This document shows, one piece after another, positions 1-53,720 of a DNA stretch of 53,720 bases; the stretch's first letter is position 1; every line of letters starts with the position of its first letter. Below the pieces are notes generated by a model, which saw only the letters and a list, made by a program, of their open reading frames with translations, did no database searches and was not told the DNA's origin. The stretch covers positions 1 through 53,720 of the forward strand of contig JAKEHY010000030.1 in assembly GCA_022614805.1 (NCBI GenBank), in the 5' to 3' direction. The position numbers and the translations under genes were made by a program. The DNA comes from Candidatus Zixiibacteriota bacterium (lineage in GTDB: Bacteria > Zixibacteria > MSB-5A5 > DSPP01).

Positions 1-57
1 GCTTTGCCCGGCCGAATTTAGGCAAGGTCTTATAGCCGAAATGGATACCTAAAACCG

Positions 58-118
58 CTTAGCCCCCCGGCCTCCGCCGGGGGGATTCGTTTCCCAGGGG
101 CAGAGGCCCCTGGGCTAA
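58..118. repeat. two-hairpin palindromic repeat (copy 1)
   Basis: Two perfect hairpins lie side by side. CCCCCCGGC (63-71) pairs with GCCGGGGGG (76-84) around a CTCC loop, and CCCAGGGGC (93-101) pairs with GCCCCTGGG (106-114) around an AGAG loop. The flanks read TTAG and CTAA. The same two-hairpin unit occurs in the opposite orientation at 18698-18743, so this is a dispersed REP/BIME-like element and not a simple terminator. It ends only a few bases before the first gene. Confidence 0.85.
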
Positions 119-125
119 CCTTTGG

Positions 126-1907
126 ATGGGCGCAAAAAAGTGTTACCTATGTCTGGAAACTCTACACGCCTTTTTCTCCACGGCCTTGACAAAACCTCGC
201 CCAAAGCCCTACCTTTCAACCAAGAGTTCAATTGAGGTAGGGTCACTGGAAGTTCGCCAAGAAAGGGAGCTTTTCTTGCGAGAAGAAAGCACCGACACCG
301 AGCTTCAAACCGAAAAGCTCTCCATAGCCGAGGCCTTGAACCAAGCCGAAGCCCTAATCGAATCCAGCCGCTACAAAGTAGCCCGCGAAAAACTTCAGGA
401 AATCTCCCGAAAACACCATATCGAAGGTATTACCGAAGAATCCTATCGGTATCACTACCTGTTTGGGTCCGCTCTGTGGTTTTCCGGGGATGCGGCTGCG
501 GCCCTAAGGGACGCAGAAAAATCTTTGCAAATTTTCAGAATTCTGAACAGGTCGGTCCGCATACCGGAGGAACAAGAGTTGCCGGAATTCGTGATCAACC
601 ATTTAAAACAACTTCGCGAATTAGAAGTAGCATTATTGGAGGGGGTCGACGGCCATCATCTTAATTGGAACGGCCAAAAGGAAGATTTGTTGATATGGAG
701 AGCTTTCGAGATTTCTGCCTCATTGAAAAGTATCAACCCTCTGGCAAAAATCCATCTTTTGACGGGCCGCACCCAAATCACGCTCGGGAAGCTGGATGAG
801 GGCTTTGCTCACCTCCGCACAGCCGGCGTTGGTTTCAGGCTTTCAAAGGATTGGGGCCTGGCAGCCCGAACGATGAACTCGTTGGCCCGCATCCATATCA
901 TCCGGGGAGAAACCAGAAATGCCATCCCCATTATTGAGGAGGCACGGGCATTCGCCTTGAAAGCGGGAGACCATTATTACCGCCAAGTCCCACTTCTGGT
1001 AAGCTTGTCGGTCTGCCAGCTACTGGAAGGCCGCTGGAGAGAGGCCCTCTCCAACCTAGAGATTTGCGAGAAGGAAGCGCAAAAAGAAAAAGATTTTCTG
1101 CGGCTGGCGGACATCTTAATCTGCCGAGGCTGGGCCCACCACCTGCGCGGCCGATTAAGGAATGCCAGAAAAAGTCTTGGAGAGTGTATTCACATTTGTG
1201 CGGAAAACAATCTGGTTGGAGATTTAAAAATCGCCCATCAATATTTGGCCGACCTCTGCATAAATGAAGGGCGCTTGGACAAAGCCGAAACGCACTTGAA
1301 AAAAGCCCTGGAGATTGGCCGGCAGGTAAGCCCGCAGGGAAGCATCATGAATATGTGCTGGCGATTGATGGGGGATTTGTATCTGGCGCGGAGACAATAT
1401 GAAAAAGCTTTGCTAGCGTATGAAACTTGCCAACAATACTTACACAAACTGACTGAAAAGATGGAAGAAGGCGCAATGTTTCGGGGGATCGGAATTTGCT
1501 ATATGAAAATGGAACAGTTCAGTGTCGCCCGAAAGGAGTTCATAAAGGCCATAGAGGTTTTTGAGTCCTGCGACAATGATTTCGAGCTGGCCAAAACCAC
1601 TGTGCTGGCAGCCGAAAACAGGGTCTTCGCTCTTACCGAACTTCAACCGAAACTTATTCGGGGCCGTGAGGTTTTTAGGAAGCTGGAGCAACCAAGTTGG
1701 GCAAAAAGAACAAAAGCTTTGATCCGGAGAACAAAGAAAACCGGCTCCCCCATCCCTCTCCACTTGGCCCGTGAGCTAACCGAAAAGGAACGAATCGTTC
1801 AAACCCTAAGAGATTGCGACGACAACATTTCCCACGCCGCCAAAAAATTGGGAATCCTTCGCCAGACCCTGCAGTATAAAATTAAACACTATGGCATAGA
1901 AGTTTAA
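126..1907 (+). CDS. TPR protein with C-terminal Fis-type HTH (putative transcriptional regulator)
   Basis: A 593-residue soluble protein. Most of it is helical TPR-like repeats (from about residue 65 to 520; units such as AETHLKKALEIGRQ and ARKEFIKAIEVFE are visible). The last 40 residues form a Fis/NtrC-type helix-turn-helix (NISHAAKKLGILRQTLQYK). There is no ATPase, receiver or membrane segment, so it resembles a one-component regulator whose TPR superhelix senses a protein or peptide. The ATG at 126 has no convincing ribosome-binding site and sits next to a repeat, so the true start may be later (residues 1-60 look unstructured). A perfect palindrome (1921-1940) and a small ORF follow directly. 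The domain assignment is firm; the target and ligand are unknown. Confidence 0.8.
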   Translation: MGAKKCYLCLETLHAFFSTALTKPRPKPYLSTKSSIEVGSLEVRQERELFLREESTDTELQTEKLSIAEALNQAEALIESSRYKVAREKLQEISRKHHIEGITEESYRYHYLFGSALWFSGDAAAALRDAEKSLQIFRILNRSVRIPEEQELPEFVINHLKQLRELEVALLEGVDGHHLNWNGQKEDLLIWRAFEISASLKSINPLAKIHLLTGRTQITLGKLDEGFAHLRTAGVGFRLSKDWGLAARTMNSLARIHIIRGETRNAIPIIEEARAFALKAGDHYYRQVPLLVSLSVCQLLEGRWREALSNLEICEKEAQKEKDFLRLADILICRGWAHHLRGRLRNARKSLGECIHICAENNLVGDLKIAHQYLADLCINEGRLDKAETHLKKALEIGRQVSPQGSIMNMCWRLMGDLYLARRQYEKALLAYETCQQYLHKLTEKMEEGAMFRGIGICYMKMEQFSVARKEFIKAIEVFESCDNDFELAKTTVLAAENRVFALTELQPKLIRGREVFRKLEQPSWAKRTKALIRRTKKTGSPIPLHLARELTEKERIVQTLRDCDDNISHAAKKLGILRQTLQYKIKHYGIEV

Positions 1908-1920
1908 ACTCTTCCACGAT

Positions 1921-1940
1921 TTTTTGCACAAGTGCAAAAA
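1921..1940. promoter_or_regulatory. 20-bp perfect palindrome, candidate operator (or AT-rich terminator)
   Basis: TTTTTGCAC-AA-GTGCAAAAA is a perfect dyad, followed at once by a third half-site TTTTTGCA (1941-1948). The TGCAC/GTGCA half-sites resemble those bound by Fis-type HTH regulators such as NtrC, although NtrC sites have wider spacing. It lies 14 bases past the stop of the TPR-Fis regulator and about 60 bases before the small ORF. As RNA it could instead fold with a CAAG loop and a following T-run and act as a weak terminator. Confidence 0.45.
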
Positions 1941-2000
1941 TTTTTGCATTGCCCGTGTATCCTTCCGCACTCTTCTTTGATAACGACAAAAGAAAGGTCT

Positions 2001-2099
2001 ATGAAACCGGCTTTTAGAAAAAAGGAGGTGGTGAACATTAATAATTCCTTGCGGGCTCCATCACAATTCCAGCTTGCGGCCTACATCGACGTGAGTTGA
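2001..2099 (+). CDS. possible 32-residue small protein or leader peptide
   Basis: An ATG preceded by AAAGAAAGG opens a 32-codon frame. The product starts MKPAFRKKEVV and ends QLAAYIDVS: a basic head and a hydrophobic-aromatic tail. An almost complete anti-Shine-Dalgarno match, AAAGGAGGTG (2021-2030), sits inside it with no start codon at normal spacing except a GTG directly after it. It lies between the TPR-Fis regulator and an exported propeller protein, so a signalling peptide, leader peptide or RiPP-like precursor is conceivable. No maturation enzyme is in the window. Coding status is uncertain. Confidence 0.35.
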   Translation: MKPAFRKKEVVNINNSLRAPSQFQLAAYIDVS

Positions 2100-2210
2100 G
2101 GGATGGCGGTATGGCCCGAAGGGCCAAGTCTGCGAGAAGTAGCAGCCTTGTGAATCGCGATAGGAATGGAGCAGAGAAGTTGAACAATTTTAATCTTCGT
2201 AGGAGGATTT
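2100..2210 (+). promoter_or_regulatory. structured leader of the FG-GAP gene
   Basis: This 110-base stretch before the FG-GAP gene contains TGGCCC-GAA-GGGCCA (2112-2126), a perfect six-pair hairpin, followed by CTGC/GCAG (2130-2145). It ends in a strong ribosome-binding site, AGGAGGA, three bases before the ATG. No known riboswitch consensus was recognised. It may be the 5' leader of the exoprotein mRNA. Confidence 0.35.
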
Positions 2211-3956
2211 ATGTTTAGTTCCAATAGGATAATTGGAGAGGCCCTCTTGAAATTCAGCCAAGTTTTTTTAGCTCTTGGTACCCTGCTACTTGTGCTTGCG
2301 CCTCTGTCTGAAGCCCTAAGCCAGACCGTCACATACGGATTTAGTTTGCTCTACCAAAAAGATGGGGTGAATGCCGATGACTATTTCGGCTATTCGGTGG
2401 CAGGCCCTGGAGATATCGACAGTAATGGGCGGGCCGAGTTTATGGTCGGCGCTCCTCAAGTGGCCGATGTCTCCGGTCCGGGATATGCAAAAGTCTTTTC
2501 GGGCCTGGACGGCAGCGTCCTGTATAATGTCACCCCGCCGGACGCGGACCCTTGTCAGCTTTTTGGCATTAATGAGCAGAAATTTGGGTTCTCCGTCGCC
2601 GCAGGCGGAAATATGGATGCCGGTGGTAGACCCGAATTTCTCGTCGGCCGGCCTCACTACAACAATTTTTACGGTTCGGCCTGTGTTTACAAACACGACG
2701 GCACATTGAAATACAATAAAGTTGGCCCGAACAACTGCGGTTGCACAATTGCGTGTCGAACCATAGGGGAACAGTTCGGATTTGCCGTCGCCGGGGGCGG
2801 AGATGTGAATGGGGATGGAACAGCCGATTTTATTGTTGGGCAACCTAACGACAGCACTATGGGTTTTCCTTTTGCCGGCTCCATCTATATTTATTCCGGG
2901 CTGGACGGTTCACTTCTTCGCACAAAACACTACCCGGGGGCTACTTGGTTTTTTGGCTCATCAGTGGCGTTTATTGGGGATGTTTACCCCTCCCCCAACG
3001 GCGATGGCAAATCCGAATATATCGTTGGCGCCTGGGGATATGATACCTCCCCTGAACTTCAAAATACCGGGGCCGCATACGTTTTTTCCGGAGCTAATAC
3101 CGACACCAATGCTTTTACTTCAAAGTTGTACGCGAAATACGGTTCGACCGATGGCGAGTACTTTGGTTGGTCTGTGGGGAACGCCGGGGACGTAAACGAG
3201 GACGGGAAAAACGACATAATCATAGGATCTCCCAGATATTATTGGAACGGCGCCAATGCCGGCAGGGTCTTTGTCTTTTCCGGTCCGACAGGTCTTCCCC
3301 AATTACATCTAAAAAAGGGGAGTCCAGGGGACAGTCTCGGTTATTCCGTAGCTGGAGCAGGAGATATAAATGAGGATGGAAACGCCGATTTCATAGTCGG
3401 GGCTCCGGGTAGATATTCCGGGAAAGGTGCTGCTTTCGTATATTCCGGCCTTAACGGCAATCTGATTGACACAGTGAAAGCTACCAACGGTGCTGCCGGT
3501 GATGGGTTCGGCACGTCGGTAGCAGGAGGTGGACGAATAGACTACGGCAACCTGCCCGATATCATCATAGGCGCACCATATACCTCCGGCGGAGGTCTCG
3601 AGGATCGTGGCAGCGCCTACGTTTATAAAACCACGGTGACCATTACGGTCCCAAAGGCTACTGCGGGCAATACGCCGAGCTCCTTTGACCTCGGTCAAAA
3701 CTACCCCAACCCCTTCAACGCCAATACCAACATTTCGTTCTCACTCGAAAAAGAGGCGAGTGTGGAATTGGTTGTTTACAACATTCTTGGGGAAAAGGTG
3801 CGAACGTTGATGGGTGAAACTCGACCAGCTGGTAATTACGAGGTAGCCTTCGACGGGCGTGACGACCGAGGTAATTCACTTTCTTCCGGCGTTTACTTTT
3901 ACAAATTAAACGCGGGTGATAAGGTGGTAACCAAACAAATGGTGTTGGTGAAGTAG
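2211..3956 (+). CDS. secreted FG-GAP (integrin-alpha-like) seven-blade propeller with C-terminal sorting domain
   Basis: 581 residues. The N-terminus is hydrophobic after NRIIGEALLKF (about residues 12-35) and acts as a signal sequence ending near ALSQT. Seven FG-GAP repeats follow, each with a calcium-binding loop or a relic of one: GDIDSNGRAEF, GNMDAGGRPEF, GDVNGDGTADF, the GDV..NGDGKSEY variant, GDVNEDGKNDI, GDINEDGNADF and GRIDYGNLPDI. That count matches a complete seven-bladed beta-propeller. The last 90 residues (QNYPNPFN ... SSGVYFYKLNAGD) are the FlgD-like/type IX secretion sorting tail common in FCB bacteria. It is probably exported to the cell surface. The start is fixed by AGGAGGATTTATG. 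A terminator follows at 3975. Confidence 0.9.
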   Translation: MFSSNRIIGEALLKFSQVFLALGTLLLVLAPLSEALSQTVTYGFSLLYQKDGVNADDYFGYSVAGPGDIDSNGRAEFMVGAPQVADVSGPGYAKVFSGLDGSVLYNVTPPDADPCQLFGINEQKFGFSVAAGGNMDAGGRPEFLVGRPHYNNFYGSACVYKHDGTLKYNKVGPNNCGCTIACRTIGEQFGFAVAGGGDVNGDGTADFIVGQPNDSTMGFPFAGSIYIYSGLDGSLLRTKHYPGATWFFGSSVAFIGDVYPSPNGDGKSEYIVGAWGYDTSPELQNTGAAYVFSGANTDTNAFTSKLYAKYGSTDGEYFGWSVGNAGDVNEDGKNDIIIGSPRYYWNGANAGRVFVFSGPTGLPQLHLKKGSPGDSLGYSVAGAGDINEDGNADFIVGAPGRYSGKGAAFVYSGLNGNLIDTVKATNGAAGDGFGTSVAGGGRIDYGNLPDIIIGAPYTSGGGLEDRGSAYVYKTTVTITVPKATAGNTPSSFDLGQNYPNPFNANTNISFSLEKEASVELVVYNILGEKVRTLMGETRPAGNYEVAFDGRDDRGNSLSSGVYFYKLNAGDKVVTKQMVLVK

Positions 3957-3974
3957 TTCAACCAAATCAACCCC

Positions 3975-4006
3975 AAAGGGCAGCCACCCGGCTGCCCTTT
4001 TTCTTT
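3975..4006 (+). terminator. Rho-independent terminator after the FG-GAP gene
   Basis: AAAGGGCAGCC (3975-3985) pairs perfectly with GGCTGCCCTTT (3990-4000) around an ACCC loop and is followed by TTCTTTT. It lies 18 bases after the FG-GAP stop codon. This is the clearest intrinsic terminator in the window. Confidence 0.9.
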
Positions 4007-4048
4007 TGACCTCGCTTGTAGATACCCGTTACCACGAGCTCCCATTAT

Positions 4049-4069
4049 CCCCTCCTTACGAAGGAGGGG
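4049..4069. repeat. palindromic repeat CCCCTCCTT/AAGGAGGGG
   Basis: A perfect nine-pair stem with an ACG loop, followed by ATTAAGGGGAGG. A related hairpin with the same ATTAAGGG tail occurs at 16205-16225, so this is a dispersed intergenic palindrome family. Confidence 0.7.
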
Positions 4070-4560
4070 ATTAAGGGGAGGTTAAACTAACCGCAAAGCA
4101 CCGCACGGGGTGGTTTACAAATTCATCCCCCACTTCGATAAGCTTTCACTTCCGCTTTTACCTATTCAGAAACCCCTTGAAAAATGCCCGGCGCAAGTTC
4201 CTGCTATAGAAGAAATTCAACCCGATGGCCGAAAAATAATTGGTCACATTTCACAATCCGCTCCCGCACAAGGCATTCAAGGATGTGTATTAAATTGCAC
4301 TTTCACCTAAAATCGCAAGCATTTTCCAACAGTTTTTGTTTCGCGATTTTCCAAAAAAACCCTCAATTTCGCCACTCTTTTCCTATCGTTTTTGTAAAAT
4401 CTGAAGGACTTTATGCCGAGCCCGCCGAACCGCCAATCATCAATTTCTCCTCTCTTTCCCCGCCGTTTCTGCCAATCTCCGTTTCATTCCCCCATCGTTT
4501 TTGTCTTGTTTTTCAATGATTCAATGACTCAATGATTAAATCCCATCCCCCCCTTACCGT
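4070..4560. other. gene-free stretch upstream of aspS
   Basis: No supported gene. The sequence is pyrimidine-rich and contains scattered TTTTTGT/TTTTCC runs. A short tandem array of the octamer TCAATGA(T/C) (three units, 4513-4536) resembles the heptamer/octamer arrays found elsewhere in the window. Short open frames here show no recognisable protein. Confidence 0.6.
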
Positions 4561-4589
4561 TTGACCTTTCCTCTGCCGATACTTAATTT
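4561..4589 (+). promoter_or_regulatory. sigma70-type promoter for the aspS operon
   Basis: TTGACC (4561-4566), a 17-base spacer, then TAATTT (4584-4589). It lies about 100 bases before the aspS start with nothing else in between. Confidence 0.65.
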
Positions 4590-4690
4590 GAGGGGGAATG
4601 GGTTCTCTCGATAGTTCGAAAACACCCGGCTCTGTGCGGGTTTAATGAACCCCTGCAGGCGGAATTTAAACCTTTAACCACTTGGAGCGT

Positions 4691-6562
4691 ATGGAGACGG
4701 CAGCGGCGCAAGAGCTAAAAATTAAAACCTTTAAGGAACTGAAACGCACCCACACCTGCGGCGAACTGGCCAAAAAGGATGAGGGCATTACTGCCATTTT
4801 GAACGGCTGGGTGGCGGTAACCCGCGACCACGGCGGGGTGATTTTCATCGATTTGCGCGACCGGTATGGAGTGACGCAGGTGGTCTTCAAACCGGAGGTG
4901 GTCAGCCCGGAGGTGATGCAAAAAGCCCATTCCCTAAGAAGCGAGTGGGTGGTCTCGGTTAAAGGAAAACTTGAAGCCCGCCCCAAGGGGATGGAAAATC
5001 CCAAATTGACGACCGGGGAAATCGAGCTTCTGGCCGAGTCGGTGGAGATTTTGAACGAATCCAAAACCCCGCCCTTCGAGATTTCGGACGAGACCCAGGC
5101 CTCCGAGGACGTGCGCCTCTTTTACCGCTTTTTGGACCTGCGCCGCCCGACGATGCAGGAGAAGTTTAAGGTTCGCCACGTAGCTGCTTTATCCGTGCGG
5201 AATTACCTGCACTCGAGAGGGTTCTACGAGATTGAAACCCCCCTTTTGATGCGCTCCACGCCGGAGGGGGCCAGGGATTACATCGTGCCGTCCCGGACGA
5301 ACAGGGGGAAGTTTTACGCCCTGCCGCAGTCGCCGCAGCTTTTAAAGCAGATTTTGATGATTTCCGGCTTCGACCGTTACTTCCAACTCGCCCGCTGCCT
5401 TCGGGATGAGGACCTGCGCGCCGACCGCCAGCCGGAATTCACCCAGATTGATATGGAAATGGCCTTTGTGACCCAGGAGGACGTCTGGGAGGTTATCGAG
5501 GGAATGATGGCGGCCCTTTTCAAGGATACCTTGAACTTGAAGCTGACGCTTCCTTTTCCCCGTTTGACTTACCGGGAAGCGATGAACTGCTACGGGACGG
5601 ACAAGCCGGACACCCGCTTCGGCTGGGAGCTGGCGGATTTGACCGCCTTTGGCGCCAAAACCACCTTCAAAGTCTTTGCGGAAACGGCCAAAAAGGGTGG
5701 CGCAATCAAGGGGTTAACCATTCCCAAGCCGCCGGAGTTCACCCGAAGCCAACTGGACTTGCTCGAAGAAACCGCAAAGCAATATGGCGCAAAGGGTTTG
5801 GCGAATTTTTCCCACGAGGGGGGCGAACTGAAATCGCCGCTTTTGAAGTTTTTCGACGAAAAAGAGAGGAAAGAAATCGTAAATCTGCTGGGCTTAAAAG
5901 AGGGCCATATTTCCTTTATTGTGGCCGACCGCTGGGAAGTGGCCTGCACCGTTTTGGGACGGCTGCGCAACGACTTGGCCAAAAGATTTAAAGTGATTCC
6001 TGAAAACAAGTGGAGCCACCTCTGGATTTACGAGTTCCCGGTATTCGAATACAACGCCGGCGAGAACCGTTTCGACGCGATGCACAACATCGTCACCTGC
6101 CCGTACGAGGAGGACCTGCCAAAATTGGACGAGGGGTTCTCCACCCCCCTGCCATTAAACGACCCGGCCCATCCCTGGGGGCATATCCGGGGGTATCAGT
6201 ATGACCTGGTTTTGAACGGGAGCGAAATCGCCTCCGGCGGAATTCGCATCCATAAACGGCAAATTCAAGAGAAAGTCCTGCAGATTCTGGGTATAGACAA
6301 GGAGCGGGCCGAGCGGATGTTCGGCTTTTTGCTGCGGGCGCTCGATTACGGCGCCCCGCCCCACGGCGGAATCGCCCCCGGTTTCGACCGGATTGTGGCT
6401 TTGCTGGTCGGCTCGGACAACATCCGGGACGTGATTGCCTTCCCCAAAACCTCGGCCGGGCTTTCGTTGATGGACGGCTCCCCGGCGGAGGTGGATGCGC
6501 GGCAGTTGGAGGAGTTGGGCATCCGGCTTATGGACGAGGGAAACTCGAAAGGTAAAAAGTAA
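4691..6562 (+). CDS. aspS: aspartyl-tRNA synthetase
   Basis: Charges tRNA-Asp with aspartate in the cytoplasm. At 623 residues it has the length of a bacterial-type AspRS: an N-terminal OB-fold anticodon domain (about 20-125), a class II catalytic core with motif 2 (FRDEDLRADRQPEFTQ) and motif 3 (GIAPGFDRIVALL), and the bacterial GAD insertion in between (about 300-430). The ATG at 4691 is preferred; an in-frame TTG at 4682 would add three residues. It leads a four-gene operon and its TAA directly abuts the phoH ATG. Whether it is discriminating or also charges tRNA-Asn cannot be read from this sequence. Confidence 0.95.
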   Translation: METAAAQELKIKTFKELKRTHTCGELAKKDEGITAILNGWVAVTRDHGGVIFIDLRDRYGVTQVVFKPEVVSPEVMQKAHSLRSEWVVSVKGKLEARPKGMENPKLTTGEIELLAESVEILNESKTPPFEISDETQASEDVRLFYRFLDLRRPTMQEKFKVRHVAALSVRNYLHSRGFYEIETPLLMRSTPEGARDYIVPSRTNRGKFYALPQSPQLLKQILMISGFDRYFQLARCLRDEDLRADRQPEFTQIDMEMAFVTQEDVWEVIEGMMAALFKDTLNLKLTLPFPRLTYREAMNCYGTDKPDTRFGWELADLTAFGAKTTFKVFAETAKKGGAIKGLTIPKPPEFTRSQLDLLEETAKQYGAKGLANFSHEGGELKSPLLKFFDEKERKEIVNLLGLKEGHISFIVADRWEVACTVLGRLRNDLAKRFKVIPENKWSHLWIYEFPVFEYNAGENRFDAMHNIVTCPYEEDLPKLDEGFSTPLPLNDPAHPWGHIRGYQYDLVLNGSEIASGGIRIHKRQIQEKVLQILGIDKERAERMFGFLLRALDYGAPPHGGIAPGFDRIVALLVGSDNIRDVIAFPKTSAGLSLMDGSPAEVDARQLEELGIRLMDEGNSKGKK

Positions 6563-7525
6563 ATGCCGATTCAAACCAGAAAAATCGAACTCGTCGGAAT
6601 CGACCAACGGCTATTGTTCGGCCCTTCGGACGTCTATTTGCGGCTCATCGAGGAGAAGCTGCCGCTCAAGCTGGTCCCCCGGGGAGAGACCTTGGTGATA
6701 GAAGGGCAGCCGGCGCTGGTGGACAAGGCCGCGGTTTTGTTCGTCGATTTAATTGCCCGCTTGAAAGCGAAGCAGGACATCACCGAGCAATACATCCTCT
6801 ATTCCCTCACCAGAATTGAGTCAAACGGGCTCGGCCCGGCAGGGGAACTCGAGGCGCAGGCCGTAATCACCTCGCTGACGAAGGAGCAGGTGCAGCCAAA
6901 AACGGTCGGGCAGAAGGATTATCTCGCGGCGATGGGGACTAACGACATCGTCTTTGCCATCGGCCCGGCGGGAACGGGAAAGACGTTTCTGGCGGTGGCC
7001 CGTGCGACGGCGGATTTGAAATCGGGGCGGGTCAATCGAATCATCCTTGTGCGCCCGGCCGTTGAAGCAGGAGAAAGTTTAGGATTTCTCCCCGGCGACA
7101 TCCGCGCCAAGGTGGACCCCTATCTGCGGCCGGTGTACGACGCTTTGCACGAGCTTCTGCCGGCGGAAAAAATCCAGAAGCTGATTGAAATCGGCATCAT
7201 CGAAATCGCCCCGCTTGCCTTTATGCGCGGGCGGACTTTGAACAACTGCTTCGTGATTCTGGACGAGGGGCAGAACACCACTTCGGCGCAGATGAAGATG
7301 TTTTTGACCCGGCTGGGGGTCGGCTCCAAGGCCGTGATTACCGGCGACATCACCCAAATCGACCTCGAAAACAAGAAGGCCTCCGGCCTCGTCACCGTGC
7401 AGAAAATCCTGGACGGCATCAAGGGGGTTACCTTCGTCTATCTGACGGAAAAGGACGTGGTGCGCCACCGGCTGGTGACGGACGTCATCAAGGCCTATGA
7501 GCGGTTTGAAGGCCGCGGGCGGTAG
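6563..7525 (+). CDS. PhoH-like (YbeZ-type) ATPase
   Basis: 320 residues, the usual length of the YbeZ/PhoH family of P-loop ATPases linked to RNA and ribosome metabolism. Walker A GPAGTGKTFLA is near residue 133 and Walker B VILDEGQNTT near 227, inside a RecA/helicase-like core. The N-terminal 100 residues form the small alpha/beta domain typical of the family. It starts right at the aspS stop and overlaps ybeY by 29 bases. The phoH-ybeY-corC order is a conserved bacterial neighbourhood, which supports a shared role in rRNA maturation. Confidence 0.93.
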   Translation: MPIQTRKIELVGIDQRLLFGPSDVYLRLIEEKLPLKLVPRGETLVIEGQPALVDKAAVLFVDLIARLKAKQDITEQYILYSLTRIESNGLGPAGELEAQAVITSLTKEQVQPKTVGQKDYLAAMGTNDIVFAIGPAGTGKTFLAVARATADLKSGRVNRIILVRPAVEAGESLGFLPGDIRAKVDPYLRPVYDALHELLPAEKIQKLIEIGIIEIAPLAFMRGRTLNNCFVILDEGQNTTSAQMKMFLTRLGVGSKAVITGDITQIDLENKKASGLVTVQKILDGIKGVTFVYLTEKDVVRHRLVTDVIKAYERFEGRGR

Positions 7526-7973
7526 GCGAAAGCCGGTTGAAATTTTTACCGGACGCTACCGCCTTCCATCCTCCTTGAAAAAGAAAATTCTGACGCTGTC
7601 CAAGCGAATCACAAAAGGTGAGAGAAAAAACTTGTCCACTAGCCTGATTTTTATTGGCGATGCCGAAATGAGAAAATTAAACCGCCGTTTCCGGGGGAAA
7701 AACAAGACCACGGACGTGCTTTCTTTTCCCATCGAAACCAACGGCAAAAAAGCAGAGGGTGAGATTTACATCTCGTTTCCCCAAGCCAAACGACAGGCGC
7801 GGCTTTTCGGCAACCAGACCGAAGGGGAGATTTTGCGCTTGAGCGCCCACGGTTTTTTGCATCTTTTGGGGCACGACCATCACACGGCTGGGGAAAGAAA
7901 AGAAATGTTCACGCGCGAGGAAGAGTATCTGAAGGGGCTTGAAGCTGCGTCCAGCCGGGGGGAAAAATGCTGA
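7497..7973 (+). CDS. ybeY: endoribonuclease YbeY (rRNA maturation factor)
   Basis: 158 residues. The metal-binding signature HGFLHLLGHDH (H-x3-H-x5-H) near residue 120 is intact, and the family TTDVLSFP motif is present near residue 62. The family is a single-strand endoribonuclease acting in 16S rRNA 3'-end maturation and ribosome quality control. The ATG at 7497 lies inside the end of phoH; a start a few codons later is possible because the first dozen residues (SGLKAAGGRRK) are atypical. The gene overlaps corC by seven bases. Confidence 0.93.
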   Translation: MSGLKAAGGRRKPVEIFTGRYRLPSSLKKKILTLSKRITKGERKNLSTSLIFIGDAEMRKLNRRFRGKNKTTDVLSFPIETNGKKAEGEIYISFPQAKRQARLFGNQTEGEILRLSAHGFLHLLGHDHHTAGERKEMFTREEEYLKGLEAASSRGEKC

Positions 7974-9253
7974 TTTGGGCGGCTTTGCTTTGGCTTTTGC
8001 TATGGGGGCTGTCTTTTATTATTGCCCGGGTGAGTTTGGAACTCATCCGCAACGCCGAAGAACTCTCCGCCATTGCCGCGCGGCTTTCCCCCTTTCGGAA
8101 AGCCCGCCTGGAACAGCTGCTTAAAAACCCGCAGGCCACCCTGTTCGCGCTCTCCTGGACGCGCTCCCTGACTTTGATTTTGGCGACGGTTTTCGCCTTC
8201 GGCATAACTTCTTCCGCCCAACCGGCCCAGCCGGTAATGACTTTGGCCATTTTTCTGGCCATCACTTTCCTCGGTTTCGTCTTCTTCGGCGAGGCGTTGC
8301 CCCGCTACTTTCCCTCCGAGTCGGGCAAAAGCCCGCTGGTGCGCTACCTGTGGCTGGCGTACCTCCTGCGCCTCTTTTTTTCGCCACTTTTGATGCTGCT
8401 CAAACCGTATCAGGCCCGGCTAAAAAGGGCGCCCGAAGAACGGGTGGAGAAAAAGGAGGAACTGGTGGAGCGGGCGCTTGAATCGCTGGCGGAATCGACC
8501 GGTATGGGGGAGCTGGTGGTGGAAAAGAAGGAAAAGGAGATGATTCAGCAGATTTTCCGGCTGGACGCCACCGCCGTGCGCGAGGTGATGGTGCCGCGCA
8601 TCAACATTGCCTGGGTGGAGGTGAACGAAAATTTGGAAGAAATCAAAAACAAAATCAAGGAGACCGGCCGCGCCCGTTTTCCTTTATGCCGCAAGACCAT
8701 CGACGAGGTGGCCGGCATCCTCTACGCCAAGGACCTTTTGGCCTCACTCGTCCTCGGAGAAAAACCGGATTTGGAAAAAATCGCCCGCCCGGCCTACTTC
8801 GTGCCGGAAACCAAGATGTTGGACGAGCTTTTGGTGGAGCTGAAAAATATGAAAAGCCATCTCGCCATCGTGGTCGACCAGTACGGCGGCACGGCCGGGA
8901 TGATTTCGCTGGAGGACATTCTGGAGGTCATCGTCGGCGACATCCGGCAGGAGGCGGAAACGCCGGAGGTGCGTGAAATCGAGAAGGTCTCCGAAACGGA
9001 GTATTTGGTCCTGCCGACGGTTTCCTTGGGGAAATTGGCGGAGGCGACCGCCTCGCGCCTGCCGGAGGAGGAATTCGACACGGTGGGCGGACTGATTTAC
9101 GCGCGGGTGGGCACCCTGCCTGTGGCCGGTCAGAAAATCACCTCCAACGGCTTGGAATTCACGGTCGAAAAGCTTTCCGGCCAGCGCATCCAGCTCATTC
9201 GGGTCACCAAGCTGGCGGCCCCCGTGAAGACCGGCCGCAAGCGCTCATCATAA
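7967..9253 (+). CDS. CNNM/CorC-HlyC family membrane protein with CBS domains
   Basis: 428 residues. The N-terminal DUF21/CNNM membrane domain has about four hydrophobic segments (residues 2-24, 60-82, 85-108, 120-140). It is followed by two CBS domains (about 205-330, starting at VREVMVPRINIAWVEV and including VVDQYGGTAGMISLEDILE) and a C-terminal CorC_HlyC transporter-associated domain (about 345-415). The family is implicated in magnesium/cobalt efflux and divalent-metal homeostasis. It is the last gene of the aspS-phoH-ybeY operon. Substrate assignment is by family only. Confidence 0.9.
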   Translation: MLIWAALLWLLLWGLSFIIARVSLELIRNAEELSAIAARLSPFRKARLEQLLKNPQATLFALSWTRSLTLILATVFAFGITSSAQPAQPVMTLAIFLAITFLGFVFFGEALPRYFPSESGKSPLVRYLWLAYLLRLFFSPLLMLLKPYQARLKRAPEERVEKKEELVERALESLAESTGMGELVVEKKEKEMIQQIFRLDATAVREVMVPRINIAWVEVNENLEEIKNKIKETGRARFPLCRKTIDEVAGILYAKDLLASLVLGEKPDLEKIARPAYFVPETKMLDELLVELKNMKSHLAIVVDQYGGTAGMISLEDILEVIVGDIRQEAETPEVREIEKVSETEYLVLPTVSLGKLAEATASRLPEEEFDTVGGLIYARVGTLPVAGQKITSNGLEFTVEKLSGQRIQLIRVTKLAAPVKTGRKRSS

Positions 9254-9256
9254 TTG

Positions 9257-9277
9257 TTGCGGGGGCGACCCCTGCAA
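9257..9277 (+). terminator. hairpin after the corC-like gene
   Basis: TTGCGGGGG and CCCCTGCAA pair around a CGA loop (one G-U pair) immediately after the corC-like stop codon. No T-run follows, so termination would be weak or Rho-assisted. Confidence 0.4.
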
Positions 9278-9278
9278 C

Positions 9279-9307
9279 TTGACACCCCCTTTCCCAAAGC
9301 GAATCTT
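9279..9307 (+). promoter_or_regulatory. possible tRNA-Ser promoter
   Basis: A consensus -35, TTGACA (9279-9284), lies 38 bases before the tRNA. With a 17-base spacer the -10 would be AATCTT, a poor match, so the assignment is weak. Confidence 0.35.
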
Positions 9308-9321
9308 CCCATCGTGAATCC

Positions 9322-9414
9322 GGAGGGTTGGCAGAGCTGGTTTAATGCGGCGGTCTTGAAAACCGTTGGCTCCCGCAAAGGAGTCCGAAGGTTCGAATCC
9401 TTCACCCTCCGCCA
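9322..9414 (+). tRNA. tRNA-Ser (anticodon UGA)
   Basis: Acceptor stem GGAGGGT pairs with ACCCTCC. The anticodon stem GCGGT/ACCGT encloses loop CTTGAAA with anticodon TGA, a long variable arm follows, and the T arm carries GGTTCGAATCC. The discriminator is G (9411) and CCA is encoded (9412-9414). The long variable arm and anticodon fit a class II serine tRNA. Confidence 0.95.
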
Positions 9415-9440
9415 AAAAACGGTTAACGGAGAACAGTCGA

Positions 9441-9731
9441 ATGAATAAACCGGCGCTGAAAGCCCTGCAGGAAATTCCCGGCGTGGGAAAAAGCATTGCG
9501 AAGGATTTGCACGATTTGGGCTTCCGCTCCGCAGCGGATTTGAAAAGAAAAAACCCGGAGAAGATGTATTCTGACCTGTGCCGGAAACGGGGCCAGCATA
9601 TTGACCGCTGTATGCTCTACGTTTTCCGCTGCGCCGTGTATTATGCCTCCACCAAAAAGCACAACCCGAACAAGCTTTTGTGGTGGAACTGGAAGGACAA
9701 TATAGAAAAAACCAATAGGAGGGTACGATGA
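9441..9731 (+). CDS. Cdd1-type (pathogenicity locus) helix-hairpin-helix protein
   Basis: A 96-residue protein. A helix-hairpin-helix motif (EIPGVGKSIAKDLHDLG) is followed by a cysteine/tyrosine-rich half (DRCMLYVFRCAVYYAS) and an NPNKLLWWNWKD tail, the pattern of the small Cdd1 'pathogenicity locus' family. HhH motifs usually bind DNA non-specifically, but the family's function is not established. GGAG (9428-9431) lies upstream of the ATG. The stop overlaps the next start (ATGA), so the two genes are probably cotranscribed. Confidence 0.8.
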   Translation: MNKPALKALQEIPGVGKSIAKDLHDLGFRSAADLKRKNPEKMYSDLCRKRGQHIDRCMLYVFRCAVYYASTKKHNPNKLLWWNWKDNIEKTNRRVR

Positions 9732-10165
9732 CGGAAGAGAAACCGAAGCGCGGGGCGCTTTTGTATTATCAACTGGCCAGTATAATTCTGCTTTTAACCC
9801 TGGCCGGATTTTCCATCTCCGGCCTATGGGGGCTGATGAAAATCGCCGTTCCCACGCTAACTGAAGAATATGAATGGAAAAGGGTTTCCACTTTCGACCG
9901 CTACATCGAGGAGAAATACCTGGAGAAAAACGGCGTTTATTTTTCGAAGTACGCAAAAGCGGACAGCGCCACAGCGATTGCCCGCGAGCAAGTGGAGGCG
10001 AAGTGGAAATCAGCCCAGCAAAACGTTTTGGATGACGAACGGCGGGAAGGTCTGCGGATGATAATGCTCTGGTTTGTGGTGGTGGTGGTCTGCCTGCCGC
10101 TATACCTCTACCATCACAAGGCGGTCAAGAAGGGGCGGCAGGCGATGGAGCAGGCGGCAGCGTAA
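9728..10165 (+). CDS. small membrane protein of unknown function
   Basis: 145 residues, not recognised. It has two transmembrane segments: residues 13-37 (YYQLASIILLLTLAGF...) and about 109-128 (MLWFVVVVVCLPLYLY). Between them is a charged, probably extracytoplasmic stretch of about 70 residues with helical character. The tail is short and basic. It overlaps the Cdd1-like gene by four bases, and GGAGG lies upstream of its ATG. Confidence 0.7.
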   Translation: MTEEKPKRGALLYYQLASIILLLTLAGFSISGLWGLMKIAVPTLTEEYEWKRVSTFDRYIEEKYLEKNGVYFSKYAKADSATAIAREQVEAKWKSAQQNVLDDERREGLRMIMLWFVVVVVCLPLYLYHHKAVKKGRQAMEQAAA

Positions 10166-10171
10166 GCGCAA

Positions 10172-10216
10172 GGGCGGTTCGTTTAATCCCGAGCGTAGTC
10201 GAGGGACGAACCGCCC
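10172..10216. terminator. nested palindrome between convergent genes, likely bidirectional terminator
   Basis: GGGCGGTTCGT (10172-10182) and ACGAACCGCCC (10206-10216) are perfect 11-base inverted arms. They enclose TCCCGAGCGTAGTCGAGGGA (10187-10206), itself palindromic and found again at 18625-18644 and, interrupted, at 16412-16454. It lies exactly between two converging genes. It could terminate both, and it appears to have been assembled from dispersed repeats. Confidence 0.6.
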
Positions 10217-11293
10217 CTACTCTATCCAATCCGCGATGAAAATGTTCGTCTCTCCCGGAACTTTGGCGTTGCGGTTGGAGGCAAAGACCAGCTTTTTGCC
10301 GTTGGAGGAGAACATCGGAAAGCCGTCAAAGGTATCGTTGAAAGTAACTTGCTCCAGCCCCTTGCCGTCAGTCCCAACCATATATAAATCAAAGTTCCGC
10401 CCCTTGGGGTCGTGCAAATTGGAGGCGAAGATGATACGCTTTCCATCCGGGAAAAAGTAGGGGCCGAAGTTGGCGGCGCCATTGGCGGTCACCTGATGCT
10501 TGTTTTTCCCGTCGGCATCCATCACAAAAATTTCCAAGGCCCGGGGGCGAATCAGGCCGTTTTTCAAAAGCGAAATGTAATCCGCTTTCTCGGATGAGTC
10601 CTTGGGATGATGGGCGCGGTAGCAGATTTTTTTTCCGTCATAGGAAAAAAACGGCCCGCCGTCGTAGCCGATTTCCTCCGTCAGCTTCTTTACGTCCGAG
10701 CCGTCGGCATTCATCGTGTAAATGTTCAAATCGCCGCCGCGGGAGGATGTGAAAACGATTTTTTCCCCGTTGCGGGAGACGGTCGCCTCGGCATCGTACC
10801 CCTCCGAGTCGGTCAGGCGCGCCAGATTGGAGCCATCCGGGTTGGCGGTGTAAATCTCGTAGGTGGGATGCAACGACCAGACGTATCCCTTGGAATAATC
10901 CGGCTTCGGCGGGCAGCCGGAATCGGTTAGATGGGTCGAGGAAAACAGAATCTTTTTGCCGTCCGGGAAAAAGTAGCCGCAGGTGCAACGCCCCTTGCCG
11001 GTGGAGACCAAATGCTTGTTTGAGCCGTCGGCGTTCATTACGTAAATCTGGTCGCACGAGTCGTTTCCCTGATGGTATTGGAAAATCAATTTGGAATCGT
11101 CGACGGAAAAATAGGCCTCCGCATTTTCCCCACCGAAAGTGAGCTGACGGACGTTTTTCAGATGTTCTTCCTCCGGCCGTCGGAGCGGGTCGGCCGGGCC
11201 GTTCTGGGCGGAGCTCTGCGTCACCGTCAAGGCCAAAAGCAGAAGGGATGCGCCCCCCTTCATTATTTTCGGGAGAATGGTTTTACCGTTCAT
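10217..11293 (-). CDS. exported TolB-like beta-propeller protein (PD40 repeats)
   Basis: 358 residues. A signal peptide (KGGASLLLLALTVTQSSAQ) ends near residue 30. Six WD40-like PD40 blades follow, each with the (F/Y)FxxDGKKIxF pattern: YFSVDDSKLIFQY, YFFPDGKKILFSS, TVSRNGEKIVFTS, FFSYDGKKICYRA, YFFPDGKRIIFAS and MFSSNGKKLVFAS. The fold is that of the TolB propeller, but no Tol-Pal genes are nearby, so a periplasmic binding or scaffolding role is all that can be said. An internal ATG at 11263 would start directly at the signal peptide and is a possible alternative. Confidence 0.85.
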   Translation of the reverse strand: MNGKTILPKIMKGGASLLLLALTVTQSSAQNGPADPLRRPEEEHLKNVRQLTFGGENAEAYFSVDDSKLIFQYHQGNDSCDQIYVMNADGSNKHLVSTGKGRCTCGYFFPDGKKILFSSTHLTDSGCPPKPDYSKGYVWSLHPTYEIYTANPDGSNLARLTDSEGYDAEATVSRNGEKIVFTSSRGGDLNIYTMNADGSDVKKLTEEIGYDGGPFFSYDGKKICYRAHHPKDSSEKADYISLLKNGLIRPRALEIFVMDADGKNKHQVTANGAANFGPYFFPDGKRIIFASNLHDPKGRNFDLYMVGTDGKGLEQVTFNDTFDGFPMFSSNGKKLVFASNRNAKVPGETNIFIADWIE

Positions 11294-11376
11294 AGGCGCC
11301 GATAATATATAAAGTGGGAAAAATTAGAAGATGATTTTGGTCAGGAATTGAAAAGTGAAACGACCTTACCCCCCGG

Positions 11377-11401
11377 CCCCCATCCCGATGCGGGAAGGGG
11401 G
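11377..11401. repeat. palindromic repeat, CCCATCCCG-ATG-CGGGAAGGGGG type
   Basis: An imperfect copy of the CCCCTTCCCG/CGGGAAGGGG hairpin family that also occurs at 14820-14842, 15565-15587, 15612-15636 and 19314-19336. Confidence 0.7.
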
Positions 11402-11420
11402 AGAAAGAAAAACAAGGATA

Positions 11421-11441
11421 AGTGAAAAGTGATTAGTGATT
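11421..11441 (+). repeat. tandem heptamer array (3 units)
   Basis: AGTGAAA, AGTGATT, AGTGATT in exact 7-base register, in the intergenic stretch ahead of the promoter at 11467. Related heptamer arrays occur at 22719-22753 and 39916-39943. Confidence 0.65.
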
Positions 11442-11466
11442 GGACCAATGTATTTTCGCCGATAAC

Positions 11467-11496
11467 TTGACAGGCGGGGTAGAACTCCGGTAGTAT
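11467..11496 (+). promoter_or_regulatory. sigma70-type promoter
   Basis: Perfect -35 TTGACA (11467-11472), an 18-base spacer, then TAGTAT (11491-11496), 40 bases before the start of the small exported protein. Confidence 0.75.
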
Positions 11497-11535
11497 CCCT
11501 ATTCGAACCGGGTTTGCAAGAAAGGAGAGTTGGCG

Positions 11536-11997
11536 ATGAAGAAGAAATTGAAGGGAATTTTACTTGTTTTTGGAATTCTATTGCCACTCGAAGCGCAAAC
11601 CGCTCCGGTCGGAGCGGCGTTGGGCCTTCGGGCGGGGTTGAGCCAGGAGCCGGATCAGTTCGTCGTCGGGGCGCAGGCGGAGTTGGGAAAGTTGGGGCAG
11701 GCAACGGTTGCCCCCTCCGTCGATTTGGGATTCGGGGACGGGTCGGACGTCACCGCCGCCAATTTGGACTTGCGCTTTTATCTTTTTCCCCTGCCGCAGA
11801 CCGGAATCTGGTTCTACGGCGCCGCCGGGCCGACCGTGGCTTTTTTTGAGGGCGGAAGCGAGGAGGTGGGGTTGAGCCTGACCGCCGGGGCGAAAATCCC
11901 GATGCAGAAAAACAGCCACTACAATATAGAAGCCCGCTTCGGCATCGGTGACATTCCGGATTTGAAGATTATGCTGGGAATTCTCTTCGGGCTTTAG
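11536..11997 (+). CDS. small exported beta-rich protein, possibly outer-membrane
   Basis: 153 residues, not recognised as a named family. A signal peptide (MKKKLKGILLVFGILLPLEAQ) is followed by alternating glycine/aromatic beta-strands (LDLRFYLFPLPQTGIWFYGA, GLSLTAGAKIP, YNIEARFGIGD), and the chain ends in a hydrophobic strand ILFGL. This is the look of a small outer-membrane barrel or barrel-like protein. AAAGGAG precedes the ATG; an in-frame TTG at 11530 is less likely. It has its own promoter. Its end overlaps the end of typA by four bases, tail to tail. Confidence 0.65.
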   Translation: MKKKLKGILLVFGILLPLEAQTAPVGAALGLRAGLSQEPDQFVVGAQAELGKLGQATVAPSVDLGFGDGSDVTAANLDLRFYLFPLPQTGIWFYGAAGPTVAFFEGGSEEVGLSLTAGAKIPMQKNSHYNIEARFGIGDIPDLKIMLGILFGL

Positions 11998-13826
11998 GCC
12001 GTTGGGGCGGCCGATTTCTTCACCCGGCGGCGGTCGTTGGAGTCCAGAATCCGCTTGCGGATGCGGATGGACTTCGGCGTAACTTCCACCTGCTCGTCCG
12101 GCCCGATGTATTCCAAGGCCAGTTCCAAAGTCATCTTCAAAGGCGGCGTCAAAAGAATCGCCTCGTCCGCGGCCTTGCTGCGCATATTGGTGAGCTTCTT
12201 TTCCCGGCAGACGTTCACTTCGATATCCTCGTCCCGGGCGTTCTGCCCCACCACCATTCCGGCATAAACCGGCACGCCGGGGCCGATGAACAAAGTCCCC
12301 CGCTCCTGCGCCTGGTCGAGCGCATAAGCAGTGCTGGTACCCGGCTCGTAGGAGATGAGCGAGCCGTGCTCGTTTATCAGCACCAGCTCCGGCTGGTACG
12401 GCTCGTATTTGTTGAAAACGTGATTGGCGACCGCCGTGCCACGGGTTTTGGTCATCAAAGCCGATTTGAGCCCGATGACGCCGCGGGTCGGCATATCGTA
12501 TTCCAGATGCTGGTCGCCGGAGGGAGTTCCTTCGATGGAAAGCAACATCCCCTTGCGGGCGCCGCATTCCGCTATCACCGTTCCCTGATATTCCCCCGGG
12601 ACGTCGATCGCGACCAGTTCATACGGCTCAAATTTCTGATTGTTTTCCTCGTGCAGAATCACCATCGGCTGGGAGACGAGAAGCTCGAACCCCTCCCGGC
12701 GCATCTGCTCGATGAGAATGGCCAGATGCAGTTCCCCCCGGCCGGAGACGAGGAAGGAATCCGGGGAATCGGTCTCCTCGACGCGCAGGGCGACGTTGGT
12801 TTCCAGTTCCCGGTTCAAGCGTTCCCGAATCTGGCGGGAGGTGACGAGGTTCCCCTCCTTGCCGGAAAAAGGAGAGGTGTTGACGCTGAAGGTCATCTGC
12901 ACGGTGGGCTGGTCCACTTCCACCGGCGGAATCTGCTTGGGATTTTCGAAATCCGCTATCGTTTCGCCGATGGCGACCTCCGGAAGCCCGGCCACTGCGA
13001 CGATTTCCCCCGCCTCCGCCCGCTCGGCGGACTCCTGTTTCAGTCCTTTGTAGATTAAAATTTCGCTTACTTCGCCGGGGATGACTTTCCCACCCGTTTT
13101 GATTTGCGCCACCTTCTGCCCGGCGGAAATTTTGCCGGAGGAGATTTTGCCGATTCCCATCTTCCCCTTGTAGGTGTCGTAAGCCAGTGCCAAAACCAGA
13201 ATTTGCAAGGGCTCCTTGACGTTCACCTTCGGCGCCGGGATTCGTTGTAAAATGGTTTCGAAAAGCGGCTTCAAATCCACCCCCGGCTTTTTCAAATCCA
13301 AAGTCGCCGTGCCGGCCGTGGCGGAGGTGAAGACAATCGGAAAATCCAGAATATCGTGCTCCGCCCCCAGGTGGACAAATAGGTCAAAGGTTTTGTTGAC
13401 TGCGTTGTGGGCTTCGGCATCCTGCCGGTCGATTTTATTAACGACGACGACCGCTTTCAGGCCGAGCTCCAGCGCTTTGCGCAAAACAAACTTGGTCTGG
13501 GGCATCGGCCCTTCCTTGGCGTCCACCAAGAGCAGGACTCCATCCGCCATCCGCAGGGTGCGCTCCACTTCCCCGCCGAAATCGGCGTGGCCGGGGGTAT
13601 CGACAATGTTGATTTTCACCCCTTTGTACAAAACGCTGGCGTTTTTGGCCCGGATGGTTATCCCCCGCTCCCGTTCCAAATCCATAGAATCCAAAATCCG
13701 CTCCCCCATCTGGTCCAGATTGCGGGCTGCCTGGGTTTGCTTGAGCATGGCGTCCACGAGGGTGGTTTTGCCGTGGTCCACGTGGGCGATAATGGCGATA
13801 TTCCGTATGTTTTTCCGTCTGTCCAT
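11994..13826 (-). CDS. typA: translational GTPase TypA/BipA
   Basis: A ribosome-associated GTPase of the EF-G superfamily that acts in 50S assembly and stress adaptation. 610 residues, the usual length. G1 AHVDHGKTT is near residue 14, G2 RGITI near 55, G3 DTPGHADFGG near 77 and G4 NKIDR near 131. Domain II, the EF-G III/V-like domains and the BipA-specific C-terminal domain follow. The gene is monocistronic, with a plausible promoter at 13901-13928. Confidence 0.96.
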   Translation of the reverse strand: MDRRKNIRNIAIIAHVDHGKTTLVDAMLKQTQAARNLDQMGERILDSMDLERERGITIRAKNASVLYKGVKINIVDTPGHADFGGEVERTLRMADGVLLLVDAKEGPMPQTKFVLRKALELGLKAVVVVNKIDRQDAEAHNAVNKTFDLFVHLGAEHDILDFPIVFTSATAGTATLDLKKPGVDLKPLFETILQRIPAPKVNVKEPLQILVLALAYDTYKGKMGIGKISSGKISAGQKVAQIKTGGKVIPGEVSEILIYKGLKQESAERAEAGEIVAVAGLPEVAIGETIADFENPKQIPPVEVDQPTVQMTFSVNTSPFSGKEGNLVTSRQIRERLNRELETNVALRVEETDSPDSFLVSGRGELHLAILIEQMRREGFELLVSQPMVILHEENNQKFEPYELVAIDVPGEYQGTVIAECGARKGMLLSIEGTPSGDQHLEYDMPTRGVIGLKSALMTKTRGTAVANHVFNKYEPYQPELVLINEHGSLISYEPGTSTAYALDQAQERGTLFIGPGVPVYAGMVVGQNARDEDIEVNVCREKKLTNMRSKAADEAILLTPPLKMTLELALEYIGPDEQVEVTPKSIRIRKRILDSNDRRRVKKSAAPTA

Positions 13827-13900
13827 TTGTTTTATCCGGTAAAAAAAACGCGCCCTCGTCAGGCTTGTTCCGAGCGCCCGAGTGAACTCGAAGTACAGTA

Positions 13901-13928
13901 AATATAGCTAATTTTGGAGGGAAAGCAA
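13901..13928 (-). promoter_or_regulatory. sigma70-type promoter for typA
   Basis: On the minus strand TTGCTT (13928-13923), a 16-base spacer, then TATATT (13906-13901), about 75 bases before the typA ATG. Confidence 0.5.
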
Positions 13929-13986
13929 TGGGGAAAAGAGGATGCTTGAGGTCGGGGATGAATCGAATACTCTTAAAGGAGTTGGG

Positions 13987-14751
13987 TTAGCGCTTGTCTA
14001 TATATTCAAAAAATTTCTTAAAACATTCTTTTATATAAGACGATGGAATAGCATAAGAGATTTTTTTGACAGTGTCGACTTTTGCCACAATGCCTATGAA
14101 ATAATAACTTTGATTTTTTCTTACTAATACTGGAGATCCACTGTTTCCAGGTTGCGCTGGAACGTTCAACGTAATATAGTCGCCAACAATCCCTAAATAA
14201 TCCCCCCAAATGTACTCAGGTGTTCTCTCCGACAAAGAAAAACCTTTGCCGGGGTAACCAACTGCCGTAAAAACCAAATTCTTGTCTAAAAGTTTGTAGA
14301 TATCGTCGATTGATAGAATCGTCGAATCGCTGATACTATAAACCGTGTCTACCTTGCTGATATTAGAATTATTCATCCCAAGAGCTATTAATATCAGGTC
14401 GATGCCTGTTAAAGAGGGTAAAAAGTAAAACACATTGCCGGGCCGCTTCAAATAAATAGACCTTCTATTTGAGGTCGAAATTGTTTCTCCTTTTTTTGTC
14501 ACACTATTCATTAATAGTACTAATGAATCGCTTATGCCACCGGTGTTTGTTTCAACAACGTGTTTATTCGTGATTAGAAAAAACATATTCTTATCTCTAA
14601 AGATGACTCCCGTTGCCTCTTTGATATACGACGAATCTACCTGCTGAACCCTATAAATTACACTTTTGTGTTTAGTTGGTAGGTTAGGTTGAGAGAAAAC
14701 ACTCCCATAATCTAATAGAGCTATTGCTATCAAAAGCCAATATTTAATCAC
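13987..14751 (-). CDS. exported trypsin-like serine protease
   Basis: About 254 residues from the GTG at 14751. A signal peptide (IKYWLLIAIALLDYGSVFS) is followed by a chymotrypsin/HtrA-like core with all three catalytic landmarks: His in ITNKHVVE, Asp in TGIDLILIAL and Ser in QPGNSGSPVLV. There is no PDZ domain. No ribosome-binding site is seen before the GTG. An earlier in-frame GTG at 14808 would add 19 residues encoded entirely by repeat copy A, which suggests that the repeat abuts or replaced the original 5' end. The DNA is clearly more AT-rich than the surrounding genes, a sign of acquisition. The protease fold is firm; the substrate is unknown. Confidence 0.8.
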   Translation of the reverse strand: MIKYWLLIAIALLDYGSVFSQPNLPTKHKSVIYRVQQVDSSYIKEATGVIFRDKNMFFLITNKHVVETNTGGISDSLVLLMNSVTKKGETISTSNRRSIYLKRPGNVFYFLPSLTGIDLILIALGMNNSNISKVDTVYSISDSTILSIDDIYKLLDKNLVFTAVGYPGKGFSLSERTPEYIWGDYLGIVGDYITLNVPAQPGNSGSPVLVRKNQSYYFIGIVAKVDTVKKISYAIPSSYIKECFKKFFEYIDKR

Positions 14752-14761
14752 TGAAGAAAGG

Positions 14762-14847
14762 TAAACCAGAGCATTGCCGGGGTCAACCGGGGCGGGGGCG
14801 AAAGGCACCTAACCCCTAACCCCTTCCCGACGCGGGAAGGGGGGAGA
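14762..14847 (+). repeat. long dispersed repeat, copy A
   Basis: It starts TAAACCAG.GCATTGCCGGGG, continues through CCTAACCCCTAACCCC and ends in the hairpin CCCCTTCCCG-ACG-CGGGAAGGGG (14820-14842). Copy B at 15502-15590 is nearly identical and in the same orientation, about 740 bases away. The two copies bracket a single AT-rich gene. Confidence 0.85.
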
Positions 14848-14863
14848 AGAACGCCCTTTCCAG

Positions 14864-15466
14864 TTATCCTAAACCCGATAGATATGCCTCGCCGTGTAAT
14901 TTTATCGTTGAGAAGATTCTGCTATCAACAGAATGGTTTTTCAATGTGTCCAAATTATTTAGAAAGTGGTTTTTAGTATCTGAATCCAAAAGCGGGTTTG
15001 CTGGAGCTTCCTTGACCCTCTTACACTCTCCCCTTGGTGAGACTAAAATAACACCTATGGGCAGCAAATTAAAAGTTCGAATCTCGCGTTGCGAAAAACC
15101 GCCATCTTGTCTTGTATAAACTACATAGACAAAGTCAAAGGCCCCACCCTCAAATTTCTCTTTGAACTGTTCTTGCCCATTTTCACAGATCCTCGGCAAA
15201 TCCAAATATGCGATTGCTTGGTCAATACCTTTGAAAAGCGCTGGGCCTTCCTCTCGGCTTTTTCTGCGCTGGTCTGCTTTCAACTCATAGCCGATGACGG
15301 TTCCATCTTTTTTTACCTCGATTACATCCACTTCCGGAGCGCACCAGTAAGTCCATTCCCTTTTGCGTTTTACGTCGCTATTTTGAAGGAATTTAAAAAA
15401 TACTCTGCTCTCGGAGTCGCAATAGTTTTTAAAGAAGATATAGGAAAGAGCATTTTCTGTCATCAT
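14864..15466 (-). CDS. PD-(D/E)XK nuclease-like protein of unknown function
   Basis: 200 residues, no family recognised. The stretch PEVDVIEVKKDGTVIGYELK (about residues 44-63) gives D-x(n)-E-x-K with a preceding acidic residue, the core of the PD-(D/E)XK fold used by restriction and repair nucleases. A plausible later helix is YLDLPR. There is no signal peptide, so it is probably cytosolic. GGAGG lies 13-14 bases before the ATG, and an in-frame TAG just upstream fixes the start region. It is AT-rich, flanked by direct repeats (copies A and B), and next to an AT-rich protease gene. A defence or other accessory role is inference; it could also be a decayed or repurposed nuclease. Confidence 0.55.
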   Translation of the reverse strand: MMTENALSYIFFKNYCDSESRVFFKFLQNSDVKRKREWTYWCAPEVDVIEVKKDGTVIGYELKADQRRKSREEGPALFKGIDQAIAYLDLPRICENGQEQFKEKFEGGAFDFVYVVYTRQDGGFSQREIRTFNLLPIGVILVSPRGECKRVKEAPANPLLDSDTKNHFLNNLDTLKNHSVDSRIFSTIKLHGEAYLSGLG

Positions 15467-15501
15467 AACAACCTAAGCACCTCCTCTGCACAAAAACAAA
15501 A

Positions 15502-15636
15502 TAAACCAGCGCATTGCCGGGGTCAACCGGGGGTGGGTGGGGCGAAGGGCGACCTAACCCCTAACCCCTTCCCGACACGGGAAGGGGAACAGAGCCCGCT
15601 TTTGCTTTGCTCCCCCTTCCCGCATCGGGAAGGGGG
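15502..15636 (+). repeat. long dispersed repeat, copy B, plus an adjacent hairpin copy
   Basis: 15502-15590 matches copy A from TAAACCAGCGCATTGCCGGGG to the hairpin CCCCTTCCCG-ACA-CGGGAAGGGG (15565-15587). A further hairpin CCCCCTTCCCG-CAT-CGGGAAGGGGG (15612-15636) follows, with its GGGTTAGGTC flank in the opposite orientation. Two hairpins facing each other suggest repeat-on-repeat insertion. Confidence 0.8.
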
Positions 15637-16533
15637 CGGTGGGTTAGGTCGTCTTTCAATCGTCAATCCTCAATTTTCCCACCTTTTCCCCTCCTTTCCT
15701 GACAAATTCGGTAGCCTTTCAGAGCGAGTCTCTCAAAGGGGGATTATTTATAGAGGGACGTGTGTAAGGGGATTGGGGTTTTCCCCAACCCCCAATCCAC
15801 CATCCCTGTTTCGTGCAACGGGTCGGCCTGGGCGCCACTGGCGTGTCCCAGCCGAACCCCAAAAGGACAAGGGAACCGGTAAAGCAAAGAACACGGGGCC
15901 CTTCCCTGGCGGGGTTGATTTCCCCTATTGCTTGGGGGAAAGGACGGCAGCTTTTTCCTTTACCCGGACCGCGCTGGGTCTTTGAAAGGGACCAGCGCTT
16001 TTAGACCAGTAACGCCTTCGCGGGGCTTGCCGCGCGCAAGGCAGAACAGAAAAACAGGCAGGCCATACGGAGAAGACCCTCACAGGGCTGCTCTCCCACT
16101 TTCACTGCTGTTTTAAAACCCATTGCACGAAAAAAAGAAACAAAAAAGGAAAGGCCCGGGGGCGGGGTCTCCCCGCCCCTCCCTCTCCTTAAACTAACAT
16201 AATTCCCTCCCCTATGAGGGGAGGGATTAAGGGTGGGGTCACCCCCCCCCGCAAAAACACCTGCAAAATCCCCCCGATTTTGCAGCCCCTGTCTTTCTGT
16301 CCCCCTGTACTTAAGGGGGACTATAGGGGGTGATTTTTGCAGCCCCTCAAAAATCCCGCTATAACTCCGCCCAAACTTTCCAAAATCGCAACCAAATCCC
16401 TTGCATTCTTGTCCCGAGCGTTTACCCCGAGCGAAGCCGTGGGGTAGTCGAGGGATTGGTCCCCCCAAACCCGCCTCAACTTTCCCGCCCCCTTGCCGAT
16501 AAAGATAGTAAGCTTTTGGAGGAGGGTTAATAT
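15637..16533. other. gene-free stretch with ten consecutive hairpins
   Basis: No supported gene. Ten stems follow one another: 15770-15798, 15820-15859 (long, two-part), 15919-15941, 15971-15998, 16014-16042 (GCCTT-CGCGG/CCGCG-AAGGC), 16069-16096 (GGAGA-CCCT/AGGG-TCTCC), 16159-16179 (GGGGCGGGG/CCCCGCCCC), 16205-16225, 16261-16285 (CTGCAAAATC/GATTTTGCAG) and 16299-16321. The last four look like dispersed palindromes. The first six are individually distinct and could be one structured RNA or a decayed mobile element. The open frames across the region have no recognisable protein content. Confidence 0.6.
16412..16454. repeat. interrupted copy of the TCCCGAGCG-TAGTCGAGGGA palindrome
   Basis: TCCCGAGCG and TAGTCGAGGGA are separated by a 24-base insert that contains a second, similar palindrome (CCCCGAGCG ... 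CGTGGGG). Uninterrupted copies of the 20-mer are at 10187-10206 and 18625-18644. Confidence 0.75.
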
Positions 16534-17793
16534 ATGATAGGCGGAAACGGCAGTTTCGTGGACATTGTTTTATCGGTGATTTTGTTCCCCACGCTCTTTC
16601 AGGAGGCGTTCATCAACTTCGCCTGGGGGGCGGAAGACCTCTTTTGGGTGATGGCGGCCAAACGGCTGTTTTTGCTTCTGCCGGTCTGCGCCATTATACT
16701 CGGGTGCTGGGCCACCATCGCCTGCTTGCCGACGGTGGTCGTCCGCCAAAAACGGGTCGAATTTCTAACCCTCCTTCTGGTCACCTGGTGGGACGTGGGA
16801 AAGGCCATCGCCTACTTCTGGGGGGGGATTGCCAAATTCACGTTGAGCCTGTTGGCCTCCCTGGCGGCCTTGGTCAAAATCCTCTTCTTTGCGGTCTTAT
16901 CGATTGTGCAGGAGCTGATTTTTGCCCCCTTCCGGCTGATTTTCGGCGCCACCCGGAATCTGGTCAGCTCGCAGGTCGCCTGGGTTGCGGTCTATCTGAC
17001 CCTTTTCTGGTGCTTGATTGAAGCCTTGATTTTCTCCTACGTAACCACCCCGTTGGTGATGGACGTTTTTTCCAACATCACCGGCGAAAATTTGCACCCC
17101 TATTTAATCCGGGTGCCGCTCTTTATCTTTCTTTTGTTCGTGGTTATGGGGAGCTATGCCGTCCTCTCGACCCTTGTCAATTCGGTCAAAAGCAAAAACA
17201 TCGGCGCCATTTTGGGAATCGGCGCCATCGAGGCGGTGGTTTTGTTCGTGGAGGTGATGTTCCTCTACCGGGAGTTCGTGGACGCTCTGGTTCCCTGGTT
17301 CGCCCAGTATTCGGCCAATTTCGAGCTGGGCGTCACGGGGACTCTGGCGATTGCCACCTTCGTCTGGTTCGGCATCCGCAGCCTTTCCTGGTTCCTTTTC
17401 GCCTCCCACGGCACCCCGGTTTTGATGCAAATCATCCAGGGGAAGGGGGCCGAGGTTTTTGCCAAAAGCGAGATGCCCAAAACCCGCCTTTCCGCCATTT
17501 CTCCCGAGTTTGTGAACAAAATCAAGGAGGAGAGCGCCTGGTTCGCCACCAAGGGGGAGGAGCTTTTGGCCGCCTTGATTCTGCCGCCGCTCCAGGTGGT
17601 GGCTTCCGGCATCAACTTCTGCACCCTCTTTTTGTCCGGGAACCACCTGTTCGAGTTGCCTTTCACCAATATGGAGGCGATTACCAACACGCGGGCGCTC
17701 TTGGAGAACTTTTCCAAGCGGGGCAAGCGGAAACCGGCCGAAAAGACTACGGAAAAAGAGGCCGAATACACCCCCCAAAAAGAGTTGGTCTAA
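16534..17793 (+). CDS. polytopic membrane protein of unknown function
   Basis: 419 residues, not recognised. About eight hydrophobic segments fill residues 10-290 (for example LFLLLPVCAIILGCWATIAC, FIFLLFVVMGSYAVLSTLV, AIEAVVLFVEVMFLY). A mainly soluble C-terminal third follows, with a basic, lysine-rich end (KRGKRKPAEKTTEKE). GGAGGAGGG precedes the ATG. The stop lies 19 bases before the von Willebrand A lipoprotein gene, so the two probably form an operon: a membrane component plus a periplasmic partner. Confidence 0.75.
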   Translation: MIGGNGSFVDIVLSVILFPTLFQEAFINFAWGAEDLFWVMAAKRLFLLLPVCAIILGCWATIACLPTVVVRQKRVEFLTLLLVTWWDVGKAIAYFWGGIAKFTLSLLASLAALVKILFFAVLSIVQELIFAPFRLIFGATRNLVSSQVAWVAVYLTLFWCLIEALIFSYVTTPLVMDVFSNITGENLHPYLIRVPLFIFLLFVVMGSYAVLSTLVNSVKSKNIGAILGIGAIEAVVLFVEVMFLYREFVDALVPWFAQYSANFELGVTGTLAIATFVWFGIRSLSWFLFASHGTPVLMQIIQGKGAEVFAKSEMPKTRLSAISPEFVNKIKEESAWFATKGEELLAALILPPLQVVASGINFCTLFLSGNHLFELPFTNMEAITNTRALLENFSKRGKRKPAEKTTEKEAEYTPQKELV

Positions 17794-17812
17794 ATTTCGG
17801 GAGATGACGAAA

Positions 17813-18586
17813 ATGCCGAAACTCAAACTGATTTACCTTGCCGGGCTTTTGCTTTTGGCCCTCTCTTCGGGCTGCGGCGAAAACGACGCCGCCGTGAAAC
17901 CCCGCCTGGTTATGTTCGTGGGGATGGATATCAGCGGCTCCTTTATGAAAACGCGCGAGGAGAACTTTGACGACGGGATGGAGTTTCTGTCCCACTACCT
18001 CTACGCCCACCTGAACGGACTGGGGGGGTTGGATAAACCCTCCGTTTTGTTCGTCAGCTCCATTGGCGGCGCCAAGCCGGAGGAGCCCAAAACCTTTTTC
18101 CCCATCCAGACCTTCGACGGGAAATCGGTGGATGAAATCCACGACAAACTGGTGGAGATTTTCCCCAAGGAAAAGCCGAACGACTTCACCGATTTCAACG
18201 CCTTTTTCGAGCAGATTGCCCTGACGGTCCGGAACAAAAACCTGGTCTTGCGGCCGATTTCGATTGTTTTGGTAAGCGACGGCATCCCGGATGCGAAACT
18301 GAAAGGGAAAACCGATTTCCGCAGTCTGGAGCTGAAACCGCTCGAGCGCTTGGCGCGCAACATCACCGTCCGGGTGCTTTATACCGACGCCGTGGTGGGG
18401 AGAAGCTGGCAGACCAAGGTCAGGCGGAGCCGGGTGAAAATCTGGACGCAGGACGCCTTGGTTATGACCACCTGGAAGGACCCCAAAATCCTGCAGCCCG
18501 AAAAAACGCTGGAGGAGCAGACCAAGTTTTTCGGCTGGGTGCAGGACAACGTCGATTTCGGCGTGCGCGCCCGCCGGGTGGATTGA
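17813..18586 (+). CDS. lipoprotein with von Willebrand factor A-like domain
   Basis: About 257 residues. The lipobox LSSGC lies at the end of a lipoprotein signal peptide (LIYLAGLLLLALSSGC). The vWA fold begins with VGMDISGSF, which supplies a complete MIDAS D-x-S-x-S; a conserved Thr is in NDFTDFN and an Asp in LVSDGIPD. Such domains bind protein partners through a metal ion. The ATG at 17813 is preferred because CGGGAG lies nine bases upstream; the ATG at 17804 touches that site. It follows the polytopic membrane protein gene and probably works with it at the membrane. Confidence 0.8.
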   Translation: MPKLKLIYLAGLLLLALSSGCGENDAAVKPRLVMFVGMDISGSFMKTREENFDDGMEFLSHYLYAHLNGLGGLDKPSVLFVSSIGGAKPEEPKTFFPIQTFDGKSVDEIHDKLVEIFPKEKPNDFTDFNAFFEQIALTVRNKNLVLRPISIVLVSDGIPDAKLKGKTDFRSLELKPLERLARNITVRVLYTDAVVGRSWQTKVRRSRVKIWTQDALVMTTWKDPKILQPEKTLEEQTKFFGWVQDNVDFGVRARRVD

Positions 18587-18624
18587 TTTTCAAGGGTATT
18601 TGACCCCACCATTGGTCCCTCTCC

Positions 18625-18644
18625 TCCCTCGACTACGCTCGGGA
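18625..18644. repeat. TCCCTCGACTACGCTCGGGA palindrome
   Basis: The exact inverse of the 20-mer at 10187-10206. It sits in the intergenic stretch after the vWA lipoprotein gene. Confidence 0.75.
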
Positions 18645-18697
18645 CAAGTCAAGGGGAAGGGAAAAGGCCGCAACTTCTGTTGAGTTCTTTAGTTTAG

Positions 18698-18743
18698 CCC
18701 AGGGGCCTCCGCCCCTGGGGTCCCCCCGGCAGAGGCCGGGGGG
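18698..18743. repeat. two-hairpin palindromic repeat (copy 2, inverted)
   Basis: CCCAGGGGC/GCCCCTGGG (18698-18719, CTCC loop) and CCCCCCGGC/GCCGGGGGG (18722-18743, AGAG loop). This is the element at 58-118 in the opposite orientation with a shorter spacer. It ends 13 bases before the next start codon. A degenerate third copy of its first hairpin may lie at 19279-19300. Confidence 0.85.
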
Positions 18744-18756
18744 CTAAAACTTGTAT

Positions 18757-19200
18757 ATGGCCAACGACAAAAACTCTGCACCATCCGCATTTGTCTGGAA
18801 CGCCGGGGGCTGGTTCGGCTCGCAGGTCGGTTCCACGGTTTGGATGTTGATTCTTGGTTTTGTTCTCCTCTCGAAGGATGCGCTTGCCGCTTGGGTATGC
18901 TTTGGCGGATTTTTGGTTTTGAATGCCTGGGGGTTGTATCTTTGGCGAAGCCGGGAACGGTTGAGTGTGTATGCGGGACTTCAACGCTTTCTGGCCGCTG
19001 CAACGGTGGTCATTGCGCTGGTGGTCGTGGTCGTAAATGAGCGCGGCGCCTCTCAACCGCCGGCTCCGGGGGCCTTGGTGTCCACCTACCTCCCCTACTG
19101 GGTTATTTTGGCCGCACCGGCGCTGATGCTTTTGTTTTTCTTGCGCGAGCGGGAAGCCAACCGGAAAAGAACTGCGGAAATACCGCAAAGCCAATCCTGA
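18757..19200 (+). CDS. small four-helix membrane protein of unknown function
   Basis: 147 residues, not recognised. Four hydrophobic segments: TVWMLILGFVLLS, WVCFGGFLVLNAWGLYLW, FLAAATVVIALVVVVV and YWVILAAPALMLLFF, with a short basic C-terminal tail. No Shine-Dalgarno sequence is visible because the two-hairpin repeat lies directly upstream. The ATG at 18757 is chosen over the TTG six bases earlier. A lone gene. Confidence 0.6.
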   Translation: MANDKNSAPSAFVWNAGGWFGSQVGSTVWMLILGFVLLSKDALAAWVCFGGFLVLNAWGLYLWRSRERLSVYAGLQRFLAAATVVIALVVVVVNERGASQPPAPGALVSTYLPYWVILAAPALMLLFFLREREANRKRTAEIPQSQS

Positions 19201-19313
19201 AATTCAGTTCAGTAATACAAAAAGTCAAACAGACCCAGATTGCTTAAAGCGATACTTTAAGGTGCTGAATATTGGTTAGCCCAGAGACTTCCGCTCCCGG
19301 GAAAAGCATCTTT

Positions 19314-19336
19314 CCCCTTCCCGTTTCGGGAAGGGG
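19314..19336. repeat. CCCCTTCCCG-TTT-CGGGAAGGGG palindrome
   Basis: A perfect ten-pair hairpin of the family seen at 11377, 14820, 15565 and 15612, here followed by TTAGGTTA. It lies just after the stop of the CDGSH gene on the other strand and could serve as its terminator. Confidence 0.75.
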
Positions 19337-19346
19337 TTAGGTTACC

Positions 19347-19577
19347 CTACAACTTCACCGCAGGCGGGGGGAGTTCGAAAGCGGCCGGTTCGTGAGAAAA
19401 TCCGCAGGTTTTGTGGCTGCTGTCGCAGAAGGGCTTGTTTTTGGACTGCCCGCAGCGGCAGAGGGTAACTGTCGCCCGCCCGGCCAAGCCGTAGGGCTTT
19501 CCTTCCGGGTCGACGATTTCAAAGTCCCCCTCGATGCGCAGCGAACCGTTTCGGTTGACGGTGATTTTGGTGGGCAA
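19347..19577 (-). CDS. CDGSH-type iron-sulfur protein
   Basis: 76 residues. The C-terminal half carries CRCGQSKNKPFCDSSH, the C-x-C-x8-C-x3-H ligand set (three Cys, one His) that binds a 2Fe-2S cluster in the CDGSH/mitoNEET family. The N-terminal half is a short beta-rich strand set (KITVNRNGSLRIEGDFEIVD). Bacterial members are small cytosolic redox or cluster-transfer proteins. GGAGGAG precedes the ATG. It lies 16 bases downstream of the kinase gene on the same strand and may be cotranscribed with it. Confidence 0.9.
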   Translation of the reverse strand: MPTKITVNRNGSLRIEGDFEIVDPEGKPYGLAGRATVTLCRCGQSKNKPFCDSSHKTCGFSHEPAAFELPPPAVKL

Positions 19578-19593
19578 ATTCTCCTCCTTTTCC

Positions 19594-21837
19594 TCACTCC
19601 GAATTCCGTATCAATTCCTTAGCCTCGTCCAAGAGCTTTTGGAATTCCGGCTCCTGACGATATCTTTCCAGAAGAGGGTTATACTGAAAGGTCCACCAAT
19701 CCAGAGGGCTTATTTCAATAGTTTTTCGGGCCCACCGATAGACCTCCTCGCGGTCATTCAAAAGGGCAAATAGCTCGGCCATCTTCTGAAGCACGTATTC
19801 GTTCAGGATTTTATCTATTTGCACTCCTCTGGCTTTTTCCAGGGCTTCCTCCCGCTTCTCCTGCGCCGCATAAATGACGGCCAAGGCGGCCCTTCCATAT
19901 GCATCCGTCGCGTCCAATTCCAAAGCTTTCCGCACATGCTGCAAGGCCTGGTCGTAATCACGCTGATAAAGGTAAATGTCCGAGAGTATCTGGTATCCCA
20001 CCCTAATGTAAAAAGTGGATCCGGCTGCTTTTAAAAGCTGATTGGCGACCAAAAGGGCTTGGTCATAATGGCCCAATTTTAAGTGGAGCACCGCCAAAAG
20101 AAATAAACTGAATGGAACGGAAGGGTCTTTTTGCCAGGCCAAGGAAAGCCGCCTTTCCGCCTCTTGAAAGTCCCCCCACGCGGCGTACGCAATCGACAAG
20201 TTGATATGCGCCGGCACAAAGTTCGGGTCTATCTCCAAGGCCTTTTCGAGACAACGTTTGGCGCTCTGAAACTTTTTTTGCCAACCCAAAGCATTGGCCA
20301 GGGCTTTATACGCCTCTTTACAGAACGGGTCAATACTTAGGGCCTTCCGGGAGGCCTCTTCCGATTTGACGAGCCAGGAATTATCGGTATCGAAGTGCTT
20401 ATCAAGCATTTGGTAGTAGCTGTCGCCAAGACCGGCATAGGCCAAAGCATAGTTCGGGTCAAATTCCAAGGCCTTTTGGAACATCTGCATAGCCGCCAAC
20501 ATATCGGCCTTGGTATATTTGACATAGTGATTTCTGCCTTTCAGATAATATTCGTAGGCCTGCAGATTGCCTTTATATTTTTGGCCCAGTTGTTCTTCCT
20601 CTTTGGGCGACAACCTCACCTTGAGGGCGGCGGCAATGCTTTTGGCGATTTCTTCCTGCAGTTCGAAGACCTCCGTGGCCTCGCGGTCATAGCGTTCCGC
20701 CCAGAGATGGAAGCCCTCCTTGGTGTCAATCAACTGGGCCGTGATGCGCAGCCGGTTGCCGGCTTTGCGGATGCTGCCTTCCAGGATGGCGTCCACGTTC
20801 ATCTTTTTGCCCAGTTGGGGAATGTCCACCGGCTTTCCCTTGTAAGGCAAAACGGCGTTGCGGGAGGCGACCCGGATGTTTTCGATTTTGGAAATGTCGG
20901 TGATGATGTCTTCGGTTATCCCGGCGGCAAAGTAGTCGCTGTCGGGGTCGGGGCTTAAATTCTCGAAGTAGAGAACGGCGACGGCCTTTTTGTCGCTTCT
21001 GGAAACTTCCTTAACCCCGGAAACCAGCTCTTTTTTGACCCGCCTTAAATCCACCTGCAAATCCGAGATGTTCTGGTAGCGTTCATCGACGTCTTTGCCA
21101 AGGGCTTTATCGATAATTCGCTGTAAACTTTCCGGAACCCCGCTGCGGAAGCGGGAGAGCGGCTCCGCCTCATCGTTACAGATGGAGTAAATGACGGCCG
21201 CCTGATGTTCCCCGCTGAATGGAAGCTTGCCGGTAATCAGCTCGTACAGGACAACCCCAAAGGAAAAAATGTCGGTGCGCCGGTCCACCTCCTTCCCCTG
21301 GGCCTGCTCGGGGGACATATAACCAACGGTACCGAGAGTGGAACCGGTCTTGGTAAGCTTGGAGGCCCCTTTAAGCTTGGCCAAGCCAAAATCCATAATC
21401 TTGATTTGGCTTTTGGAGGTCAACATAATGTTGTCCCCCTTGATATCCCGGTGGACGATTTCTTTTTCGTGGGCGGAAGCCAAGGCCTCGCAGAGCTGGA
21501 TGCCGACGTCTAAAATGCGCTCCAAAGGCGGGCTTTCCTCCCCGGCCAACTGCTTTAAGGTTTTTCCTTCCACCAGCTCCATAGCGATAAAAAGCTGGCC
21601 GTCGTATTCGCCGATTTCATAGACCGTGGTGATGTTGGGGTGGTTCAGAGCCGAAGCGGCCTTGGCCTCGTGAACGAACCGTTCCCGTTCAGGCCGATTG
21701 GCCGCCAGAGTTCGGGGCAGGAACTTGAGCGCCACCGGCCGGTCCAAATGGACGTCTTGGGCCTTGTACACCACGCCCATTCCGCCCTCGCCTATTTTTT
21801 CCAGGATTTTGAAATGGGATACGGTTTGGCCTAACAT
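19594..21837 (-). CDS. Ser/Thr protein kinase with TolB-like and TPR domains
   Basis: About 747 residues. A eukaryote-like kinase domain fills residues 1-270: glycine loop GEGGMGVVYKA, catalytic Lys in VALKFL, HRDIKGDN and DFGLAKL, then SPEQAQGKEVDRRTDIFSFG. Next comes a TolB/FlgO-like domain (about 285-400; VLYFENLSPDPDSDYFAAGI, LEGSIRKAGNRLRITAQLID) and then TPR repeats to the end. There is no transmembrane segment, so it should be cytosolic. The ATG at 21837 is preferred over 21843 because GTGAG is better spaced and the start MLGQTVSHF matches the family. All catalytic residues are present. The TPR part probably recruits partners. Confidence 0.92.
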   Translation of the reverse strand: MLGQTVSHFKILEKIGEGGMGVVYKAQDVHLDRPVALKFLPRTLAANRPERERFVHEAKAASALNHPNITTVYEIGEYDGQLFIAMELVEGKTLKQLAGEESPPLERILDVGIQLCEALASAHEKEIVHRDIKGDNIMLTSKSQIKIMDFGLAKLKGASKLTKTGSTLGTVGYMSPEQAQGKEVDRRTDIFSFGVVLYELITGKLPFSGEHQAAVIYSICNDEAEPLSRFRSGVPESLQRIIDKALGKDVDERYQNISDLQVDLRRVKKELVSGVKEVSRSDKKAVAVLYFENLSPDPDSDYFAAGITEDIITDISKIENIRVASRNAVLPYKGKPVDIPQLGKKMNVDAILEGSIRKAGNRLRITAQLIDTKEGFHLWAERYDREATEVFELQEEIAKSIAAALKVRLSPKEEEQLGQKYKGNLQAYEYYLKGRNHYVKYTKADMLAAMQMFQKALEFDPNYALAYAGLGDSYYQMLDKHFDTDNSWLVKSEEASRKALSIDPFCKEAYKALANALGWQKKFQSAKRCLEKALEIDPNFVPAHINLSIAYAAWGDFQEAERRLSLAWQKDPSVPFSLFLLAVLHLKLGHYDQALLVANQLLKAAGSTFYIRVGYQILSDIYLYQRDYDQALQHVRKALELDATDAYGRAALAVIYAAQEKREEALEKARGVQIDKILNEYVLQKMAELFALLNDREEVYRWARKTIEISPLDWWTFQYNPLLERYRQEPEFQKLLDEAKELIRNSE

Positions 21838-21995
21838 ATTCATCTCACAATAACCAGCATCAATGGCACAACGAAGTTTACTAAAGGGCTATGGGCAAGT
21901 CAATGCGGAAGTTGAGCGGGCATAGCTGGCAGCTCAGAGAATTAAGCTGGAATTTGTTTACCCCGATTTGTTCCAAGCGAAGCCAAGGGTTCATT

Positions 21996-22268
21996 TCACA
22001 CGAAACCGGGGAAACTCCGTATCAACTTTTCTTTGTTCGGTCTTCTCCATTTTTTGATTTGCGCCTCCCGCTTTTGGGCCGAAGACCGGCTGGTCCGGCG
22101 CTCGCAGTAAACCAGGGTGACCGGCCTTCTTCCCTTAGTATACTTTGCTCCGTTGCCGGTATTATGCTTTTTCAGTCTTTCGGTGACGTTTTTGGTAATC
22201 CCGGTATAGAAGGAGTCATCCGAACAGCGGAGCATATATACATACCAAGGATTTTTAGCATTCGTCAT
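21996..22268 (-). CDS. GIY-YIG nuclease superfamily protein (YhbQ-like)
   Basis: 90 residues. YVYMLRCSDDSFYTGITKN carries the YVY...YTG form of the GIY-YIG motif, followed by RLKKHNTG, the conserved Arg/His region, and a Lys-rich end. Single-domain members of this type are small DNA-binding or nuclease proteins of unclear role. The frame is open further upstream but would run through tRNA-Ser; the ATG at 22268 with GAGG eight bases before it is the sensible start. It lies 50 bases downstream of the tRNA on the same strand and may be cotranscribed. Confidence 0.88.
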   Translation of the reverse strand: MTNAKNPWYVYMLRCSDDSFYTGITKNVTERLKKHNTGNGAKYTKGRRPVTLVYCERRTSRSSAQKREAQIKKWRRPNKEKLIRSFPGFV

Positions 22269-22317
22269 ATTTCGTTCCTCGACTCGTTCCGGCAATCCAG
22301 AACTCGCTCGGAATAAA

Positions 22318-22408
22318 CGGAGAGGCTGGGATTCGAACCCAGGGTACGGCTTTTGACCGTACAGTGGTTTAGCAAACCACCGCCTTAAGCCAACTCGGCC
22401 ACCTCTCC
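22318..22408 (-). tRNA. tRNA-Ser (anticodon GCU)
   Basis: Read on the minus strand: acceptor GGAGAGG/CCTCTCC, anticodon stem GTGGT/ACCAC around TTGCTAA with anticodon GCT, a long variable arm TGTACGGTC...GCCGTAC, T arm GGGTTCGAATCCC and discriminator G. No CCA is encoded (TTT follows), unlike tRNA-Ser(UGA) at 9322. Confidence 0.95.
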
Positions 22409-22419
22409 TGACTTTGGGT

Positions 22420-22448
22420 ATAATAATTCCTATGCGGACTTCCGGCAA
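22420..22448 (-). promoter_or_regulatory. sigma70-type promoter for tRNA-Ser(GCU)
   Basis: On the minus strand TTGCCG (22448-22443), an exact 17-base spacer, then TATTAT (22425-22420), ending 12 bases before the tRNA. Confidence 0.75.
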
Positions 22449-22550
22449 ACCGATTTTGTCGTGCTTTTTCGGTAGCGCAAACCTTCAGGTTTCCATTTGG
22501 GGCATCGTCCATTGTGCCGCGTTGGCCGGGAATTTTCAATGCGCGGGAAT

Positions 22551-22568
22551 GGAGGTCTAAAGACCTCC
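22551..22568. repeat. hairpin GGAGGTCT/AGACCTCC
   Basis: GGAGGTCT (22551-22558) and AGACCTCC (22561-22568) are perfectly complementary, between the two divergent tRNA genes. No function is assigned. Confidence 0.4.
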
Positions 22569-22599
22569 GCTACCCAAAAAGGTTGTTTTTGAGTGCGCG

Positions 22600-22628
22600 T
22601 TGACAAAGTTTTGGAAATCATCTAAAAT
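22600..22628 (+). promoter_or_regulatory. sigma70-type promoter for tRNA-Arg
   Basis: Perfect -35 TTGACA (22600-22605), 17-base spacer, -10 TAAAAT (22623-22628), eight bases before the tRNA. Confidence 0.85.
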
Positions 22629-22636
22629 GATGGTAC

Positions 22637-22708
22637 GCCCCCGTAGCGTAACGGATAGCGCACCAGCCTCCGGAGCTGGCGGTTCCAGTTCGATTCTGGA
22701 CGGGGGTG
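22637..22708 (+). tRNA. tRNA-Arg (anticodon CCG)
   Basis: Acceptor GCCCCCG pairs with CGGGGGT (one G-U). Anticodon stem CCAGC/GCTGG encloses CTCCGGA with anticodon CCG (codon CGG). T arm CCAGTTCGATTCTGG and discriminator G. No CCA is encoded. Confidence 0.94.
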
Positions 22709-22718
22709 CTTTAAATAC

Positions 22719-22753
22719 AGAGATTAGTGATTGGGGATTAGGGATTAGTCCCC
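22719..22753 (+). repeat. tandem heptamer array (5 units)
   Basis: AGAGATT, AGTGATT, GGGGATT, AGGGATT, AGTCCCC in exact 7-base register right after tRNA-Arg. Its end, GGGATTAGTCCC, can fold into a hairpin. Related arrays are at 11421-11441 and 39916-39943. Confidence 0.75.
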
Positions 22754-22789
22754 GCCCCGCCACCCAAAAAACTCTCTAAAAAAATCAAC

Positions 22790-24949
22790 TCATTTCTTCA
22801 GTTGCAGTAACCGGGCGTTGATAGCGACTATAACTGTGCTGGCGGACATCAGGGCGGCGCCGAAGGCGGGGCTTAGCAGAATTCCTAAATTATAGAGAAC
22901 CCCGGCCGCGAGCGGGATGGCAAAAGCGTTGTAACCGGTTGCCCAAGCCAGATTCTGGGCCATTTTGCGGTACGTGGCGCGGGCTAAGCCGATAATGGCA
23001 ACCACATCGAGAGGATTGCTGCGCACCAGAATGATGTCGGCCGTTTCGATGGCCACGTCCGTGCCGGCGCCCACGGCGATGCCGACATCGGCTTGAGCCA
23101 AAGCCGGGGCGTCGTTTACCCCGTCGCCGGTCATTGCGACCGTCAGTCCACGGGACTGAACCTCCTTAATTTTCGAGGCCTTCTCCTGCGGCAAGACTTC
23201 GGCAAAGTACTCATCCAATCCAATCTCTTGGGAAACCCATCGGGCCACTTGGCGGTTGTCACCGGTGAGCATCATACAGCGGACGCCCATCTCTTTAAGC
23301 ATGGAAATGGCCTTTTTTGATTCGGGGCGGATGATATCGGCCAGCGCCAGAGCGCCTGTCAGGCGCCCATCGAGTTGAACAAAAACCACCGTTTTCCCCT
23401 GTGCGGAAAGGTTTTCGATACGCGCATCTGAAATCGGGATATTTCCTTCCCGCAAATATCCTGGGCTGACGACCTTCACTTCCCGCCCGTTTACCTTTCC
23501 TGTCGTTCCTTTGCCGGGGATGGCCCGGAAGTTTTCCACCGGAAAGGTCTCCTTGGCCGAGGCGACGATCCCTTTGGCAATCGGGTGCTCGGAATGGGCC
23601 TCCACCGAGGCAGCGTATTTGAGAAGTTCTTCAGCAGCGATGCTGGAATCAAAAATTAGTGTGTCGGTAACGCCGAATTTTCCTTCGGTGAGCGTGCCGG
23701 TCTTGTCGAAAATTATCGCCTGAATGTTGCGGGCCGACTCGAAGGCGGCCCGGTTGCGGATTAAAAGGCCGCTGCCGGCGGCCAGGGCGGTGGAAACAGC
23801 CACCACCAACGGGACGGCCAATCCCAAGGCGTGCGGACAAGAGATGACCATCACCGTCACCGTCCGCTCCAGCGCGAAGGCAAATTCTTTGTTAAGCAAG
23901 GCAGCCCAGACCAAAAGGGTCAGTGCACCGCCGCCCAGAGCAACGCCGGTCAGCCATTGAGCGGCTCGATTGGCCAAATCCTGCGTTTTCGATTTGCTCT
24001 CCTGCGCTTGCCGCACCAGCTTGATGACCTGGGAAAGAAAGGAGTCCTTTCCCATTTTCTTGACTTCAACAGTCAGGGAACCTTCGCCGTTGACGGCGCC
24101 GCCGATGACCATGGAACCAACCTTCTTCGCTACCGGTTTCGACTCACCGGTGAGCATCGATTCATTCACGGAACTTCCGCCCGAAACCACCTCCCCGTCC
24201 GCCGGGATTTTTTCTCCCGGTTTCACCAGCACCCGGTCGCCCACGGAAAGTTCAACCAACGGAACATCCTTCACGCTGCCGTCCGGCATCAGTTTATGAG
24301 CGTCGGAAGGCATCAGCCGGGCCAGTTCCTCCAACGCTTTGGAAGCCCCCAAAACCGACTTTATTTCAATCCAGTGGCCCAAAAGCATCACGTCAATCAA
24401 GGTCGCCAGCTCCCAGAAGAAGATTTCGCCGTGAAGGCTGAAGACAACCGCGCTGCTGTACACGTAGGCGGTGGTGATGGCTGTGGCGATTAAGGTCATC
24501 ATTCCGGGTCTGGCTTTCTTCAGTTCATCGACAATTCCTTTGAGAAAAGGTAAACCGCCGTAGAAGAAAACGACCGACGAGAGGGCAAAAAGCAGATACG
24601 AGTCACCCGAAAAACGAAGAGAAGTCCCAAGCCCGAGAAAGCCCTGAATGACCGGAGAAAGCAGAAGAATGGGTATGGTTATAACTAGCGACATCCAGAA
24701 TCGCTTTTGGAAATCGGCCACCATATGGGAGTGGTGAGCGTGATGGCCGGAAGCCGATACGGACCCGTGTGCTGGATGGCCAGCCGCACGCTCTTTCGCC
24801 ACCAAATCCATCCCACATTTTGGGCATCTCCCCGGTTTGTCGGAGGTCACTTCCGGGTGCATTGGGCAGGTGTAAACGGACACCCCCTTCATTTCTTCCA
24901 CAGAGGAGTGACCTTTTGGCACTTGATGACGGTGGTGAGAATTTTCCAT
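22790..24949 (-). CDS. CPH-type heavy-metal P1B-ATPase (CopB-like) with N-terminal metal-binding module
   Basis: 719 residues. The N-terminus has a heavy-metal-binding module (CPMHPEVTS...CPKCGMD, about 28-50) and a His-rich linker (HHAHHSHM). The ATPase core has eight predicted membrane helices, metal-site motif [11 protein letters not shown] in helix 6, TGES, phosphorylation site DKTGTLTEG and hinge [13 protein letters not shown] instead of CPC marks the P1B-3/CopB group, linked to Cu(II) or Ag(I) export from the cytosol. All catalytic motifs are intact. It is the last gene of the Cus-like operon, 13 bases after the DUF2231-like gene. Confidence 0.93.
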
Positions 24950-24962
24950 AATACGGTTGGCT

Positions 24963-25526
24963 TTAACCGTGAGCCAAAAGTCCGCCGTAAAAGCTACCTA
25001 TCAATGCCAATCCAGTAACGACCAATCCCCAAAGCCAGGCATACTTTTTTAGCGGCTTCCAAAAACCGAAAAACACCAAAACCCACAAAGAGACGGCCGT
25101 GGCAATACCGATTTTTTCGTGCAACTCTGCCAGCCATTCTTTGGGTGTTTCCATGAAAGCCCCTTCCTGGGCCTGGCCGGAAAAATAAGCCGCCACGGCA
25201 AAAATCGCCCCCAGAAAAGCCGACAGCAGCCCGGCTTTATGAAGTTCCGGCCAGCGTTTGGCCAAAATGAATAACAAAGCGGCCCCCAAACCAAAAGCAA
25301 TCGGAAAGTGGACGATTTTGTTGTGAAGATGCTCGAACAGCGCGTCTTTCATTGCAGGCATCCGATAGGGGAGCGTGTCCTCGCTTTGCGAGGAAACGAT
25401 GAGACTATCGGTCGTTTTCGCTGCCGTGTTTTGGACGGCCGTTTTGGGCTTATGTTTTTCATGCGCCGACAAAATGGAAAAAGTGAAAAGACAAACCAGA
25501 AGGGAAAGCATCCCTTTCCGCTGCAT
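24963..25526 (-). CDS. DUF2231-like membrane protein
   Basis: 187 residues. A signal peptide or N-terminal anchor ([19 protein letters not shown]) is followed by a polar linker and four hydrophobic segments beginning [20 protein letters not shown], the conserved DUF2231 opening with histidines. These proteins are predicted inner-membrane proteins, often near metal or haem genes. It sits three bases after cusA and 13 before the ATPase, so it belongs to the metal operon. Its exact role is unknown. Confidence 0.75.
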
Positions 25527-25529
25527 ATT

Positions 25530-28500
25530 TCACCCCTCCTTAATAAACTTCATTCCCGAATATTTCAATGTGCCCCGGCGCAGGGCGCCCTCTTTCATCA
25601 AACGGAAAATAATCGGAGTGACGAGCAAAACGTGGATGGCGGAGGTGACCATCCCCCCTATCATCGGGGCGGCGATGGGCTTCATCACATCCGAGCCGAT
25701 GGCGGAAGACCACATAATCGGCACCAGTCCCAACAGAGCGGCGAATACGGTCATCAGCTTGGGGCGCAGGCGCAAAACGGCGCCGTCCAGGGTGGCGTCG
25801 AAAATATCCTTTTCGGTGACCGAGCCGGAAGCTAACTTTCGGTCCAGCGCCTCGTGCAGGTAAATCACCATCACCACGCCGGTCTCCACGGCCACGCCAT
25901 AGAGCGCAATGAAACCGACCCAGACGGCGACGGAGAGGTTGTAACCCAGAAGCCAGACCAAAAACATCCCCCCCACCATCGCGAAGGGAACGGAAAGCAT
26001 CACCATCGAGGCCTCTAAGGCGGAATGAAAGGTAAAATAGAGCAGAACGAATATGACCGCCAAAACAATGGGCATCACCACCTGCAGCCGTTTGCGAAAC
26101 CGCTCCTGATTTTCAAACTGCCCGCTCCAGGTGTAGTAGTAACCCGGCGGCAGGCGCAGATTTTCCTTCAGCTTAGAGTCGGCTTCTTTGACGAAGCTCC
26201 CCACGTCCCGACCCCGCACGTTTAACAGCACGAGCGAGCGCAAAAGCGAGGCTTCGCTCGCTATCATCGGCGGCCCGGCGGTAAAGCGGATGTCGGCCAG
26301 CTGTTCCAAAGGAATTTGTGCGCCGGAAGAGGTCATAACCAGGGTGCGCTGGACGGCTTCCAGATTGTCGCGAAAGGCGCGGGCGTAGCGGACGCGGATG
26401 GGGAAGCGGCGGCGCCCCTCCACCGTGCGGGAGACAATCATTCCGCCAAGAGCGACTTCGATGACATCCTGAACCTCCTTCATCGAGAGCCCGTAGCGGG
26501 CCAGTTTCTCCCGGTTCGGATTGATTTCGAGATAGGAACCCCCCACCGTCCGCTCGGCAAACAAATCGACGGCCCCCCGAACGGTGTGTAAAATCTCCTC
26601 GGCTTTGATGGCCAGCCGCTCGAGCGTATCCAGGTTCTCCCCCATGATTTTCAGCCCCAATTCCGTGCGCACGCCGGTCGCGAGCATGTTGATGCGGTTG
26701 ATAATCGGCATCGTCCAGGCGTTGACCACGCCGGGGATTTTGGTTTTTTCGTTCATTTCGGCGATAAGCTTGTCCTTATCCATTCCCGGCCGCCACTGGT
26801 CTTTCGGTTTCAGGTTGACGATGGTTTCAATCATCGAGACCGGCGCCGGGTCGGTGGCGGTTTCGGCCCGCCCCACCTTCCCCAAAACCCCCAAAGCCGT
26901 ATCCACTTCCTGGATGGCGGAGAGGATTTCATCCTGCGCCTGCAAAACCCGCTTGGCCTCCGTGACCGTGACGTTCGGCAGGGTGACCGGCATATACAGA
27001 AGCGAGCCCTCGTACAAAGGGGGCATCCATTCCGTCCCCATATTCACGAAAAGAAAAGCGGTAACGATTAAGGCCAGCAAATTGATGCCCAGAACCTTAT
27101 AGGGATTGCGCAGGCAAAGCTTCAAGAGCGGCTCGTAGAGCCGGACAAAAAAGCGGGTGATTACGTTTTTCTCCTCCGGCTTAATTTTTCCCTTCAGGAA
27201 AAATATCATCAGAACCGGAACCAGCGTAATCGCGAGCAAGGCCGCCGCCGCCATCGCCGCCGTTTTTGTGAAAGCTAAGGGAAAGAAAAGCTTTTTATCC
27301 GGCCCTTCCAGCATAAAGACCGGCACGAAGGACAAAACGATGATGGCCAAAGAGAAGAAAATCGGCCGGCCGACCTGCGTGGCGGCGTGCAGGATTACGT
27401 CGATGCGGGAAGCCTCCGGGTTGTCGGTCAGATGGCGGTGGGCGTTTTCCACCATCACGATGCCAGAGTCAATCAAAACGCCGATGGCCACGGCAATTCC
27501 GCCCAGAGACATTATGTTGGAGGTCAGACCGAAGTAGCGCATCGCCAGAAAGGAGGCCAGAACGGCCAGCGGAATGGTCAGAATAACGACCAAAGCCGAA
27601 CGGAAATGAAACAGGAATAAGAGTACAACCAGGCTGACGATGATGATTTCCTCGATGAGCGAACGGCGCAAAGATTGGATGGACTCGGCAATTAAAATGG
27701 AGCGGTCGTAGGCGGTTTTGATTTCGACCCCGGAGGGCAGCCCCCGTTTGAGCTCCCGGATTTTTTGTTTGACCCGGTCGATGACCGCTTTGGCGTTTTC
27801 GCCGAAGCGCATCACGATGATGCCGCCGACCACCTCGCCCTTACCGTTTTTCTCGATTACACCGCGCCGCTCGGCCCCCCCCAACTGGACGGCGGCGACG
27901 TTTTTGAGATAGACCGGCACGCCCCCCGGCCCGGTTTTCAAGACGACGTTTTCCAAATCGGCGACCGACTGCACATACCCCCGGCCGCGGATTTGAAATT
28001 CGACGTCGTTTTCATTAAGCAAGCCACCCCCGACTTCGTTGTTGGAGGCCCCGACTTTTTCCATCACCTCTTGCACCGAAAGCCCGTAGGCGAAAAGCTT
28101 GCGCGGGTCTATTTCCACTTCATACTGGCGGACGAATCCCCCCATTGAGGCGACTTCCGCCACGCCCGGCACCGAGTTCAACTGGTAGCGGATGTACCAG
28201 TCCTGCAGGGCGCGCAGCTCGGCCAAGTCGTATCCCTTCCCCTCCACCGTGTACCAGAAAACGTGCCCGACGCCGGTGCCATCCGGCCCCAATACGGGGG
28301 CAACTCCCGGAGGAAGTGCGCCGGTGATGTAGTTTAGACGTTCCAAAACGCGCGTGCGCGCCCAGTACAAGTCGACGTCATCCTTGAAGATGATGTAAAC
28401 CCAGGAAAAACCGAACATAGAGGTTCCGCGCACGGCCTTCACGTGCGGCAGGCCCAAAAGATTGGTGGTTAGCGGGTAGGTAATCTGGTCTTCGACGATT

Positions 28501-28676
28501 TGAGGGGAACGCCCCGGCCATTCGGTGAAAACGATGACCTGGTTGTCGGACAAATCGGGGATGGCATCCACGGCGGTGTTGAAAAGCGCCCAGAAACCCC
28601 ACAGAAGCACCACGAGGGCGACCAGAATTACGAGGAAGCGGTTTTTTATCGACCCGGCGATTATTTTTTCAATCAT
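25530..28676 (-). CDS. cusA: CusA/CzcA family heavy-metal RND efflux pump
   Basis: An inner-membrane proton-driven pump, 1048 residues, the normal HME-RND length. It has twelve membrane helices and two large periplasmic loops. The charged TM4 motif IGVLIDSGIVMVENAHR carries the conserved proton-relay Asp. Periplasmic methionines in NAWTMPIINRINMLATGVR align with the region that binds Cu(I)/Ag(I) in CusA. The 5' part is typical (ALFNTAVDAIPDLSDNQVIV). It works with the adaptor and outer-membrane factor encoded upstream. Specificity for copper/silver over cobalt/zinc is inferred from the methionines and the neighbours. Confidence 0.95.
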   Translation of the reverse strand: MIEKIIAGSIKNRFLVILVALVVLLWGFWALFNTAVDAIPDLSDNQVIVFTEWPGRSPQIVEDQITYPLTTNLLGLPHVKAVRGTSMFGFSWVYIIFKDDVDLYWARTRVLERLNYITGALPPGVAPVLGPDGTGVGHVFWYTVEGKGYDLAELRALQDWYIRYQLNSVPGVAEVASMGGFVRQYEVEIDPRKLFAYGLSVQEVMEKVGASNNEVGGGLLNENDVEFQIRGRGYVQSVADLENVVLKTGPGGVPVYLKNVAAVQLGGAERRGVIEKNGKGEVVGGIIVMRFGENAKAVIDRVKQKIRELKRGLPSGVEIKTAYDRSILIAESIQSLRRSLIEEIIIVSLVVLLFLFHFRSALVVILTIPLAVLASFLAMRYFGLTSNIMSLGGIAVAIGVLIDSGIVMVENAHRHLTDNPEASRIDVILHAATQVGRPIFFSLAIIVLSFVPVFMLEGPDKKLFFPLAFTKTAAMAAAALLAITLVPVLMIFFLKGKIKPEEKNVITRFFVRLYEPLLKLCLRNPYKVLGINLLALIVTAFLFVNMGTEWMPPLYEGSLLYMPVTLPNVTVTEAKRVLQAQDEILSAIQEVDTALGVLGKVGRAETATDPAPVSMIETIVNLKPKDQWRPGMDKDKLIAEMNEKTKIPGVVNAWTMPIINRINMLATGVRTELGLKIMGENLDTLERLAIKAEEILHTVRGAVDLFAERTVGGSYLEINPNREKLARYGLSMKEVQDVIEVALGGMIVSRTVEGRRRFPIRVRYARAFRDNLEAVQRTLVMTSSGAQIPLEQLADIRFTAGPPMIASEASLLRSLVLLNVRGRDVGSFVKEADSKLKENLRLPPGYYYTWSGQFENQERFRKRLQVVMPIVLAVIFVLLYFTFHSALEASMVMLSVPFAMVGGMFLVWLLGYNLSVAVWVGFIALYGVAVETGVVMVIYLHEALDRKLASGSVTEKDIFDATLDGAVLRLRPKLMTVFAALLGLVPIMWSSAIGSDVMKPIAAPMIGGMVTSAIHVLLVTPIIFRLMKEGALRRGTLKYSGMKFIKEG

Positions 28677-28698
28677 TTTTTTTCAATCCCTCGATAAT

Positions 28699-28729
28699 AG
28701 TTGTGTCGCGAGTTACTCCCGACACAACT
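28699..28729. promoter_or_regulatory. intercistronic hairpin between cusB and cusA
   Basis: AGTTGTGTCG (28699-28708) and CGACACAACT (28720-28729) form a perfect ten-pair stem with an 11-base loop. It begins exactly at the cusB stop codon. It has no T-run in the direction of transcription, so it may stabilise or process the mRNA and set the CusB:CusA ratio. Confidence 0.5.
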
Positions 28730-29991
28730 TAATGCCCTTCATGCTCCGAAGGAGTCGTGTGACCCGTATGCCCGGCGGCCGGTTTTCCCAGGCGGAATTG
28801 AGCCTCGGAGTCGAGCAGATAGCCGCCGGAGGAGACCACTTCCTCCCCTTCGTGGACGCCGGAGAGTACCTCCCACCAATCGCCGCCCCGGATGCCCAAG
28901 GTGACGGCCCGCGGCTCAAAGACAGTCGGCCCGGCTTTCACCCAGACAATTTGACGATTCCCCGTCTGCAAAACCGCCGAGACCGGTATCGCCAAAACTC
29001 TTTTGCCGGTCTGGACTTTGATATCCACGTCCACGTACATCCCCGGCTTCAATAGCAAATCCGGGTTTTCCAACTCCGCTCGCACCCGGATGGTGCGGGT
29101 TGTCATACTCACTTCCGGCGAAACAAAGGAGATGCGGCCAGAAAATTTTTTCCCCGGATAGGCGGGGGAGGAAACCGCCACGGGCGTGCCCGCCGAAACG
29201 CCGGCGATTTCATATTCATAAATATCGGCCCAGACCCAGACCGCCGACAAATCGGCGATGTCGTAGACCGTCTCCCCCTCCACCACGTAACTCCCCGCCA
29301 GTTTGGCCCGGTTCATCACCACGCCGGAACGGGGGGAGTAAATGGTCAGACGGGTGTAAATCGTGTCGCCGGATTCAAGATTGGCTATTTGCCCGGGAGT
29401 AAGCCCCCAGAGCAACAGCCTTTCCTTGGCGGCCAGAAGAAAACTGCTGTCAAAGTGTACCCCCGCCGCTTTGGGAACGTGCAGCAAATATTCCTTCTGA
29501 GCCGTCACCAGCTCCGGCGAGTAGATGACGAAAAGGGGGTCTCCCTTTTCCACGTAAGCGCCGGTGAAATCGACGAAAAGTTTTTCGATTCTTCCCGGAA
29601 CGCGGCTGGGAATGTGGTAGAGCCTCTGCTCACTCGCTTCGACGGTGCCGACGGTCACTATCGAACGCTCCAGCCGGCGGTGCTCTGCTTTGGAGGTGGC
29701 GACGTTGGCCAGAACCTGTTTGTCGGTCGGCAGGGTAAGCTGAAATTTCTCCTCGGCCGCCTGGGCCGAACTGGCAAAAAGTCCGCTTCTTTTTTCCAGA
29801 ACCATTCCGCAGACCGGGCAGGCCCCCGGTTTGTCCGAGGAGACGGCCGGATGCATCGAGCAGGTGTAGTCATCTTTATCATGGACTTCGGTCTTAGCCT
29901 GTTCCTGCTTCGTCCCCTTGCAGCCGAATAACCCAAGCGCACCGGCTGCGAAAAGAGTCAAGCCGAACCCGACCCAGAAAAGCTTCTTCAT
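28729..29991 (-). CDS. cusB: CusB-type periplasmic adaptor lipoprotein with metal-binding module
   Basis: 420 residues. A signal peptide ends in LFGC (lipobox), then a heavy-metal-binding module YTCSMHPAVSS...CPVCGMV (about 42-65). A membrane-fusion core follows: barrel-sandwich, alpha-hairpin and beta-barrel parts (VPGRIEKLFVDFTGAYVEKGD, YSPRSGVVMNRAKLAGSYVVEG). The His-rich end (HTGHTTPSEHEGH) can also bind metal. It links the pump to the outer-membrane factor. Its start overlaps the small lipoprotein gene by four bases. Confidence 0.92.
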   Translation of the reverse strand: MKKLFWVGFGLTLFAAGALGLFGCKGTKQEQAKTEVHDKDDYTCSMHPAVSSDKPGACPVCGMVLEKRSGLFASSAQAAEEKFQLTLPTDKQVLANVATSKAEHRRLERSIVTVGTVEASEQRLYHIPSRVPGRIEKLFVDFTGAYVEKGDPLFVIYSPELVTAQKEYLLHVPKAAGVHFDSSFLLAAKERLLLWGLTPGQIANLESGDTIYTRLTIYSPRSGVVMNRAKLAGSYVVEGETVYDIADLSAVWVWADIYEYEIAGVSAGTPVAVSSPAYPGKKFSGRISFVSPEVSMTTRTIRVRAELENPDLLLKPGMYVDVDIKVQTGKRVLAIPVSAVLQTGNRQIVWVKAGPTVFEPRAVTLGIRGGDWWEVLSGVHEGEEVVSSGGYLLDSEAQFRLGKPAAGHTGHTTPSEHEGH

Positions 29992-30227
29992 TTGGTTTCA
30001 GCCTTTTTCTCTATCAGGTCCATCCCGCACTTGGAGCATTTGCCCGGTTTGTCGGAGGTGACTTCCGGATGCATGGTGCAATAGTAGGTCGCGGCGGCGG
30101 GTTGAACCGCTTGAGCTGTATCCACCGGCGGGGCCGGTGTTTGCCCGCTTTCATCCTTTTTTGCGCAGCCGAGAATCAGAACCATCCCGAGCCCTACTCC
30201 AATCGCTACGAGCATTAGTTTCTTCAT
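29988..30227 (-). CDS. small lipoprotein with heavy-metal-binding module
   Basis: 79 residues. A lipoprotein signal (MLVAIGVGLGMVLILGC) is followed by a Pro/Ala linker and one heavy-metal-binding module, CTMHPEVTS...CSKCGMD. It is therefore a membrane-tethered periplasmic metal carrier or buffer, probably passing ions to CusB, whose own module is nearly the same. GGGAGAAAG precedes the ATG. The stop overlaps the cusB start by four bases, which implies coupled translation. Confidence 0.85.
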   Translation of the reverse strand: MKKLMLVAIGVGLGMVLILGCAKKDESGQTPAPPVDTAQAVQPAAATYYCTMHPEVTSDKPGKCSKCGMDLIEKKAETK

Positions 30228-30243
30228 TTCTTTCTCCCTTCGT

Positions 30244-31524
30244 TTAGTCGATGCCTATCGTTTTGTCCAGTTCTGCCTGGGTCTTCCAGTAATCCGCCAA
30301 GAGCCCATAATATTTCCGCTCCAGCTCAATCTGCTCCAGTTGGGCTTCGGAAAAATCGGGAAAGGAGAGCCGCCCGACCGTGTAGGCGGTCTGTCCCTCT
30401 TCCACCAGAAGCTGGGCGCGGGGGAGCAGCGCTTCCTTATATATTCTAACCTGCTTGTCCAGCCGGTCGATTTCGGCCAAAAGCATCTCCACTTCGGCCC
30501 GTATTTCGTTTTCCACGTTCTTCCGTAAAAAAGAGGCCCGCTCAATTTCCAAGCTCTTTCCCTGCACTTCCTTTGAGCGGGTGGTCCAGGAAAAAAGAGG
30601 CAGCCGGAGGGACAATTTGCCCCCATAAACATTCATCAGCCGGTCGAGATGGAAGGGGTCTATCATCCCTTTATTGTAATATGCGCTCAACACAAAATCG
30701 GGGTAATATTGTTTGGCCGCCAGATTCTTTTCAAAGCGGGCTTTCCCTTCCATAGCCACAAGCATTTTAATTTCCGGATTGTTCTCGACGGCCAGCTTCA
30801 AAATCGAATCGGCGGGCAGACTCCTTTCCGGCTCCTCCGCCATCGGTTCGGGGCGGAGACTGTCGACCGGCACCTTTTCCCCGGCAAGATAGGCCAGCCA
30901 GGCGGCCGTTTTTTTCAGCGCCTCGGAGATTTCCAAGTTTTCCGCTTCCAGCTTTACCAGTTCAACCTGCGCCCGTAAGTAGGCGTGGTGCTCTCCTTCG
31001 GCCTTCGAGTAGGCCGTGTGGGTTACGCTGACCAATTTTCCCCAGATGAGAAAGGCCCGTTCCAGAAGCGCTTTATCTTTCTGCAGACGGGCCCATTCCC
31101 AGTAAGCCTTTTTGGCTTCCGAGCGCTTTTCCAAACGGGTTTGCTTGAAGCCGAATTCTGCTTCGTATTTTTCCTGCCCGGCTATTTTCTTTTTTAGATT
31201 AAGCGTTCCAAAAAAGGGGAGTTTTTGGCTTATGCCGAAGACTCTGCCGAGCAGCTTATCCTGAACGATGATACCGCTGGAGCCGGGGGCCGGATAGTCG
31301 GCCGGCATTCTGGACAGGTCCACATCCAGCATCGGGTCTTCCCAAGCGCCGGCAGCCTTGCGCATCGCTTCCCTCGATTCCACTAACTTTTGGCCCGCCC
31401 GAATTTCTGGGTTGTTCTTTTCCACTTTGGCCAGAAAATCCTTCAATGTCAAAACTTCCTGGGCAGTGGTCGGAACGGCGAAAAGAACCACTGTTAAGGC
31501 TGTCGCCATCAAAATACCTTTCAT
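30244..31524 (-). CDS. TolC/CusC-type outer-membrane efflux protein
   Basis: About 426 residues from the ATG at 31524, which follows AAGGGGGATGGG; an earlier ATG at 31548 lacks a site. Signal peptide ILMATALTVVLFAVPTTAQ. Two OEP repeats rich in long coiled-coil helices follow (AEVEMLLAEIDRLDKQVRIYK and similar). It forms the outer-membrane channel of the tripartite pump. It is the first gene of the leftward operon and divergent from the cysteine-rich protein gene. Confidence 0.9.
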   Translation of the reverse strand: MKGILMATALTVVLFAVPTTAQEVLTLKDFLAKVEKNNPEIRAGQKLVESREAMRKAAGAWEDPMLDVDLSRMPADYPAPGSSGIIVQDKLLGRVFGISQKLPFFGTLNLKKKIAGQEKYEAEFGFKQTRLEKRSEAKKAYWEWARLQKDKALLERAFLIWGKLVSVTHTAYSKAEGEHHAYLRAQVELVKLEAENLEISEALKKTAAWLAYLAGEKVPVDSLRPEPMAEEPERSLPADSILKLAVENNPEIKMLVAMEGKARFEKNLAAKQYYPDFVLSAYYNKGMIDPFHLDRLMNVYGGKLSLRLPLFSWTTRSKEVQGKSLEIERASFLRKNVENEIRAEVEMLLAEIDRLDKQVRIYKEALLPRAQLLVEEGQTAYTVGRLSFPDFSEAQLEQIELERKYYGLLADYWKTQAELDKTIGID

Positions 31525-31669
31525 CCCATCCCCCTTAAAGCAATGCATCTGCCAAAGTGTTTATACGTTGCCAGACAATGGGTTATATGCACAAGCCAAA
31601 GGGAGTACTGTAGGATATGCTACAATCGCCAAAGCAATTCCTGCAGAAAACAATTCAAGGGAAAACTCG

Positions 31670-31699
31670 TTGACAAAAAATCAATGGTCTGCGTATTAT
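31670..31699 (+). promoter_or_regulatory. sigma70-type promoter of the cysteine-rich protein
   Basis: TTGACA (31670-31675), an 18-base spacer, then TATTAT (31694-31699). The ATG is only 12 bases after the -10 element, so the 5' untranslated region is very short. It faces the Cus-like operon and may share its control. No copper-box palindrome was identified with confidence. Confidence 0.7.
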
Positions 31700-31711
31700 A
31701 CAAAGAGCGGT

Positions 31712-32128
31712 ATGAATAGGGTAGCCAAAATACTTTTCCCCCTGCTTTTGGCGTCGTTTCTTTTCAGCCATTGCGAAGTATTTTCCATAGTGGCGCACGG
31801 CGCTGAAAAAGCGGCCGGGCAAACCTGTGTCAATCCAAACTGCTGCTGCGACCACGGCGGCCCGGAGGGGAAGGTGGCGGTTTGTGGAATGTGCACCGCT
31901 CCTTCGGCAAATCCAAATATTTTAACCACCGACCAATGTTGTTTGTATCAGGCCAACTGCGATCCGAAAAGCGGGCTGCCGCTTCTCTCGGTGAACAAAG
32001 ACCTGCAGCCGGTCAAAACCGTGAATCGAATTCTCAACTTCGCAGCCGTTTCCATCTTTCATTCGTTCGAAAATCAAATTCAAATTTTCGATTTCAAGCC
32101 GGCCGTCTTCCACCCTCCCCAAAACTGA
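31712..32128 (+). CDS. exported cysteine-rich protein, putative metal-binding
   Basis: 138 residues, not recognised. A signal sequence (ILFPLLLASFLFSHC) may be a lipoprotein type. It is followed by a dense cysteine block: CVNPNCCCDHGG, CGMC, QCCLYQANC. Such clustered Cys in a protein divergent from a Cus-like operon suggests copper or silver binding in the periplasm. The C-terminal half has a weak hydrophobic patch (ILNFAAVSIFHSF). The start is set by the promoter at 31670. Novel as far as can be seen. Confidence 0.65.
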   Translation: MNRVAKILFPLLLASFLFSHCEVFSIVAHGAEKAAGQTCVNPNCCCDHGGPEGKVAVCGMCTAPSANPNILTTDQCCLYQANCDPKSGLPLLSVNKDLQPVKTVNRILNFAAVSIFHSFENQIQIFDFKPAVFHPPQN

Positions 32129-32224
32129 TCCTTTCTTAAGCATTGCTCTTAGACCGGTGCTGCGAACTTTGTGGCTACCGGTGATGCTGTTTTTTTTGAA
32201 AACACAACCAAGGAAGGGATTGAA

Positions 32225-33202
32225 ATGAAACGTTGGATTTTTCTATTTGCCTTTTTAGGCGTGTTGGAGCTTGCGGCAAAAACGCTAGCCAGTTGCGGGG
32301 CGGCGATTTGCCCGCTCAACACGCACCAGAGCTTGAACGGCGGCCAGTTGCAGCTGCGGCTGTCGCACGAGTACATCAACCAGAACGAAATTTACACCGG
32401 CTCCAAAAAATCCTTCATCGGAGCTTTGCCCAGCGCCCACGACGAGGTCAAGACCATAAACCAGCGCACGGTGCTGGAGGGGCAGTATGGCATCACAAAG
32501 GCGTGGGGGGCGGGCATCGAACTCCCCTTCATTATCCGCGAACACAGCCATATCGAGGACAGCGCGCTGGAGGTTTTCAACTTTGAAGGATTAGGGGACG
32601 CCACCATAACCGGGCAGCACGGTTTCAATTTCGGCTCCGTGATTTCCCCCGCCCGGCTCGATTTCAAAGCCGGAATAAAGGTTCCCACAGGCCTGACGGA
32701 TGCGAAAAATGATGAAGGGGAGCAGGCCGAAGTGACCGTCCAGTCGGGAACGGGGTCGTGGGATGGAATCTTCGGCGCGAATCTGCAGATACCGCTCTTC
32801 ACGGTTCCGAGCTTATCCGGCGGACTGTACAGCAAACTCCCCTTGAGCGCCGGGGTCAGTTATCGGCTAAGTGGCAAAGGAACCGATGATTACCAATTCG
32901 GCAATGAGGTTTTGGCTCACCTTGGTACGGAATACCAGATGTTCCCCCGCCTGTCGCTGTTGTTTCAGGCCAACGGCCGCTGGCAGGACTTTGCGGACGT
33001 CGGCGCGACCGGCGAATTCCGTTCCAATACCGGCGGCACCTGGATATATGCCAGTCCGGGGTTGAGTTTCCGTTTAACCGATGCCCTTTCGGCTTACAGC
33101 TACGCCCAGATACCAGTTTATCAAAAGGTAAACGGGATTCAGCAGGTCTCGAAGTTGAATTGGCAGTTTGGGTTGACGGCTGACGTGAAAGTGCTGAAGT
33201 GA
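32225..33202 (+). CDS. outer-membrane beta-barrel protein
   Basis: 325 residues from the ATG at 32225 (AAGGAAGG upstream). Signal peptide RWIFLFAFLGVLELAAKTLAS, then a mature start CGAAICPLNTHQ with two cysteines. Alternating amphipathic strands follow (LQLRLSHEYINQN, TVLEGQYGITKAWGAGIEL, LSLLFQANGRWQDF), and the chain ends in a strand WQFGLTADVKVLK. It looks like a porin-like or substrate-sensing barrel. The position after the cysteine-rich gene on the same strand suggests a metal link, but the substrate is unknown. Confidence 0.75.
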   Translation: MKRWIFLFAFLGVLELAAKTLASCGAAICPLNTHQSLNGGQLQLRLSHEYINQNEIYTGSKKSFIGALPSAHDEVKTINQRTVLEGQYGITKAWGAGIELPFIIREHSHIEDSALEVFNFEGLGDATITGQHGFNFGSVISPARLDFKAGIKVPTGLTDAKNDEGEQAEVTVQSGTGSWDGIFGANLQIPLFTVPSLSGGLYSKLPLSAGVSYRLSGKGTDDYQFGNEVLAHLGTEYQMFPRLSLLFQANGRWQDFADVGATGEFRSNTGGTWIYASPGLSFRLTDALSAYSYAQIPVYQKVNGIQQVSKLNWQFGLTADVKVLK

Positions 33203-33211
33203 AGGGTAGAA

Positions 33212-34507
33212 TCAACTCTTTATAATCAGCCCCGGCGCTTTTTTCTTCTCCCGGCGGATGTCGTAAAGCTGCCCCAGCTCCATCGCCACCTCCCGGCCGG
33301 TGACGGTGCTGTTGGAATGGACGAACGCCACGGTTTCCTCTTTTTCCACCTGCGCGCCGGTTTTTTTCAAAAACTCGAAGCCGACCGTGTAGTCGATTTT
33401 ATCCTGCACGGTCTTGCGCCCGGCCCCCAGCTCGATGGCCAAAAGCCCGACTTCGCGGGCGTCCAGAGACCAGACCCAGCCGGCCTGCGGGGCGCGCACG
33501 GGGATTTGGTATTCCGCCCGGGCGAACAAGCCGGGATTTTCCACCGCGCCGACGAACCCTCCCTGCAGACGCACCAGTTCGCGGAAATGCTGGCGGGCGC
33601 TGCCGTCCAAAAGCCGGGCGGAAAGCAGCCGGCGGGCCTCCTTTTCCTCGATTCCGGCCAGGCCCAACATCCGGACGGCCAGGTATTCGGTGACGTGATA
33701 CAGGTCGGCCTCGAAGCGGCCGGAGAGAAATTCCAAAGCCTCCTTCACTTCCAGAATGTTGCCGACGAAGCGGCCGAGCGGTTCGTCCATTCGAGTGAGA
33801 ACCGCTTCCGCTTTGACTTTGAACTGGCGGGCGACGGCGCATAGCCAGAAAGCCAATTCCTTTGCCTCTTTGGGGGTGCGCATAAAAGCGCCGCGCCCCA
33901 CTTTGACGTCGAACAAAATCGCTTCCGCCCCGCCCGCCAGCTTTTTGCTCAAAATCGAGGCGGTGATGAGGGGGATGGAAGGCACGGTGCCGGTGACATC
34001 CCGCAGGGCGTAGATTTTTTTGTCCGCCGGGGCGATTTCCACCGTCTGCCCGGCCATAAAGAAATTGTTTCCCCGTAAAATCTCGGTGAACTGCTCGATG
34101 GAAAAATCGGTGCGGAAACCGGGGATGGCGGAAAGCTTGTCCAGAGTCCCGCCCGTGTGCCCCAGCCCCCGGCCGGAAATCATCGGCACGGCGACGCCAC
34201 AGGAGGCAACCCAGGGGGCCAGAACCAAGGAGACCTTGTCGCCGACGCCGCCGGTGGAGTGCTTGTCGATTTTTGGAGCGGGGAGGGAGGATAAATCGAA
34301 AACCCGGCCCGATTCGAGCATCGCACGGGTCAAAAAAGTGGTTTCCCGCCGGTCCAAGCCGCGGATGAAGGCCGCCATCAAAAAAGCGGCCATCTGGTAA
34401 TCCGGAATCGAGCCGCCGGTGTATTCAGAGACGAGGAAACGGATTTCCTCCTCGGACAATTTTTTGCCGTCCCGTTTTTTTGTGATAAGCTCGGCGGTCA
34501 AAAACAT
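33212..34507 (-). CDS. deoA: pyrimidine-nucleoside (thymidine) phosphorylase
   Basis: Phosphorolysis of thymidine, deoxyuridine or uridine to base plus (deoxy)ribose 1-phosphate. 431 residues, the family length. The signature KHSTGGVGDKVSLVLAP and the second motif GRGLGHTGGTLDKLSAIPGF are complete. The three-domain layout ends in a PYNP_C domain (residues about 340-410). Thymidine-specific and broader forms are not separable here. The start overlaps the deoC stop by one base (TGATG). Last gene of the long leftward cluster. Confidence 0.92.
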   Translation of the reverse strand: MFLTAELITKKRDGKKLSEEEIRFLVSEYTGGSIPDYQMAAFLMAAFIRGLDRRETTFLTRAMLESGRVFDLSSLPAPKIDKHSTGGVGDKVSLVLAPWVASCGVAVPMISGRGLGHTGGTLDKLSAIPGFRTDFSIEQFTEILRGNNFFMAGQTVEIAPADKKIYALRDVTGTVPSIPLITASILSKKLAGGAEAILFDVKVGRGAFMRTPKEAKELAFWLCAVARQFKVKAEAVLTRMDEPLGRFVGNILEVKEALEFLSGRFEADLYHVTEYLAVRMLGLAGIEEKEARRLLSARLLDGSARQHFRELVRLQGGFVGAVENPGLFARAEYQIPVRAPQAGWVWSLDAREVGLLAIELGAGRKTVQDKIDYTVGFEFLKKTGAQVEKEETVAFVHSNSTVTGREVAMELGQLYDIRREKKKAPGLIIKS

Positions 34508-35331
34508 CAAAACTCCCCCAGGATGGCGGCCGCCGTGGAGCTGCCGAAGCGCTCCGCTCCCGCCTCGTATAGGGTTTGCAAATCCTTTCGGGTGCGGATG
34601 CCCCCCGCCGCTTTGATGGGGAAGGACGGGCCGAAGATGCGAAAGAGCAGCTCGACGTCTTCCTTCACCGTTTTCGCGAGAACGCCGGTGGAGGTCTTAA
34701 TACAGTCCGCCCCGGCGTAAAAGGCCCCCAAAGCCCCCGCAACTTTCAGTTCAGGGGAAAGCAGGGCAAACTCCAGAATCACTTTAAGTCCGACCCCCTC
34801 CCACAGCGCCGCTTTTATCTCGAAAATTTCGCAAAAGAAGTCGCTCAACTTCCCTTCAACCAGAAGGGAATGATTCGGTACCATATCCACCTCGGCGGCG
34901 CCATCCTGGCAGGCTTCGAGGGCCTGCTTCACTTTGACGGAAAGCTTGTTCTGTCCCAGGGGGAAATCGAGGGTGGAAACCACGCGCGCTTTGGAGCCTG
35001 CCAGAGCGGCGGCAAGCGTTGTCCACGCCGGAGAGACACAAACGGCGCCGATTTTATTTTCCACCGCTTCAAAGCAGAGTTTTTCTATGTCGGAACTGGT
35101 GGCTTTGAAGTCGAGATTGGTGGACTCCAACTTTTCCGCCGCCGACACTTTCGTCAGCTCCTCCACCACCCGAACGTACGTTTCCGGACTTTTGGCTTTT
35201 TGGCGGACGGCTCGCTTGTTTTGCCAGATTGCTTCTTTCCCCAGCTTCTGAAAAACAGAAAGCCACTCCTCGTCGCAGCGCCCCACCAGCCGGGAGAGCC
35301 GTCCCGGCTCCAGAACTTCGAGGTCGGCCAC
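34507..35331 (-). CDS. deoC: deoxyribose-phosphate aldolase
   Basis: Cleaves 2-deoxyribose 5-phosphate to acetaldehyde and glyceraldehyde 3-phosphate. 274 residues, longer than the usual 220-260 because of an N-terminal extension of about 40. Class I aldolase motifs: STLDFPLG (Asp), EVDMVPN, CIKTSTG (Schiff-base Lys) and IKAAGGIRT (Lys). GTG start immediately after the cdd stop. Works downstream of deoB. Confidence 0.92.
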   Translation of the reverse strand: MADLEVLEPGRLSRLVGRCDEEWLSVFQKLGKEAIWQNKRAVRQKAKSPETYVRVVEELTKVSAAEKLESTNLDFKATSSDIEKLCFEAVENKIGAVCVSPAWTTLAAALAGSKARVVSTLDFPLGQNKLSVKVKQALEACQDGAAEVDMVPNHSLLVEGKLSDFFCEIFEIKAALWEGVGLKVILEFALLSPELKVAGALGAFYAGADCIKTSTGVLAKTVKEDVELLFRIFGPSFPIKAAGGIRTRKDLQTLYEAGAERFGSSTAAAILGEF

Positions 35332-35742
35332 TCAACTTCCCGGGCGAAAGGGAGAAGGCAAAAGTTTTTCGAGGGAAGTTTCCTTGGTCAACTCCTCCCG
35401 GTTGACTAAAACGATCGGAAGTTTGGCGGCGAATTCAGACAAAACCTGCAAACAGGCGCCGCAGGGATAGGGGAATTTTTCGGAATTGGAAACGACCGCC
35501 GCGGCCACGAACTTGCGGCAGCCGGCGGATACGGCGGTAAAGACCGCCGCCCGCTCCGCGCAGATGGTAAGCCCGTAGGAGCCGTTTTCCACGTTCGTTC
35601 CGGAATAGACCGCCCGGTCTTCCCCCAAAAGGGCGCAGCCGACGGCGAATTTGGAATAGGGGGAATAGGAATTGGCGAGCGCCTTTTGGGCGGCGGCAAT
35701 CAGTTTGTCATACGGCCAGGATTTTTTCGGCAAAGCTTTCAC
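35332..35742 (-). CDS. cdd: cytidine deaminase
   Basis: Deaminates cytidine/deoxycytidine. 136 residues, the tetrameric short form. Zn ligands and catalytic Glu are in TICAERAAV and PCGACLQV. The GTG start has AAAGGAG five bases upstream and overlaps the end of deoB by 35 bases. It feeds uridine into the phosphorylase encoded downstream. Confidence 0.93.
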   Translation of the reverse strand: MKALPKKSWPYDKLIAAAQKALANSYSPYSKFAVGCALLGEDRAVYSGTNVENGSYGLTICAERAAVFTAVSAGCRKFVAAAVVSNSEKFPYPCGACLQVLSEFAAKLPIVLVNREELTKETSLEKLLPSPFRPGS

Positions 35743-36880
35743 CCGCTCCTTTCCATTTCAGGCCGAAAAGTTCCCCAATCGTCGCGCCCAAATCGGCCAG
35801 CGATGGGCGCGTCCCCAAATTTATGTCCGATTTCACGTTTGCGCCATAAATTAAAAGCGGCACGTACTCCCGCGAATGGTCGGTGGAAGGGGTGGTCGGG
35901 TCGCAGCCGTGGTCGGCGGTGATGAAGACAACGTCATCCTTGCGAAAACGCTGGTCCAAACCGGAGAGCATCCGGTCGAACTCGGAAAGTCCGCCGGCGA
36001 ACCCGGCGGCGTCGTTGCGGTGCCCCCAGAGAGTGTCGAAATCGACCAGATTGGCGAAGATAAACCCGCCACGAGTCACGGCCAGTTCATCGTAGAGCTT
36101 TTCCATCCCATCCCGGTTGCTTTTGGTGTGGATGATTTTGGAAAGCCCCCGTTCGGCGAACAAATCCCCGATTTTGCCGATGCCGACGGTTGGAACGCCG
36201 GACGCGTAAAGCAAGTCCAAAACGTTTTCCTCCGGGCAGGGGAGCGAAAAATCCTTCCGGTTGGCGGTCCGTTTGAAGTTCCCCTTTGAATCACCGACGA
36301 ACGGGCGGGCGATGACCCGCCCAACCCCCCAGGGGCCGGTTAATACTTTTCGCATTTCGGCGCAAATGCGATACAACTCGTCTAATGGAACGGCCTTTTC
36401 GTGGGCGGCGATTTGGAAAACGGAATCGGCGGAGGTATAGACAATCAATTTCCCGGCGGCAATATGCTCTTCCCCGAATTCTTCGATAATTTCAGTGCCG
36501 GAGGCGGCTTTGTTGCCCAACCAACCCCGTCCGGAAATCCGCTCAAACTCCCGCATAATCTCCGGCGGAAAACCGTTTGGGAAAAGCGGCAAGGGTTTCG
36601 GGACGGCCACCCCCATCAGTTCCCAGTGGCCGTTGGTGGAGTCCTTGCCGGCGGATAGGGCTCCCATCTTGCCGTATGCGCCCAAGGCGGCGACGTCGCC
36701 GCGCGCTCCGGCGATGGGAATAATTTTCCCCAATCCGAGCCGTTCCAAATTGGGCAGGCGCAACCCCCCGACCGCTTTTGCCAAATTCCCGAGGGTGTTG
36801 GAACCTTCATCTCGGTACGCTTTGGCATCCGGCAGTTCCCCCACCCCGCAGGAGTCCAAAACGACGGCGATGGCCCGCAT
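35708..36880 (-). CDS. deoB: phosphopentomutase
   Basis: Interconverts (deoxy)ribose 1-phosphate and 5-phosphate. 390 residues, alkaline-phosphatase superfamily. Mn ligands are visible in VVLDSCGVGELPDA, SNTLGN, NLVDFDTLWGHRND and ITADHGCDPTTPSTDHS. It links deoA and deoC in nucleoside salvage. The start shares one base with the stop of the small membrane protein gene, tying the deo genes to the ribosomal cluster. Confidence 0.95.
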   Translation of the reverse strand: MRAIAVVLDSCGVGELPDAKAYRDEGSNTLGNLAKAVGGLRLPNLERLGLGKIIPIAGARGDVAALGAYGKMGALSAGKDSTNGHWELMGVAVPKPLPLFPNGFPPEIMREFERISGRGWLGNKAASGTEIIEEFGEEHIAAGKLIVYTSADSVFQIAAHEKAVPLDELYRICAEMRKVLTGPWGVGRVIARPFVGDSKGNFKRTANRKDFSLPCPEENVLDLLYASGVPTVGIGKIGDLFAERGLSKIIHTKSNRDGMEKLYDELAVTRGGFIFANLVDFDTLWGHRNDAAGFAGGLSEFDRMLSGLDQRFRKDDVVFITADHGCDPTTPSTDHSREYVPLLIYGANVKSDINLGTRPSLADLGATIGELFGLKWKGAGESFAEKILAV

Positions 36881-37305
36881 TACTTTTTCAGGCGGGGGTC
36901 GGGGGCCGAAAGAATGGAAGCTTTGAAATTCGCCAAAATTTGATTGATGTCGGCCGTATCGAGCGGCTTGGAACTGTCGGCCGCCCAGCTCATATAAAAG
37001 CCGATGTTGCGCAGGCTGTCCACGGAAATCCGGGCCTCCTCCCCCGCCCGGCGATATTCCTCAAAAACGGCCTGGATGCAGGTGGAATCGTAGGCTGGTC
37101 CGGCCCGCCGGATTAACACCTGCTCCAGCTGGGGGGTGCTTTGCATAACCACCCAGCTCAAGAGCCGGGCCCGGTAGAAGTAGATTAAAACAAAGCCGGC
37201 GACGAGCATAACCAGAATAATTCCGGCGGCGATTAAGGCGACGAAACACCCCTTCGGCAGAGCCTTCTTTTGAGTCGGCGCTCCGCTTGGGGGAAGCTGA
37301 TTCAT
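36880..37305 (-). CDS. single-pass membrane protein of unknown function
   Basis: 141 residues, not recognised. A Pro/Lys-rich head, one transmembrane segment (FVALIAAGIILVMLVAGFVLIYF) and a polar domain of about 95 residues, probably outside the cytoplasm. GGGGAAAT precedes the ATG. It is wedged between rplQ and deoB and overlaps deoB by one base. Confidence 0.7.
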   Translation of the reverse strand: MNQLPPSGAPTQKKALPKGCFVALIAAGIILVMLVAGFVLIYFYRARLLSWVVMQSTPQLEQVLIRRAGPAYDSTCIQAVFEEYRRAGEEARISVDSLRNIGFYMSWAADSSKPLDTADINQILANFKASILSAPDPRLKK

Positions 37306-37323
37306 TCGGGGAAATATGGGGTG

Positions 37324-37845
37324 CTACGAGCTTTTGGCTTCTTCCACAGTCGCTTCGGCGGTTTTGCCTTTGGCGGCAGCTTTTTCCTGGAAGATTTCCT
37401 TATCTCCGGATTTGTCGTATCCGGCGGGGCGCTCCCCTTTTTGCTTTTTTTCTTCTTTCTTTTCTTTTTTCCCGGCTTTCACGGGGGCCAGTCCGATGGA
37501 AACCACCGCCACCTCCGCCCCGTCCCCCCGCCGCCGTCCGAGGCGGTAAATGCGGGTGTAACCCCCTTCCCGGTCGGATAATTTGGGAGCGGTTTCGCCA
37601 AAAAGCTTCTGGACTGCCGCGGGGGAATAAAGCTGGCGGGCTACTTCCCGCCGGGCGGAGAGGGACTTACCTCCGTTTTTGGCGGTCTGTATCAGCCGGT
37701 CCACAAAGGGGGCCAAAGCCCGCGCCTTCGGCCGGGTAGTGACGATGCGGTGGTGCATAATCAGGCTGGCGGCCATATTGGCCAGAAGGGCATCGCGGTG
37801 GGTGGCCGTGCGCCCCAGCTTGGGGAGTTTGCGGCCGTGCTTCAA
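37324..37845 (-). CDS. rplQ: 50S ribosomal protein L17 with long C-terminal tail
   Basis: The conserved core is residues 1-115 (MKHGRKLPKLGRTATHRDALLANMA). Beyond that lies a lineage-specific tail of about 55 residues, Lys/Glu/Ala-rich (KAGKKEKKEEKKQKG), giving 173 residues against a usual 115-130. Last gene of the alpha operon; it overlaps the rpoA stop by four bases. Confidence 0.95.
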   Translation of the reverse strand: MKHGRKLPKLGRTATHRDALLANMAASLIMHHRIVTTRPKARALAPFVDRLIQTAKNGGKSLSARREVARQLYSPAAVQKLFGETAPKLSDREGGYTRIYRLGRRRGDGAEVAVVSIGLAPVKAGKKEKKEEKKQKGERPAGYDKSGDKEIFQEKAAAKGKTAEATVEEAKSS

Positions 37846-38819
37846 TTGTTCCCCTCCGGAAAATAGCGGGAAATGTCCATCCCGAACGAAAGCCCCAGCT
37901 CCCCCAAAACCTCGTGCAGCTCGGTTAGGGATTTGCGTCCGAAGTTGCGGAACTCCAGCATCTCCGGCTCGGAGCGGCGCACCAGGTCCCCCAAAGTTTC
38001 GATTCCGGCCGCCCGCAGGCAGTTGGCCGAGCGGACCGAAAGCTCCAGCTCTTCCACCCGGGTTTTGAGCAAATTGCGCATCCGCAAAGTCTCCTCGTCC
38101 ATCTCCTGGTTTTCGTCCATCGCCACGGGGCGCTCGGTTTTTATCAGAACGGAAAGGTGGTCGTTCAAAATCTGGCCGGCATGGCTCAAGGCCTCCTCCG
38201 GGGAAACTCCGCTGTCAGTCCAGATTTCCATAATCAGCCGCTCGTAATCCACCCGCTGTCCCAGGCGGGTGTTTTCCACCTGGTAGTTGACCTTGTAGAC
38301 CGGCGAAAAAAGGGAGTCCAGAAATATCGTCCCCACCGGCGCGCCGGGGCGCTTGTTCTGCTCCGCGGGCACGTACCCCCGCCCGAAGCCGACTTCCAAC
38401 TCGGCCGAAAACTTGGCATCCTCGGTCAGCTCGCAGATGAACTGGTCCGGGTTCAACAGTTCGACGTCCCCGCCGGTTTCGATGTGGGAAGCCAGCAGCT
38501 TCCCTTTCTTGGCCGCCTTCAAATGCATCATCTTGGGGGCCTCGCCGGAGAGCTTGAGCCGCACTTTTTTCAAATTCAAGCAAATTTCCGCCACGTCCTG
38601 GTGCACGCCGGGAAGGGTGGAAAACTCGTGCAACACCCCTTCAAAGCGGACCGCCGTGATGGCCGCCCCCTGGATGGAGGAAAGCATTACCCGCCGGAGC
38701 GCGTTCCCCAGCGTAATGCCGAAACCCCTTTCCAAAGGCTCCAGAACGAAACGGCCGTAAGTTTTGGAGGCCTCGGCGGCTTCCACTCCGCGCGGCATCT
38801 GTATATTTTTCCACTTCAT
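37842..38819 (-). CDS. rpoA: RNA polymerase alpha subunit
   Basis: 325 residues. Alpha-NTD (about 1-230; LEPLERGFGITLGNALRRVMLSS) for dimerisation, then a linker and alpha-CTD (about 250-315; VRSANCLRAAGIETLGDLV, FGRKSLTEL) for UP-element and activator contacts. Position between rpsD and rplQ is the classical alpha operon. Confidence 0.97.
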   Translation of the reverse strand: MKWKNIQMPRGVEAAEASKTYGRFVLEPLERGFGITLGNALRRVMLSSIQGAAITAVRFEGVLHEFSTLPGVHQDVAEICLNLKKVRLKLSGEAPKMMHLKAAKKGKLLASHIETGGDVELLNPDQFICELTEDAKFSAELEVGFGRGYVPAEQNKRPGAPVGTIFLDSLFSPVYKVNYQVENTRLGQRVDYERLIMEIWTDSGVSPEEALSHAGQILNDHLSVLIKTERPVAMDENQEMDEETLRMRNLLKTRVEELELSVRSANCLRAAGIETLGDLVRRSEPEMLEFRNFGRKSLTELHEVLGELGLSFGMDISRYFPEGNN

Positions 38820-38837
38820 TAAATTGGACTCCTTTTT

Positions 38838-39473
38838 CTATTTTGAGTACAACTCGACAATCATCTGCTCGGAACACAAAGTCGGAATGTCGGAACGTTT
38901 GGGGGCCTCCAAAAGTTCCCCTTCGAGGCGGGCTTTATCCAGCCGGAGGTAGGGAAGCGCCAGCTCCCGCCCCTGTTCCTTCAAGGCTTGGTGAATGATG
39001 TCCAGGTTGCGGCTTTGCTCCCGCACCCGGATGACCTCCCTCGGCGCAACCGGGTAGGAGGGAATGTCGACGACCCGCCCTCCCACGGTAAAATGGCGGT
39101 GGCGCACCAGCTGGCGGGCCGATTTGCGGGAGGGGGCGAAACCCAGTCGGTAGACGACGTTGTCCAGCCGGCATTCCAGCAACATCAAAAGATTTTCCCC
39201 CGTGATTCCGGCCATCCCGTCGGCCCGCTGGAAGAGATTGTGAAACTGGGTTTCCAAAAGCCCGTACAGCCGCCGGACTTTCTGCTTTTCACGCAGCTGC
39301 AGGCCGTACTCCGAACCTTTGCGCCGTCCGCTGCGGGAGGCGCCGTGCTCGCCGGGGGAGTAGCCCCGGCGCTCGAAGGCGCACTTGTCCGAAAAGCAGC
39401 GCGTCCCCTTCAGAAAAAGTTTTTCCCCTTCCCGGCGGCAGAACCGGCAGGAAGGCCCTACGTAACGGGCCAT
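38838..39473 (-). CDS. rpsD: 30S ribosomal protein S4 (zinc-finger form)
   Basis: 211 residues. The N-terminus has four cysteines (C9, C12, C26, C31 in a C-x2-C-x13-C-x4-C pattern), the C+ form that binds zinc. An S4 RNA-binding domain follows (about 95-160; LLMLECRLDNVVYRLGFA). AGGAG precedes the ATG at 39473; an open frame extends further upstream but is not S4. A primary 16S-binding protein; the homologue in E. coli represses the alpha operon. Confidence 0.96.
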   Translation of the reverse strand: MARYVGPSCRFCRREGEKLFLKGTRCFSDKCAFERRGYSPGEHGASRSGRRKGSEYGLQLREKQKVRRLYGLLETQFHNLFQRADGMAGITGENLLMLLECRLDNVVYRLGFAPSRKSARQLVRHRHFTVGGRVVDIPSYPVAPREVIRVREQSRNLDIIHQALKEQGRELALPYLRLDKARLEGELLEAPKRSDIPTLCSEQMIVELYSK

Positions 39474-39493
39474 TTCAACTCCTGAATTTTCAA

Positions 39494-39886
39494 CTACACC
39501 CTCCTGCGCTTCGGCGGCCGGCAGCCGTTGTGGGGGAGCGGGGTCACGTCCTTTATGGCGGAAACTTCCAGCCCGGCGGCCGCCAGCGAGCGGATGGCCG
39601 CCTCCCGGCCGGCGCCGGGGCCTTTCACCCAGATTTCCACTCTCTTCACTCCTATCTCCAAAGCCTCCCTGGCGGCCACGTCCGCCGCGACCTGGGCGGC
39701 AAAGGGGGTCGATTTTTTTGAGCCCTTGAAGCCGCTCCGGCCGGCCGAGGAGGCGCACAAAACCGCCCCGGACGGGTCGGTGATGGTGACGATGGTGTTG
39801 TTGAAAGTGGCCTTGATATGGGCCACGCAAATACCTTCAATCCGCCGCTGCCTTTTTTTCGTTTTCTTTTTTACCTCTTCCGCCAT
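39494..39886 (-). CDS. rpsK: 30S ribosomal protein S11
   Basis: 130 residues; core [18 protein letters not shown] and the end [13 protein letters not shown] are typical. The ATG at 39886 follows GGAGATTTG; a TTG three bases earlier is less likely. A heptamer array fills the gap upstream. Confidence 0.96.
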
Positions 39887-39915
39887 CAAATCTCCAAATG
39901 TATTGAGTTTTTACT

Positions 39916-39943
39916 AATCTCTATTCTCCAATCTCTAATCTCT
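39916..39943 (+). repeat. tandem heptamer array (4 units) between rpsM and rpsK
   Basis: AATCTCT, ATTCTCC, AATCTCT, AATCTCT in exact register. In the transcribed (minus) sense the unit is AGAGATT, the same as in the array at 22719. It fills the 60-base gap between two ribosomal genes. Confidence 0.75.
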
Positions 39944-39946
39944 GTT

Positions 39947-40333
39947 TTACGTGGGTCCCGGTGGGGGTTTTTTCATTCCCCCGACCGTTTTGCGCGGCCC
40001 CTTGCGGGTGCGGGCGTTGGTCTTGGTGCGCTGCCCCCGCACGGGCAGCCCGCGGCGGTGGCGCAGCCCCCGGTAGGAGCCGATGTCCACCAGCCGCTTG
40101 ATGTTTTGCGAAATCTCCGCCCGCAGGGCTCCCTCCACCTTGTACTCCGACTCGATGACTCCCCGAAGTTTGGCAACCTCCTCTTCGGAAAGGGCGGCGA
40201 CGCGGGTGTCCGGATTGACCCCGGTCTTTTTCAAAATCTGGCGGGCCGTGGTCGGACCGATGCCGAAGAGGTAGCGCAGTCCGATTTCAATCCGCTTGTC
40301 GCGCGGCAAATCCACGCCGGCAATGCGCGCCAC
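39947..40333 (-). CDS. rpsM: 30S ribosomal protein S13
   Basis: 128 residues, GTG start. Core [20 protein letters not shown] and the [18 protein letters not shown] end are canonical. First S-protein of the alpha operon, after rpmJ. Confidence 0.96.
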
Positions 40334-40336
40334 GGC

Positions 40337-40450
40337 CTACCCCTGCCTCTGCTTGTGGCGCGGATTTTTGCAAATGACCACCAGGCTCCCCTTGCGGCGG
40401 ATGATTTTGCAATGGACGCAGCGCACCTTTATGGATGAACGCACTTTCAT
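40337..40450 (-). CDS. rpmJ: 50S ribosomal protein L36 (zinc-binding)
   Basis: 37 residues, read directly from the minus strand: [20 protein letters not shown] and on to [11 protein letters not shown]. Zinc ligands C11, C14, C27 and H32 are all present. It lies between infA and rpsM, the usual place. Confidence 0.95.
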
Positions 40451-40457
40451 TTTCGCC

Positions 40458-40676
40458 TCATTTGTAGCGGTACACGATGCGCCCCCGCGTCAAATCGTAG
40501 GGGGAAAGCTCCACCGTGACTTTGTCCCCCGGCAAAATGCGGATGTAATGCATCCGCATCTTTCCGGAGATGTGGGCCAGCACCTGATGCCCGTTGTCCA
40601 GTTCCACTTTAAACATCGCGTTGGGCAGGGGCTCGATGACCTTCCCCTCCACCTGAATGGTCTCCTCTTTCGCCAT
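40458..40676 (-). CDS. infA: translation initiation factor IF-1
   Basis: 72 residues, single S1/OB fold ([35 protein letters not shown]). Binds the 30S A site during initiation. It lies between map and rpmJ. Confidence 0.97.
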
Positions 40677-40678
40677 TC

Positions 40679-41425
40679 CTACGGCCGGGTCAAAACCAAA
40701 GGGCCCTTTTCGGTCGCCGCCACGGTATGCTCGAAATGGGCCGAGACGCTGCCATCCTTGGTCACGATGGTCCAGCCGTCCGGCCGGGTTTCCACCGGCC
40801 CCCCCCCCAAATTCACCATCGGCTCGATGGCGACCACCAAACCCGGCTTGATTTCCAAACCCGTCCCCGCCCGGCCGAAATTCGGAACGGCCGGCTCCTC
40901 GTGCATCGAGCGGCCGATGCCGTGTCCGACCAAATCCCGCACCACCGAAAAACCCTTTTCCTCCACCTTCCGCTCGATGGCGGAAGAAACGTCTCCGAGG
41001 CGGTTGCCGACCCGAAAAAAATCAAGCCCGCAATATAACGATTCTTCGGCCGTGCGCAAGAGCTGCGCCACCTCTTCCGGCACCTTTCCCACCGCCAGGC
41101 TGAAAGCCCCGTCGGCAAAATAGCCTTCTTTCAAAACGCCGACGTCGAGCGAGACCACCTGCCCCTCCCGGATGACCCGCTCCCCGGGAATGCCGTGCAC
41201 CACCTCGCTGTCGATGGAGACGCAGATGGAGGCGGGATAGCCGCGGTATCCCTTGAAGGCCGGTGTGCCCCCTTCCCGGCGGATGAACGCTTCCGCCAGC
41301 CGGTCCAGCTCCTTCGTTTTGACGCCGGGCGCCACCTTTTGTTTCAGCATTTCCAAAGTCTCCGCCACGATTCGGCCCGACTCCCGCATCTTTTCTATTT
41401 CCCGTTCGGATTTCAATTCAACCAT
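40679..41425 (-). CDS. map: methionine aminopeptidase, type I
   Basis: Removes initiator Met from new proteins. About 248 residues. Metal ligands are all visible: Asp in SLDVGV, Asp in FADGAF, His in [11 protein letters not shown], Glu in IEPMVN and Glu in HFEHTVA. The ATG at 41425 overlaps the end of adk by eight bases. Confidence 0.95.
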
Positions 41426-42083
41426 CAACTTTTTGGGATTTGCCTTTCGCCGCCTCGAACACCGCCGCCAGTTTGGCGGTCACGTTCTCCGGCGGCTGGT
41501 CGCCATTCACACGGACCAGCTTGCCCTGCTTTTCGTAGTAACGCATGACCGGAGAGGTCTGTTCCCGATAAACCGCGAGCCGTCTGGCGACCACTTCCGG
41601 CCGGTCGTCGGTGCGCGCCTCCAGCCGGGTCCCGCACCGGTCGCAGACACCTTCTTTTTTGGAGGGCAAGGTCTCCCGGTGGTAATTGGCCCCGCAGCCG
41701 GGGCAGGAAAGCCGCCCGGAGATGCGCCGGATGATGATTGCATCCGGCACCTCCAGCAAAACGGCTACGTCGACGGATAGGTTCCGCACCGCCAGCATGG
41801 CATCCAGGCCGACGGCCTGCTCCTCCGTTCGGGGAAACCCGTCCCACAGGTAGGCCACATCCGGTTTGAGATGGGAGGAGACCATCTCCAGAATCAGCTT
41901 GTCCGGCACCAGCTCCCCCTTCTCCATAAATTTTTTCGCTTCCATCCCCAGTTTGGTTTTGTTTTTCACTTCCTCGCGCAAAATGTCGCCGGTCGCCAGA
42001 TGCTGAAACCCGAGACGGTCGGCCAGGGCCGCCGCCTGGGTCCCCTTGCCGGAGCCGGGCGGTCCCAAAAGCACCGCCTGCAT
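41418..42083 (-). CDS. adk: adenylate kinase (zinc LID form)
   Basis: Interconverts AMP, ADP and ATP. 221 residues, the long form. P-loop GPPGSGKGTQ is at residues 7-16. The LID carries CPGC and CDRC, a structural zinc site. FPRTEEQA and DDRPEVVARRL complete the signature. It shares one base with secY. Confidence 0.96.
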   Translation of the reverse strand: MQAVLLGPPGSGKGTQAAALADRLGFQHLATGDILREEVKNKTKLGMEAKKFMEKGELVPDKLILEMVSSHLKPDVAYLWDGFPRTEEQAVGLDAMLAVRNLSVDVAVLLEVPDAIIIRRISGRLSCPGCGANYHRETLPSKKEGVCDRCGTRLEARTDDRPEVVARRLAVYREQTSPVMRYYEKQGKLVRVNGDQPPENVTAKLAAVFEAAKGKSQKVDG

Positions 42084-43402
42084 CAGCCCACCAGGCTCCG
42101 GCCGCGAATGCGCCCCTTTTTCATAAACCCTTCGTAGTGGCGCATCAGCAAATGGGATTCAATCTGCTGCAGGGTGTCCAGGGCCACGCCGACCACGATC
42201 AAAACCGACGTGCCGCCGAAATAGAAGGTGATGCCGAACCGGCGGATTAAAATTTCCGGGATGATGGCGATGAGGGCGAAAAAGATGGCCCCCGGCAGGG
42301 TGATGCGGGTCAAAACCCGGTCGATGTACTCGGAGGTTTTTTTGCCGGGGCGGATGCCGGGAATGAAGCCCCCCCCCTTGCGCATGTTGTCCGCCAGGTC
42401 GACCGGGTTGAAGACGATGGCGGTGTAAAAGTAGGCGAAGAAAACGATTAACAGGCCGTAGATGAGGGAGTAGGTGAAGCCGCCCGGGTTGAAAATGGCG
42501 TTGACCGCATCCACCACCCCTTCAATCGGCACGAAGCTGGCGAGCGTGGTGGGGGCGAACATGATCGACTGGGCGAAGATGATGGGGATGATGCCCGCGG
42601 TGTTGACCGAAAGGGGAATGTGGGTTGACTGCCCGCCGTAGATTTTCCGGCCGACCACCCGCTTGGCGTACTGCACCGGAATCCGGCGCTGGGCCCGGGT
42701 GACGGCGACTACGGCCGCGATCATGCCGACCATAATCAAAACCAAAAGCAGCTCGGAGAACAAATTCCGCCGCCCGGCGAAAAGCTCCTCCAGCTCCTGA
42801 ATCGTGCCGGGGAAAAAGCGGGCCACGATGCCGATGAAAATGATGAGCGAAATGCCGTTGCCGATTCCCTTGTCCGTGATTTGTTCCCCCAGCCACATTA
42901 TGAAAATGGTGCCGGCGGTGAAGGTGAGCATAATCATCAAGGTAAAACCGAGCCCGGAGCTGGGCACGATGGGGAGCCCCCCGGCCGTCTGGGCCGCCAG
43001 GTACTGGGCCGTGCCGAACGACTGGGCCGCCGCCAACAAAACCGTTCCGTAGCGGCTGTACTGCACGATTTTTTTCCGTCCCTCTTCCCCCTCCTTTTGC
43101 AGCCGTTGGAAGTAGGGGACGACGGCGGTCAGAAGCTGCATAATGATGGAGGAGGAGATGTAGGGCATTATCCCGAGGGCGAAAATGGACATCTTGACGA
43201 AGGCGCCGCCGACAAAAAGGTCGTAGAGGCCGAAAAGTCCCCCCCCGCCGCCGGTGGCGAAAAACTGGGAAAGGGCCTGCGAGTCGATGCCCGGCGCCGG
43301 AATGTGGCCGCCGATGCGGTAGACCACGAGCAGGGCCACGGTGAAGAGCAGCCGGTCGCGCAATTCCTTGATTTTGAAAATCGAGCCGACGGCGCTAAAC
43401 AT
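42083..43402 (-). CDS. secY: protein translocase subunit SecY
   Basis: 439 residues with ten membrane helices, the central channel of the Sec translocon. Typical stretches are RIGGHIPAPGID at the first loop and MRHYEGFMKKGRIRGR at the end. It overlaps rplO by eight bases. Confidence 0.97.
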   Translation of the reverse strand: MFSAVGSIFKIKELRDRLLFTVALLVVYRIGGHIPAPGIDSQALSQFFATGGGGGLFGLYDLFVGGAFVKMSIFALGIMPYISSSIIMQLLTAVVPYFQRLQKEGEEGRKKIVQYSRYGTVLLAAAQSFGTAQYLAAQTAGGLPIVPSSGLGFTLMIMLTFTAGTIFIMWLGEQITDKGIGNGISLIIFIGIVARFFPGTIQELEELFAGRRNLFSELLLVLIMVGMIAAVVAVTRAQRRIPVQYAKRVVGRKIYGGQSTHIPLSVNTAGIIPIIFAQSIMFAPTTLASFVPIEGVVDAVNAIFNPGGFTYSLIYGLLIVFFAYFYTAIVFNPVDLADNMRKGGGFIPGIRPGKKTSEYIDRVLTRITLPGAIFFALIAIIPEILIRRFGITFYFGGTSVLIVVGVALDTLQQIESHLLMRHYEGFMKKGRIRGRSLVG

Positions 43403-43841
43403 TCAAAACTTCCGTCTTTCCACCGCGGGCTTCAATTTTCTCTTTGGCCAAACGGGAAAAGGCATGGGCGGCAATGACGAGATTGGGAGGGGGCTCGCCA
43501 TCCCCCAAAATTTTCACCGGACAATCGGCCCGCGCCAGAAGCCCGGCTTCCCGAAGGGCTTCCGGGCCGACGGCGTCTGTCTTCTTCAAACGGGCCAAAT
43601 CGGAGAGGTTGACAATCTGATAAACTTTTTTATCGAGCGACTTAAACCCCCGCTTGGGAACCCGCCGGTAAATCGGCATCTGCCCCCCCTCCCCGTACGG
43701 TTTGGAACGCCCGCCGGAGCGGGCCAGTTGTCCTTTGTGCCCGCGGGTGGAGGTTTTGCCATGGCCGGAGCCGGGCCCCCGTCCCACCCGCTTCCGCTTT
43801 TTTGCCGCCCCCTTCGGCGGCTGCAATTCGGAAAGACGCAT
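43395..43841 (-). CDS. rplO: 50S ribosomal protein L15
   Basis: 148 residues. The N-terminus RVGRGPGSGHGKTSTRGHKG is the glycine/basic rRNA-binding tail typical of L15. Its ATG shares one base with the rpmD stop (TAATG). Confidence 0.95.
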   Translation of the reverse strand: MRLSELQPPKGAAKKRKRVGRGPGSGHGKTSTRGHKGQLARSGGRSKPYGEGGQMPIYRRVPKRGFKSLDKKVYQIVNLSDLARLKKTDAVGPEALREAGLLARADCPVKILGDGEPPPNLVIAAHAFSRLAKEKIEARGGKTEVLNV

Positions 43842-44020
43842 TACACCCGCTCCACGCTCAAAAGATGCCGCACGGCGTACACCATTCCCCGAATCTGGGG
43901 GGAGTCGCTGCGGATGACGGTCTGGTTCGTTTTCCGCAACCCCAGCGCATGGGCGACTTTGCGATGCACCTCTTTTTCCCCCGCGAGGCCCCGTTTCAAC
44001 GTAATTCTCAACTTAGACAC
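43841..44020 (-). CDS. rpmD: 50S ribosomal protein L30
   Basis: 59 residues with a GTG start, read directly: [13 protein letters not shown], then [13 protein letters not shown] and [16 protein letters not shown]. The start overlaps the rpsE end by eight bases and the stop overlaps rplO by one. Confidence 0.94.
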
Positions 44021-44534
44021 CGGCCGCCTCCTCGGTCTCTTTCAGTTTCGATTTCTCCACAAAATGGCGCATCACGGAAAGCCCGTTCAAAGTCGCCTTG
44101 ACCACGTTGTGGGGGTTGGCGGAGCCGAGCGACTTGGTCAAAATGTCCTGCACCCCGGCGACTTCCAAAACCGCCCGCACCGGCCCGCCGGCAATCACGC
44201 CGGTGCCCGGCGAGGCGGGACGCAAAAGCACCCGCGCCGAACCGAAGGCGCCGATGACCTGGTGGGGAAGGGTTCCTTCCACGAGCGGAACTTTCAACAT
44301 CTCCTTGCGGGCCGCCTCGTGCCCCTTGCGGATGGCGTCCGCCACTTCCCCCGCTTTGCCGAGGCCCACGCCGACCTGCCCCTTTTTGTCGCCGACCGCC
44401 ACCAGGGCGGTGAAGGAAAAACGCCGCCCCCCCTTGACCACCTTGGCGACCCGGTTGACGTGTATCACCCGCTCTTCAAACTCCAGGGGGGTTTGTTCGA
44501 ACCCTTCATCCCTCCGTTCCCTTCTCGGTTTCAA
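44013..44534 (-). CDS. rpsE: 30S ribosomal protein S5
   Basis: 173 residues. Double-stranded-RNA-binding-like N-terminal part ([20 protein letters not shown]) and S5 C-terminal part ([20 protein letters not shown]). It overlaps rplR by four bases and rpmD by eight. Confidence 0.96.
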
Positions 44535-44905
44535 AACTTAAGCCCTCCTTCGCGCGCCCCTTGGGCCAGCTGCCTCACCCGGCCGTGGTAGCGGTAGCGG
44601 TTGCGGTCAAAAACCACTTTTTCTATCCCTTTGGAGCGGGCCAGCTCCGCGAGCGCCTTTCCCAGCATTTTGGCCCGGGCGCTTTTCGTGGCCGGACCGG
44701 CCAGTTTCTCCCGCACCGCGGATGAAAGGGTGGAAAGGCTGGTCAACGTTTTTCCGTTCACGTCATCCACCAGCTGGGCGTACAGTTGCTTCAAGCTGCG
44801 AAAAACCGAAAGGCGCGGCTTTTGGGGCGTGCCGAAGATTTTGGCCCGCACCCGTTTTTTTCTCCGCTCCGATTTCTCCTCTTGTAATTTGCTTCCTTCT
44901 GCCAT
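44531..44905 (-). CDS. rplR: 50S ribosomal protein L18
   Basis: 124 residues. RPRLSVFRS-type stretch ([20 protein letters not shown]) and the end [19 protein letters not shown] are canonical. A 5S rRNA-binding protein. Six bases separate it from rplF. Confidence 0.95.
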
Positions 44906-44911
44906 ACGCTC

Positions 44912-45448
44912 TTATGCCGCCGTCTTGCCGGCCTTGCGGCGGATTTTTTCCCCTTCGTACTGGATTCCCTTCCCCTTGTACGGCTCCGGCGGCCGCAGGC
45001 CGCGGATTTTCGCCGCCACCTCCCCGACCAGTTCCCGGTCCACGCCGGAGACGACCACCCGGGTCTGGTTTTCGACGGTGATTTTGATTCCCTCCGGCGG
45101 GCGGATGAGAATCGGATGGGAATATCCCAAAGAAAAACTGACCAGTTTGCCGGATGCCTCGGCCCGGTAGCCGACTCCGACGATGAGCAAAACTTTGGAA
45201 AACTCTTTGAAAACGCCGGTGACCATGTTCGCCAGAAGCGCCCGGGAGAGGCCGTGCAGGCTCTTGTGCAGGCGCGACTCCCCGTTGCGCCGGACGACCA
45301 ACTTTCCGTCCGACTGCTCCACGCTTACTTCCGGACGGAAGCTGCGGGTCAAACTCCCCTTGGGACCTTTCACGCTCACCTCCGTTCCGGCAATGTTGAC
45401 GGAGACTCCGGTCGGAACGGCAACCGGCAATTTTCCTATACGCGACAT
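44912..45448 (-). CDS. rplF: 50S ribosomal protein L6
   Basis: 178 residues, two L6 domains, starting MSRIGKLPVAVPTGV and ending with the PPEPYKGKGIQY signature near the C-terminus. Confidence 0.96.
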   Translation of the reverse strand: MSRIGKLPVAVPTGVSVNIAGTEVSVKGPKGSLTRSFRPEVSVEQSDGKLVVRRNGESRLHKSLHGLSRALLANMVTGVFKEFSKVLLIVGVGYRAEASGKLVSFSLGYSHPILIRPPEGIKITVENQTRVVVSGVDRELVGEVAAKIRGLRPPEPYKGKGIQYEGEKIRRKAGKTAA

Positions 45449-45452
45449 ATTT

Positions 45453-45845
45453 TCACCAGACCTGCAGCAAAACCTCTCCCCCCACTCCCTGCCTCAACGC
45501 TTCCGGGTGGGCCAAAACCCCCCTCGAGGTTGAAACCACCGTCATTCCCAGCCGGCGTCCGAAGGTGGCCAGCCTTTCCGTATCGGCGTAAACCCGGCGT
45601 CCCGGTTTGGAAACCCGTTTCAGACCGGTAATCATCGGCACTCCTTCCTTGCCGAAGCGCAAAGCCGCCCGTAAAACCGGCTTTTTTTCCCCCAGCCGGG
45701 CATAGCCGCGGATGTAGCGGTGTTCGTACAAAACTTTCAAAATTGCTTCCCGCAGGCCCGAATAGGGGAACTCCACCCGCACTTGGCGGGCTTTGTTGGC
45801 GTTGCGCAGCCGCGTGAGCATATCCGCGACCGGGTCGGTCATCAT
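45453..45845 (-). CDS. rpsH: 30S ribosomal protein S8
   Basis: 130 residues. Start DPVADMLTRLRNANKAR and end STSRGVLAHPEALRQGVGGE are typical. Two adjacent ATGs (45845, 45842) are possible. In E. coli S8 is the spc-operon repressor. Confidence 0.96.
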   Translation of the reverse strand: MMTDPVADMLTRLRNANKARQVRVEFPYSGLREAILKVLYEHRYIRGYARLGEKKPVLRAALRFGKEGVPMITGLKRVSKPGRRVYADTERLATFGRRLGMTVVSTSRGVLAHPEALRQGVGGEVLLQVW

Positions 45846-45846
45846 C

Positions 45847-46032
45847 TTACCAGCTCGCTTTCACCACGCCGGGAATTTCCCCCGCCAGGGCCATCTGGCG
45901 GAAGCAGATTCGGCAGATGCCGAACTTGCGCAGAAAACCGCGCGCCCGCCCGCAGCGCCAGCAGCGGTTGTGGCGCCGCACGGCGAATTTCGGCGTCTTC
46001 TTCCATTTTTCAATCATACAGGTTCGGGCCAT
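45847..46032 (-). CDS. rpsN: 30S ribosomal protein S14, type Z
   Basis: 61 residues, the short zinc-binding form with cysteines 24, 27, 40 and 43 (CWRC ... CRIC). One base separates its stop from the rpsH start. Confidence 0.96.
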
Positions 46033-46047
46033 CTTGTTTTGCCTTTC

Positions 46048-46815
46048 TTAACTCGCCTCTTTGGACACCCGTTTTGCGGCGGGCTTGGCCGGGCTGCCGA
46101 AGGAGGGTAGCCTAGTCGAAGCCCCGGGGGCGGCAAACGGCATTCCCAATTCCTTCAACAGTTGAAACCCCTCTTCGTCGGAGGGGGCCGTGGTCACCAA
46201 AGTCACGTTCATCCCCCGGATTTTTTCGATTTTGTCATAGTCTATTTCCGGGAATATAATCTGTTCCTTCAAACCGAGGGTGTAGTTTCCCCGGCCGTCG
46301 AAGCCGTCCGGAGGCAGCCCGCGGAAGTCCCGGATGCGGGGGACTGCCACGTTGGTCAGCCGGTCGAAAAATTCGTACATCACGTCCCCCCGCAAAGTGA
46401 CGGTCAAACCGATGGGGACGCCGGCCCGCAGCTTGAAGTTGGAAATCGACTTTTTGGCCCGGCGCACGGCCGGTTTGCGGCCGGTGATGGCGGAAAGCTC
46501 GGCGGCGGCGGAGTCCAGGGCTTTCGGATTGGCTAACGCTTCCCCCAAACCGATGTTCAAAACGATTTTGGAAAGCCGCGGCACGGCGAGGGGATTTTTT
46601 TTGCCGAGGCGGGCCGAAAGGGCCGGGATGACCCGGTCGCGATAGTGGACCAAAAGCCGCGGGACGACGCGCTGGCGCGGCGGGGCCGCCTCGGCGGGAG
46701 CCGCGGCTCCCTTCGCTTCCTTTTCTTTCGATTCCTTGGCCGGTTTTCCCTTGGGCGCTTTGGCCTGCGCCGGCTGGGCCGGTTGTTTTTTCTTTTCTTT
46801 CTCTTCCGCCATCAT
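46048..46815 (-). CDS. rplE: 50S ribosomal protein L5 with N- and C-terminal extensions
   Basis: 255 residues against a usual 180. The conserved L5 core runs from about residue 48 ([14 protein letters not shown]) to about 227 ([18 protein letters not shown]). The first 47 residues are low-complexity Lys/Glu/Ala/Pro and about 28 extra residues close the C-terminus. No in-frame ATG lies nearer the core, so the head is likely translated. No Shine-Dalgarno sequence is seen upstream, where an octamer array lies. L5 binds 5S rRNA. Confidence 0.93.
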
Positions 46816-46832
46816 TGTATTTGCTTATTTTT

Positions 46833-46920
46833 TGATTTGTTGATTTTGTGATTTAAAAATCAACAAATCATTAAATCATAAAATCACTCAATCTTCAAAT
46901 CTCTCAATCTCTAAATCATT
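46833..46920. repeat. 11-unit tandem octamer array with an inverted half, between rplX and rplE
   Basis: Three TGATTTNN octamers (46833-46856: TGATTTGT, TGATTTTG, TGATTTAA) run into eight (A/C)AATCNNN octamers (46857-46920) in exact 8-base register. The junction forms a perfect 15-pair hairpin, 46833-46847 with 46856-46870, loop of eight. The last unit overlaps the end of rplX and encodes its last two residues and stop. The array occupies the position where the rplE ribosome-binding site would be expected. Confidence 0.85.
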
Positions 46921-47234
46921 TCCCCGCAATTCTTGCAAACCCTCGCCCGGTCCGATTTTCCGATTCCGGAGGATTCCGAAACCCGCGTGCCGACGGCGGT
47001 CGGCTGGGAGCACTTGGGACAGACCAGCCGGACGTTGGAAATATGCATCGAACGCTCCCGCTGGATGATGCCCCCTTTCGGGTTTCGTTGAGTGGGGCGG
47101 GAATGCCGTTTGATTAAGGTGGTTCCCTCCACCACCACCCGGTTTTTTTCCGGAAAAACCTTCAGAATCTTTCCGGTTTTTCCCCGGTCCTCGCCGGTCA
47201 AAACTTTTACGACGTCTCCTTTTTTAACCCGCAT
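46911..47234 (-). CDS. rplX: 50S ribosomal protein L24 with C-terminal zinc ribbon
   Basis: 107 residues. KOW motif ([20 protein letters not shown]) is followed by two CxxC pairs (CPKC and CKNC) forming a zinc ribbon seen in many bacteria. The last codons lie inside an octamer repeat. It starts at the base next to the rplN stop. Confidence 0.95.
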
Positions 47235-47603
47235 TTACAAAACCTCCGGCGCCAAAGAAATGATTTTGGTGAACTGGCGATCGCGCAGCTCCCGCGCCAC
47301 CGGCCCGAAAATGCGGGTGCCGCGGGGCTCCTTCTGCTCGTCGATTAAAACCGCGGCGTTGTCCGAAAAACGGATGTAGGAGCCGTCCTTCCGCCGGATT
47401 TCCCGCCGGGTGCGCACCACCACGGCACGGACGACGTCCGATTTTTTGACCGGGGCGCCGGCGATCGCCTCCTTGACCGTGCCGACGATGATGTCCCCCA
47501 CCCGGGCGTAGCGCTGGCCGGAATGCCCCAGAATGCGGAAGCAGCGCACGATGCGGGCGCCGGAGTTGTCCGCCACGGTCAAGCGGGTGTATTCCTGGAT
47601 CAT
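47235..47603 (-). CDS. rplN: 50S ribosomal protein L14
   Basis: 122 residues, exact family length. [17 protein letters not shown] opens it and [14 protein letters not shown] is conserved. Its start overlaps the rpsQ end by four bases. Confidence 0.97.
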
Positions 47604-47863
47604 TTCGAGCGCTCCAGAATTTCCACCACCCGCCAGCGCACGAGTCGCGAAAGCGGCCGGGCCTCCATCACCCGGACTTTGTCCCCCTCCTTGGCCCCCA
47701 AGAGGTCGCGGGCGTAGAGCTTGGTTCTCCGCCGAACCACCTTTTCATAGCCGGGATGGCGGAAGGTGCGATCCACCCCCACCACCACCGTTTTCTGCAT
47801 CCGGGCCGAAAGCACCACCCCCACCCGGCTCTTGCGCTCGTTGCGGCTCGTTTTTTCGACCAT
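47600..47863 (-). CDS. rpsQ: 30S ribosomal protein S17
   Basis: 87 residues, OB fold; [19 protein letters not shown] and [18 protein letters not shown] are canonical. Two bases separate it from rpmC. Confidence 0.96.
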
Positions 47864-47865
47864 AC

Positions 47866-48117
47866 CTAACTTTTCTTCCCGCCCGTTTTTTCGGTTATCG
47901 AGGCGGGCTCGGCCAGCCGCCGCAGACCCCGCTCATGTTCCCGCAAAACGGTTTTAATGCGCGCCATCTGCCGGCGCAGGGTGCGCAGCCGGACGGGGTT
48001 GTCCAGCTCCTTGCTGGAGCGGGAAAGGCGCAGGTTGAAAACCTCCTCCTTGTGCTCCGCCAGCTTCTGCATCAGTTCTTCGCGGGAAAGCTCCCGCAGC
48101 CGTTCCAGCTTTTCCAT
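47866..48117 (-). CDS. rpmC: 50S ribosomal protein L29
   Basis: 83 residues, helical hairpin (LRELSREELMQKLAEHKEEV, LRTLRRQMARIKTVLRE), slightly longer than usual with a basic tail. Shares one base with rplP. Confidence 0.94.
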   Translation of the reverse strand: MEKLERLRELSREELMQKLAEHKEEVFNLRLSRSSKELDNPVRLRTLRRQMARIKTVLREHERGLRRLAEPASITEKTGGKKS

Positions 48118-48539
48118 TATCCCATTCCGGTTTCGGCCCGGGAGACGAAGCGGCTTTTAATCGGCAGTTTCCGTCCCGCCAGGGTCAGGGCCTCCTTGGC
48201 CAAATCGAGCGGCACGCCCTCCAACTCGAAAAGCACCCGCCCCGGCTTCACCACCGCCACCCAGTATTCCGGATTCCCTTTTCCCTTCCCCATCCGGGTC
48301 TCGGCCGGTTTGACCGTGACCGGCTTGTCCGGAAAAATGCGAATCCAGACTTTTCCACCCCGCTTGATGTAGCGGGTCAGGGCGACGCGGGCGGCCTCAA
48401 TCTGTTTGTTGGTAATCCAGGCCGCCTCCAAGGCTTTCAGCCCGTACTCGCCGAAAGCCACGGTGGCCCCCCGGTAGGACTTTCCCCGCCGGCGGCCGCG
48501 TTGCTGCTTCCGGTATTTGACCCGTTTGGGCAAAAGCAT
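48117..48539 (-). CDS. rplP: 50S ribosomal protein L16
   Basis: 140 residues. [16 protein letters not shown] and [20 protein letters not shown] are diagnostic. Shares one base with rpsC. Confidence 0.97.
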
Positions 48540-49417
48540 TACGATTTATCCTTTTCAGAAGCCGAAGCCTCTTTCAAACTCTCTGTCGTTGGCTTGGCTG
48601 GCGTAGAACCGGCTGGCCTCTCCCTCGGCTCCGGGGGACGGGCTTCCCGTCTTCCTCCCGAACGGTCGGGACCCCGTCCCTGCCGACCTCCCCGCCGTTC
48701 CGGCCGCGGCCCTCTTTCCTCCCGCCGGTCCCGCCCCCGGCGGCCATCCTCCTCGGCCCGCATTGTCGGACGATGTTCTTCGGCTCCCTGCCAGTCCAAA
48801 ACCTCGCCGCGGCAAATCCAGCATTTGACCCCGATGGTGCCGTAGGTGGTGTGGGCCGTTGCGGTGGCAAAATCGATGTCCGCCCGCAGGGTATGCAGCG
48901 GTACACGCCCTTCCATATATTTCTCGCTGCGGGCAATCTCGGCCCCCGCCAGCCGCCCGCCGCAGATGATTTTTATTCCTTCGGCTCCCATCTTCCGGGC
49001 GGAGGCAATCGATTTCTTCATCGCCCGGCGGTAGGAGACCCGTCCCTCCAGCTGGCGGGCGATTCCTTCGGCCGTCAGCCGGGCGGAGAGCTCCGGGCGC
49101 TTCACTTCGACGATGTTGATGGTGATGTCTTTCTTGGTCAAAAGGGCCAGTTCCTCTTTCAGCTTGTCCACTTCCGCCCCCTTGCGGCCGATGACGATGC
49201 CGGGGCGGGAGGTGTGTATGTTCACCGTCACTTTGGTGGGGTAGCGCAGAATCTCGATTTCGGAAATTCCGGCGTTCTCCAGCCGGCGGTGGGTATAGCG
49301 GCGGATTAAGTTATCCTCCTGCAAAAGCTGGGAAACCCCCCGGGAGGCGAACCACTTGGAGCTCCAGGAGCGGATGACCCCCAGCCGCAGGCCGATCGGA
49401 TTGGTTTTCTGCCCCAT
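48539..49417 (-). CDS. rpsC: 30S ribosomal protein S3 with Arg/Gly-rich tail
   Basis: 292 residues against about 215-235. The KH domain ([18 protein letters not shown]) and S3 C-terminal domain are normal up to about residue 215. Then an Arg/Gly/Glu/Pro-rich tail of about 75 residues follows ([19 protein letters not shown]). The tail looks RNA-binding and disordered. Shares one base each with its neighbours. Confidence 0.95.
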
Positions 49418-49929
49418 TACGTTTTCGCCTTCTTGGTCTTAGCTTTCCCTGGCCGGGCAGGCTCTTCCACTTTTTTCTTCTCTTCCGGTTTTTCGGCTGC
49501 CGCAAGGGCACCGGCCGCTTTGGCCTCCGGTTTCGCCGGTTTGGCCGTTTTTGTTTTAATTGACGGCGACCTCGGCGCCTCCGCCTTCGGCTCGCCTTCC
49601 ACCACTACCGTTATGTGGCTGGTTCGTTTGCGGATGCGGTAGGCCCGCCCCATCGACACCGCCCGGAAGCGCTTCCAGATGGGGCCGCCGTCGACAAAGA
49701 GGGTTTTAATCCGCAAATCCTCCGGGTGAATTTTGGCGGTTCCTTCCTCCGCCAAGACGTTGGAGGCGGCCGATTTTATCGTCTTCTGCAAAGGCACCGC
49801 GGCCGCTTTGGGAACGAAGTTCAAAATCTCAATCGCCTCGTTCACGGGCTTTCCCCGCACCAGCTCCGCCACCCGGCGAAGCTTGCGGGCCGACATCCGC
49901 ACGAATCGGGCGCGCGAGGTCGCTTCCAT
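49417..49929 (-). CDS. rplV: 50S ribosomal protein L22 with Lys/Ala/Pro-rich tail
   Basis: 170 residues against about 110-115. The core ends near residue 113 ([17 protein letters not shown]); the remaining part is Lys/Ala/Pro/Glu-rich ([19 protein letters not shown]). The core hairpin lines the exit tunnel. Shares one base with rpsS. Confidence 0.95.
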
Positions 49930-50306
49930 TACGACTCGCCTTTCTTCGCTTCAGGGGCTGGCGCGGCAGCCGGCGCCCCCGGACCTCCCCGCGGGCCTCC
50001 CCGGGGAGCGGCCGCCGCGGCGGCGGCTTCCGCCGCGACCCTGGACAACTTGCCCGAATGTCCCCGGAATGTCCGGGTGGGGGCGAACTCCCCTAACTTG
50101 TGGCCGACCATGTTCTCGGTTATGTAGACCGGGATGAACTTGTTGCCGTTGTGCACGGCGAAGGTGAAGCCGACGAACTCCGGCGGGATGGTACAGCGCC
50201 GCGACCAGGTTTTAATCACGGTCTTGACCCCCGTATCCGCCAGCTTCTTCACTTTTTCAAAAAGTTTCGGCTCGACAAAGGGCCCTTTTTTCAGCGAACG
50301 GGTCAT
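49929..50306 (-). CDS. rpsS: 30S ribosomal protein S19 with Ala/Gly/Pro-rich tail
   Basis: 125 residues against about 90. Core [15 protein letters not shown] to [19 protein letters not shown], then an Ala/Pro/Gly-rich tail. Four bases separate it from rplB. Confidence 0.95.
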
Positions 50307-50310
50307 ACGG

Positions 50311-51138
50311 CTACTTCCGTCTCCTTAAGATGTACTTGTCCGAGGGGTTCTTCTTTCTCCTCGTTTTGTATCCTTTGGCCAGCTGTCCCCAGGGGCTGCA
50401 GGGATGCCGCCCGCCGGAGGATTTTCCTTCCCCGCCTCCCATCGGATGGTCGACCGGGTTTCTGGCGACGCCGCGCACGTGGGGGCGCCGCCCCAGCCAG
50501 CGGGAGCGTCCCGCTTTTCCGAGCGAAATGTTTTCGTGTTCCAGCATCCCCACCTGGCCGACGGTGGCGTAATTTTCCAACCGGACCAAGCGAATTTCTC
50601 CGGAGGGGAGACGCAAGTGGGCAAAATCCCCCTCCTTGGCCACCAATTGCACCAAGGCCCCGGCAGCGCGGGCCAGTTGACCCCCCCGGCCGGCTTTCAG
50701 TTCCACGTTGTGGACGACCGTTCCCAAAGGAAGCCGGGAAAGGGGCAAGGCATTGCCGACGGCAATCTCGGCCTCATCCCCCGCGGCAACCCGCTGGCCG
50801 GCCGAAAGCCCGTCCGGCGCCAGAATGTAGCGCTTTTCCCCGTCGGCGTAGTGCAAGAGCGCTATCCGGCAGGTGCGGTTCGGGTCGTATTCGATGGCCG
50901 CGACTTTGGCCGAAATCCCGCTTTTGTCGCGCCGCAGAAAATCCACCTTCCGGTAGGCCTGCCGGTGGCCGCCGCCGAGATAGCGGGAGGTCACCCGCCC
51001 CTTGTTGTTCCGCCCGCCGGACTTGCGCAAAGACTCCAGAAGCGATTTTTCCGGGACGGTCTTGGTCAGTTCGTCGAACCCGTACACCGTCTTGAAACGG
51101 GTTCCCGGCGTCACCGGCTTGAAACTTTTAATTCCCAT
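50311..51138 (-). CDS. rplB: 50S ribosomal protein L2
   Basis: 275 residues. [17 protein letters not shown] carries the conserved histidine region near the peptidyl-transferase centre; the N-terminal [19 protein letters not shown] is typical. Confidence 0.97.
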
Positions 51139-51169
51139 ACTTAGAATGAACTCCGTTTATCTCGAATCA

Positions 51170-51466
51170 TCACAAACTCTCGAAGGCCTCGATTTTTTCC
51201 TCTTTTTTCAAGGTCACGACCGCCTTTTTCCAGTTCGGCCGCCTCCCTTCCTCCCGGCGGAAACCGAATCTTTTCGTCTTCCCCCGCACCACCATCGTGG
51301 CGACGCCGGTGACGTGGACTTTGAACAACTGCTCCACCGCCCGCTTCACCTCATGCTTGTTGGCGTCGGCGGCGACCCGGAAGATGTATTTGTTGTCCTT
51401 GTCCTTCATCAAGACCCCCTTTTCGGTAATCAGGCGGGCCACGATGACCTCTTGGGGGTCTCTCAT
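51170..51466 (-). CDS. rplW: 50S ribosomal protein L23
   Basis: 98 residues from the ATG at 51466, which overlaps the rplD stop (ATGA). MRDPQEVIVARLITEKG and KYIFRVAADANKHEVKRAVE are canonical. An open frame extends further upstream but lies inside rplD. L23 sits at the tunnel exit and docks SRP and trigger factor. Confidence 0.95.
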   Translation of the reverse strand: MRDPQEVIVARLITEKGVLMKDKDNKYIFRVAADANKHEVKRAVEQLFKVHVTGVATMVVRGKTKRFGFRREEGRRPNWKKAVVTLKKEEKIEAFESL

Positions 51467-52086
51467 ACAAAAGTTTCCGCCAAAGTCCGGTAACCGGAAG
51501 CCGTCACCACCACCCAGTCGGCCCAGACCAAATCGTAGGGGGTTGCCAGAACCGCCCGCTTGGACAAAACGTAAGGAAGGTTGCGGCTCGATTTCTCCAG
51601 ATTGCTTTTCCCTTCCCATAAAAACAAAACCTTTCCCTCCGAAACGCCCAACCGGTTAAATAGCTGCGAGATGGTTTTCGTTTTCGGAACTTCCAAATCA
51701 AAATCTTCCACCACCAAAAACTTGTTTTCCGCCGCCTTGGCCGAAAGGGCCGATTTCAAAGCCGCCCGGCGCATTTTTTTGGGGAGTTCCATCCGCCAGC
51801 TTTTCGGTTTGGGCCCGAAGGCACGTCCCCCTCCCACCCACACGGGGGAGGTGTTGGAGCCGGCCCGGGCCCGCCCGGTTCCCTTCTGCCGCCACGGTTT
51901 GGCCCCTCCGCCGGACATCTCCGCCCGGCTTTTCACCATCGAAGTCCCCTGCCTTTGGTTCGCCAGGTAGGCGACCACGGCCTGGTGCAAAACCGCCCCG
52001 TTCGGCTTTTGGGCGAAAAGTTCGTCCGCCAAATCTAATTTGGAGATTTCCGCTCCTTCTTTATTGTAAACTTTCGCTTCCGCCAT
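51463..52086 (-). CDS. rplD: 50S ribosomal protein L4
   Basis: 207 residues. SRAEMSGGGAKPWRQKGTGRAR is the conserved tunnel loop region (shown in part: MSGGGAKPWRQKGTG). The ATG at 52086 shares one base with the rplC stop. In E. coli L4 represses the S10 operon. Confidence 0.96.
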   Translation of the reverse strand: MAEAKVYNKEGAEISKLDLADELFAQKPNGAVLHQAVVAYLANQRQGTSMVKSRAEMSGGGAKPWRQKGTGRARAGSNTSPVWVGGGRAFGPKPKSWRMELPKKMRRAALKSALSAKAAENKFLVVEDFDLEVPKTKTISQLFNRLGVSEGKVLFLWEGKSNLEKSSRNLPYVLSKRAVLATPYDLVWADWVVVTASGYRTLAETFV

Positions 52087-52745
52087 CACTTTTCTTTCGG
52101 CTTCTTGAACCGTTCCGAGGCCGGCTCGACGATTTCAAGCTTCACCAGGCCGTTCGGCTTTCCGGGAACTGCTCCTTTGACCAAAACGGCGTTGTGTTCC
52201 TTGTCCACTTCCACCACCGTCAGGTTTTTTACCGTGACCGTGGCCCCTCCCATCCGCCCCGCCATCCGTTGCCCGCGGAAGGTGCGGGAGGGAAACGAAG
52301 AAGCGCCCACCGAGCCGGGGGCGCGGTGCCGGTCGGATTGGCCGTGGGTCTTCGGTCCGCCGGCGAAATGATGCCGCCGCACGGCCCCCTGAAAGCCGAG
52401 CCCCTTGGAAATGCCGCTCACTTTGATGATGTCGCCGGGATGCAGAACCGAAACGTCCAAAACCTGGCCGGCTTCAAAATTCTCTCCGTCCTCCGGCTTT
52501 AATTCCGCGAGCCAGCGCGTGGACTCCAGCCCGGCTTTTTTCAAATGACCGGACAAAGGTTTGTTGATTAGATTTTTCCGTTTTTCGCCGAAGGCCACCT
52601 GCACCGCCCGGTAGCCGTCTTTCTCCGCGGTCTTGACCTGCGTAACATGGCAGGGGCCTGCCTCGATGACCGTCACCGGGACGGAGGCGCCGTCCTCGGC
52701 ATAAACCCGGGTCATTCCCACTTTTTTCCCCAAAAACTGCTTCAT
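52086..52745 (-). CDS. rplC: 50S ribosomal protein L3
   Basis: 219 residues. [19 protein letters not shown] opens it; GMGRMAG-type stretch [20 protein letters not shown] is conserved. It overlaps rpsJ by four bases. Confidence 0.96.
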
Positions 52746-53059
52746 ACTTTTATTTCCACGTCCACTCCCGCCGGCAACTCCAGCTTGATCAAGGCATCCA
52801 CGGTCTGGGCCGTGGAATCGTAAATGTCGATGAGCCGTTTGTGCAGGCGGGTTTCAAACTGCTCCCTCGATTTTTTGTCCACATGCGGCGAGCGCAAAAC
52901 CGTAAACAGGGTCCGCTTGGTCGGGAGCGGAAACGGCCCCACCAGCCGGGCCCCCGTGCGCAAAGCCGTGCGGGCGATTTCCTTGGCCGATTTGTCCACG
53001 GCGTAGTGGTCGAACCCCTTCAGCCGTATCCGAATTTTTTGTCCCTGCGGCAATGCCAT
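52742..53059 (-). CDS. rpsJ: 30S ribosomal protein S10
   Basis: 105 residues. [19 protein letters not shown] and [19 protein letters not shown] are diagnostic. First gene of the S10 operon, 70 bases after tuf. Confidence 0.97.
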
Positions 53060-53129
53060 ACCAGCTCCTTGTTCCCTCTCCTATATCTTCTCTATTTTTC
53101 TGAATTAGTTTCTTTCGGAAGAACCTCTA

Positions 53130-53720
53130 CTACTCAATCACCTGGGCGACGACGCCGGCGCCCACCGTGCGCCCCCCTTCCCGGATGGCGAAGCGCAGCT
53201 CCTTCTCCATCGCGATGGGCTGTATCAGCTCCACCTCCATCTGGATGTTGTCCCCCGGCATCACCATCTCAATCCCTTCCGGCAGCTGGACGACACCGGT
53301 CACGTCCGTGGTTCTGAAATAGAATTGCGGCCGGTACCCCTTGAAGAAAGGAGTATGTCTTCCCCCTTCTTCTTTGGTCAGAACGTACACCTCCGCCTTG
53401 AACTTCGTGTGCGGGGTGATGGATCCCGGCTTGGCAATCACCATCCCCCGTTCCAATTCATCCTTCTCAATGCCCCGGAGCAGAAGTCCGACGTTGTCCC
53501 CCGCCTCGGCATAGTCCAATAGCTTTCTGAACATTTCTACACCGGTGACGACGGTCTTCTTCGTCTCCTTGATGCCGACCCGTTCCACCTCATCTCCAAC
53601 CTTAATCTTACCCCGGTCAACCCGGCCGGTGCCGACCGTGCCTCTGCCGGTGATGGAGAAGACATCCTCCACCGGCATAAGGAAGGGCTTGTCCACGTCC
53701 CGCTTGGGAGTCGGAATGTA
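53130..53720 (-). CDS. tuf: elongation factor Tu (5' end outside the window)
   Basis: The C-terminal 196 residues of EF-Tu: end of the G domain, domain II ([20 protein letters not shown]) and domain III ending [16 protein letters not shown]. The frame stays open to the window edge ([11 protein letters not shown]), so the gene is partial. It precedes rpsJ on the same strand, the common str-S10 junction. Confidence 0.97.

Follow-up and report, generated by a model that had tools for sequence, protein, structure and literature searches.

A probable two-armed copy of a dispersed octamer family in the rplX-rplE spacer of a Candidatus Zixiibacteriota genome

The spacer between rplX and rplE in this Candidatus Zixiibacteriota genome (G000) was filled by an array of octamers. 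The array is probably a two-armed copy of a dispersed intergenic octamer family, abundant since the split from the nearest relative compared and tolerated in the spacer. In the window (the whole stretch of DNA analyzed, 53,720 nucleotides of contig C30), 11 GATT-core octamers were arranged in a single 8-base register at 46833-46920, three forward and eight inverted. GATT started on the plus strand at 46834, 46842 and 46850, and AATC at 46858, 46866 and onward in steps of 8 to 46914, in a phase common with the plus-strand GATT. The features of the site, and of a further arm in the window, were as follows.

46833..46856, plus strand: short arm of three TGATTTNN units, GATT on the plus strand, antisense to the operon
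46857..46920, minus strand: long arm of eight GATT-core units, GATT on the mRNA-sense strand
46833..46870, minus strand: perfect hairpin, 15 pairs, 8-nt loop
46911..47234, minus strand: rplX (L24), Pfam PF17136/PF00467
46911..46919, minus strand: end of rplX, ATG ATT TAG, which is the outermost array unit and ancestral coding sequence
46816..46910, minus strand: rplX-rplE spacer, 95 nt, array plus A-rich leader
46048..46815, minus strand: rplE (L5), with an N-terminal extension of ~70 residues, Pfam PF00281/PF00673 from residue 74
4512..4545, minus strand: another arm of the family, GATTTAATCATTGAGTCATTGAATCATTGAAAAACAA, intergenic, lacking a counterpart at the orthologous position of the congener G001

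The first-pass annotation of this DNA had described the eleven-octamer array and its perfect 15-pair hairpin with an 8-base loop, and both were confirmed, with 0 comparable chains in shuffled sequences. The stem was formed by TGATTTGTTGATTTT and AAAATCAACAAATCA around the loop GTGATTTA. Separation of the two genes by the array was likewise verified, L24 and L5 being identified by Pfam, and the L24 stop codon and L5 start were both intact beside it. The minus-strand spacer was folded at -19.7 kcal/mol (z -2.71), a stability equaled by 1/200 shuffles. As first described, the final L24 codons lie in the outermost unit, but this coding sequence is ancestral and no repeat insertion, because equivalent ends were found in the congener (GAAATGATATAG; ATG ATA TAG) and in other relatives (GAAATGATTTAA / GAGATGATTTAG). 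The L24 end may have served as a seed or docking place for the array, though it was not made by the repeat. The K/A/P-rich N-terminal extension of L5 (~70 residues, window 46600-46815) had a similar counterpart in the congener.

The gap was measured from the L24 stop to the first L5 ATG, and 28 relatives were scored. It was 95 nt in this genome, whereas it was 54 nt and non-repetitive in the one congener compared (G001; L24 91% identical) and 0 nt in the nearest outgroup (G002). A gap of ≤12 nt was found in 19 of the 28 scored relatives. Comparison among relatives gave a compact gap in most and no array in the congener. The earlier suggestion of a repeat growing inside an essential operon was borne out, by growth or by insertion. 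An array-like spacer (GTGAGACGTGAGAAGTAAGACGTAAGACG) was seen at rplX-rplE in three genomes of another genus of the phylum (G056, G036 and G024; L016, L021 and L022), and is an independent occupation of the gap.

Seven orthologous sites were compared with the congener (rplX-rplE, nuoE-nuoF, nuoF-nuoG, window 4512, tRNA-Cys/cysK, valS/mazG and C1:100840), and the array was missing there at 7/7. At nuoE-nuoF, both the congener and the outgroup had TAAC-ATG with a 1-nt gap, and this genome had a 55-nt array-filled gap; the array was therefore gained there in this genome. For rplX-rplE, gain is likewise indicated by the outgroup gap of 0 nt. Polarity was checked by outgroup at these two sites, and absence in the congener could partly reflect loss. 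The nuoF-nuoG gap in the congener was 9 nt. No clear target duplication was seen by eye at nuoE-nuoF or nuoF-nuoG. An assembly or binning artefact would be in keeping with a draft genome of 38 contigs, but is extremely improbable: the arrays are shorter than 100 bp, lie in unique flanks between intact genes, and share a common structure at ~15 sites.

The family was surveyed in sampled stretches (748 kb, about half picked for pattern matches and half taken regardless of arrays) and by whole-genome pattern counts. Arms of at least three units numbered 18 in the 748 kb, compared with 0 in shuffles and 0 in 322 kb of the congener; the unselected half alone held four family arrays. GATTN4 x4 gave 11 matches at five places in this genome (reversed-pattern control, 0) and at most one match in any other of 132 phylum genomes. 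With the wider pattern SATTKNNNSATTKNNNSATTK, 52 matches were obtained here, 2 in the congener, and no more than 6 in any other of the 132. Octamer arrays are thus present elsewhere in the genome. The two congener matches belonged to one array, directly after a nucleotide-sugar dehydratase-like gene. The unit consensus was ~[CG]ATT[GT]NNN, with ATT and one or two more positions constant. An inverted 3+3 arrangement of strict GATT units was found only in this genome, at C19 and at C30 (the window site). A third two-armed site, C31:27463, was a CATT variant (folding z -5.6), and most other sites were single-armed.

Besides rplX-rplE, arrays occupied the nuoE-nuoF, nuoF-nuoG, tRNA-Cys/cysK and valS/mazG gaps. 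The host genes had no common theme (ribosomal proteins, complex I, cysteine synthase), and further hosts, assigned only from the appearance of their N-termini, were obg, smpB, purF and valS/mazG. Several arrays were in divergent or upstream regions and several within tight operons. Arrays preceded the start codons of rplE, nuoF and nuoG, and the C19 array was upstream of, not within, a conserved cysK promoter-like sequence.

Other repeats were noted in the same DNA. A 36-bp palindromic repeat at window 4048-4083 (TCCCCTCCTTACGAAGGAGGGGATTAAGGGGAGGTT) had at least 7 near-exact copies in the sampled part of this genome and several in the congener, and resembles class 4 (CCYTC) of Geobacter metallireducens. 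Window 15792-16390 held a copy of a dispersed ~570-bp repeat, ~80% identical to copies on C31, C17, C1 and C35; the octamer arrays C31:37958 and C17:15107 were within some 70 bp of such copies. A heptamer element, ACAGRGATTAGNGATTGGNGATTAGNGATTAGT, was found at window 22719-22748 and 39914-39943 and at some 25 places in the genome, often near contig ends, and occurs in the congener too.

A common terminus, (C/G)ATT(G/T)(A/G)A(A/G)A and often ATTGAAAAACAA, was present on 10/18 arms. It followed 2.8% of the same cores elsewhere in the sample (p ~1e-11) and 7% in A/T-rich surroundings (p ~1e-7). Taken with the three two-armed sites, this sequence pattern is suggestive of a single element that spread, as opposed to slippage arising independently at each site. 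It is unlikely that each array expanded locally and separately, without any transfer between sites, from a GATT-like seed that its spacer already contained (here the ATGATTTAG end of L24). The ancestral end of L24 does share the register of the array, and the congener nuoF-nuoG gap (AATTAGAGAGTGAAG) resembles a unit, but identical core and terminus recur at unrelated sites, and the nuoE-nuoF gap was 1 nt and so offered no seed. For the spreading family, we propose that a short DNA insertion would be dispersed by a copying process and that its arms would then gain and lose length by slipped-strand mispairing; the varying unit number argues for such later slippage. Two-armed copies might form by snap-back copying of the first arm or through insertion of another. 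Mirrored order, expected of snap-back copying, gave p 0.21 in the window and a mean p of 0.42 over 35 pairs. Strict mirrored copying from arm to arm was evident at a handful of foreign loci (L321, L327, L162 and L198) and was rejected overall and for the window.

Arrays placed directly after a well-supported stop codon had the GATT/CATT strand as mRNA sense in 7/7 cases (after rplX, nuoE, nuoF, a cysteine-synthase-like gene on C31, a purF-like gene on C13 and two genes on C17; two-sided p 0.016, the arms not being strictly independent). The one array found in the congener had the opposite orientation. The sense bias may reflect function, or a unit that simply carries stop codons on that strand. 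A uniform orientation is not required of a neutral insert, and to that extent it counts against toleration.

Action on the mRNA, in which the hairpin and A/U-rich repeats would control L5 initiation or give RNase processing between rplX and rplE, was weighed against these data and is very unlikely. In its favor are the 15-pair hairpin ending 17 nt ahead of the first rplE ATG, the sense orientation after stops, and a similar interpretation given for TAACTGA repeats in ribosomal operons of Beggiatoaceae (PMC4679880). Against it, the gap is just 0-12 nt in most relatives, the nuoE-nuoF and nuoF-nuoG arrays folded no better than shuffles, and no Rfam family was matched, the search returning sub-threshold microRNA matches only. 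Given its distance from the L5 start, whatever effect the hairpin might have on L5 output would probably be modest.

In E. coli, the spc operon is autoregulated by S8 at a site at the L24-L5 junction that contains a hairpin. The window array shares the junction and the presence of a hairpin, but its hairpin is A/U-rich only and non-conserved, and the gap is absent in most relatives. Gaps of 0-12 nt leave most relatives without room for an S8-type site, and the array is not a conserved structured element of the junction. The link to S8/spc-operon control that had been drawn initially was therefore set aside. The same applied to the idea that the array occupies the site of the rplE Shine-Dalgarno sequence: none was seen before rplE in this genome or in the congener gap, which gives no evidence of displacement. 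A Shine-Dalgarno-like site was present in ~40% of predicted genes and in 24% of shuffles. An intrinsic terminator was also rejected; no U-run followed the stem on either strand, and terminator-scan matches were inside rplE, away from the array.

The first-pass annotation had left two outcomes, regulation of L5 or simple tolerance. Simple tolerance fits best, because the same family lies in unrelated gaps, and is more likely than a dedicated ribosome control switch. The array would persist because the spacer tolerates an insert that leaves the L24 stop and the L5 start unharmed. The array could take a direct part in controlling L5, with position and hairpin as the positive support; of the changed folding proposed for the initiation region, the placement of a hairpin near that of rplE is what stood.

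Published repeats were compared with the family. In G. metallireducens, 48 sites of four tandem octanucleotides GTTGCTYN form 24 opposite-strand pairs; a second class (TCTCCGTS) and a heptamer class were also described, no class had a counterpart in G. sulfurreducens, and IHF/HU binding was suggested for the octanucleotide arrays (PMC2700814). Class 1 is the closest published kind, with tandem octamers, opposite-strand pairs at variable distance, multiple copies and a congener without them. Tandem octamer units were found throughout the present family, and opposite-strand pairs at C30, C19 and C31:27463. The units differ, however: GTTGCTYN or TCTCCGTS, mostly in pairs, in G. metallireducens, and [CG]ATT[GT]NNN, mostly in single arms and without the GTTGCTYN consensus, in this genome.

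By analogy with that proposal, the arrays could bind a DNA-binding protein (a nucleoid protein or global regulator), the window holding one such site; we consider this quite unlikely. The shared architecture, including species specificity relative to a congener (PMC2700814), and the position of several arrays in divergent or upstream regions are consistent with it. The published proposal is itself only a suggestion (PMC2700814), though, and the arms here are often single, with a different unit sequence and hosts without a theme; several are within tightly packed operons, an implausible location for a promoter site.

TAACTGA heptamers, which precede start codons, including in ribosomal operons, and mostly without canonical ribosome-binding sites (MacGregor 2015, PMC4679880), are likewise short, tandem, intergenic, near starts and sporadic across phyla (Beggiatoaceae, Cyanobacteria, Bacteroidetes). 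The location upstream of starts and in a ribosomal operon was found here too, but the TAACTGA units are identical, recur with period 7 and are nearly always in direct orientation, one indirect case being reported (PMC4679880), and the present family has period 8 and a GATT core. As long simple sequence repeats are described in PMC4679880 (from Mrazek et al. 2007), they are tandem units of 5-11 nt beyond chance and genome-wide. The present arrays resemble that description in beyond-chance length (18 chains compared with 0 in shuffles) and genome-wide spread, and differ in that their units are degenerate rather than near-identical and some arrays are partly inverted. The window array belongs to the broad paired octamer/heptamer kind, and its unit sequence matches neither that of G. 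metallireducens nor TAACTGA.

Public genomes were scanned for four-unit AATC/AATG arrays; among the matches listed were Bacteroidota, Acidobacteria, Chloroflexota, Spirochaetes, Nitrospirae and others. In 14 of the genomes behind the listed matches, the three-unit GATT pattern was found up to 674 times (Caldilineaceae; reversed control, 0-7), and because these genomes were chosen by the core searched, a GATT core across phyla does not on its own argue for common descent. Many of the arrays formed inverted pairs with a core between the arms, as at 12 fetched loci of an Acidobacteria genome (G143; picked for having both arms listed), which mostly read (GATTTGGT)n GATT(T)GAAAACC, then a GC-rich core, then an inverted arm. 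A 33-bp stem with a 3-nt loop was found in Candidatus Hatepunaea and a 32-bp stem in an Anaerolineales genome; bin G133 had GATTGAAAAAC ends, as in this genome. It is conceivable but rather doubtful that a class of tiny spreading elements extends across phyla, moved or maintained by a shared machinery and having TGATTKNN-like octamer arms that end in GATTKGAAAA, single or paired round a core, with the window array as a minimal two-armed copy. Three array-rich genomes of other phyla (L332-L339) had arrays of 7-9 bp period with other cores, many mirrored around a short core, and one Bacteroidetes GATT array (L319, G136:C2:38928) was apparently inside coding sequence.

Under the favored reading of a tolerated, spreading family, the spacers of operons as essential as those for ribosomal proteins and NADH dehydrogenase can be invaded by a short repeat within a single genus and tolerate it, short gaps having thereby become gaps of 41-95 nt. 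The comparison also ties together scattered reports of paired octamer/heptamer arrays, with hundreds of pattern matches and a recurrent arm structure in several phyla.
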